From Orenia metallireducens (lineage in GTDB: Bacteria > Bacillota > Halanaerobiia > Halobacteroidales > Halobacteroidaceae), in assembly GCF_003001995.1 (NCBI RefSeq), contig NZ_PVNB01000037.1, forward strand, positions 1 to 33,841: DNA of 33,841 nt, given 5' to 3'. Below the pieces are notes generated by a model. That model was not told the origin of the DNA, did not search any database, and was given only the letters and a program-made list of their open reading frames with translations. Position numbers and translations under genes: made by a program. Below, piece after piece: positions 1 through 33,841 of this stretch (the stretch's first letter is position 1; each line of letters starts with the position of its first letter).

Positions 1-71
1 ATTGTTCAAGTGATTTAATAGTATTCCCATTCTTGTACTTTTCTATGCGAAGCATTTAATATAACTCTTGT

Positions 72-95
72 ATTAACGACACTAGTGTCGTTAAT
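72..95. repeat. Perfect 24-bp palindrome, copy 1 of a tandem pair
   Basis: The half-site ATTAACGACACT is followed directly by its exact reverse complement. A second palindrome with the same outer arms (TTAACGAC/GTCGTTAA) is centred 41 bp downstream at 111-138. There is no T-run, so it is a better candidate for a dimeric repressor operator than for a terminator. The gene it serves is not evident and may lie upstream of the window. Confidence 0.6.
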
Positions 96-110
96 CTTCT
101 ATATACTGGG

Positions 111-138
111 GTATTAACGACGTTGGTGTCGTTAATAC
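111..138. repeat. Palindrome, copy 2 of a tandem pair (11-bp arms)
   Basis: The arms GTATTAACGAC and GTCGTTAATAC are exact reverse complements around a 6-bp centre. The outer arm is shared with the palindrome at 72-95 but the centre differs, as expected if the arms are what a protein recognises. Centre-to-centre spacing is 41 bp, about four helical turns. Confidence 0.6.
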
Positions 139-238
139 TACCTTTAAACAATTAACCATCTTCTGAATATATCCTTTAAAAAATTAGAATAAATCTCCAT
201 TAAATTACTTAAAATAATAAAATTACTTATAGTAAGGA

Positions 239-269
239 AAAAGGCAATCCTTGATTGGGTTGCCTTTTA
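239..269. terminator. Rho-independent terminator, probably of a gene upstream of the window
   Basis: A stem AAGGCAATCC / GGGTTGCCTT (one G-T wobble) with a 5-base loop is followed by TTTTAT on the + strand and preceded by an A-rich run, so it could act in both directions. No gene is visible in 1-237, so its parent transcript probably starts outside the window. Confidence 0.6.
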
Positions 270-437
270 TGTCTATTTATTTTCTATCTGGGCAGATACC
301 GTATTCTTAAATAATTCTATATTATTTTAGAATATCTTTTCAAAATTAATATAATCTTCATCAAATTTAATACCAATAAATCATATCGGAAAACTATATT
401 TTCCAAATTAGATATAAAACTCAATTAGATTAAAGTA

Positions 438-466
438 TTGACAATCAATACTTGATATACTATAAT
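438..466 (+). promoter_or_regulatory. Consensus sigma-A promoter for the first feo operon
   Basis: TTGACA at 438-443 and TATAAT at 461-466 are separated by exactly 17 bp. A Fur-like box begins five bases after the -10, over the expected transcription start. The first gene, feoA, starts about 400 nt further on, implying a long 5' leader. Confidence 0.75.
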
Positions 467-470
467 AACA

Positions 471-489
471 AATAATGATAATCGTTCTC
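471..489. promoter_or_regulatory. Fur box (16/19 to consensus) over the feo1 start site
   Basis: Compared with the 19-bp Fur consensus GATAATGATAATCATTATC this site has three mismatches by my count, including an intact ATAATGATAATC core. It overlaps the predicted transcription start, which is the classic arrangement for iron-dependent repression. Confidence 0.75.
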
Positions 490-876
490 GTGAAACTAGG
501 TGAATAAGTTTTAAGTTTATATCGGAAATAGAAAAATAAGTATGTAATAAGAATGAACGATATTGAATATCATTTATAAAAGGGTCAAATTATATTTATG
601 GGGGCTGGGAGCATAAATTTTTTTAGCTATTGATGAAAACGACTATCAAAATCGACGATTGAGTTTATAGCACGATCGAATTAATTATAGTTTTTAACAT
701 AGCAGAAGAAGTAGATTGGAATCTGATATTAAGAGGTAATATTTGTGAGTGATAATGATTTTAAACTTTATTAAAAATTGATATAATTATATCTTTTACA
801 TAATTAATGGGAAAAGTAAATTTTGATTTAATATAGATAAATAGTGAAAACTAATACACTTTTGGAGGTGTAAAAT
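490..876 (+). other. Long 5' leader of feoA1; second Fur-like site, no recognised riboswitch
   Basis: About 390 nt separate the promoter from feoA. A second Fur-like inverted repeat, GATATT-G-AATATC, lies at 559-571. An 11-base palindrome AATCGACGATT lies at 650-660, within a larger imperfect hairpin. A partial Fur-like half site, GATAATGAT, is at 751. I do not recognise any known riboswitch consensus. A 12-codon ATG frame at 598-633 has no convincing ribosome binding site and is not called as a gene. Confidence 0.45.
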
Positions 877-1161
877 TTGGATAATATTATGAGTAGTAAA
901 TTTATGGATGAAGTTTCAAATATGGCAGGAGAATTGGGTGATTCGGTGACAAATCTAGCAAAGGCGAGTATTAATAGAGAATATACTATAAAAGATATTA
1001 AAACTAATGATGAAGAACTTAAGAAATTCTTATTTACACTAGGCTGTTACGAAGGAGAAGCTGTGACTGTGATATCTGTACTTGCTGAGAATTATGTTAT
1101 TACTGTGAAGGATGCAAGATATAGCATTGATAAAGATTTAGCTGAAGCTATAATTGTGTGA
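877..1161 (+). CDS. feoA: FeoA-family protein of ferrous iron uptake system 1
   Basis: This is a small cytoplasmic SH3-like partner of FeoB, 94 residues against the usual 70-80. The recognisable FeoA core covers roughly residues 33-94, with the motif LFTLGCYEGEAVTVIS followed by the strand-rich end. Residues 1-32 form a predicted amphipathic N-terminal extension. The start is a TTG: the strong GGAGGTG at 864-870 lies 6 nt before it, whereas the first ATG (889) would be too far away. It is the first gene of the operon and is followed 60 bp later by feoB. Iron-dependent control is implied by the Fur box at 471. The function is inferred from the family and the neighbour. Confidence 0.85.
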   Translation: MDNIMSSKFMDEVSNMAGELGDSVTNLAKASINREYTIKDIKTNDEELKKFLFTLGCYEGEAVTVISVLAENYVITVKDARYSIDKDLAEAIIV

Positions 1162-1221
1162 TTTTATATTAATAAAGTTAGCTAAAGCTAATAAATGATA
1201 AAAATATGGAGGGAAGCATAA

Positions 1222-3240
1222 ATGAGTAATCAAAGAAGTATTAAAGTGGCGCTTACGGGAAATCCCAATAGTGGAAAAACAACTTTATTTAATGCAATAA
1301 CAGGTGAAATTGCACATGTTGGTAACTGGGCAGGTGTTACGATTGAGAAAAAAGAAGGAGAAATCAAGAAGAGCCTTAACAAGCAAGCTGTACAAATTAC
1401 AGCAGTAGATCTTCCAGGGGCATACTCAATGTCTCCATTCACTTCTGAAGAGAATATTACAAGTGGTTTTGTAAAGAATGAAAATCCAGATGTTATTATT
1501 AATATCGTTGATGCAACCAATTTAAGTAGAAGTTTATTTTTCACAACTCAGCTTTTAGAACTAGGAATACCAGTTGTAGTTGCTTTAAATAAAAGTGATT
1601 TAACCAAGAAAAAAGGGACAACAATAGATATTAAGCAGTTATCTAAGCAATTAGGATGTCCTGTAGTTGAAACAGTAGCAACGAAAGGAAGTAATAATGG
1701 TTTAGAAGAACTTATCTCTACAGCATGTGAGGTAAGTGATAATGGTCAAAGAGCACCCTTTGATAGTACGGGTGTAGATATGACAGATAAAAAATCAGTT
1801 GAGGCTTCTGATAAAAAACGATATGAGTTTGTAAAAGGAATCGTTTCAAAGGTAGAAGATAGGAAAGTAAGTAGTAATATTCAGACTAAGCAGGATGCTG
1901 CTGATAGAATTTTAGCTCATAAATGGTTAGGTATTCCTATTTTTGCAGTAGTTATGTGGGCTGTTTTCTCAATTTCCCAAACCCATTTAGGACCACTGTT
2001 GGCAGATACCTTTGTTGGCTGGATTGATATGTTATATGTTGGTGTAGAAGGTTTACTAGGTGAAGGAGTATCACCAGTTCTTAGTTCAATACTATTAGAT
2101 GGTATTATTGGTGGTGTTGGAGCTGTTGTTGGTTTCTTGCCACTTATCATGATATTGTTCTTCTTATTAGCATTACTTGAGGATTGTGGTTATATGGCTC
2201 GTGTTGCTGTTGTTATGGATCGTTTCTTTAAAAAGGTTGGTTTATCAGGGAAATCAATTATTCCTATGGTTATTGGTACAGGGTGTGCTATTCCAGGTGT
2301 TATGGCAACAAGAACGATTAAAAATGAACGACAGAGAAGAACAACTGCTATGTTAACACCTTTTATGCCATGTGGAGCCAAATTACCTGTTATCGCATTA
2401 TTTGCCGGTGCATTCTTTAATGATGCAGCATGGGTAGGAACAACAATGTACTTTGTAGGTATTGCAATTATCATTCTAGGAGCTCTAGTTGTACAAAGAA
2501 TCACTGGTGAGAAACATGCCAGATCATTCTTTATTATGGAATTACCTGAATATAGATTCCCAAGCATCAAAAGAGCCACTATATCCATGCTTTCTAGAGG
2601 TAAAGCATTTGTAGTCAAGGCTGGTACAATTATTCTTTTATGTAATGCTGCAGTTCAAATTATGCAAACATTTAACTGGCAATTCCAAGTTGTTGCTGAA
2701 GGTGCAGAAAATACAAGTATTTTGGCAAGTATTGCATCACCCTTTGCTCTGTTATTAGTACCATTAGGTTTTGGAACATGGCAATTAGCGGCAGCAGCAA
2801 TTACTGGTTTTATAGCAAAAGAGAATGTAGTTGGTACACTAGCAGTTGTATACGGAATAACTAACTTTATTGACACGGAAGAACTTGCATTAGTAGCTGA
2901 TGGATCAAATGTTGCTAGTGTTATGGGCTTAACTTCAGTAGCTGCCTTAGCATATTTAATGTTTAATCTCTTTACTCCACCATGTTTTGCTGCTATTGGA
3001 GCAATGAACTCTGAAATGGAGGACAAGAAGTGGCTATGGAGTGGTATTGCCTTTCAATTTGGTATGGGTTATACTGTTGCTTTCATTACTTATCAACTAG
3101 GAACCCTTATCACAACAGGTGCTTTAGGTAATGGTTTCGCAGCAGGCTTAATTGTTGTAGCAGCAATGATTGCCTATGTTGTACACCTCATGAAAAAAGG
3201 TGAGAAAAAAGCAGAGGCTGAGCTAGCCTTAAGTGCTTAG
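1222..3240 (+). CDS. feoB: FeoB ferrous iron transporter, system 1
   Basis: A 672-residue GTPase-coupled inner-membrane Fe(II) transporter. The N-terminal G domain shows G1 GNPNSGKTT (13-21), G3 DLPG (63-66) and G4 NKSD (123-126). It is followed by a helical GDI-like stretch (about 170-230) and a polytopic membrane region from about 235 to 660. That region holds the two Gate motifs typical of FeoB, including GCAIPG and PCGAKLP. The start has GGAGG 6-7 bases upstream. It lies between feoA and a small Cys-rich membrane gene, a normal FeoAB-accessory layout. A second FeoB at 14022-15872 has a different G4 (NMMD) and a different length, so the two are not a recent duplication. Confidence 0.96.
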   Translation: MSNQRSIKVALTGNPNSGKTTLFNAITGEIAHVGNWAGVTIEKKEGEIKKSLNKQAVQITAVDLPGAYSMSPFTSEENITSGFVKNENPDVIINIVDATNLSRSLFFTTQLLELGIPVVVALNKSDLTKKKGTTIDIKQLSKQLGCPVVETVATKGSNNGLEELISTACEVSDNGQRAPFDSTGVDMTDKKSVEASDKKRYEFVKGIVSKVEDRKVSSNIQTKQDAADRILAHKWLGIPIFAVVMWAVFSISQTHLGPLLADTFVGWIDMLYVGVEGLLGEGVSPVLSSILLDGIIGGVGAVVGFLPLIMILFFLLALLEDCGYMARVAVVMDRFFKKVGLSGKSIIPMVIGTGCAIPGVMATRTIKNERQRRTTAMLTPFMPCGAKLPVIALFAGAFFNDAAWVGTTMYFVGIAIIILGALVVQRITGEKHARSFFIMELPEYRFPSIKRATISMLSRGKAFVVKAGTIILLCNAAVQIMQTFNWQFQVVAEGAENTSILASIASPFALLLVPLGFGTWQLAAAAITGFIAKENVVGTLAVVYGITNFIDTEELALVADGSNVASVMGLTSVAALAYLMFNLFTPPCFAAIGAMNSEMEDKKWLWSGIAFQFGMGYTVAFITYQLGTLITTGALGNGFAAGLIVVAAMIAYVVHLMKKGEKKAEAELALSA

Positions 3241-3251
3241 GAGGTGTAACT

Positions 3252-3407
3252 ATGACAAATTTAATTGTAAGTTTAGTTATACTGGCGATAGTATGTGCTG
3301 CAATTGTAAAAATTATTATTGAAAAGAAAAAAGGAGCCAAATGTATAGGTTGTCCTTGCAGTGGTTCAGGTAATAGTAAGTCAGATAATAATAATTGTTG
3401 CAGTTAA
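3252..3407 (+). CDS. FeoB-associated small Cys-rich membrane protein
   Basis: A 51-residue protein, starting at the ATG at 3252 with GAGGTG 5 bases upstream. One N-terminal membrane helix (about residues 4-23) is followed by a Lys-rich patch. The short cytoplasmic tail contains CIGCPC (31-36) and ends in CCS, giving five tail cysteines. The architecture (helix, KKK, CxxCxC) matches the FeoB-associated Cys-rich membrane protein family found after feoB in Firmicutes. It starts 11 bp after the feoB stop, in the same operon, and is followed by a strong terminator. Its role is not firmly established; a helper in iron delivery or assembly is an inference. Confidence 0.85.
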   Translation: MTNLIVSLVILAIVCAAIVKIIIEKKKGAKCIGCPCSGSGNSKSDNNNCCS

Positions 3408-3438
3408 AGGTGCTGCAAATAAGAATAACATAGATTAG

Positions 3439-3492
3439 TTAATAAGAGGTGATTTCTAATTAGAAATCACCTCTTATTAATATAATTTTTTT
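3439..3492 (+). terminator. Terminator of the first feo operon (21-bp perfect stem)
   Basis: Bases 3439-3480 form a perfect 42-nt palindrome (21-bp arms containing AAGAGGTGATTTCT), followed by a T-rich tract ending TTTTTTT at about 3490. It closes feoA-feoB-Cys-rich protein. Confidence 0.85.
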
Positions 3493-3601
3493 GGCAATTA
3501 AGTCTTAATATAAATAATCTCGCAATCTCTCTATTGTATTACTTTTCATACTACTACAACACAGATTAATTATAGAAAATATATAGAATTCAATTATGCT
3601 C

Positions 3602-3630
3602 TTGACAAAAAATAGTTGATTTATTATAAT
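3602..3630 (+). promoter_or_regulatory. Consensus sigma-A promoter for the DUF2325 gene
   Basis: TTGACA at 3602-3607, a 17-bp spacer and TATAAT at 3625-3630. A Fur-like box follows at 3635. The region 3493-3601 before it holds nothing I can recognise. Confidence 0.75.
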
Positions 3631-3634
3631 AACA

Positions 3635-3653
3635 TATAATGAGAATCATTCTT
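3635..3653. promoter_or_regulatory. Fur box (15/19) downstream of the 3602 promoter
   Basis: ATAATGAGAATCATT matches the Fur consensus core with one substitution, and it covers the expected transcription start. Confidence 0.7.
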
Positions 3654-3692
3654 ATTTTAACAATTGAAGGGAATAATTTTTTTAAAGGTCTT

Positions 3693-3708
3693 TGTGAGAT
3701 ATCTCACA
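3693..3708. promoter_or_regulatory. Perfect 16-bp palindrome TGTGAGATATCTCACA in the DUF2325 leader
   Basis: An exact palindrome lying between two Fur-like boxes, about 60 bp after the promoter. It could be a second regulator's operator or a leader hairpin. It is unlike the Fur boxes in sequence and has no T-run. Confidence 0.45.
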
Positions 3709-3739
3709 CCAAGACTCTAGAGGTTAAGATATAATAAGT

Positions 3740-3758
3740 ATAAATGATAATCGATATC
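3740..3758. promoter_or_regulatory. Second Fur-like box before the DUF2325 gene
   Basis: AATGATAATC followed by a match to the last four Fur consensus bases (14/19). It lies within an inverted repeat AAATGATA/TATCATTT, just upstream of the gene's ribosome binding site (GGAGAGGAGG). Confidence 0.6.
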
Positions 3759-3783
3759 ATTTAACAAGGAGAGGAGGAGTCTT

Positions 3784-4065
3784 ATGTCGATTGTGATTGT
3801 AGGAGGCGATAGGCTAGGGAATATCCCAGATAGACTAAGTAAATTAGGCTTTAAGGAGATAGAACATGTTACTGGTAGAAATTCTTATAAATTTCAATTG
3901 AGTACAGATGCAGATATGGTCTTGGTTATGACCGATTTTATCAGCCATAATCTCTGTGAGAATGTTAAATGTAAGGCTAAGTCTTGTAACGTGCCAGTTT
4001 TGTTCTGCCGTCGATCGTGGTCTTGTATCTATAAGAAGTTAGATACTTGTGGTTTTTTGAATTAA
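3784..4065 (+). CDS. DUF2325 domain protein, iron-responsive
   Basis: A 93-residue cytoplasmic protein that opens MSIVIVGGDRLGNI, the signature start of the DUF2325 family, with a small Rossmann-like fold expected. The C-terminal part is rich in cysteine (residues 58, 63, 68, 75, 81, 89), suggesting metal or redox sensitivity; this is inference. The ATG follows a very strong GGAGAGGAGG. It appears monocistronic with its own Fur-flanked promoter, set between a feo operon and the P19/FTR1 operon. The molecular function of DUF2325 is unknown, but its location and promoter argue for a role in iron homeostasis. Confidence 0.75.
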   Translation: MSIVIVGGDRLGNIPDRLSKLGFKEIEHVTGRNSYKFQLSTDADMVLVMTDFISHNLCENVKCKAKSCNVPVLFCRRSWSCIYKKLDTCGFLN

Positions 4066-4133
4066 AACCGAGAATTTTTATTGGAAAACTCTATTTTTGA
4101 AATTTAGTTAAATAAACTAATTTAATTAAATCC

Positions 4134-4162
4134 TTGACAAAATAAGATTAGTTAACTATAAT
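4134..4162 (+). promoter_or_regulatory. Consensus sigma-A promoter of the P19/FTR1 operon
   Basis: TTGACA at 4134-4139, 17 bp, TATAAT at 4157-4162. It is nearly identical in architecture to the 438, 3602 and 13393 promoters. Confidence 0.75.
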
Positions 4163-4172
4163 GTTAAATGTT

Positions 4173-4191
4173 GATAACGGGTTTCATTATA
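4173..4191. promoter_or_regulatory. Weak Fur-like box at the P19/FTR1 promoter
   Basis: GATAA at the left and TCATTAT at the right match the Fur consensus; the centre does not (about 13/19). It sits at the same place relative to the promoter as the stronger boxes of the neighbouring operons, which is the main reason to list it. Confidence 0.45.
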
Positions 4192-4249
4192 CATAACTCA
4201 GATCATCTTGAATAAGATTAAAGGAAAGTATATTTTTTTATCTTGTATT

Positions 4250-4268
4250 GATAATGAATTTCAAAATT
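4250..4268. promoter_or_regulatory. Second weak Fur-like site before the P19/FTR1 operon
   Basis: GATAATGA plus scattered matches (about 13/19), 32 bp before the first start codon. It may cooperate with the site at 4173, but it could be chance in AT-rich DNA. Confidence 0.35.
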
Positions 4269-4299
4269 AAATTCAATATTGAAGAAAAGGGGGAAGATA

Positions 4300-5505
4300 A
4301 TGAATAATAGATTTAACAGGTTATTATTAATCTTCTTTATGCTATCTGTATTAATAGTGAACTTCACTGCTGATACCTATGCAGCTACTTGGCATGATGT
4401 TACAGAGGATATTGAAATTAGGATTAATAAAGGGCTTGAACTTTACAAAAAAGGTGATGTAGAAGGGGCTAAAAAGAGCATTACCGATGCTTACTTTATT
4501 CCTTTTGAAGGAGAAGAGATGGAGCAGGCAATTCAACGTTACATAGGTGGACAGAATGCTTTCAAGGTGGAGTATATGTTCAGTCAGATTAAGAAGTTGA
4601 TGGATAAGGGAGCTAGTCAACAGGAGGTGCAAGCCTTGGCAGACATGCTACTAAAAGAGTTAGATCTCTATGCTACAAGCTTAAATGAGCTGGCACCTAG
4701 AGAAAATGACAGTCCTTTGGCTAAATTTATTTACTCCTTTATGATTATTGTCAGAGAAGGCTTTGAAGCAATCTTGGTTATTAGTGCTATCCTAGCCTAT
4801 TTAATCAAGTCTGGTAATGAAGATAAGGCTAAGACGGTATACAATAGTACAATCGTGGCTTTAGTAGCAAGCGTTTTGACAGCATTTTTATTCAAGTATG
4901 TGTTCCATATTAGTGGATTAGGTCAAGAGTTATTAGAAGGAATTACGATGTTACTAGCAATGGTAGTACTATTCTCAGTTAGTTTCTGGTTAATCAGTAA
5001 GGTAGAGGCTAAGAAGTGGGAAGAGTATATCCAAGGTAAGGTTAAAGACTCTTTAGCTACAGGAAACAGTTGGGCTTTATGGTCAGCAGTATTTTTAGCA
5101 GTTTATCGTGAGGGGGCAGAGACAGTTCTCTTCTACCAAGCATTATTTGCTAAGACTGATAAGAGTGCTTATGGTATGATTGGCTTAGGATTCTTAGTAG
5201 GTTGTGTGGCTTTGGCAATTATCTATATGATAGTGAAGAAAGGAAGTATGAAGCTACCACTTAAACCGTTCTTCATAGTAACTAGTGGATTGCTTTATTA
5301 TCTTGCCTTTGTATTTGCAGGTCAGGGAATGAGAGAATTACAAGAAGCTTCTATTCTAGGGGCGACCAGAATTGATGGATTACCAACTATAACTTGGTTA
5401 GGAGTTTATCCAACCTGGCAGACCTTAAGCTTGCAAGTACTATTAGTTATAGCAGCAATTATTGGATTAATCTATTCCTTTAAGGGCAATGAGCAAGTAG
5501 CTTAA
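4300..5505 (+). CDS. FTR1-family iron permease with exported N-terminal domain
   Basis: A 401-residue inner-membrane iron permease. A signal-like segment ends in the alanine-rich TYAAT (about residue 25). It is followed by a helical extracytoplasmic domain (about 27-140) and then a seven-helix-type FTR1 core. Two hallmark REGxE motifs are visible, REGFE (152-156) and REGAE (270-274), each in a membrane helix; in FTR1 proteins these carry iron ligands. I place the start at the ATG at 4300 because GGGGGAAG lies 4-6 bases before it; the upstream TTG at 4279 has no such site. It is the first gene of a P19-type operon and probably moves Fe(III) delivered by the P19 protein encoded next. Confidence 0.92.
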   Translation: MNNRFNRLLLIFFMLSVLIVNFTADTYAATWHDVTEDIEIRINKGLELYKKGDVEGAKKSITDAYFIPFEGEEMEQAIQRYIGGQNAFKVEYMFSQIKKLMDKGASQQEVQALADMLLKELDLYATSLNELAPRENDSPLAKFIYSFMIIVREGFEAILVISAILAYLIKSGNEDKAKTVYNSTIVALVASVLTAFLFKYVFHISGLGQELLEGITMLLAMVVLFSVSFWLISKVEAKKWEEYIQGKVKDSLATGNSWALWSAVFLAVYREGAETVLFYQALFAKTDKSAYGMIGLGFLVGCVALAIIYMIVKKGSMKLPLKPFFIVTSGLLYYLAFVFAGQGMRELQEASILGATRIDGLPTITWLGVYPTWQTLSLQVLLVIAAIIGLIYSFKGNEQVA

Positions 5506-5539
5506 ATAAATTATAAATTAAAATTTTGGAGGGGTTAAG

Positions 5540-6082
5540 ATGAAATTAAGAAAATCTATGTTGACTTTTGTGATGGTAATGGCTTTATTAGCAAGTGTAG
5601 CAGTTAATACATATGCATTTACAGAGTATCCAATTGGAGAAGCAAAGGAAGTTAATCATATGCAGATTGCAGCAGTATACTTCCAATCAGTGCCGATGGA
5701 ACCAAGTGACAAGGCTGGTTTGGCTGTAAATAAATCTGACCTTCATATCGAAGCAGATATCGCTGCACTATTAGGTAATCCATATGGTATTCCTTTTGGA
5801 GCATGGGTTCCATATTTGACAGTAGATTATAGATTAGAGAATGTAGAGACTGGTGAAGTACAAGAAGGTACTTTCATGCCAATGGTAGCTAGTGATGGAC
5901 CTCACTATGGTGCTAATGTTAAGATGATGGGGATTGGTAACTATAAACTTACTTACATTATCCATTCACCAGCTAAGCAAGATTTCTTACAGCATGTTGA
6001 TAAAGAGACAGGTGTAGATAAGAGATTCTGGAAGAAGCCTATCAAAGTTGAGTGGGACTTCACTTATACAGGAAACATTTAA
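5540..6082 (+). CDS. P19-family periplasmic iron-binding protein
   Basis: A 180-residue exported protein. The signal peptide covers residues 1-26 (cleavage near NTYA-F). The mature part has the motifs NHMQIAAVYFQ (H40), DLHIEADI (H69, E71, D73), MPMVASDGPHYG (M115, H122) and YIIHSP (H142). This His/Met pattern matches the P19/FetP family (Tp34-like), whose members bind copper and iron and work with FTR1 permeases. It has a strong GGAGGGG ribosome binding site and lies 34 bp after the permease. Expected role: capture of iron outside the inner membrane for the permease. Family and context are secure; metal specificity is inference. Confidence 0.92.
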   Translation: MKLRKSMLTFVMVMALLASVAVNTYAFTEYPIGEAKEVNHMQIAAVYFQSVPMEPSDKAGLAVNKSDLHIEADIAALLGNPYGIPFGAWVPYLTVDYRLENVETGEVQEGTFMPMVASDGPHYGANVKMMGIGNYKLTYIIHSPAKQDFLQHVDKETGVDKRFWKKPIKVEWDFTYTGNI

Positions 6083-6094
6083 TCAACTATAATA

Positions 6095-6136
6095 GACTAG
6101 CCCCAGGTTTTGGAAATTAAACCTGGGGATTTAGTC
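6095..6136 (+). other. Intercistronic hairpin between P19 and DUF2318 genes
   Basis: A perfect 10-bp stem CCCCAGGTTT/AAACCTGGGG with 8-base loop, extended by outer arms GACTA/TAGTC. It lacks a clear T-run, so it resembles an mRNA-stabilising or processing hairpin, or a leaky attenuator, more than a full terminator. It would favour high P19 and FTR1 expression over the downstream genes. Confidence 0.65.
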
Positions 6137-6158
6137 GTTTATGAAGGGAGTGTTAATT

Positions 6159-7442
6159 ATGTTAGAAATTTTGGTCTTGACCCTAAGGGATAGTTTAGAG
6201 TTAGCAATTTTAAGTGGATTATTATTTGGCTTTATCTATAAGATTGAGAGGAAGAGATTAGCTAATTATGGTTATGGTGGATTATCTTTAGCTTTGCTAT
6301 TCAGTGCTTTATTGGTTTATTCACTAAATCATCTTAGGATTGCTAAGGAGATTGAAATCTTCTTGTCCTTTACTGGATTTGTGCTAACTATAGTGATGAT
6401 TGGGTGGGTCTGTTATCAAAGTAACAAATATAGAAGAAATTCTGCTAACAGCGATAAATTACAGATAGAGAGTTCTTTATTCTCAGAGATTATGGTCTTC
6501 TTATTTACTTTATACTTAGGAGTAAAGTTTGAAACAAGATTATTCTTATTTCCAAAAAAGATGGCAGAGAGTGAGATGTTGACAACTGGGATTAATACTG
6601 CTTTATTATTACAGTATTTTGGTGGGGTTTTAGGGATTATCTTAGGTATAGCTTTTGCCTTTACCTTGATTAAATCTCATAAGAAATTTACAGTAGTAGG
6701 TAGTCGTAATTTAATAGTTTTAATTTATTTGATTAATTTAGTACGCTTAAGTATTCTAGCATTTTATGGATTTATAGTTAAGGGTATTATTATAGCTACT
6801 CCAAAGATGATTTCTAAATTGGCTCCATTTTATAATAATATCGAGAGATTTTTCTATATTTTAGTAGGAGTAATAGTTATTTCATTACTTATCAACCTAT
6901 TTAAGAAGGAAGGATTACCAGAGCTTAAAGAGCTAAATTCTGCTGAAGCACGAAAGATTAAAGCAGAGCTTAAGAATAAAGTTTTTTGGGCTAAGACTGG
7001 GATAGGGGTATTATTATTATGTATAGCCTTACTAGGAGTAAATTATATCTATGCTAATCAGGAGATAGAGCTCGTTCCTGCTATAGCAATTCAGCTAGAG
7101 GATGGTCAATTTATAATTTCTAAAGCAGATTTAGAGGATGGAGAGATACACCGTTATTCTTATCAGACAGAAAGGGGTACATTAATTAAATTCTTCTTAA
7201 TCAAGAAGACAGATGATGCTTATGGTGTAGTCTATGATGCCTGTGAAATCTGTGGAGTGGCAGGATATTATCAACGTGATGATGAGGTGGTCTGTAAGCG
7301 CTGTGATGTAGTGATGAATAAGATGACAATCAACTTCCCAGGAGGATGTAATCCGATTCCGCTACCTTATGGAGTTGATCATGATAGTATTAGAATTAAG
7401 CTTGAAGATTTATTAGAAAGAGAGGATTTCTTTGCAAAGTAG
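6159..7442 (+). CDS. DUF2318 membrane protein with two CxxC motifs (P19-system component)
   Basis: A 427-residue membrane protein. The N-terminal half has several membrane helices (about 1-250), followed by another helix near 279-298. The C-terminal DUF2318 domain (about 300-427) carries CEIC (362-365), CKRC (379-382) and a later Cys397, suited to bind Fe-S, zinc or another redox centre; it is probably extracytoplasmic. The first helix, LRDSLELAILSGLLFGFI, looks like a degenerate FTR1 REGxE helix (R10, D11, S12, L13, E14). I chose ATG 6159 because GAAGGGA lies about 9 bases upstream; ATG 6141 has no such site. DUF2318 proteins occur next to P19 and paired ABC permeases in Campylobacter-type clusters. 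The electron or iron transfer role is inferred. Confidence 0.85.
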   Translation: MLEILVLTLRDSLELAILSGLLFGFIYKIERKRLANYGYGGLSLALLFSALLVYSLNHLRIAKEIEIFLSFTGFVLTIVMIGWVCYQSNKYRRNSANSDKLQIESSLFSEIMVFLFTLYLGVKFETRLFLFPKKMAESEMLTTGINTALLLQYFGGVLGIILGIAFAFTLIKSHKKFTVVGSRNLIVLIYLINLVRLSILAFYGFIVKGIIIATPKMISKLAPFYNNIERFFYILVGVIVISLLINLFKKEGLPELKELNSAEARKIKAELKNKVFWAKTGIGVLLLCIALLGVNYIYANQEIELVPAIAIQLEDGQFIISKADLEDGEIHRYSYQTERGTLIKFFLIKKTDDAYGVVYDACEICGVAGYYQRDDEVVCKRCDVVMNKMTINFPGGCNPIPLPYGVDHDSIRIKLEDLLEREDFFAK

Positions 7443-7454
7443 GAGGTGTAAATT

Positions 7455-8747
7455 ATGTTAATCAGAATGTTAAAAAGTTCTTTTACTAGAGGGATTAAAT
7501 CTAAATTATTGGCTATTTTAGCTATAACCTTTGGAGCATCCTTGGCTACAGCGATGTTGAGTGTATCCTTGGATGTTGGTGATAAGATGAATCAAGAGTT
7601 GAAATCTTATGGTTCCAATATAGTTGTAGTTCCAGAATCAGAGTCTTTGCCAGTAGAAATTGATGGTGTTGATTTCAATGCCCATGGAGTTGATAAGGAT
7701 TATATTGCTGAGGAGGATGTTGCGGCAATAAAGGTAATCTTTTGGCGCCACAATATAGTAAACTTAGCCCCATATCTAAAGGCTAGTGCAAGGGTTGATG
7801 GAGAACAGATACCGGTAATAGGTACTTGGTTTGATGACGAGATTAGGATACCTACAGGAGAGAAGTTCAGGTTTGGAGTCAAGGAGATTAAATCTTGGTG
7901 GAAGATAGATGGAAGTTGGATTAAAGATGGTCAGAATAAGAATCAAGCAATGATTGGTGAAAAATTAGCTAATAAGTTTGATTTACAGGTAGGTGACACT
8001 ATTAATCTAGACTTTGCTAATGGAGCAGAGATAGTTAACAGTGGAGTCAAAGTTGCTGGAATTATCGATAGTGGTGATGAGGCAGAACGGCAGATTTATT
8101 TACCCTTAGATTTTTTACAGGAAGTAATTGGGTTAGAGGATAAGGTAGATAAGATAGAGGTTAGTGCCTTGACTACACCAGTCAATGATCTAGCAAGAAA
8201 GGCTCAAGCAGACCCAGAGGCCTTGAGTGCTGAAGAGTTTGAGACTTGGTATTGTACAGCTTATGTTAGTTCTATAACCTTCCAGATAGAAGAGGCAATC
8301 CCTGGAGTCGTAGCCAAGCAGGTTCGCCAGATTTCAGAGTCTGAAGGGAAGGTATTAAATAAGATTCAGCTATTAATGTTATTAGTAACTATAGCTGCAC
8401 TAATTAGTTCTGGACTGGGTATTTCTAGTATTATGACTACTAAGGTGCTAGAACGTAAGAAGGAGATTGGATTATTGAAGGCGATTGGTGCTAGTGATTT
8501 TGCAGTGATAGCATTATTTGTGATTGAGATTGTAGTGGTTGGTATTGTTGGTGGCGGATTAGGCTATTTGTTAGGTATAGGCTTTGCAGGATTGATTGGT
8601 CAACAGGTCTTTGGGATGGCTATTGCTGTTAAATTGATAGTAATGCCCTTTATTTTATTATTGGCAAGTGTAGTAGCCTTGTGTGGTAGTATTTCTCCAT
8701 TGAGGATTGCACTAAAATTAGAACCTGCTGAAGTATTACACGGTTAG
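7455..8747 (+). CDS. FtsX/MacB-type ABC permease, first of a pair
   Basis: A 430-residue permease: one N-terminal helix (about 15-37), a large extracytoplasmic MacB-PCD-like domain (about 40-290), then three C-terminal helices of the FtsX domain, starting after SEGKVLNKIQLL. The motif LERKKEIGLLKAIGAS is typical of FtsX/MacB proteins and contacts the ATPase. GGAGGTG ends 5 bases before the ATG, and the gene starts 12 bp after the DUF2318 gene. Such paired permeases accompany P19 in characterised clusters. Whether they drive metal movement or mechanically activate partner proteins, as MacB-fold complexes do, is not shown by sequence. Confidence 0.9.
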   Translation: MLIRMLKSSFTRGIKSKLLAILAITFGASLATAMLSVSLDVGDKMNQELKSYGSNIVVVPESESLPVEIDGVDFNAHGVDKDYIAEEDVAAIKVIFWRHNIVNLAPYLKASARVDGEQIPVIGTWFDDEIRIPTGEKFRFGVKEIKSWWKIDGSWIKDGQNKNQAMIGEKLANKFDLQVGDTINLDFANGAEIVNSGVKVAGIIDSGDEAERQIYLPLDFLQEVIGLEDKVDKIEVSALTTPVNDLARKAQADPEALSAEEFETWYCTAYVSSITFQIEEAIPGVVAKQVRQISESEGKVLNKIQLLMLLVTIAALISSGLGISSIMTTKVLERKKEIGLLKAIGASDFAVIALFVIEIVVVGIVGGGLGYLLGIGFAGLIGQQVFGMAIAVKLIVMPFILLLASVVALCGSISPLRIALKLEPAEVLHG

Positions 8748-8760
8748 AGGAAGTGATCTT

Positions 8761-9924
8761 ATGAAAAAGTGGAAGATGTTCTTGAGAATGATATCTCAAG
8801 CATTAAAAGAGAGAAAATCAAGGGTTGCTATTGTATTTTTTGCTATAGTGGTTGGAATTGGAGTAATCTCAGCTCTATTTAGTGTTTATTATGATATCAA
8901 TATCAAGATGAGTAAAGAACTGAGGACTTATGGAGCAAATCTGGCTTTAAAACCTAATTCAGATCAAGCTCAAAACCTTTCTTTAAATGAATTAGAGAGA
9001 GTGATTGCAGAGTTTAGTCAAGAAGAGCTAGTCGGTTATCGCCCTAATCTCTACGGGATAGCTGAGGTAGAATCACAGGTTTCTGTCTTTAAAAGCAACA
9101 AGCCTGTTGTTTTGGTAGGAACTTGGTTTGATCAAATTGATAAGATCAATCCCTATTGGCAGATTGAAGGTGAACTATCTATAAATCATGATATAAAGGA
9201 TGAAGTAGTAATTGGACGAGATGTGGCTGAGAAGTTGGGCTATGATATCGGTGATAAGCTGAAGCTGGCTACAGAGAACACTTGGGGCAGTGAAGAGTTT
9301 TTAGTAACTGCTATAGTAGAGACTGGTGATGATGCAGATAATCGTATCTTCTTGAATCTAGGGGTAGTTGAAAGATTATTGGCTAAAGAAGGACAGCTTA
9401 ATACAGCATACCTTAGTGTAATAAGCAAAGGGGAAGATTTAAAAGAGAAGGCAGCTAAGATAAATCAGAAGTTATCTGGGGTAGAGCTAGAGACCATTCA
9501 AAAGATTGCTAGTTCTGAAGGTAAGGTCTTAGATAAGATTAAATCATTAATGTATTTAGTAGTAATGGTAATCTTACTCTCTACTTTATTGTGTGTATCG
9601 ACAACGATGATGACAATAGTAGCTGAACGTAAAGAGGAGATTGCCTTAAAGAAGGCTTTAGGTGCTGAGAATCAGGATGTAATCATCGAATTTCTGACAG
9701 AAGCGATTATCTTAGGTGGAATCGGTGGTTTAGTAGGTTATGGTTTAGGATTTGTAGGAGCACAGTTGATTGGTAAGAGTGTCTTTGACTCAGCTATCTC
9801 CTTTAGGAGTATGGTGATGACCTCTTCCTTTATCTTATCGATTGTAGTCTCCTGTATAGCATCTACTTTACCAGTAAGTAGAGTGGTAGATATTGATCCA
9901 GCAGTTACATTGAAAGGTGAATAG
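8761..9924 (+). CDS. FtsX/MacB-type ABC permease, second of a pair
   Basis: A 387-residue paralogue of the preceding permease with the same plan: N-terminal helix (about 22-44), extracytoplasmic domain, and three C-terminal helices. Shared marks include TYGANLALKPNSD near the N terminus, SSEGKVLDKIKSL before the last helices, and AERKEEIALKKALGAE. The two probably form a heterodimer with the ATPase at 10017. It starts 13 bp after the first permease with an AGAGGAAG site. The stop codon runs straight into an 8-bp tandem repeat (9923-9985). Confidence 0.9.
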   Translation: MKKWKMFLRMISQALKERKSRVAIVFFAIVVGIGVISALFSVYYDINIKMSKELRTYGANLALKPNSDQAQNLSLNELERVIAEFSQEELVGYRPNLYGIAEVESQVSVFKSNKPVVLVGTWFDQIDKINPYWQIEGELSINHDIKDEVVIGRDVAEKLGYDIGDKLKLATENTWGSEEFLVTAIVETGDDADNRIFLNLGVVERLLAKEGQLNTAYLSVISKGEDLKEKAAKINQKLSGVELETIQKIASSEGKVLDKIKSLMYLVVMVILLSTLLCVSTTMMTIVAERKEEIALKKALGAENQDVIIEFLTEAIILGGIGGLVGYGLGFVGAQLIGKSVFDSAISFRSMVMTSSFILSIVVSCIASTLPVSRVVDIDPAVTLKGE

Positions 9925-9985
9925 GTAGTTAGATAGTTAGGTAGTTAGGTTTTACTAACCCCTAACCATCTATTTCCTAACTCCA
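9923..9985 (+). repeat. 8-bp tandem repeat with complementary second arm, starting at the permease stop codon
   Basis: GGTAGTTA, GATAGTTA, GGTAGTTA follow directly from the TAG stop. After a short TTTT loop comes a C/T-rich arm (ACTAACCC, CTAACCAT, CTATTTCC) that is roughly complementary. The transcript would form a long imperfect hairpin between the second permease and the ATPase genes. Confidence 0.6.
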
Positions 9986-10016
9986 AATTATATTTATAAA
10001 TAGTGAGGTGTTAAAG

Positions 10017-10676
10017 ATGGGTTTAATTACATTAGAGAATGTATCAAAGATTTATGATGGTGATGTACGGGCATTAGACGATGTGAGTTTAGAGATAAAG
10101 CATGGTGAATGGGTCTCTATTATGGGACCTTCTGGTTCTGGAAAGAGTACTATGTTAAATCTGATTGGCTGTATGGATACTCCTAGTAAGGGAGTAGTTA
10201 AGATAGATGGAATTGATATCTCTAAGCTGAATAAGAAAGAGCTTACAAAAGTTAGAAGAGAGAAGATTGGATTGGTCTTTCAACAATTTCATTTAGTCCC
10301 TTATCTGACTGCTGTAGAGAATGTAATGGTAGCTCAATATTATCATAGTATGGCTGATGAAGAGGAAGCATTAAAGGCTTTAGAGCGAGTAGGTTTAGGG
10401 CATCGGGCAAATCACCTTCCTAAAGAGTTATCTGGAGGGGAGCAACAAAGAGTCTGTATTGCTAGAGCATTGATTAACTATCCTAAACTGATTTTAGCCG
10501 ATGAACCTACTGGTAATCTAGATAAAGAGAATGAACAGATAGTAGTAGATTTATTTGAGGAGCTACATAGGCAAGGACACAGTATCTTGATGGTAACCCA
10601 TGATCCTAAAGTTGGTCAGTTGGCACAAAGACAGATTATTTTAGAGCATGGGAAGAAGTTGGAGAGTAATAAGTAA
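10017..10676 (+). CDS. ABC transporter ATPase (MacB/LolD type) of the P19 operon
   Basis: A 219-residue ATP-binding subunit. Walker A GPSGSGKST is at 37-45, then a Q-loop (LVFQQFHLV), the signature LSGGEQQRVCIARAL, Walker B LILADEPTGNLD and the H-loop MVTHDP. The length and the EPTGNLD motif are those of the LolD/MacB group that partners FtsX-type permeases. The start is ATG 10017, 6 bases after GAGGTG; the upstream in-frame GTG at 10008 overlaps that site. It energises the two permeases just upstream. Confidence 0.93.
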   Translation: MGLITLENVSKIYDGDVRALDDVSLEIKHGEWVSIMGPSGSGKSTMLNLIGCMDTPSKGVVKIDGIDISKLNKKELTKVRREKIGLVFQQFHLVPYLTAVENVMVAQYYHSMADEEEALKALERVGLGHRANHLPKELSGGEQQRVCIARALINYPKLILADEPTGNLDKENEQIVVDLFEELHRQGHSILMVTHDPKVGQLAQRQIILEHGKKLESNK

Positions 10677-10775
10677 TAGCTTAAGATTAAGTATAAGTAT
10701 AAGTAAGTTAAGGTATTAAGATAAGTGTTTTACTTAGGCTTAGTTTTAGACTCATACTTACTTGTAAAGGAGGTT
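10677..10775 (+). repeat. Low-complexity repeat and imperfect inverted arms between ATPase and FMN-protein genes
   Basis: Just after the stop codon come AAGTAT, AAGTAT, AAGTAA-type units (about 10696-10713). After a GTTTT loop there is an approximately complementary arm containing ACTTAGGCTTAGTTTTAGAC and TACTTACTT. It is similar in kind to the repeats at 9923 and 32073. Confidence 0.5.
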
Positions 10776-10781
10776 ATTAAA

Positions 10782-11462
10782 ATGAAGAGATTATCAAATA
10801 TATTTTTGATTTTAGCCTTAGTATTAGGATTGATGAGTAGTCCATTAGTAGCGGCTAGTAACTATCGTGATGGTAGCTATATCGGCTATGTCCCAGATAA
10901 GCATGGTGATGTAGTTATCGAAGTAACGATAGCCCAAGGGAGAATTGATCAAGTGGAGATTATCAATCCTATAAAAGGCGAGAATTATCCTAGTAAAGAG
11001 GCAATAAAATTCTTTAGACAATTTCCTCAAGAGGTGATAGCTAAGCAATCTACAGAGGTTGATCTAATCTCTGGAGCAACAAAGAGCTATAATCAATATA
11101 GAGAGGCTACAAATATAGCTTTAGCCATAGCTTCTGGAGGGTATAATGAGAACTTATATTATGGGATTGCCAAGGATTATGAGGATCATGGCTATGTCTT
11201 ATTAGAGGTGGCAGTTGATAAAAAGATGATTAAAAAGGTAGAGATTATTCCGGCTCATGATGAGAAAAAAGAAGAATTAGCAGGAGATAAGGGTTTTAGA
11301 TATCCCTACTATCCTGCTAAAAAGTTATATAATGATTTTCCTAAGGTAGCAGTTCAACAACAATCTACAGATATAGATATAGTCTCTGGTGCTACTGTTA
11401 GTACTGATGCCTATAATGCTGCTTTAAAGCAAGCATTAGAGCAGGCAGGATTAGACCTATAA
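10782..11462 (+). CDS. Exported protein with two FMN-binding (flavinylation) domains
   Basis: A 226-residue protein with a signal peptide (residues 1-25, ending LVAA-S) and two FMN_bind domains. The first (about 28-120) ends in DLISGATKSY and the second (about 126-222) in DIVSGATVST. The SGAT threonines (T100 and T205) are the expected sites for covalent FMN attached by an ApbE-type transferase; no apbE lies in this window. The start ATG 10782 follows AAAGGAGG; upstream in-frame codons lack a site. As last gene of the P19/FTR1 operon it may pass electrons to the DUF2318 protein or to bound iron; this is inference. It occupies the place where Campylobacter P19 clusters have thioredoxin-like genes. 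Confidence 0.88.
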   Translation: MKRLSNIFLILALVLGLMSSPLVAASNYRDGSYIGYVPDKHGDVVIEVTIAQGRIDQVEIINPIKGENYPSKEAIKFFRQFPQEVIAKQSTEVDLISGATKSYNQYREATNIALAIASGGYNENLYYGIAKDYEDHGYVLLEVAVDKKMIKKVEIIPAHDEKKEELAGDKGFRYPYYPAKKLYNDFPKVAVQQQSTDIDIVSGATVSTDAYNAALKQALEQAGLDL

Positions 11463-11469
11463 AACTTTG

Positions 11470-11500
11470 AAGTAATCCGATATATCGGATTACTTTTTTT
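11470..11500 (+). terminator. Terminator of the P19/FTR1 operon
   Basis: A perfect 26-nt palindrome (13-bp half AAGTAATCCGATA) is followed by a run of T residues to 11500. Confidence 0.9.
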
Positions 11501-11661
11501 ATAATAAAAAATTATTGCTATTAATAATAATATATATTTAGAATGTTAAATTTAAGTTAATCTTAGCAATTATACAAGGAAATTATTCCTTCAGGTATAA
11601 TTAGTAATAGTATCTAATATGGATAAATAAAATTAGAATTTTAGTAAAAGGAGTGATATCA
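11501..11661 (+). other. Upstream region of the chemoreceptor gene
   Basis: AT-rich. A TATAAT lies at 11596-11601 but I see no good -35 at the right distance. The hairpin AAGGAA/TTCCTT (11577-11592) immediately precedes it. No Fur-like box is evident here. Confidence 0.3.
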
Positions 11662-13251
11662 ATGAAACTAAAGATTAGAAATAAATTATTAATCAGTTTT
11701 GGGATAGTAATAACTCTAATGGTTATAATGGGGTCAAGTTATTTTTATTTATCTCAGGAAATAAGGGAGATTACTAGTGAAAATGATAAATTAACAGAAG
11801 GACTTATGTTTATTAAAGAGAAAGAAATTGATCATCTAGAATGGGTTGCTGAGTTGAAGAATGTTTTTATTTTTGGTAAGGAGTTTGAAGGTGAGTTAGA
11901 TCATACTGAGTGTAGTTTTGGAAAATGGTATTATAGCTTTATGGAATCTGATGATTATCAAAAGCTTCCTCGAGAAATTAAAGAGATATTGGCAAAGATA
12001 GAAGAGGCTCATAGCAATCTACATCACTCAGCTTCAGAAATAACCGATCAATATGATGTGCTCTCTACGGCTACCTCTGATGCTAATAAAGTTGCAATAG
12101 AAATTTATAAGAATAAGACTAGTAAATATCTAACTCAACTACAGGGTTTATTCAAAGAATATCAAGATTTTTTAAATAAAGAGACCACAAAAAATATGCT
12201 TTTAGTTCAACAGAGAAAGAAATCTATTGACTTAACAATAATGATCTTAATTATTTCAGCAATAGTTATTGCTACAGTTCTTGCCTTATTTACTAGTAAA
12301 AATATTACTGCTCCTTTGGCAAAGGCGGTAGAATTTGCAGACCAGATTGCTCATAAGAATTTAAATCTAAAAGAGTTACATATTAAATCTAAGGATGAAG
12401 TGGGAGAATTGGCTGATTCTCTGAATAATATGTATAATAACTTAAAAGAGATGATAAGGGAGTTATTGGAGATAGTTAAGAGCTTATCTACATATAGTGA
12501 AGAATTGCATGCTTCTGCACAAGAGGGTGATGCTACTATTGATTCTAACAATCAATTAATTGAGCAAATGTCTGCCAGTATTCAAGAGATTGCAGCTAGC
12601 ACTGAAGAGGTTACTAGCTTTGCAGAAGAGTCTAGTGTTAAGACTGAAGTAGGTAATAAGGATATTAAAAAGACAGTAAGTAGCTTACAGGAGATTAGTC
12701 AAGAAGTTAGGGAGACTGTCAAGGCAATCAGTAAATTAGATAATAACTCTAGGGAAATTGCCCAAATAGTTGGACTAATTACTAATATAGCTAAACAGAC
12801 AAACTTATTAGCTTTAAATGCTGCAATTGAAGCAGCTAGGGCAGGAGAGAATGGACAGGGCTTTGCTGTGGTAGCTGAAGAGATTAGAGAGTTAGCAGAA
12901 GAGACTTCACAGGCGACAGAGGATATAGCTAAATTAGTGAAAGAGACTCAAGATAAATCAGCTATTGGTTTAGAAGCTATTAAAAGAGTTGAGAGTAAGG
13001 TAGAAAAGGGAGAAACTGTTGCTCAAAAGGCAGGAGAGGTATTTAAAGAGATTCAAGAAGCTAGTGAAGAGACTGTGGTTCATTTAGAACAGACAGCAGC
13101 TTCTACACAGACTTTATCTGAAAATAGTGATGATATAGTGAATATTTCTCAAGAGGTAAGCAATATGTCAGCTGAAGTTACAACATCATCAGAGAATTTA
13201 GCTATTATGGCTCAAAAATTACAGAGTTTAATAGAAAAATTTGAAGTATAG
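11662..13251 (+). CDS. Methyl-accepting chemotaxis protein with CZB zinc-binding sensor domain
   Basis: A 529-residue transducer. Helix TM1 is at about 9-30. The sensor region lies at about 31-190 and TM2 at about 191-211. HAMP (about 212-265) and a long coiled signalling domain follow, with the conserved tip around [20 protein letters not shown]. The sensor contains a chemoreceptor zinc-binding (CZB) pattern: H58 in [14 protein letters not shown]84 in CSFGKW, and H117 and H121 in AHSNLHH. Most known CZB domains are cytoplasmic; here it lies between the two membrane helices, so it should be outside. ATG 11662 has AAAGGAG 8 bases upstream. It probably senses zinc or a zinc-linked oxidant; its place inside an iron island is suggestive only. 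Confidence 0.9.
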
Positions 13252-13378
13252 ATTATTATCCTAAATTAAAGAATAGATCAATGCATAATTTATGGTCAGA
13301 GTAATAGTTTAATAATATGGGAATCGACATATATTCCCAAGAGTCACTGAGAATGAATTTTATTTTCAATAAAATGTT
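13252..13378 (+). other. Region after the chemoreceptor gene; one weak hairpin
   Basis: A stem TGGGAAT/ATTCCCA spans 13318-13339 but is not followed by a T-run, so termination of the chemoreceptor transcript here is doubtful. Nothing else is recognised before the Fur-controlled promoter. Confidence 0.35.
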
Positions 13379-13397
13379 ATTAATGATAATCATTGAC
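13379..13397. promoter_or_regulatory. Fur box (15/19) overlapping the -35 of the second feo promoter
   Basis: It contains TAATGATAATCATT, an uninterrupted match to the centre of the Fur consensus. Its right end overlaps the TTGACT -35 element, so binding would exclude RNA polymerase. Confidence 0.75.
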
Positions 13398-13421
13398 TTC
13401 TAGAATAGGATTTATTATAAT
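13393..13421 (+). promoter_or_regulatory. Sigma-A promoter of the second feo operon
   Basis: TTGACT (13393-13398), 17-bp spacer, TATAAT (13416-13421). It is preceded and followed by Fur-like sites. The first codon of feoA2 is about 190 bp downstream, again giving a long leader. Confidence 0.7.
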
Positions 13422-13436
13422 ATTATTAGTACAAAT

Positions 13437-13455
13437 GAGAATGATTTTTATTCTG
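13437..13455. promoter_or_regulatory. Fur-like box downstream of the second feo promoter
   Basis: GAGAATGAT followed by partial matches (about 13/19). It occupies the same place relative to the -10 as the boxes at 471 and 3635. Confidence 0.5.
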
Positions 13456-13509
13456 CTTTGTGATTATTCTCATATTAACTACTCTGTAGCAGTAGTATAA
13501 TGGTTATGT

Positions 13510-13527
13510 AGTACCTTTAGAGGTACT
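13510..13527 (+). other. Leader hairpin AGTACCT/AGGTACT in the feoA2 5' region
   Basis: A 7-bp perfect stem with the tetraloop TTAG. It is too short and lacks a sufficient T-run to be a confident terminator. Confidence 0.35.
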
Positions 13528-13542
13528 TTAATTTGAACACAT

Positions 13543-13561
13543 GATAATGATTTTTATTTTA
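13543..13561. promoter_or_regulatory. Third Fur-like box before feoA2
   Basis: GATAATGAT is exact for the first nine consensus positions, with about 14/19 overall. It lies about 50 bp before the feoA2 start codon. Confidence 0.55.
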
Positions 13562-13610
13562 GTTATCAATATATTAAGAATAAGTATTTAATTAAAAGGG
13601 GGATATTAAG

Positions 13611-13823
13611 ATGACTTTAGCTGATGTTAAACGTGGAGATAAGTTCCAAATTGATTTGATTCCTGATGAGATGATTAGAGCTCAAGCAATGAGATTTGGA
13701 ATTTCGGAAGGTTCTAGTGTAGTTTGTGCAGAGAAAATACCAGGAGGTCCAGTGATCTTAAAGAGAAATTTACAAGAGATTGCAGTTGGAAGAAGGTTAG
13801 CACAAAAGATTAGAGTAAAGTAG
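13611..13823 (+). CDS. feoA: FeoA-family protein of ferrous iron uptake system 2
   Basis: A 70-residue single-domain FeoA of normal length: MTLADVKRGDKFQI at the start, RAQAMRFGISEGSSV in the middle, and RRLAQKIRVK at the end. It is predicted to be an SH3-like cytoplasmic partner of the FeoB encoded 198 bp downstream. GGGGGAT lies 6-10 bases before the ATG. It is clearly different from the longer FeoA at 877, so each FeoB has its own partner. Three Fur-like sites precede it. Confidence 0.9.
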   Translation: MTLADVKRGDKFQIDLIPDEMIRAQAMRFGISEGSSVVCAEKIPGGPVILKRNLQEIAVGRRLAQKIRVK

Positions 13824-14021
13824 AGAATAAAAATGACATTTATTTTGGTCATTTTCACCTACGAGTTTAAAAAAACTTTTCGTAATTATAAAATTTTCTT
13901 TAAAGAGTAGAAATTTTATTTCTGTAACACGAAGGGTTCAAAGAACCCAGAGTTGATTTTAAATTTAATAGTAAGTCGTAAATATAAAAATAATTGTTAA
14001 GTAACGGGAGGAAGCTATATA
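13824..14021 (+). other. feoA2-feoB2 spacer with three hairpins
   Basis: The hairpins are AAAATGAC/GTCATTTT (13830-13855, followed by only a short T-run), ATAAAATTT/AAATTTTAT (13888-13919) and GGGTTC-AAA-GAACCC (13934-13948). The last sits in the string CACGAAGGGTTC, which is also found, inverted, inside the repeat element at 26530-26560. The hairpins may tune feoB2 expression or reduce it relative to feoA2. Confidence 0.45.
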
Positions 14022-15872
14022 ATGGATTGTTGTAATATAAGCCACCAGATCGATATACCAGAAGGTGCCAAAAAGATCGTATTAGCAGGAAATCCGAATG
14101 TAGGAAAATCGATCTTCTTTAATTCTTTTACGGGAATTTATGTCGATGTATCTAATTATCCAGGGACTACTTTGGATATTAGTTCTGGAAAGTATAAGGA
14201 TGATGTAGTTATCGATACCCCAGGTGTTTATGGAGTATCTTCCTTTAATGATGAAGAGATTGTAGCTAGAGATGTAATTGCTTCAGCAGATGTAGTAGTA
14301 AATATCGTTGATGCAGTTCATTTAGAACGGGATCTGTTCTTAACTCAACAGATTATCGATATGGGTATCCCAGTATTGGTAGCCTTGAATATGATGGATG
14401 AGGCTCAAAAGAGTGGGTTGGAGATAAATGTTGATACTTTAAGCCAAAAGCTAGGAGTACCAGTGATTCCAACGACTGCCATTAGAGGTGATGGATTAAG
14501 TGAAGTAAAAGAGGCTGTCTGGACTGCTAAGGTAGGAAATAGTAGCTTAAAGTTAGAAGATGAGCTAGAAGATGTGAAGTTTAAAGGGGCTAGTAGATCA
14601 GAGTCACTATTGATCTTAGAGGGGGATCCACATGTAGCAGAAAAGTATAGTACTGAACCTTTGGAGTATAGAGAGACTATCTATAGAGACCGTCGTGAGC
14701 GAGTAAATGAGATTGTTGATAAGGTAGTTACTGAAACAAATGAAGGAACGAGTTTGAGAACCACTATAGGGAGATTGATGCTAAGACCAATAACAGGAAT
14801 TCCGATGTTATTATTGGCTCTATATGCCTTATATCAGTTTGTTGGAGTATTTATTGCTCAAACAATTGTTGGAATTACAGAAGAGACTATCTTTATTAAT
14901 ACTTATGAGCCTTTTATTAGAGGAGTTATCCATAATATAGTTGAGCCTGGTTCATTGACCAGTCAGTTGTTGGTGGGAGAGTTTGGACTATTGACGATGG
15001 CTATTACTTATACCTTTGGTTTATTACTTCCACTAGTTGTTGGTTTTTATTTCTTCTTGGCTATCTTAGAGGATTCGGGATATTTGCCAAGGATTGCAGC
15101 TTTAGTTGATAGAATGTTGACATCTTTAGGATTGAATGGTAGAGCGGTAATCCCGATGTTATTAGGCTTTGGTTGTGTAACTATGGCTACCATTACCACT
15201 AGATTGTTAGGTTCTAAGCGTGAGCGGATTATTGCAGTCTTCTTATTAGGATTAGCAATTCCTTGTTCTGCACAGCTAGGGGTTATTGCAGGATTGATTG
15301 CTCCATTAGGTGCTAAGTTCTTTATTGTCTATGTGGCAGCTATCTTTGCAGTTTATGTGCTAGCAGGAACCTTCTTAAACAAGATATTACCTGGTGAATC
15401 TACAGATTTATTGATCGATTTACCACCACTTCGTCTGCCAAGATTGAGTAATGTTATGCAAAAGACCTTTATTAAGTCCAAATCGTTCATTAAAGAGGCA
15501 GGACCTATTTTTGCAGTTGGTGCAGTAGCAATTACTTTAATGCAAGATTTTGGAATTTTAGAGGCTATTCAAAATGCAGTAGCACCAATAACTGTAGGAT
15601 GGTTAGAGCTACCTAAAGAAACTGCTACAGCATTTATTATGGGAATTGTTCGTCGTGACTTTGGTGCAGCTGGCTTAACTGACTTGGCAATGACACCGGC
15701 TCAGACTACAGTAGCTTTGATTACAATTACATTATTTGTACCATGTATTGCAGCAATGTTGATTATGATTAAAGAGAGAAGCTGGAAAGAGAGTATTTAT
15801 ATCTGGTTTGGTAGCTGGATTACAGCCTTTGTGACAGGTGGTATTGTAGCTAAAATATTGTCGTTATTTTAA
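14022..15872 (+). CDS. feoB: FeoB ferrous iron transporter, system 2
   Basis: A 616-residue GTPase-coupled Fe(II) permease. The G domain has G1 GNPNVGKS (23-30), G3 DTPG (65-68) and G4 NMMD (123-126), where canonical GTPases have NKxD; NMMD-type G4 motifs are common in FeoB. A helical spacer (about 155-245) precedes the polytopic part (about 255-612) with Gate-like motifs around GFGCVTMATITTR and LAIPCSAQLGV. The start follows GGGAGGAAG. It is probably co-transcribed with feoA2. The G4, length and partner FeoA all differ from the first Feo system, suggesting different conditions or affinity; that is inference. Confidence 0.95.
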   Translation: MDCCNISHQIDIPEGAKKIVLAGNPNVGKSIFFNSFTGIYVDVSNYPGTTLDISSGKYKDDVVIDTPGVYGVSSFNDEEIVARDVIASADVVVNIVDAVHLERDLFLTQQIIDMGIPVLVALNMMDEAQKSGLEINVDTLSQKLGVPVIPTTAIRGDGLSEVKEAVWTAKVGNSSLKLEDELEDVKFKGASRSESLLILEGDPHVAEKYSTEPLEYRETIYRDRRERVNEIVDKVVTETNEGTSLRTTIGRLMLRPITGIPMLLLALYALYQFVGVFIAQTIVGITEETIFINTYEPFIRGVIHNIVEPGSLTSQLLVGEFGLLTMAITYTFGLLLPLVVGFYFFLAILEDSGYLPRIAALVDRMLTSLGLNGRAVIPMLLGFGCVTMATITTRLLGSKRERIIAVFLLGLAIPCSAQLGVIAGLIAPLGAKFFIVYVAAIFAVYVLAGTFLNKILPGESTDLLIDLPPLRLPRLSNVMQKTFIKSKSFIKEAGPIFAVGAVAITLMQDFGILEAIQNAVAPITVGWLELPKETATAFIMGIVRRDFGAAGLTDLAMTPAQTTVALITITLFVPCIAAMLIMIKERSWKESIYIWFGSWITAFVTGGIVAKILSLF

Positions 15873-15875
15873 TAG

Positions 15876-15940
15876 AGTGTAAGTGAGAGTGTGGGTGTGA
15901 GTAGACTACTTAGAGTTAGCTCAGTGCTCACACTTTTTTT
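15876..15940 (+). terminator. Terminator of the second feo operon built on repeat-like inverted arms
   Basis: AGTGTAAGTGAGAGTGTGGG and following bases to 15904 pair imperfectly with the arm ending GCTCACACT at 15934. The arm runs straight into a TTTTTTT tract. The low-complexity GTG-rich arm resembles the stop-codon-associated repeats elsewhere in the window, but here it serves as a terminator. Confidence 0.7.
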
Positions 15941-15974
15941 ATTAATATAGGTTTATAAGTGAGAATTAATGAGT

Positions 15975-16280
15975 GTATAGCTACATTTTTCACTTTAAAA
16001 AGTGAGTAAAATTATTAAAATATTTTTCGGGAAAGCTTATCAGCTTTTTTCCCGAGTGTTTTTTGCCATTGCCGCAAAAGTCACCAAAAAGTCTAGAAAA
16101 AATTCAACTCACTCAGCAATCAAAATAATGAGTATTATCACTTATTAGACTCTCTAAATCAAAATTTCATGATACTCTAAATCCTAGCTCAATTTTTGCT
16201 TCGTTCAAACAGAAATTTTTTTCGGCTTAAAAACCCTAAAATCTTTTTAATTGTAAATTCAAAAGTGTCGCATTATCATT
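15975..16280 (+). repeat. Dispersed intergenic element, copy A (about 300 bp)
   Basis: It shares with 26387-26736 two exact blocks: 17 nt at 16106-16122 (same as 26580-26596) and 24 nt at 16189-16212 (same as 26662-26685), with diverged sequence between and around. The right end AAAAGTGTCGCATTAT (16261-16276) is roughly the inverted complement of the left end near 15975-15990. Inside are hairpins TCGGGAAAGCT/AGC...CCCGA (16027-16055) and TTTTGC/GCAAAA (about 16062-16079). No coding capacity is credible, so it looks like a small non-autonomous mobile or hairpin repeat. Confidence 0.65.
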
Positions 16281-16324
16281 ATATACCGACATATTTAAAT
16301 TCTAAAATAAGAGGTGATCAAAAA

Positions 16325-16465
16325 GTGAAATGTAATACAGATAAAAAGATAAGAGTCTGCTCGGAATGTGGGTATGAAGTCAAGGATAAATCGGTAATTC
16401 GTTGTCCAAGATGTTTTAAGATATTATTGAAGAAGTGTTCTGAGTGTGATGGATGTGGAATATAA
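16325..16465 (+). CDS. Small double zinc-ribbon/zinc-knuckle protein
   Basis: A 46-residue basic protein with CSECG, CPRCF and CSECDGC motifs, giving eight or nine cysteines arranged as a treble-clef or zinc-ribbon type metal site. I start it at the GTG at 16325, which has GAGGTGA 7 bases upstream. A longer frame from 16196 would read into the dispersed repeat and looks spurious. The stop codon lies in the first arm of its own terminator. No function is recognised; it could bind zinc, nucleic acid or a protein partner. Confidence 0.6.
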   Translation: MKCNTDKKIRVCSECGYEVKDKSVIRCPRCFKILLKKCSECDGCGI

Positions 16466-16504
16466 AAGGATTTAGACCTAGGTCTAAATCCTTTTATATT
16501 TTTA
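16461..16504 (+). terminator. Terminator after the zinc-ribbon gene (perfect 38-nt palindrome)
   Basis: The arm TATAAAAGGATTTAGACCT (16461-16479) is followed directly by its exact complement to 16498, then T-rich sequence. The upstream gene's stop codon is inside the stem. Confidence 0.85.
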
Positions 16505-16525
16505 ATAGCTTAAAGTAGATAAAAA

Positions 16526-16554
16526 TTGAAATCTTTAACTGCTAAAGATATAAT
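16526..16554 (+). promoter_or_regulatory. Promoter of the pxp operon
   Basis: TTGAAA (16526-16531), 17-bp spacer, TATAAT (16549-16554), about 35 bp before the pxpA start. Confidence 0.7.
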
Positions 16555-16561
16555 AGCAGTT
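16537..16561. promoter_or_regulatory. Inverted repeat operator over the pxp -10 element
   Basis: AACTGCTA and TAGCAGTT form a perfect 8-bp inverted repeat with a 9-bp centre, and the -10 lies inside it. This geometry suits a dimeric repressor of the operon. No regulator gene is adjacent, so its identity is unknown. Confidence 0.55.
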
Positions 16562-16588
16562 AATAGAGCTTGAAAAGGGAGATGTGAG

Positions 16589-17347
16589 ATGAGAAAGGTT
16601 GATTTAAATAGTGATTTAGGAGAATCCTATGGTAGATATAGTTGTGGAAATGATTATGAAGTTATTAAAAGAATCAGTTCAGCTAATATTGCCTGTGGCT
16701 TTCATGCTGGCGACCCAGTGGTGATGGAAAAGACGGTCAAATTTGCTTTAGAGGAAGGAGTAGCAATTGGAGCCCATCCAGGACTACCTGACTTAATGGG
16801 CTTTGGGAGAAGAAGGATGGAGGTTAGTTTAGAGGAAGTACGAGCCTATCTAATTTATCAAGTTGCTGCCTTAGATGGATTTGTAAAGACCTTAGGTGGG
16901 AAGTTACAGCATGTTAAGCCACATGGTGCCTTATATAATATGGCAGCTAGTGATTATAATTTGGCTAGGGCTATAGCAGAGGCTATTTATAACCTTAACA
17001 GTGAGTTGGTTCTAGTAGGATTGGCCAATTCTGAGCTAATTAAAGCTGCTGAGGATGTAGGTTTAAGAACAGCTAATGAGGTCTTTGCAGATAGGGCTTA
17101 TACCAGCGATGGGAAGCTACTTTCTAGAAGAGAAGTGGGAGCAGTAATTGAAGATGGTAATGTAATAGCTAAGCGGGTCTTAAAGATGATAGTAGAGAAT
17201 AAGGTTGAAACAATTACAGGTGAAGAAATTGAAATTAAGGCAGATACTATCTGTGTTCATGGAGATACTGAAGCTGCGTTAGCTTTAGTGGAGCAGATTA
17301 ATCAGACTTTAGATGAGAATGATATAGAAGTAGCACCATTTTTATAG
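16589..17347 (+). CDS. pxpA: 5-oxoprolinase subunit A (LamB/YcsF family)
   Basis: A 252-residue cytoplasmic protein. The N-terminal signature VDLNSDLGESYGRY, then ANIACGFHAGDP, QHVKPHGALYN and the C-terminal CVHGD are diagnostic of the LamB/YcsF family. With PxpB and PxpC it catalyses ATP-dependent opening of 5-oxoproline (pyroglutamate) to glutamate. It has the normal length and an AGGGAG site before the ATG. First gene of an operon, 15 bp before pxpB. It removes a toxic by-product and recovers glutamate, which could matter for a halophile's osmolyte metabolism; the latter is inference. Confidence 0.94.
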   Translation: MRKVDLNSDLGESYGRYSCGNDYEVIKRISSANIACGFHAGDPVVMEKTVKFALEEGVAIGAHPGLPDLMGFGRRRMEVSLEEVRAYLIYQVAALDGFVKTLGGKLQHVKPHGALYNMAASDYNLARAIAEAIYNLNSELVLVGLANSELIKAAEDVGLRTANEVFADRAYTSDGKLLSRREVGAVIEDGNVIAKRVLKMIVENKVETITGEEIEIKADTICVHGDTEAALALVEQINQTLDENDIEVAPFL

Positions 17348-17362
17348 AAGGGAGTTGATTTT

Positions 17363-18070
17363 ATGAGAGAGCAGTTAGAGTATTTTCCTGCCAGTGATAA
17401 CTCAATACTCGTCAAATTTGGAGATGAGATAAAAAAAGAGATTAATCAAGAGATTCAGGTAATGCTACACCTGTTAGAAAAAGAAGCAATAGCAGGTGTA
17501 ATAGAGTATATCCCTAGCTATACTAAGCTAATGATAGTTTATGACCCATTGACTATGGATTATGATGATTTAGTAGCTAAATTAAAAGAATTAGAAGATA
17601 GAATGGATACTTTCTCTACACCTTCTACTAAAATAATTGAAATCCCAGTTATGTATGGTGGAGAATATGGTCCAGATTTAGAAGCAGTAGCTAAGTATAA
17701 TAATTTGAGTACTGAAGAAGTAATCAAGATACATAGTAGTAGGGATTATTTGATTTATATGTTGGGATTTACGCCAGGCTTTCCTTATTTAGGTGGAATG
17801 TCAAAGAAGATTGCTACACCAAGGTTGAAGAAGCCTAGAAAGAAGGTTCCTGCTGGAAGCATAGGGATTGCTGAGCAGCAGACTGGAATTTATCCAATCA
17901 GTAGTCCTGGAGGCTGGCAGATAATAGCTAGGACTCCTATAAAATTATTTGATCCTCACCGGAAAGTTCCCTTTTTATTAGAGGCAGGAGCCTATCTTAG
18001 ATTCATACCAATTAGACCAGAAAAATTTGAATGGATTGAGAAGAAAGGAGGTTTCAAATGGGGAGTTTGA
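17363..18070 (+). CDS. pxpB: 5-oxoprolinase subunit B (KipI family)
   Basis: A 235-residue protein of the KipI/allophanate hydrolase subunit 1 type. Motifs include YMLGFTPGFPYLGG, RKKVPAGSIGIAEQQTGIYP and SPGGWQIIARTP, all in the expected order and length. It pairs with PxpC as the ATP-using half of 5-oxoprolinase. Its end overlaps pxpC by 13 bp, implying translational coupling. Older annotation may call it KipI, inhibitor of KinA, but the pxpA neighbour supports the oxoprolinase role. Confidence 0.94.
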   Translation: MREQLEYFPASDNSILVKFGDEIKKEINQEIQVMLHLLEKEAIAGVIEYIPSYTKLMIVYDPLTMDYDDLVAKLKELEDRMDTFSTPSTKIIEIPVMYGGEYGPDLEAVAKYNNLSTEEVIKIHSSRDYLIYMLGFTPGFPYLGGMSKKIATPRLKKPRKKVPAGSIGIAEQQTGIYPISSPGGWQIIARTPIKLFDPHRKVPFLLEAGAYLRFIPIRPEKFEWIEKKGGFKWGV

Positions 18071-19026
18071 TAGTTAATAAGCCAGGTCTATTGACCACTG
18101 TCCAAGACCAAGGGCGCTATGGATATCAACGTTATGGGATGCCAGTAGCAGGAGCAATGGACTCCTATGCCTTTCAAATTGCTAATTTATTAGTAGGCAA
18201 TGAACGAAGTGCTCCAGCTTTAGAGCTTACACTTTTAGGTCCAGAAATTATTTTTGAGGATAGCTTTCGGATTGCAATTACTGGTGGTGAATTGGGTGCT
18301 GAAATAAACGGTAAGAGAATCTATTCATGGTCTTCAGTAAAGATTAATTCTGGAGATAGATTGACCTTTAAAGGAGCTCAACAGGGGTGTAGAGCTTATT
18401 TGTCAGTTTCAGGGGGAATAGAGGTTGAAGAGGTAATGGGGAGTTCTTCTACTTATTTGCGAGGTCAACTAGGTGGCTATCTGGGAAGAAGCTTAAAGTC
18501 TGGTGATTCTTTAAAGATAGTAGATACTAATAAAGGAGATTTTTCTGGAATTATTAAAGTACCCACTGAGTATCTTCCTGAATATAAGGATAAATCTCAA
18601 ATTAGAGTAGTCAAAGGTCCCCAGTTTAATCGTTTCTCTCAAAGTGAGATCGATAAGTTCTTTAATAGTAAATATCTGATTTCAACTCAATCAGATAGAA
18701 TGGGCTATAGGTTGGAAGGAGCTAGAATTTCTCATCAGCAATCTTCAGATATAATCTCTGAAGGGATATCACTTGGAGCAATTCAAATACCTGGTGATGG
18801 ACAACCGATAATAATGATGGTTGATCATCAGACTACTGGTGGTTATACTAAGATTGCTAATGTGATTTCAGTTGATATAGCTACTTTGGCCCAGATGAAG
18901 CCTAGTGAGGAGATTTCCTTTTCTATGATAGATATTAAAGAAGCCCAGAGCTTTTATCATCAAAGGGAGGCTATGATTAGGGAGTTAGAGCAGATGATTA
19001 ATAAAATTTATCTTATTTATAATTGA
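18058..19026 (+). CDS. pxpC: 5-oxoprolinase subunit C (KipA family)
   Basis: A 322-residue biotin-independent carboxyltransferase-like protein (allophanate hydrolase subunit 2/KipA). Motifs are PGLLTTVQDQGRYGYQ and GAMDSYAFQIANLLVGN near the start, and VDHQTTGGYTKIANV near the end. The ribosome binding site AAAGGAGG is inside pxpB. It is the last gene of the operon, followed by a bidirectional terminator. Confidence 0.94.
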   Translation: MGSLIVNKPGLLTTVQDQGRYGYQRYGMPVAGAMDSYAFQIANLLVGNERSAPALELTLLGPEIIFEDSFRIAITGGELGAEINGKRIYSWSSVKINSGDRLTFKGAQQGCRAYLSVSGGIEVEEVMGSSSTYLRGQLGGYLGRSLKSGDSLKIVDTNKGDFSGIIKVPTEYLPEYKDKSQIRVVKGPQFNRFSQSEIDKFFNSKYLISTQSDRMGYRLEGARISHQQSSDIISEGISLGAIQIPGDGQPIIMMVDHQTTGGYTKIANVISVDIATLAQMKPSEEISFSMIDIKEAQSFYHQREAMIRELEQMINKIYLIYN

Positions 19027-19084
19027 AGGTAGGATTATAATTTTTGAATTACCACTCTTTTATCAATACAATATATTTAAAAGG

Positions 19085-19116
19085 AGAAGAACACTTCCTG
19101 TTGGAAATGTTCTTCT
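19085..19116. terminator. Bidirectional terminator between pxpC and the convergent lipoprotein gene
   Basis: The arms AGAAGAACA and TGTTCTTCT with inner TTCC/GGAA close on a TGTT loop. It has A-rich sequence on the left and AT-rich sequence on the right, and lies between convergent genes. Confidence 0.7.
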
Positions 19117-19163
19117 AAATAATATATATTTATAAGATTCTTAGATAAGGGGCAAATAAAGTC

Positions 19164-21110
19164 TTAATATAAGCTAATAATTGAAATTGAACCTTCAGGA
19201 TCATTAGCTGGAGTTTGATTATAGTATCCACTTACCTCTTCACCATCAACCTCTTGATATTCAGGCTCTCCTTCATTAGCTACCAATACTTTGCTGCCAT
19301 CGGGAGTAAAGGTTAGCATATCAGGTAGATAGCCTACTTCAATATCTGTAATCAGTTTTTCATTTTCAGTATCAAAGAACAATACTTTACCTCTATTAGT
19401 GGCTGGATTTTCTGCAGGAACAGCGATAGCAGCTAATCCTCCAGCAGGATGAACAGCAACACAGGTTACATCATCTGCACTAAATCCATTCAATTGATCT
19501 GCGAGGTCACTGATTCTAATTCTTGAATCATCATTTTCTGTATAATTGTCCACACTTCCTGCGGTTAAATTTGAGATATCTACAATATCTAATGATTTTT
19601 TATCCCCATTGACTAAAAGTAACTTTTGAGTCTTATAATCATAATTTACTATCTCTGCTCCACCTTCATCAAACTCTGAGCCTGTAGTATATCTACCACT
19701 TAAATCTAAAGTACCATCTGTATTTACTTCAAAAATAACTACAGTCCCAGAGATTTCGTAGGAGACCAATAAAAGGGGTTTATCTATTGGAGAGTGATTT
19801 GCTGATACGAATTTGATTCCTTCAGGTCCTAAATCGCCAGCATTATTATTTTTCATCTGAGTTTCAGTTGCTTCCAGATCTCTGGTATCATTATTATAGC
19901 TCATATAGGCTGGAGAGTGTGGGTTGCTTACATCATAAACCATAACTCCCCCGATCTTTTCAAGACCAATAAAGGCAAAAACTTTAGTTCCAACCCTTCC
20001 TACATCGATACCTTCAGGCGAAGGACCACTGTTATCACTTTCTTTTTCAGCTTTCATCTCTTCATCATTGTTATCTAGGTTAAACTTCGTATAATCATTG
20101 TCAACATATTCTGCAACTTTCTGTTCAATTTGATCTCCACTATCATATACTTGCTCTGCATCTTTATCCCAGATTGAGAATGATCTAGCACCAAAGGCAT
20201 ATAAATTTTCATGGTTGCCGTCATTATCATCGTCTCCAAGATATTTATAGATGCCTAGCTTACCTACCTTCTCTTTATCGGAAAAATCACTTGCGTTTGT
20301 TACACTTGAGTCCATAGCTACATCCTCTGCATCTAATTCATCATCAGTATCACCAACCCATAAGTCTTCTCCTTCATTGGCTGTAAAGATATAATCTACT
20401 CCATCAATATTAAAATAGGCGATTGAATCAGGTTGATAGATTCCATATAGATTTTGGTAAGTTGTAATATTGATCTGCTCATCTTTATGACTGGCATCAA
20501 GTCCATTTCCAGCTTGACCATGATCTTTAAATCCTAAGCCTACAACTTTGATTATCTCTTGACTTTCAATATCAACGACTGCTACTGCATTATTCTCCTG
20601 TAAAGTAACCCAAGCAGTCTTAGAATCAGCAGAGATAGCTATGTATTCAGGTTCATAACATTTTGCAGCAGAGGCTGCATTGGGATGGATTAAAATACTA
20701 TCTTCATTTTCAGTAGTAACACCTGTAAAAGTAGCCTGTTTAGGGTTAGGTGTAAGGTTATTTAAATCAGGCTCTTTATTGGCTATAAAATTAATATCAC
20801 CTGACTCTTTGGATACTGTTCTACTTTCAGGATTAAACCAATAGTTATCTTTAGCAGGTGTTATTAAATTATTATCTTTAAGACCTGACTTACTCCATTG
20901 TCCATTTTGATTGGTTTTAGCAGTACCATCAGCATTGCTGAAATTCAAGATAACACCTTCTACTCCAGTATCTTCAGAATCGATAATCTCACCAGAGACT
21001 GAATAGCTGCTGCTATCAGTACTATCATCGTTATCACTACATCCTACTAATGTGATTAGACCTAAAATTATTAATGATATCATTAATAATTTTTTGCAAT
21101 TAATCTTCAT
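19164..21110 (-). CDS. Choice-of-anchor I type lipoprotein (beta-propeller), probable Pho regulon member
   Basis: A 648-residue exported lipoprotein with lipobox LVGC (C24), followed by Ser+1. Residues about 32-110 form a small beta-rich module (SVSGEIIDSEDTGVEGVILN). From about 125 onward lies a YncE/LVIVD-like propeller of the choice-of-anchor I family, with motifs such as DFSDKEKVGKLGIY, YAFGARSFSIWD, GPSPEGIDVG and AGDLGPEGIKF. Acidic loops could bind calcium. The ribosome binding site AAGGAGTG precedes the ATG on the minus strand. Four PhoP-like repeats upstream suggest induction by phosphate limitation. Some family members are annotated near phosphatases, but I see no phosphatase catalytic motif. 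Confidence 0.8.
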   Translation of the reverse strand: MKINCKKLLMISLIILGLITLVGCSDNDDSTDSSSYSVSGEIIDSEDTGVEGVILNFSNADGTAKTNQNGQWSKSGLKDNNLITPAKDNYWFNPESRTVSKESGDINFIANKEPDLNNLTPNPKQATFTGVTTENEDSILIHPNAASAAKCYEPEYIAISADSKTAWVTLQENNAVAVVDIESQEIIKVVGLGFKDHGQAGNGLDASHKDEQINITTYQNLYGIYQPDSIAYFNIDGVDYIFTANEGEDLWVGDTDDELDAEDVAMDSSVTNASDFSDKEKVGKLGIYKYLGDDDNDGNHENLYAFGARSFSIWDKDAEQVYDSGDQIEQKVAEYVDNDYTKFNLDNNDEEMKAEKESDNSGPSPEGIDVGRVGTKVFAFIGLEKIGGVMVYDVSNPHSPAYMSYNNDTRDLEATETQMKNNNAGDLGPEGIKFVSANHSPIDKPLLLVSYEISGTVVIFEVNTDGTLDLSGRYTTGSEFDEGGAEIVNYDYKTQKLLLVNGDKKSLDIVDISNLTAGSVDNYTENDDSRIRISDLADQLNGFSADDVTCVAVHPAGGLAAIAVPAENPATNRGKVLFFDTENEKLITDIEVGYLPDMLTFTPDGSKVLVANEGEPEYQEVDGEEVSGYYNQTPANDPEGSISIISLY

Positions 21111-21255
21111 AATTCAACACTCCTTCTTATTGATTTTTAGTCTCTATCAACTATTCTAAATTTTATTGTAGGTAGTCTCCCCTCATAAAGTTGATAAATC
21201 CTCTAAATTTTATAAGCTTATATAGAAGACTCTATTTTATATTATTCCAAATTTA

Positions 21256-21294
21256 GGTTAAGGACTTATTAAGACTTTATTAAGAAAAGGTTAA
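21256..21294 (-). promoter_or_regulatory. PhoP-like box: four 11-bp-phased direct repeats
   Basis: Read on the minus strand: TTAACC, TTAATA, TTAATA, TTAACC, each separated by exactly 5 bp (plus-strand starts 21289, 21278, 21267, 21256). An extra TTAACT lies just upstream. This is the layout of Bacillus-type PhoP binding sites (TTAACA-like hexamers, 11-bp period). A TATAAA-like -10 lies about 20 bp downstream on the minus strand. Confidence 0.7.
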
Positions 21295-21393
21295 AGTTAA
21301 GGTGATAAACCTTAATCAGCTTGGTATTTAATAATAATTTAAGTATCTATATTGTTATTAAATTATCCAGTTTATTACTAATATTTACTTCTT

Positions 21394-21412
21394 TAATTTG
21401 AGAATCATTTAC
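21394..21412. promoter_or_regulatory. Weak Fur-like site before the beta-barrel gene
   Basis: TGAGAATCATTT matches the core of the stronger site at 3635 but overall only about 12/19. The rest of the divergent spacer 21111-21461 holds only AT-rich sequence and the PhoP-like repeats. Confidence 0.3.
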
Positions 21413-21461
21413 GGTAAAATTAATAGTGAACAGGGAAGAAAACCTACATAGGAGGAGGGAA

Positions 21462-22220
21462 ATGATGAAAAGAATCGCAGTAATAGTCGTAGCCTTAGTC
21501 ATAGTATTAAATACTGCAACAGTCTTTGCTAATGACCAAATCGGTATGGGGTTTGATTATATGAAGTTAAATTATAAGTATAATGACAACCTAGAGCAGA
21601 ATATGGAAGCAAAGCAGGTGCGTGGTTCCTTTAGATTTACTGATGAGCTGGCTTTAGAAGCTGATTATTCCTTTGGTGGATATAATAATTATATCGATTC
21701 AGATTTTCAAAATATCGGTTTAGCTTTAAAGAAGGACTTTAATATTATCCCAGATACTAAGCTTTATGTTGGTGTTGGGGGTATTTACTCCAACTTTAAA
21801 ACTGACTTCTTTAACCAAGAATTATTCACTATTGAAAACAAGAGTGCAAACCTATTATTTGGTCTAGAAAGGGATTTAACTGATAGAATTGGATTCTTTA
21901 TAGATGGGGAGTATGGTTTAGCTGGTGATTATACTGTATCTTCACCATTATTAGAGGATAACAGTGAGTTTGAAGGTAATAGCTTAACTGACTATGAAAT
22001 CAATAGTAATTATTCTTTAGAAACTGGATTGACCTTTGCCTTAGCAGAAGATTTAACTGCTAAAGTTGGCTATAGAATCAAACAAGAGAATCTTAAAAAT
22101 AAAGCTTTTAGTGTGAACCTAGATACTCAAGACAGTAACAATATCCTCGATAGCTATAATATCACAGATATTGACCGTCTGACTCAAGGTGTATTTATAG
22201 GCGTTGAAACTAGATTTTAA
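21462..22220 (+). CDS. Outer-membrane beta-barrel protein
   Basis: A 252-residue exported protein with signal peptide (about 1-24, ending VFA-N). Alternating polar/non-polar strands follow in hairpin pairs, such as YMKLNYKYND, RGSFRFTDELALEADYSF, GLALKKDF and KLYVGVGGIYSNF. The last strand ends FIGVETRF with a terminal phenylalanine, the BamA-type C-terminal signal. I count roughly eight to twelve strands, so an OmpA/OmpW-like barrel is plausible. It requires an outer membrane, so the host is a diderm. GGAGGAGGG precedes two adjacent ATGs (21462, 21465). Substrate or role is unknown; the weak Fur-like site hints at iron. Confidence 0.75.
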   Translation: MMKRIAVIVVALVIVLNTATVFANDQIGMGFDYMKLNYKYNDNLEQNMEAKQVRGSFRFTDELALEADYSFGGYNNYIDSDFQNIGLALKKDFNIIPDTKLYVGVGGIYSNFKTDFFNQELFTIENKSANLLFGLERDLTDRIGFFIDGEYGLAGDYTVSSPLLEDNSEFEGNSLTDYEINSNYSLETGLTFALAEDLTAKVGYRIKQENLKNKAFSVNLDTQDSNNILDSYNITDIDRLTQGVFIGVETRF

Positions 22221-22221
22221 G

Positions 22222-22255
22222 AAGTAGTGACTATTAATAGTCACTACTTTTTTTA
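22222..22255 (+). terminator. Terminator of the beta-barrel gene
   Basis: Perfect palindrome of 13-bp arms (AGTAGTGACTATT and complement) at 22223-22248, followed by seven T residues. Confidence 0.9.
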
Positions 22256-22290
22256 TACATAAGGTATTTTGCTATTAAAAGTATAGTCAG

Positions 22291-22314
22291 CCAACCACCT
22301 ACCCACCTAACACC
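22291..22314 (-). repeat. Three 8-bp C-rich tandem units (G-rich on minus strand)
   Basis: CCAACCAC, CTACCCAC, CTAACACC. Read on the minus strand it resembles the second arms of the repeat hairpins at 9923 and 28648. It is an isolated arm without an obvious partner. A TATAAT at 22375-22380 further on may be the -10 of the pilin operon, but no good -35 is seen. Confidence 0.4.
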
Positions 22315-22457
22315 CAAAACGTCGCAATAGGCTATAGTCTAAAATTTAATTATGTAAAATTTAACTTAACAAGGTATAATCTAACAATTAATGGAGATGA
22401 TAATCTATCAATGATGGTAATAATTACAAGATAAAAAGAAAGTAAGGTAATCTGCAT

Positions 22458-22931
22458 ATGTTAAAGCAAGAAGATGGTTTTACCTTGGTGGAAGTAATGA
22501 TGGTGATTGCAATTATTGGGATTCTAGCCTCACTATCCTTTCCAAAGTTCAAGGCTTATCTTGAATATTTGGAGTTAGCTACTGCTACTAACAAATTAGT
22601 TATGGACTTACAGTGGGCAAGGCAGCAAGCTATTATTAAAAAGGTTAAATATGGAGTTGTATTCTATCAAGCTGACAATAAATATCAGATTATTAAGGAT
22701 GAGGCTGTTAAGCAGATAATTAAAGAGGTAGACTTAAAGGAGAGTAAGGTCAAGCTAGGTAAGATAAGTTTTTATTATAGTGATGGTAAAAGTACTGGTC
22801 AAACAGCAGTCTTCTTCAAAACTCTTGGTAATATTGATGGAGGGAATGGGAGTGTAGAGCTAGTGAAGTTAGGCTATGGTACTAAGAAGATAATATTTTC
22901 TTCAAATGCAGGAGAATTGAATGTAGAGTAG
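22458..22931 (+). CDS. Minor type IV prepilin / GspH-FimT-like pseudopilin
   Basis: A 157-residue protein with a class III prepilin leader: short KQEDG, then FTLVEVMMVIAIIGILASL, with cleavage after Gly7, an N-methylated Phe, and Glu5 of the mature protein present. The hydrophobic helix is followed by a small globular domain with the LATATNKLVMDLQWARQQAI segment typical of GspH/FimT. First gene of the pilus operon. Its ribosome binding site is weak (AAGGT). Assigned as a minor pilin; distinguishing T2SS from T4P needs the missing core genes. Confidence 0.85.
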   Translation: MLKQEDGFTLVEVMMVIAIIGILASLSFPKFKAYLEYLELATATNKLVMDLQWARQQAIIKKVKYGVVFYQADNKYQIIKDEAVKQIIKEVDLKESKVKLGKISFYYSDGKSTGQTAVFFKTLGNIDGGNGSVELVKLGYGTKKIIFSSNAGELNVE

Positions 22932-22941
22932 GTGATGATTT

Positions 22942-23310
22942 GTGGATTATAATCTTAATGATGAAGCTGGGTTTACGATGATTGAACTCTTGGTAGCTCT
23001 CTCAATTTTAACGATGATATTACTTCCTTTAACCAAGCTGCTGATTGATAATAGCACTAAGATAATCGAGGCTAAGCAGTTAACTATAGCTACTAATTTA
23101 GCCAGATTAAAGCTAGAAGAGGAGAGAGCTAAGGTTTTTGGAGATATTAATAGTAGAGCTTTAGCTGAGATAGGAGAAGGTGGCTTTACTAATTATAAGT
23201 ATTTAGTTGAGGTTGATAGTATTGAAACAGAGGTTAAAGAGATTATAGTAAAGGTTTATTTTAAAGAGACCCTTAGAGCTGAATTAATTACTTTTATAAG
23301 GGATGTTTAG
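22942..23310 (+). CDS. Minor prepilin / GspI-like pseudopilin
   Basis: A 122-residue protein. The leader ends EAG with mature FTMIELLVALSILTMILLP; Glu5 is present. The segment NLARLKLEEERAKV after the helix is GspI-like. The start is a GTG, supported by AGGTGATG 5 bases upstream. It lies 10 bp after the first pilin gene. Confidence 0.83.
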   Translation: MDYNLNDEAGFTMIELLVALSILTMILLPLTKLLIDNSTKIIEAKQLTIATNLARLKLEEERAKVFGDINSRALAEIGEGGFTNYKYLVEVDSIETEVKEIIVKVYFKETLRAELITFIRDV

Positions 23311-23319
23311 GAGGAAAAG

Positions 23320-23778
23320 ATGATAAGGTTAAGAGATGAGAGGGGATATACACTGATAGAGCTGATGTTTGTTATAGTAATTCTAGGGATGGTAACGTCT
23401 TCATTATATTTAGTCAAGGAGAATATTTATAATACTTGGAGGTTTAATAAGCTAGAGTCTGTTTTAGAGCAGGAATTGAGGATAAGTTTGAATATGGTAG
23501 TTACTAATCTACAACAGGCTAAATTTATAAAGACGTTTAACAATAATCCTGCTTCTAAAATTGCCTATATAGATCAAAAAGGAGAGAAGAGAGTAATTTA
23601 TTATAGAGCAGGAGGTGGTCTCTGCTTAGATTATGACTACAATATTATCAGTAATAAGGTCAATTCTTTTGATTTAAGGCGTGTAGGTAACCTCTTATAT
23701 ATTACTTTAAAGATTGAAGATAAGGGCAAAGAAGAGTTATTAAAAACAGCAATCAAGATTAGAGCTGAACAATTATAA
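23320..23778 (+). CDS. Minor prepilin / GspJ-like pseudopilin
   Basis: A 152-residue protein: leader ending ERG, mature YTLIELMFVIVILGMV, Glu5 present. The segment VLEQELRISLNMVVTNLQQA following the helix is typical of GspJ/PilW-like pilins. AGGAGGAAAAG precedes the ATG. Part of the H-I-J-K tip-complex order. Confidence 0.83.
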   Translation: MIRLRDERGYTLIELMFVIVILGMVTSSLYLVKENIYNTWRFNKLESVLEQELRISLNMVVTNLQQAKFIKTFNNNPASKIAYIDQKGEKRVIYYRAGGGLCLDYDYNIISNKVNSFDLRRVGNLLYITLKIEDKGKEELLKTAIKIRAEQL

Positions 23779-23799
23779 TATTTGAACTGGGTGATAATT

Positions 23800-24603
23800 A
23801 TGATGGTCAAAGAGGATGGATATGCTTTATTTCTTGTTTTAATAATTTTAACGATCTTTGCTCTTCTCTTTCCAGCGGTATTAAGGCTGACTATAACTGA
23901 ATTTATGATTGCTAAGAACTATCAAGAGAGTATAAGCGATTATTACCTAATAGAGGGGATAGTTGATCTAGGAGTTAGCGAGGCTTATAATGGTTTAGAT
24001 AAGTTGGAGTATATTAGTCAGGCAAATTTACAACTTTTATGTAATAATGAGAAGTCTCTAGAAATAATAGATAGTAGCAATCATAAGCTAACAGTTAAAT
24101 ATAAAATACTAGAGATAGTCGACGAGAGCAGTAAGGTTAATATCAATATAGCTAGTAAAGAGATGTTAGCCTCCTTAGATGAAATAGGAGAGAGTATAGC
24201 AGAGGATATTATTGCTAAAAGGGACTTTAATACTATAGAAGAGTTATCTCAAGTCAGTGGAATAGGTAATGCTGGTGGTGAATCTGAGAGTAAGACTTAC
24301 GAGAATATAAAGGATGATGTTACTGTTAGATCAGATGGAAGGATAAATATAAATACTGCCTCTAGTTCGGTCTTAAAATCCTTAAGTAATATTGGTGATA
24401 CTTTATTTGATAATATCAAGTCAAGTAGACCCTTTGCTAATAAAATTGATATTAAGAGTGTTGATGGAATTGGGGATGTTATCTACTCTAATTTAGAGAA
24501 TAAAATCAAAGTAACTTCACATAATTTTAAAGTGAGATTAGAAGTAAGTATTGAGGATAAAGAAATTAAGAGGGAGATAACAAGATTTATAGAGTTAAAG
24601 TGA
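23800..24603 (+). CDS. GspK-like pseudopilin with two helix-hairpin-helix modules
   Basis: A protein of about 267 residues: leader KEDG, mature YALFLVLIILTIFALLFP. Mature position 5 is Leu rather than Glu, as expected for GspK tip pilins. After the pilin helix come two SAM/HhH-type modules, one starting VNINIASKEMLASLDEIG and one ININTASSSVLKSLSNIG, each ending in a GIG motif. GspK normally carries such NxNTA motifs, but the large extra domain of proteobacterial GspK is absent. Two adjacent ATGs (23800, 23803) follow GGGTGA; the upstream TTG at 23782 is less likely. It probably caps the pseudopilus. Confidence 0.82.
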   Translation: MMVKEDGYALFLVLIILTIFALLFPAVLRLTITEFMIAKNYQESISDYYLIEGIVDLGVSEAYNGLDKLEYISQANLQLLCNNEKSLEIIDSSNHKLTVKYKILEIVDESSKVNINIASKEMLASLDEIGESIAEDIIAKRDFNTIEELSQVSGIGNAGGESESKTYENIKDDVTVRSDGRININTASSSVLKSLSNIGDTLFDNIKSSRPFANKIDIKSVDGIGDVIYSNLENKIKVTSHNFKVRLEVSIEDKEIKREITRFIELK

Positions 24604-24679
24604 TTGAATTGTAATATTTACATATAGTTTTATCTTTAAAGCAAATTCTAAAATTATATAAAGGTGGGGCAAATAAACT

Positions 24680-25195
24680 ATGAATTTAATTCCATTAGAA
24701 TATCGTTCAAAAATTAAATATCAGAAGGAAAAAAGAAGGAATATTGTCATTTCTTTGTTTATATTAGCTATTATGCTTGGTTTTACCCTTTATAACTATA
24801 AGAGTATCCTGACTTATCAAGAGGAGATGATAGTTCTTAATAATAGATTGGATTCTCTAAAACCTGTAATGGCAGAGAAGCGATTATTAGATGAGCAGAG
24901 AGCAAAACTTAAAGATAAGAAAGAGTTAATCAATAGATTATCCCAAGATATCAGTTACCACCAACTTCTTATAGATCTTAATCGCTTAATCCCTGAAGAT
25001 GTAGTTTTAAATAATTTTATAATTAATCAGAATCAACACTTACAGATCAATGCTGAAAGCATTAATAATGGCAAGGTTATTAAGACAGTCAATCAGATGG
25101 AAGAGTACCCTTACTTTGCTGAAATTAGTCTTAAATATAGTGAGGTTAGAGAAAATAAGGTGGTTTTTGGGATAGAGGGGAGGCTGGATTTATGA
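24680..25195 (+). CDS. PilN-like pilus assembly protein
   Basis: A 171-residue bitopic protein: short cytoplasmic tail MNLIPLEYRSKIK, the usual PilN opening (N-L-I/L-P), one helix (about 23-40), coiled coil (about 45-90), then a ferredoxin-like domain (about 93-171). PilN binds PilM through the tail; no pilM is in this window. It overlaps the next gene by four bases (ATGA). Confidence 0.8.
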   Translation: MNLIPLEYRSKIKYQKEKRRNIVISLFILAIMLGFTLYNYKSILTYQEEMIVLNNRLDSLKPVMAEKRLLDEQRAKLKDKKELINRLSQDISYHQLLIDLNRLIPEDVVLNNFIINQNQHLQINAESINNGKVIKTVNQMEEYPYFAEISLKYSEVRENKVVFGIEGRLDL

Positions 25196-25731
25196 GTGAT
25201 AATATAAGAAGAAAGAGATTAGAATCATTAGCCCCATTAATTTTAGCTATCGTACTATCTTCTTTAATCTACTGCTTTAATATTCAATTAAGTAGGGTCA
25301 AGGCTAGAGAATTGAAGTTGGCTGTTAAGCATAAAGAAGATAATATTGAACGATTAAGGCAGCTGGCTCTTAATCCCAAAAAGCAGAGAGTTATGAGAGA
25401 TGAAGTATTTAAAGAGAAGCTAAGGTTAGACGCTACTGTACCTTCTGAGCTGGGATTGACTAAATTCTTAAAAGATTTAGAAGTATTGATTGCTGATAAT
25501 CAAATTAATTTGACTAACCTATCACCTCAAGATTTTATAATGGAAGATAATTATATTAAGGCTCCAATTAACTTATTATTTTCAGCAGACTATCAGCGGC
25601 TAATAGCTTTCTTCTCCCAATTAGAAGCCATGGATAGGCTGCTGACAGTAGAGAATCTCTCTATCATCAAAGATAAGAGTAATAGTTTGAAGATTAAGAC
25701 ACTATTATATATTTATTCCTTAAAGGAGTGA
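25192..25731 (+). CDS. PilO/GspM-like pilus assembly protein
   Basis: A 179-residue bitopic protein: basic start, one membrane helix (about 11-28), coiled coil (about 32-70), then a PilO-like domain starting near PSELGLTKFLKDLEVLIADN. Translation is coupled to pilN by the ATGA overlap. PilN and PilO normally form an inner-membrane heterodimer. Confidence 0.78.
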   Translation: MSDNIRRKRLESLAPLILAIVLSSLIYCFNIQLSRVKARELKLAVKHKEDNIERLRQLALNPKKQRVMRDEVFKEKLRLDATVPSELGLTKFLKDLEVLIADNQINLTNLSPQDFIMEDNYIKAPINLLFSADYQRLIAFFSQLEAMDRLLTVENLSIIKDKSNSLKIKTLLYIYSLKE

Positions 25732-25743
25732 ACTAAAATAGAA

Positions 25744-26301
25744 GTGAATAGTAAACTTAGCAGGAAGAAAAGAGAGTGGATTATTAAGCAGAAGATAAAG
25801 TTAGTCTTATCAATAATTTTAGTAATAGTAGCCATCTTCTTATGGACAAGAATCTTATTAGTAAAGGATAGTAAGCAGCCAGTTACTATAACTAAGACAG
25901 AAGAGAAGAATAATACTAGCAGAAAAATAGTCAATCAGATAAGAGAGACTAAGGATCCTAAGGGAAGTAAGCAATATGGACTTAAGAATAGCAAAAGAGA
26001 GTCTCCCTTTGCTAAATCAACTAATAGTAAGCTAGAGTTTAGCTACAATAATCAGATCAAAGATAACAGAAAGAATAATATACATCAACTCAATTCAAGT
26101 AATTCTCCTTTTGCCTTATTAGGGATTACTAAAAAGGGTAAATCTTCTCTGGCTGTAGTGAAGGTAGAGGATAGGATTTATCTGCTTAGAGAGGGTGAAA
26201 GGCTAGAAGATTTTATGATAAAGAAGATAGAGAATAAAGGAATTATATTATTAAGAGATAAGATAGAATATAGATTAGATATAGTCAAATATAGAATTTA
26301 A
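25744..26301 (+). CDS. GspC/PilP-like inner-membrane linker protein
   Basis: A 185-residue bitopic protein: basic N terminus, one helix (about 20-40), a long disordered Asn/Lys/Ser linker (about 45-117), and a C-terminal beta domain from FALLGITKKGKSSLAVVKV to DKIEYRLDIVKYRI. That domain resembles the HR/PilP homology region (GxxxxGxxxxAVV). The GTG at 25744 is 13 bases after AAGGAGTG, whereas the ATA at 25738 lies at ideal distance, so the true start may be that rare codon. It would link PilN/PilO to a secretin encoded elsewhere. Confidence 0.65.
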   Translation: MNSKLSRKKREWIIKQKIKLVLSIILVIVAIFLWTRILLVKDSKQPVTITKTEEKNNTSRKIVNQIRETKDPKGSKQYGLKNSKRESPFAKSTNSKLEFSYNNQIKDNRKNNIHQLNSSNSPFALLGITKKGKSSLAVVKVEDRIYLLREGERLEDFMIKKIENKGIILLRDKIEYRLDIVKYRI

Positions 26302-26309
26302 TGATGATA

Positions 26310-26340
26310 GAACTGGGGATAAATCTCCAGTTTTATTTAT
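26310..26340 (+). terminator. Terminator of the pilin operon
   Basis: AACTGGGGAT / ATCTCCAGTT-like stem (two G-T wobbles) ending in TTTTATTTAT. Confidence 0.65.
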
Positions 26341-26386
26341 GGAAAATAGATATTTTCTTGATTTGATCCAATGAGAGCTAATTGGT

Positions 26387-26736
26387 ATATTGCGACACTT
26401 TTTCTTTTTTATTTTTCTAGCAATATCTTAGTTTCAAGTTTTACTCAAGAACTTCTGCTTTATTTTAGTTCAGGTTTCGCCTAAACGGCGAGTTACGTTT
26501 TTCCTTGATGAAAAAGTAACCAAACCTACGGGTTCATTCTTAGAACCCTTCGTGATAAATCCAATCAAGAAGAAAATTAAACTCACTCAGCAATCAGAAT
26601 ACTAAATAGTATTATTAATCAGATTCTTTAATTAAAACTTGATTAAACTCTAAATTCTAGTTCAATTTTTGCTTCGTTCAAACAGCAATTTTCTTTGGTT
26701 TAAAAACATTTCTTAATTTTGAAAGTATCTCAATAT
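26387..26736 (+). repeat. Dispersed intergenic element, copy B (about 350 bp, terminal inverted repeats)
   Basis: The ends ATATTGCGACACTTT (26387) and GAAAGTATCTCAATAT (26721-26736) are imperfect inverted repeats. It shares a 17-nt and a 24-nt exact block with copy A (see 15975-16280), in the same order and orientation. It has its own internal hairpins: TCGCC/GGCGA (about 26467-26481), GTTAC..TTTTTC/GAAAAAGTAAC (about 26493-26520) and GGGTTC/GAACCC (about 26531-26549). No credible open frame is present. The layout fits a non-autonomous (MITE-like) element or a repeat-derived structured RNA. Confidence 0.7.
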
Positions 26737-26948
26737 CTCTATATTGTATTAATCCTACTCACATCAGAAAATATTATTAGATGACTGATTTAACCATAAG
26801 TGTGAAATATTTTATCAATAATAGTATTAATTTATCCAATAATTAAGATAATATAAAAAATATCTCTAATAAAACAGGAATTATAGTCGATAATCAAGAA
26901 TGTTAAAGAACAAATTACTAGATATGAGCAGTAGAGAAGGAGGAGTAG
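26737..26948 (+). other. AT-rich upstream region of the aro operon
   Basis: It presumably contains the aroC promoter. I see TATAAT-like strings but no convincing -35/-10 pair, no T-box features and no terminator. Confidence 0.3.
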
Positions 26949-28154
26949 ATGAAGATGCGTTATTTAACAGCAGGAGAGTCCCATGGTAAAGCGATTACAA
27001 CAATATTGGAAGGTATCCCAGCGAATTTGGAGATAAGCAAAGAGGATATTGATAGAGAGTTGGCTAGAAGACAAGGTGGTTATGGCCGTGGTGGCAGGAT
27101 GAAAATTGAGACTGATCAGGCCAATGTCTTGTCAGGGATTAGAGGTGGAAAGACTTTAGGAAGCCCTATTACCTTACAGATAGAGAATAGAGATTGGATT
27201 AACTGGGAAGAGGTTATGGATCCCTTTGGTGATAGTGGATATAGTCAAGAAGAGTTAGTGATAAAAAAAGAGACTAAGATTAAGCATGTTAAGCCAAAGG
27301 TTACCAAGCCCCGTCCAGGTCATGCTGATTTAGCTGGAAGTTTAAAGTATAATCATGAGGATATTCGCAATATTCTAGAAAGAGCTAGTGCTAGAGAGAC
27401 TGCTATGAGAGTAGCCGTTGGTGCTATTGCTAAGACCTTTCTTAAAAACTTTGGAATTGAAGTAGCTGGTCATGTCTTACAAGTTGGTACTGTAGCTTTA
27501 GATAAGAAGTTAGATATGGAATTAGAGGAGCTTAAGGTTAAGAGTGAAGGTTCTCCTTTAAGGTGTGTAGATGAAGAGACTACTAAAGAGATGATTAAGG
27601 AGATTGATCGTTGTAAAGAGGCAGGAGACTCTTTGGGAGGAATCTTTGAGATTAGAACTACTAATTTACCAGTTGGTTTAGGCAGCCATGTACAATGGGA
27701 TCGAAAATTAGATGCCCGCTTGACTATGGCACTGATGAGTATTCAAGCAATCAAAGGTGTAGAAGTCGGTTTAGGTATGGAAGCAGGTAAGCGCTGGGGA
27801 TCTAAGGTACATGATGAAATCTTTTATGATGATAAATTTTATCGTACTACCAATAATGCAGGAGGAATTGAAGGTGGAATGACCAATGGTGAACCGATCA
27901 TCTTAAGAGCGGCTATGAAGCCGATTCCTACATTATATCAACCATTATCATCGGTAGATTTAGAGACAAAAGAGAAGTTTAAAGCCAGTGTAGAACGTTC
28001 TGATGTTACTGCTGTACCAGCAGCTAGTGTAGTCGGCGAGGCAGTGGTTGCCTTTGAATTGGCTAAAACCTTCTTGGAGAAGTTTGGCGGAGATAGTATG
28101 GAAGAGATTAAAGCAAATTATGAAAATTATCTCGCTATGGTAAAGGAGAGATAA
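26949..28154 (+). CDS. aroC: Chorismate synthase
   Basis: A 401-residue FMN-dependent enzyme that converts EPSP to chorismate in the last shikimate step. Motifs are GESHGKA near the start, RRQGGYGRGGRM, ERASARETAMRVAVGA and the C-terminal DVTAVPAA. ATG 26949 is 5 bases after GGAGG; the ATG at 26955 is an alternative. First gene of aroC-aroK-aroB-aroQ, with aroK 4 bp downstream. Confidence 0.97.
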   Translation: MKMRYLTAGESHGKAITTILEGIPANLEISKEDIDRELARRQGGYGRGGRMKIETDQANVLSGIRGGKTLGSPITLQIENRDWINWEEVMDPFGDSGYSQEELVIKKETKIKHVKPKVTKPRPGHADLAGSLKYNHEDIRNILERASARETAMRVAVGAIAKTFLKNFGIEVAGHVLQVGTVALDKKLDMELEELKVKSEGSPLRCVDEETTKEMIKEIDRCKEAGDSLGGIFEIRTTNLPVGLGSHVQWDRKLDARLTMALMSIQAIKGVEVGLGMEAGKRWGSKVHDEIFYDDKFYRTTNNAGGIEGGMTNGEPIILRAAMKPIPTLYQPLSSVDLETKEKFKASVERSDVTAVPAASVVGEAVVAFELAKTFLEKFGGDSMEEIKANYENYLAMVKER

Positions 28155-28158
28155 GACC

Positions 28159-28665
28159 ATGAATATAGCATTGATTGGATTTATGGGAACGGGAAAAACT
28201 ACAGTAGCTAAGCTTTTGGCTGAAATCTTAGATTATTGTTTGGTAGATATTGATGAAGAGATAGTTAAAGTTGAGGGAAGATCTATACCAGACATCTTTG
28301 CTGAAGAGGGTGAAGAGTACTTTAGAGATGTTGAGAGCAAGGTTACCTTAAATATCTCTCAAGGTGATAAGCAGGTTATCTCAACTGGTGGTGGAGTTGT
28401 ACTACGAGAAGAGAATATTGATAATTTAAAGAGTAATGGGATAGTAGTTCTATTGAGAGCTACTGCTGAAACTATATTCCAGCGGGTTAAAGATGAAGGG
28501 GGGCGTCCACTCTTAGAGGTGGCAGACCCTTTGGCTAAGATTAAGAGCATGTTAGCTGAACGAGCAGATAAGTATAATTGTACTGAGTACCAGATCGATA
28601 CAGATCAATTATCAGCAGAAGAAGTGGTTGAACAGATATTAAAAGCAGTGAAGAGTGAAGAGTGA
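28159..28665 (+). CDS. aroK: Shikimate kinase
   Basis: A 168-residue P-loop kinase that phosphorylates shikimate at the 3-hydroxyl. P-loop GFMGTGKTT is at 7-15. The DID motif follows (CLVDIDEEI), then FRDVESK, STGGGVV and the lid RPLL. The last codons (AVKSEE) are encoded by GTGAAGA heptamer repeats that contain the stop codon and continue beyond it, so the C-terminus may have been shaped by repeat expansion. Confidence 0.96.
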   Translation: MNIALIGFMGTGKTTVAKLLAEILDYCLVDIDEEIVKVEGRSIPDIFAEEGEEYFRDVESKVTLNISQGDKQVISTGGGVVLREENIDNLKSNGIVVLLRATAETIFQRVKDEGGRPLLEVADPLAKIKSMLAERADKYNCTEYQIDTDQLSAEEVVEQILKAVKSEE

Positions 28666-28724
28666 AGAGTGTTTGATAATAATTATTGTTTTACTCATTA
28701 CTCGTTACTGGTCACCCGTCACTG
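28648..28724 (+). repeat. Heptamer tandem repeat and complementary heptamer arm across the aroK stop
   Basis: GTGAAGA occurs three times at 28648-28668, with the aroK TGA inside the third copy. After a 24-base AT-rich spacer, a second arm of heptamers follows: ACTCATT, ACTCGTT, ACTGGTC, ACCCGTC (28693-28720). The two arms can pair, giving a long imperfect hairpin just before the aroB ribosome binding site. Confidence 0.75.
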
Positions 28725-28743
28725 AACTTAAAAGGAGGATAGT

Positions 28744-29829
28744 ATGGAACAGCTTAGAGTAGATTTAGGAGAGAGAAGTTATGATATTAAGATAGGTTAT
28801 GATATATTAGCTAATGTTGGAGAATATCTCAAGGAACTTAAACTTGGTTCTAAGGTCTTAATTATCACTAATGAGTTGGTAGATAGTTTATATGGTAGAG
28901 AAGTTGAGCAGGCTATTAAAGATGCAGGCTTTGGGGTTAGTATTGCTAAAATTGGTGATGGTGAAAAGTACAAATCCTTGGATACTGCTAGAGAACTCTA
29001 TGACCAAGCAGTAGAGGCTAATTTAGATAGAAGCTCTACAATAGTAGCATTAGGTGGAGGTGTAGTTGGAGACATAGCAGGGTTTATCGCCTCTACCTAT
29101 ATGAGAGGAGTCAATTTTGTACAGATTCCTACCACAGTCTTATCACAGGTTGATAGTAGTGTAGGAGGAAAGGTTGCTGTTAATCATCCCCAAGGGAAGA
29201 ATCTGATTGGTGCTTTCTATCAGCCTAAGCTAGTAGTAGCTGATGTTAAGGTTTTAAAGACTTTAGAAGAGCGGCAGTTAAAGGCAGGTTTAGTAGAGGT
29301 AATTAAGCATGGAATGATTTGGGATGAAGAGTTCTTTCGATTTTTTGAGGATAATAGGGAAGATATCTTAAACTTAAAGCCTGAAGCAATGATTTATGCA
29401 GTCAAGAGATCTTGTGAAATCAAAGCAGAAGTTGTTGCCCAAGATGAGAGGGAGATGGGAGTTAGAGCTATCTTAAATTATGGTCATACTATTGGTCATG
29501 CTTTAGAGGCTATAACTCATTATCAGAGATATGTCCATGGTGAAGCAGTAGCTATTGGAATTCTAGCAGCAGCTAAGTTGGCTAATAAGTTAGGAATGTT
29601 AGATTTAGCTGATGTAACAAGACAAGAGAATATATTGAAAGATTTTGGTCTGCCTGTATCTTTTACTGAGTTAGATAATGATGATATTTTGAAGTCTTTG
29701 GCAAAGGATAAAAAAGTTCAAGATGGAGTAATCAGATTTGTTTTATTAGAAGAGATAGGTCGAGTAGTAATTAAGTCTGATTTGCCACATAATATAATTA
29801 GAGAAGTATTAGAGGAGTTGAGAGGGTAG
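28744..29829 (+). CDS. aroB: 3-dehydroquinate synthase
   Basis: A 361-residue NAD- and metal-dependent enzyme that makes 3-dehydroquinate from DAHP. The NAD site is [13 protein letters not shown]. The catalytic/metal residues lie in [18 protein letters not shown] and [10 protein letters not shown]. Length is normal. A strong AAAGGAGG precedes the ATG. aroQ follows 2 bp after the stop. Confidence 0.97.
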
Positions 29830-29831
29830 CG

Positions 29832-30266
29832 ATGGTTTTAGTAATTCATGGACCTAATTTGAATTTATTAGGGGTTAGAGAGCCTAATGTCTATGGCTTG
29901 AAGACTCTAAGTGATATAAATAGTAGCTTGCGGGATATTGCAGCTAAGAAGAGTGTAGAGCTAAAGATTATTCAGTCAAATAGTGAAGGTAAAATTATTG
30001 ATGTTATTCAGAAGGCTTTTCACCAAGATGTAGATGCAATTATTATCAATCCTGCGGCATATACCCATTATAGTATAGCTATTCGTGATGCTTTGGCAAT
30101 GCTAGATATTCCCATTATTGAGGTACACTTAAGTAATATCTATAAAAGAGAGGAATTTAGGCATAAGTCAGTTATCTCTCCCGTAGTAACAGGGCAGATT
30201 GCAGGCTTTGGAGCAAGTAGTTATATCTTGGCTTTAGAACAAGTGATAAGATTAATTAACAATTAA
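29832..30266 (+). CDS. aroQ: 3-dehydroquinate dehydratase, type II
   Basis: A 144-residue type II dehydroquinase. It has [17 protein letters not shown] with the catalytic Arg16 and Tyr21, then [16 protein letters not shown] and [14 protein letters not shown]. It forms 3-dehydroshikimate. The ribosome binding site is within the end of aroB (GAGAGGG), so translation is coupled. The last codons (INN) and the TAA stop lie in an AATTAAC heptamer repeat. Confidence 0.95.
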
Positions 30267-30288
30267 CAATTAACAATGTACAATTTAT
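30254..30288 (+). repeat. AATTAAC heptamer repeat across the aroQ stop
   Basis: AATTAAC three times (30254-30274), then AATGTAC and AATTTAT. The aroQ stop is inside the array. The repeat at 31367 has the same plan, also ending in AATGTAC. Confidence 0.75.
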
Positions 30289-30305
30289 AATTAGGAGGTG
30301 ATAGA

Positions 30306-31379
30306 ATGAAAGAAAGAATCTCTAAATTACAAACAGAATTAAAACAAGCAAAATTGGATGCATTATTAATTAATACACCTGAAAATCGCAGATATATGAC
30401 TGGATTTACTGGAACTGCTGGGACTGTGCTAGTCAGTCAAGAGGAAGCGATTTTAATCACAGATTTTCGTTATACTCAACAAGCAAAACAGCAAGCTCCA
30501 GATTATAGAGTAGTTGAGTTTAAGAACTCTAAGCTTGATAAAATTAATGAGTTACTTACGGAACTAAAGGTAGAGACTCTGGGATTTGAAGCTACTTATG
30601 AGAATTATAATACATACTTAAATTTTAAAGAGAAGCTAGATGTAGAGTTAAAACCTACTGAGAGTCTAGTCAAGAAATTAAGGATGGTCAAGAGTGCTGA
30701 GGAGATCAAAAAGATTAGGAAGGCTGTAGAGATTGCCGATGATGCCTTTACTATGATTAGAGATTTTCTCAAGGTGGGTGTTATTGAGCGTGATGTTGCT
30801 TTAGAGTTAGAGTTTTTTATGAAAAGAGCAGGGGCTAGTGATAATGCCTTTGATTTTATCGTTGCATCTGGAGAGCGTTCAGCCTTACCCCATGGAGTAG
30901 CTAGTGATAAAAGAATAGCAGCAGGAGACTTTGTAACTATGGACTTTGGTTGTGTCTATGAGGGCTATCATTCAGATATGACTAGAACCGTAATAGTAGG
31001 TGCTGAACCTAGCAATAAACATAAGGAAATTTATGAGACAGTTCTCAAAGCACAATTAGAGTCAATCAAAGCAATTAAAGCTGGAATGACTGGCAAGGAA
31101 GTAGATCAGATTGCACGTGATATTATCACTGAAGCAGGTTTTGGTGATTACTTTGGTCATGGACTGGGTCATGCTGTAGGCTTAGAAATTCATGAAGGAC
31201 CAAGACTATCGCCAAAGGGGGATACTGTCTTAGAAGCTGGAATGGTAGTAACAGTAGAACCAGGAATCTATCTGCCTAACTGGGGTGGAGTCAGAATTGA
31301 GGATATTGTAGTAGTAACAGAAGATGGTTGTGAGATATTGACTAAATCACCAAAAGAGCTAATAGTAATTGAGAATTGA
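30306..31379 (+). CDS. M24B-family Xaa-Pro aminopeptidase/dipeptidase
   Basis: A 357-residue two-domain metallopeptidase. The N-terminal creatinase-like domain (about 1-125) is followed by a pita-bread catalytic domain. Metal ligands are visible in TMDFGCVYEGYHSDMTRT (two Asp), GHGLGHAVGLEIHEGP (His), VTVEPGIY (Glu) and GVRIEDIVVV (Glu). It is YqhT-like and commonly precedes efp in Firmicutes. GGAGGTG lies 6 bases before the ATG. Its stop codon lies within the AATTGAC heptamer repeat. Confidence 0.93.
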   Translation: MKERISKLQTELKQAKLDALLINTPENRRYMTGFTGTAGTVLVSQEEAILITDFRYTQQAKQQAPDYRVVEFKNSKLDKINELLTELKVETLGFEATYENYNTYLNFKEKLDVELKPTESLVKKLRMVKSAEEIKKIRKAVEIADDAFTMIRDFLKVGVIERDVALELEFFMKRAGASDNAFDFIVASGERSALPHGVASDKRIAAGDFVTMDFGCVYEGYHSDMTRTVIVGAEPSNKHKEIYETVLKAQLESIKAIKAGMTGKEVDQIARDIITEAGFGDYFGHGLGHAVGLEIHEGPRLSPKGDTVLEAGMVVTVEPGIYLPNWGGVRIEDIVVVTEDGCEILTKSPKELIVIEN

Positions 31380-31408
31380 CAATTGAGAATTGACAATGTA
31401 CAATTAAA
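31367..31408 (+). repeat. AATTGAG/AATTGAC heptamer repeat across the peptidase stop
   Basis: AATTGAG, AATTGAC, AATTGAG, AATTGAC, AATGTAC, AATTAAA in perfect 7-bp register. The final codons and TGA of the peptidase gene are inside. The shared AATGTAC near the 3' end links it with the array at 30254. Confidence 0.75.
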
Positions 31409-31425
31409 AAGCAGATATATAGGTG

Positions 31426-31489
31426 GTGAGAAGTGAATAGTAAGTAGTAAGCAGTAAAGAATTCTTCTTAACTAATCACCAATTACTGA
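31426..31489 (+). repeat. GTRARNA heptamer array with partly complementary arm before efp
   Basis: GTGAGAA, GTGAATA, GTAAGTA, GTAAGCA, GTAAAGA (31426-31460). After AATTC follows a partly complementary arm (TTCTTAACTAATCACC, then AATTACTG). It forms an imperfect hairpin just upstream of the efp ribosome binding site. Confidence 0.6.
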
Positions 31490-31508
31490 ATTAGAAGGGG
31501 GATACATA

Positions 31509-32072
31509 ATGATTTCTACAAGTGATTTTAAGCCAGGAATGACTATTGAAATTGATGGCAAGTTATACTCTATTATGGGCTATGATCATGTTAAACCAGG
31601 TAAAGGTGGAGCTTTTTTGCAGACTAAGCTTAGAGAGATAGAGTCTGGAAGAATCATCAATAAACGTTTTAGAGCTGGGGAGAAGGTTAACCAAGCTTAT
31701 GTTGATACAAGAGAGTATCAATACCTATATAGAAGTGGTGATGACTTTGTCTTTATGGATAAAGAGAGCTATGTACAGCTTACTTTGACTAAAGACCAGA
31801 TTGGTGACTCTTATAAATACATCAAAGAGAATAGCGATATCCAAGTTCAAATGTATCAGAACAATCCAATTGGTATAGCTGTACCAGATGCAGTAGAGCT
31901 AGAGGTAATTCAATCGCCACCTGCTGTTAAAGGAAATACTGTCTCTGGTGGAACTAAGGATGTAACTGTAGAGACTGGAGTAGAGGTTACTGTTCCATTA
32001 TTTGTTAACAAAGGTGATATTCTAAAGATTGATACAAGTACCGGAGAGTATATGGAGAGAGTTAATAAGTAA
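31509..32072 (+). CDS. efp: Translation elongation factor P
   Basis: A 187-residue three-domain beta protein that rescues ribosomes stalled on polyproline. The loop KPGKGGAF places a Lys at position 32, the usual modifiable tip residue; no modification enzyme gene lies in the window. The C-terminal signature GVEVTVPLFVNKGDILKIDTSTGEYMERV is family-typical. AGGGGG precedes the ATG. Confidence 0.97.
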   Translation: MISTSDFKPGMTIEIDGKLYSIMGYDHVKPGKGGAFLQTKLREIESGRIINKRFRAGEKVNQAYVDTREYQYLYRSGDDFVFMDKESYVQLTLTKDQIGDSYKYIKENSDIQVQMYQNNPIGIAVPDAVELEVIQSPPAVKGNTVSGGTKDVTVETGVEVTVPLFVNKGDILKIDTSTGEYMERVNK

Positions 32073-32110
32073 GATTAAAGTTTTAAGACTGAGTTTAAGT
32101 ATAAGGTTAA

Positions 32111-32136
32111 GGGCGCAGAGATTGCGTCCTTTTTTT
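32111..32136 (+). terminator. Terminator of the aro-efp operon
   Basis: Stem GGGCGCA/TGCGTCC with 5-base loop, then seven T residues. The bases before it (32073-32110) are a low-complexity TTAAG-rich stretch like that at 10677. Confidence 0.88.
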
Positions 32137-32569
32137 GTTGATTTGTAAAACAGTTTACTTATCGATCAATCTTAAAAGAATAAAAAATCAAAAAATTCAA
32201 AAAACATTTACAATATATGTATAATATGTTAAGATAATGTTATAAAGATCTTATTACCAAATTAAGAAGTTGTAGCTTGAGCTACTTACAGTGATAATAG
32301 CTATACTTCGATTTATATGGTGATTACAGTAATTTATTATCGAGCACTTTAGACTGGATTAGTGGAAAACGATATCCTATACTACTGACACTTCTAAAAT
32401 TTTAAAAATAATATTTTTGACATTCATCTATACTAGTTATCTTCCTTATGTTCTGCTGATGGTATTGAATCGATTGACACTATTCTTGTGGCAGATATTA
32501 TTCAAAATAATTCCTCAGCTCTTAATTTGGATGAGATCCAAACAAATTAATTAAGGAGGAAATAGTACA
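32137..32569 (+). other. Long upstream region of the pectate lyase gene
   Basis: TATAAT at 32220-32225 with a weak TTCAAA -35 could start a leader of about 340 nt. The leader includes a perfect hairpin GTAGCT/AGCTAC (about 32270-32284). An imperfect hairpin with TCGAT/ATCGA ends lies near 32308-32343. TGTAAA-ACAG-TTTAC near 32144 is an inverted repeat. No known riboswitch was recognised. Confidence 0.35.
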
Positions 32570-33700
32570 ATGAGTAAAAGTTTAACCCAGAAAAGAGTGT
32601 TAAGTTTTGCGTTTATGTTCTTGGTTCTGTTCACTTTGTTATTCAGTGTTGGTTTTGCTAAGTCGGTGGATGCTTTTGATTCGGATAATTATTATAGTAT
32701 TATTGCTAGGCATAGTGGTAAAGGGTTAGAGGTCTATAATTTTTCAACAGAGAACGGTGCGAATATAAATCAATGGGACTATTGGGGTGGAGATAATCAG
32801 CAATGGCAGATAATCGATTTAGGAAATGGTTACTATAGTATAATTAATAAATACAGTGGCAAGGCATTGGATGTTTATGAGATGTCTACTGCAAGTGGAG
32901 CTAATATAGATCAATGGGAATATTGGGGTGGAGAAGGACAACAGTGGAAAATCGAGGAAACTGTCAGTGGATATTACACTATTACTAGTAGATTGAGTGG
33001 AAAGGTATTAGATGTTCTTGATCTCTCTACTGATGATGGTGCTAATGTTATCCAATGGGATAATTATACTGCAGATAATCAATTGTTTGCAATACAACCA
33101 GCTTCTAGTAATGGTGGTGGAACAATTACTATTACTGAAACAATTGTGGTTGAAGCTGGAGAAACTTATGATGGTGGAGGAGCTACTATAGTTGCTCAAG
33201 GTATGGGTGATGGTAGTCAAGCTGAAGACCAAGATCCTATATTTAGATTAGAAGATGGAGCAACTTTGAAGAATGTTCGTATTGGTGCACCAGGTTGTGA
33301 TGGTGTGCATACTTATGGTGATGTAACTGTGATGAATGTAGTCTGGGAAGATGTTGGAGAAGATGCGTTAACTGTTAAAGAAAGTGGTAATGTAGTTATT
33401 TCTGGTGGTGCAGCCTATAATGCTAGTGATAAGGTATTCCAGATAAATGCTGCTTCTACTTTCACAGTCCAAGGTTTTACAGCTAGTAACTTTGGTAAAC
33501 TGATTCGTCAGTGTGGGGGGACAACCTTTACAGCTACAATCTATCTTGATGGTGTCACAGTAACCGGTGGAGATGAGTGTATTGCTCGTACCGATAGCAG
33601 TACTACTCAATTATATTATAGAGATATAACAGCTTATAGTAATGATGATAGTTTTACATGGTGGATTTTCCCATCGTCATCACAAGTACAAGCCTACTAA
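32570..33700 (+). CDS. Secreted ricin-lectin / PL3-family pectate lyase
   Basis: A 376-residue exported enzyme. Signal peptide about 1-35. A ricin-type beta-trefoil (about 40-181) has three repeats, each with an SGK..LDV-like turn and QQW, QQW, QLF ends, for carbohydrate binding. A GGG linker leads to a PL3 pectate lyase parallel beta-helix (about 190-376). Signatures are [40 protein letters not shown] and [10 protein letters not shown]. It should cleave polygalacturonate by calcium-dependent beta-elimination outside the cell. GGAGG precedes the ATG. Monocistronic, with its own terminator. Confidence 0.9.
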
Positions 33701-33713
33701 TAAATTAACTATC

Positions 33714-33746
33714 AAAATGACCGGATTAAATCCGGTCATTTTCTTT
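33714..33746 (+). terminator. Terminator of the pectate lyase gene
   Basis: Perfect 12-bp stem AAAATGACCGGA / TCCGGTCATTTT, loop TTAAA, followed by a T-rich tail. Confidence 0.9.
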
Positions 33747-33769
33747 TGTGTGTCTTGTAAATTATAGAG

Positions 33770-33841
33770 ATAGTAAGTGAAAGTCTTACCTATGCTGTTT
33801 TGGTCGTATCGGTGTGTGAAACCAACAGTGACAGGGTGTTT
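33770..33841 (+). other. Composition shift at the window edge; possible start of another element
   Basis: The last 61 bases contain about 27 G/C, clearly more than the AT-rich surroundings. The stretch has GTAAG-TGAAAGT-CTTAC, a small hairpin, then a G/T-rich tract ending at the window edge. It has no open frame. It reminds me of structured 5' portions of group II introns, but this is only an impression because the sequence is cut off. Confidence 0.25.

Follow-up and report, generated by a model that had tools for sequence, protein, structure and literature searches.

Four direct repeats in an 11-bp register lie upstream of a lipoprotein gene of Orenia metallireducens. They probably form a phosphate-starvation (Pho) site of the organism's own PhoB/PhoP-type regulator, and the lipoprotein would handle phosphoesters at the cell surface. 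Judged from the sequences compared here, Pho control of the lipoprotein gene is well supported. The stretch of DNA studied (the window) was 33,841 nt long and corresponded to positions 1-33,841 of the forward strand of contig NZ_PVNB01000037.1 (GCF_003001995.1). The site was characterised by pattern match, shuffles and a pstS-trained matrix, and it is composed as follows:

21256..21294, minus strand: PhoP/PhoB-type box, four direct repeats in 11-bp register
21294-21289, minus strand: repeat 1, TTAACC
21283-21278, minus strand: repeat 2, TTAATA
21272-21267, minus strand: repeat 3, TTAATA
21261-21256, minus strand: repeat 4, TTAACC

Read on the minus strand from 21294 to 21256, the box is TTAACC-TTTTC-TTAATA-AAGTC-TTAATA-AGTCC-TTAACC. 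The exact phased pattern TTAACC-5-TTAATA-5-TTAATA-5-TTAACC described in the sequence-only reading was thus confirmed without a mismatch. The PhoP box or PHO box has the consensus TT(A/C/T)A(C/T)A, and four TT(A/C/T)A(C/T)-type units in direct 11-bp register were present, where at least two are taken to make a box. In a review, the units of the PhoP box of Bacillus subtilis and of the PHO box of PhoB are described as 11-nt direct repeats (PMC4415409). As in those boxes, the four hexamers precede the gene of a secreted protein in a genome that encodes the regulator and its kinase; unlike the consensus, units 1 and 4 end in CC and not in CA. Between the box and the start codon of the lipoprotein gene lie 145 bp. 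Counted from the end of repeat 3, the distance was 156 bp, compared with 59-113 bp in most of the pstS genes scored.

The pattern was rare. In 100 dinucleotide-shuffled versions of the window it never appeared, even with up to three mismatches allowed. TTAA repeated four times at 11-bp steps occurred at four places in the 4.1-Mb genome, and the backward-read pattern at none. With both strands and overlapping registers included, four units at up to two mismatches gave 79 matches genome-wide and the backward control 22; many of the 79 had no evident phosphate link. A unit matrix was trained on 21 pstS boxes from relatives, namely the pstS loci scoring at least 12 minus the two of the own genome and minus L195. 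With this matrix, the box ranked first in the window with 30.9 (four units) and 22.6 (three units), the next separate site reached 14.4 (four units), and the score of the box was attained in none of 200 simulated windows. With a 28-bp matrix that also weighs the spacers, the box was second in the window (15.5) behind a site at 32254 on the minus strand (16.7), a value that 5 of 60 simulated windows attained; this matrix is weaker evidence than the unit matrix. The site at 32254-32227 (minus strand) is a box-like run in the gap before a 376-aa gene at 32570, and it scored low with the unit matrix. In addition, an Rfam search of the window gave no match at gathering score.

The regulator required for such a site was found in the genome. 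The gene order is response regulator, histidine kinase, pstS, a 557-aa frame, a second pstS, pstC, pstA, pstB and phoU, with pstC, pstA and pstB named from their reading frames. The best match of the regulator, encoded at L040:2583-3281, was TIGR02154 PhoB with 293.6 bits, which was 2.6 under the cut-off of 296.2; it nearly tied with YycF/WalR (293.0 bits, under the cut-off of 340). The kinase scored 431.9 for PnpS, exceeding the cut-off of 400, and 448.5 for WalK, under the cut-off of 725. The sequence-only reading would have been refuted by the absence of a PhoP/PhoR pair from the genome. This refutation fails, since a PhoB/PhoP-type regulator with a PnpS/PhoR-type kinase directly precedes pst.

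The same motif was also found before known phosphate genes. The own genome and 14 related ones gave 34 matches; 30 pstS-family loci were taken from these, 29 of them with a usable frame. A three-unit score of at least 12 within 250 bp upstream was reached by 24 of these 29 pstS-family genes, and a reverse-strand score of at least 14 by 10 of the 29. With the unit matrix, the five best boxes among 12 own genes scored were those of pstS2 (25.1), pstS1 (23.6), the lipoprotein (22.6), a UgpB-like gene (21.4; best match UgpB, under that family's cut-off) and a PAP2 gene (21.3). Weaker boxes preceded the 5'-nucleotidase (15.7), two alkaline phosphatases (15.6 and 13.4) and a UshA-like gene (13.9).

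Several further loci of the genome were observed in the course of this comparison. At L050 (G000:C5:18718), a Pho box is followed by the PAP2 phosphatase gene and a glycosyltransferase gene whose best matches were glycolipid synthases, under their cut-offs; this might be a phosphate-starvation lipid remodelling operon. Two box-like sites 500 bp apart precede an MJ1255-type glycosyltransferase gene (L054/L055; G000:C16:86144 and 86647). The locus L233 (G000:C6:95000-111000) encodes, among EAL-like genes (by eye), two alkaline phosphatases of PF00245 and a lipoprotein of the calcineurin-like phosphoesterase type; of the two alkaline phosphatases, one carries LysM and the other begins like a lipoprotein. 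Box-like sites precede both alkaline phosphatases, and strong sites precede two genes with no evident phosphate link. Moreover, a candidate phosphate-regulated small RNA of about 65 nt, with a Pho box and a -10, was seen downstream of phoU in all three congeners compared:

L040:12999-13123 (G000:C23), L239:1567-1692 and L240:2995-3123 (minus strand): candidate small RNA

In this candidate, 32 of the first 35 alignment columns were identical, and the terminator stem varied in sequence with its pairing retained. A 95-nt stretch that includes promoter bases gave a folding z of -6.5. The candidate belonged to no Rfam family at its cut-off, and it had matches at E 1e-3 in 8 of 59 class genomes, strong in three (the congeners).

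The sister species (G001) allowed the site to be compared. The neighbourhood is the same there and the lipoprotein gene is a relic (L041:4574-5460), in which the signal peptide is followed by a short non-family stretch, stops, and the final ~95 residues, these 81% identical. Next to this relic, the outer-membrane gene is still present and the box largely preserved. Repeat 4 was damaged, and the candidate -10 region GAATAATAT was retained. The TTAAY cores were identical at 18 of 20 positions versus 9 of 18 for the bases between the repeats (one-sided Fisher p 0.008, from one species pair). These values bear on the reading that the repeats are a functionless chance run in AT-rich intergenic DNA. 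Long TTAA runs do occur elsewhere in the genome (C2:7756, C28:36986, C46:9652 and C6:103581), near genes not evidently linked to phosphate, and the spacer-aware matrix was not decisive. However, the cores have outlasted the spacers, neither the shuffles nor the simulated windows reached the site, and boxes of the same kind stand before the genes of relatives, so a chance run is highly unlikely.

The promoter and the gene on the other side of the box were examined next to these results, with the following features:

21239..21244, minus strand: candidate -10 hexamer TAATAT, 11 bp past repeat 4 and at offset 22 from the end of repeat 3
21120..21125, minus strand: likely ribosome-binding site AAGGAG, by eye
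21462..22220, plus strand: divergent gene for a 252-aa outer-membrane beta-barrel protein (PF13505), frame intact in G001, not assigned to the box

Of the candidate -10 hexamers, TAAAAT at offset 27 scored best, ahead of TAATAT at 22. In clade pstS promoters with a box, the best -10 started 20 bases past repeat 3 in 16 of 22 cases; in boxed choice-of-anchor I promoters it lay at 20-22 in 10 of 27. By sequence, the lipoprotein promoter therefore seems similar to the Pho promoters of the clade without being a copy of them. The sequence-only reading had called the site a textbook PhoP box, which was an overstatement. The best -10 is off the offset usual in the clade; the TTAA core is palindromic and readable on both strands, which raises reverse-strand scores; and boxes equally strong precede own genes with no evident phosphate link (L233:8582 with 22.6 and L233:13511 with 22.1, and, with the spacer-aware matrix, a site in L049 with 22.1).

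The ambiguity of the strands matters for a second reading, in which another OmpR/PhoB-family regulator reads the plus strand and drives the divergent outer-membrane gene. The CiaR-like consensus is NTTAAG-N5-WTTAAG, and the plus strand of the box, GTTAAG-N5-ATTAAG-N5-ATTAAG-N5-GTTAAA, fits this direct-repeat consensus. Furthermore, at least one further regulator of the family is encoded in the genome, and the pst-adjacent regulator itself nearly ties with YycF. Against this, the pyrimidine of the minus-strand unit was retained in G001 in four of four repeats and the plus-strand G in one of three, which favours the minus-strand reading towards the lipoprotein. The three-unit sense score was 18.8 towards the lipoprotein versus 10.7 towards the outer-membrane gene, and pst, UgpB-like and phosphatase genes likewise have boxes of the minus-strand sense upstream. 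Control of the outer-membrane gene by such a regulator is consequently improbable. Beyond that gene, at 22458-26301 of the window, a run of short genes whose products have prepilin-like N-termini precedes genes for pilus-assembly-like proteins (by eye); the whole is probably a minor pseudopilin cluster of a type IV pilus or of type II secretion.

Placement of the lipoprotein in the phosphate regulon, as first suggested from the letters of the window, was thus supported computationally by the regulator-kinase pair beside pst, the boxes of own pstS1, pstS2, UgpB-like and PAP2 genes, the retention of the cores in G001, and the boxes of related genes described below. The four repeats are the predicted binding site of the regulator encoded with its kinase just before pst. 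At low phosphate, the phosphorylated regulator would bind the 11-bp repeats head-to-tail and would help RNA polymerase to transcribe the lipoprotein gene. The product is predicted to be lipid-anchored outside the cytoplasm, with a signal peptide, a lipobox and a ~90-residue domain followed by the propeller, and its likeliest role would be phosphoester handling at the cell surface alongside the other phosphatases of the organism. The gene is organised as follows:

19164..21110, minus strand: lipoprotein, 648 aa, choice-of-anchor I (PF22494/NF038117) beta-propeller, circularly permuted
20766..21110, minus strand: N-terminal cassette with signal peptide, lipobox LVGC (Cys24) and a ~90-residue domain common to other secreted lipoproteins in the genome
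19725..20735, minus strand: propeller segment, residues 126-462, corresponding to the C-terminal propeller part of homologues
19176..19709, minus strand: propeller segment, residues 468-645, corresponding to the N-terminal propeller part of homologues

The protein scored 463.4 bits for NF038117 (cut-off 300) and 275.3 for PF22494 (cut-off 32). Together with the lipobox, read by eye, these scores bore out the earlier assignment of the gene to the choice-of-anchor I lipoproteins. Like other members of the family, it contained both propeller parts; unlike them, it was circularly permuted relative to 80 of 80 homologues (the best 80 of at least 579). Colinear order is not among the stated criteria for the family. 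An assembly error is unlikely, because the C-terminal end of the lipoprotein also ends the relic in G001. Polar positions conserved to at least 90% in 77 homologues were retained at 36 of 43. The changes D151C, D248E, R357E, K361S, E364S and R385K fall on almost invariant polar residues, conserved in 75-77 of the 77 homologues; of these six, D248E and R385K are mild exchanges. In addition, residue 550 was changed from S to C, with S in 70 of the 77 homologues.

PhoX, a phosphatase with a beta-propeller fold, has acidic sites for metals and basic residues that bind phosphate. By analogy with it, one may guess that the lost arginine and lysine would bind phosphate. Because the protein is permuted and six near-invariant polar residues are changed, catalysis by this copy appears doubtful. 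In view of the permutation and the loss of nearly invariant basic and acidic residues, the lipoprotein may hydrolyse phosphoesters or may only bind them.

A further reading accepts the box as real and Pho-controlled but holds that the lipoprotein no longer handles phosphate, being a diverged binding or structural surface protein that is perhaps heading to loss as in G001. The six substitutions fit this reading, as do a long branch of 1.09 in the tree, a gene surviving only as a relic in G001 and the lack of any propeller match in G002. However, 36 of 43 conserved polar positions are kept, two of the six changes are mild, and the 648-codon frame is open with box and anchor intact. Such a loss of function is possible, though on balance doubtful, and phosphoester handling under Pho control remains the preferred reading. 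In the tree, the lipoprotein grouped with cyanobacterial, acidobacterial, proteobacterial, bacteroidete and desulfobacterial rows (99/86), a placement that is unsure because of the long branch. The NF038117 cut-off was exceeded in 7 of 398 sampled genomes of the phylum, the own one included, and no other member of the own class was above the cut-off in this sample. Among 60 relatives, the propeller was matched only by the relic in G001 and marginally in G042 (E 9e-4).

Predicted structures gave a mean pLDDT of 75.5 for the window protein and 86.5 for the linear homologue L112. The alignment for the window protein had no N-half rows, so the C-terminal part of its model rests on its own sequence. 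Both models aligned with seven-bladed propellers, and they matched propellers of many kinds, with Z of 29.8-32.6 among the matches listed; matches of so many sorts say nothing on function. PhoX was not among the structural matches listed, which excludes nothing. In PMC11098088, PhoX is set beside Psip1 and described as six-bladed, in contrast with the seven-bladed propellers aligned here. A sequence search of solved structures returned one archaeal surface-layer propeller (E 1.8e-6) and two matches at chance level.

The cassette (residues 1-115) recurred in four other own proteins: a calcineurin-like phosphoesterase, the 5'-nucleotidase (box 15.7), an endonuclease/exonuclease/phosphatase-family protein behind the 5'-nucleotidase, and a GH53 galactanase (no box). 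Three of these carriers scored low upstream (C6_522 3.8, C22_906 -6.1 and the GH53 galactanase -1.7). Phosphoester enzymes thus made up three of the four other carriers. The cassette is also widespread in relatives, so it is only supportive of a phosphate link.

The choice-of-anchor I family was then considered as a whole. A search with the lipoprotein sequence alone confirmed 0 of 24 stretches, and an alignment query of seven domains was needed; across 84,980 genomes this query yielded at least 579 confirmed stretches, and the analysis used the best 80. From these, 62 Bacillota genes were scored after removal of 18, namely three open at the 5' end (L102, L139 and L143), 12 non-Bacillota genes, and three near-copies or same-genome genes (L100, L162 and L168). 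The box matrix used here was a consensus that had not been fitted to the tested genes. A three-unit sense score of at least 12 was reached upstream of 30 of the 62 Bacillota genes (from the best 80 of at least 579). On the opposite strand 9 of the 62 did so, and among control upstreams from these loci 8 of 263. At other spacings (7-10 and 12-16), 0-6 of the 62 reached 12, and in resampled sequence the mean was 2.2 and the maximum 7 of 62. Pairs of hexamers on the sense strand peaked at distances 11 (45), 22 (20) and 33 (14); all other distances between 6 and 40 gave 2-11. A weaker peak on the opposite strand (13 at distance 11) is what a partly palindromic motif would give. Outside the Bacillota, 2 of 11 genes scored reached 12 (L109 22.4 and L163 14.0). 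On these sequences, choice-of-anchor I genes appear to be often Pho-boxed in Bacillota, about half having no clear box in this test. Predicted Pho boxes in phage genomes are reported to have proved unreliable (PMC10976474).

Neighbouring genes were compared in 79 of the 80 loci (all but L100; the flanks differed in length). No neighbour gave a match to the alkaline phosphatase of L089 or to PstS, PstC, PstA and PhoU of the own genome; Ppk/Ppx, UgpB and the glycosyltransferase each occurred at a single locus. At L094, outside the best 80, ppk and ppx-like frames adjoin the choice-of-anchor I gene. The phosphate link of the family therefore rests on boxes and fusions, not on linkage to pst. Among the 80 homologues (the best of at least 579), domains at E 1e-5 comprised Metallophos in 18, which are thus fused to a calcineurin-like phosphoesterase, 5_nucleotid_C in 13 and PF00245 in one. 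The alkaline phosphatase fusion was L089, from the same genome as L100, and purple-acid-phosphatase-like fusions were L092 and L093. SLH domains were present in 27 of the 80, whereas the window protein has a lipobox anchor instead.

A relationship with annotated alkaline phosphatases was also found. With a Bacillus member as query, 9 of 50,697 phage records were matched (six phages, three recorded twice), all from Synechococcus phages and all annotated as alkaline phosphatase. The PhoA of the cyanophages S-SM1 and Sf-CH5 (L177 and L178) passed the PF22494 cut-off of 32 bits with 61.5 and 63.8, and both adjoin pstS. By these matches, the PF22494 family covers annotated alkaline phosphatases in the form of cyanophage PhoA. 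The window protein matched the two at E 7e-11 and 4e-12, with 24-25% identity over the main aligned part and, unlike them, in rotated order. The phage proteins retain an RxxKKxxEPE motif, where the window protein reads ESDNSGPSPE. By its published descriptions, the likeness would extend to PhoAaty, the atypical alkaline phosphatase of cyanobacteria (PMC4548154, PMC11098088). PhoAaty is described as having conserved D/E motifs and a Pro-Asp motif (PMC4548154), and phoA of Prochlorococcus MED4 as a distant homologue of PhoAaty (PMC11098088). We infer that PhoAaty as a whole may equal the choice-of-anchor I family, the link to the Synechococcus protein resting on what PMC11098088 reports. The hint of phosphoester scavenging in the sequence-only reading thus gained weight at the level of the family, through the phosphatase fusions and the kinship with cyanophage PhoA, and stood on weaker ground for the window protein with its six changed polar residues.

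We tentatively suggest, as a conceivable wider interpretation, that choice-of-anchor I is a phosphate-starvation family. Its members would be Pho-boxed surface propellers that hydrolyse phosphoesters or capture them. They would be kin to cyanophage PhoA, probably also to PhoAaty, and would repeatedly have gained phosphatase partners and anchors; the window protein would be a permuted branch with an altered active site. A literature search for "choice-of-anchor I" found no paper, other names and subscription journals being outside its scope. The animal biomineralisation proteins MSP130 may be related to choice-of-anchor I. If MSP130 also belongs to the family, the job of the bacterial ancestor would have been phosphate scavenging. 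In PMC6368272, MSP130 is presented as a protein of the skeletal matrix whose function is unclear, and a horizontal origin has been proposed for it (PMC4237138).

For the family, a widespread group with mainly a placeholder name would gain a testable physiological context from the Pho boxes in many Bacillota and the phosphatase fusions. PhoAaty is said in PMC11098088 to have "no defined HMM", and PF22494, which recognises two cyanophage PhoA, may serve as the missing one. Moreover, the permuted member of O. metallireducens, with its lost conserved residues, would provide a natural test of which residues are needed for activity.
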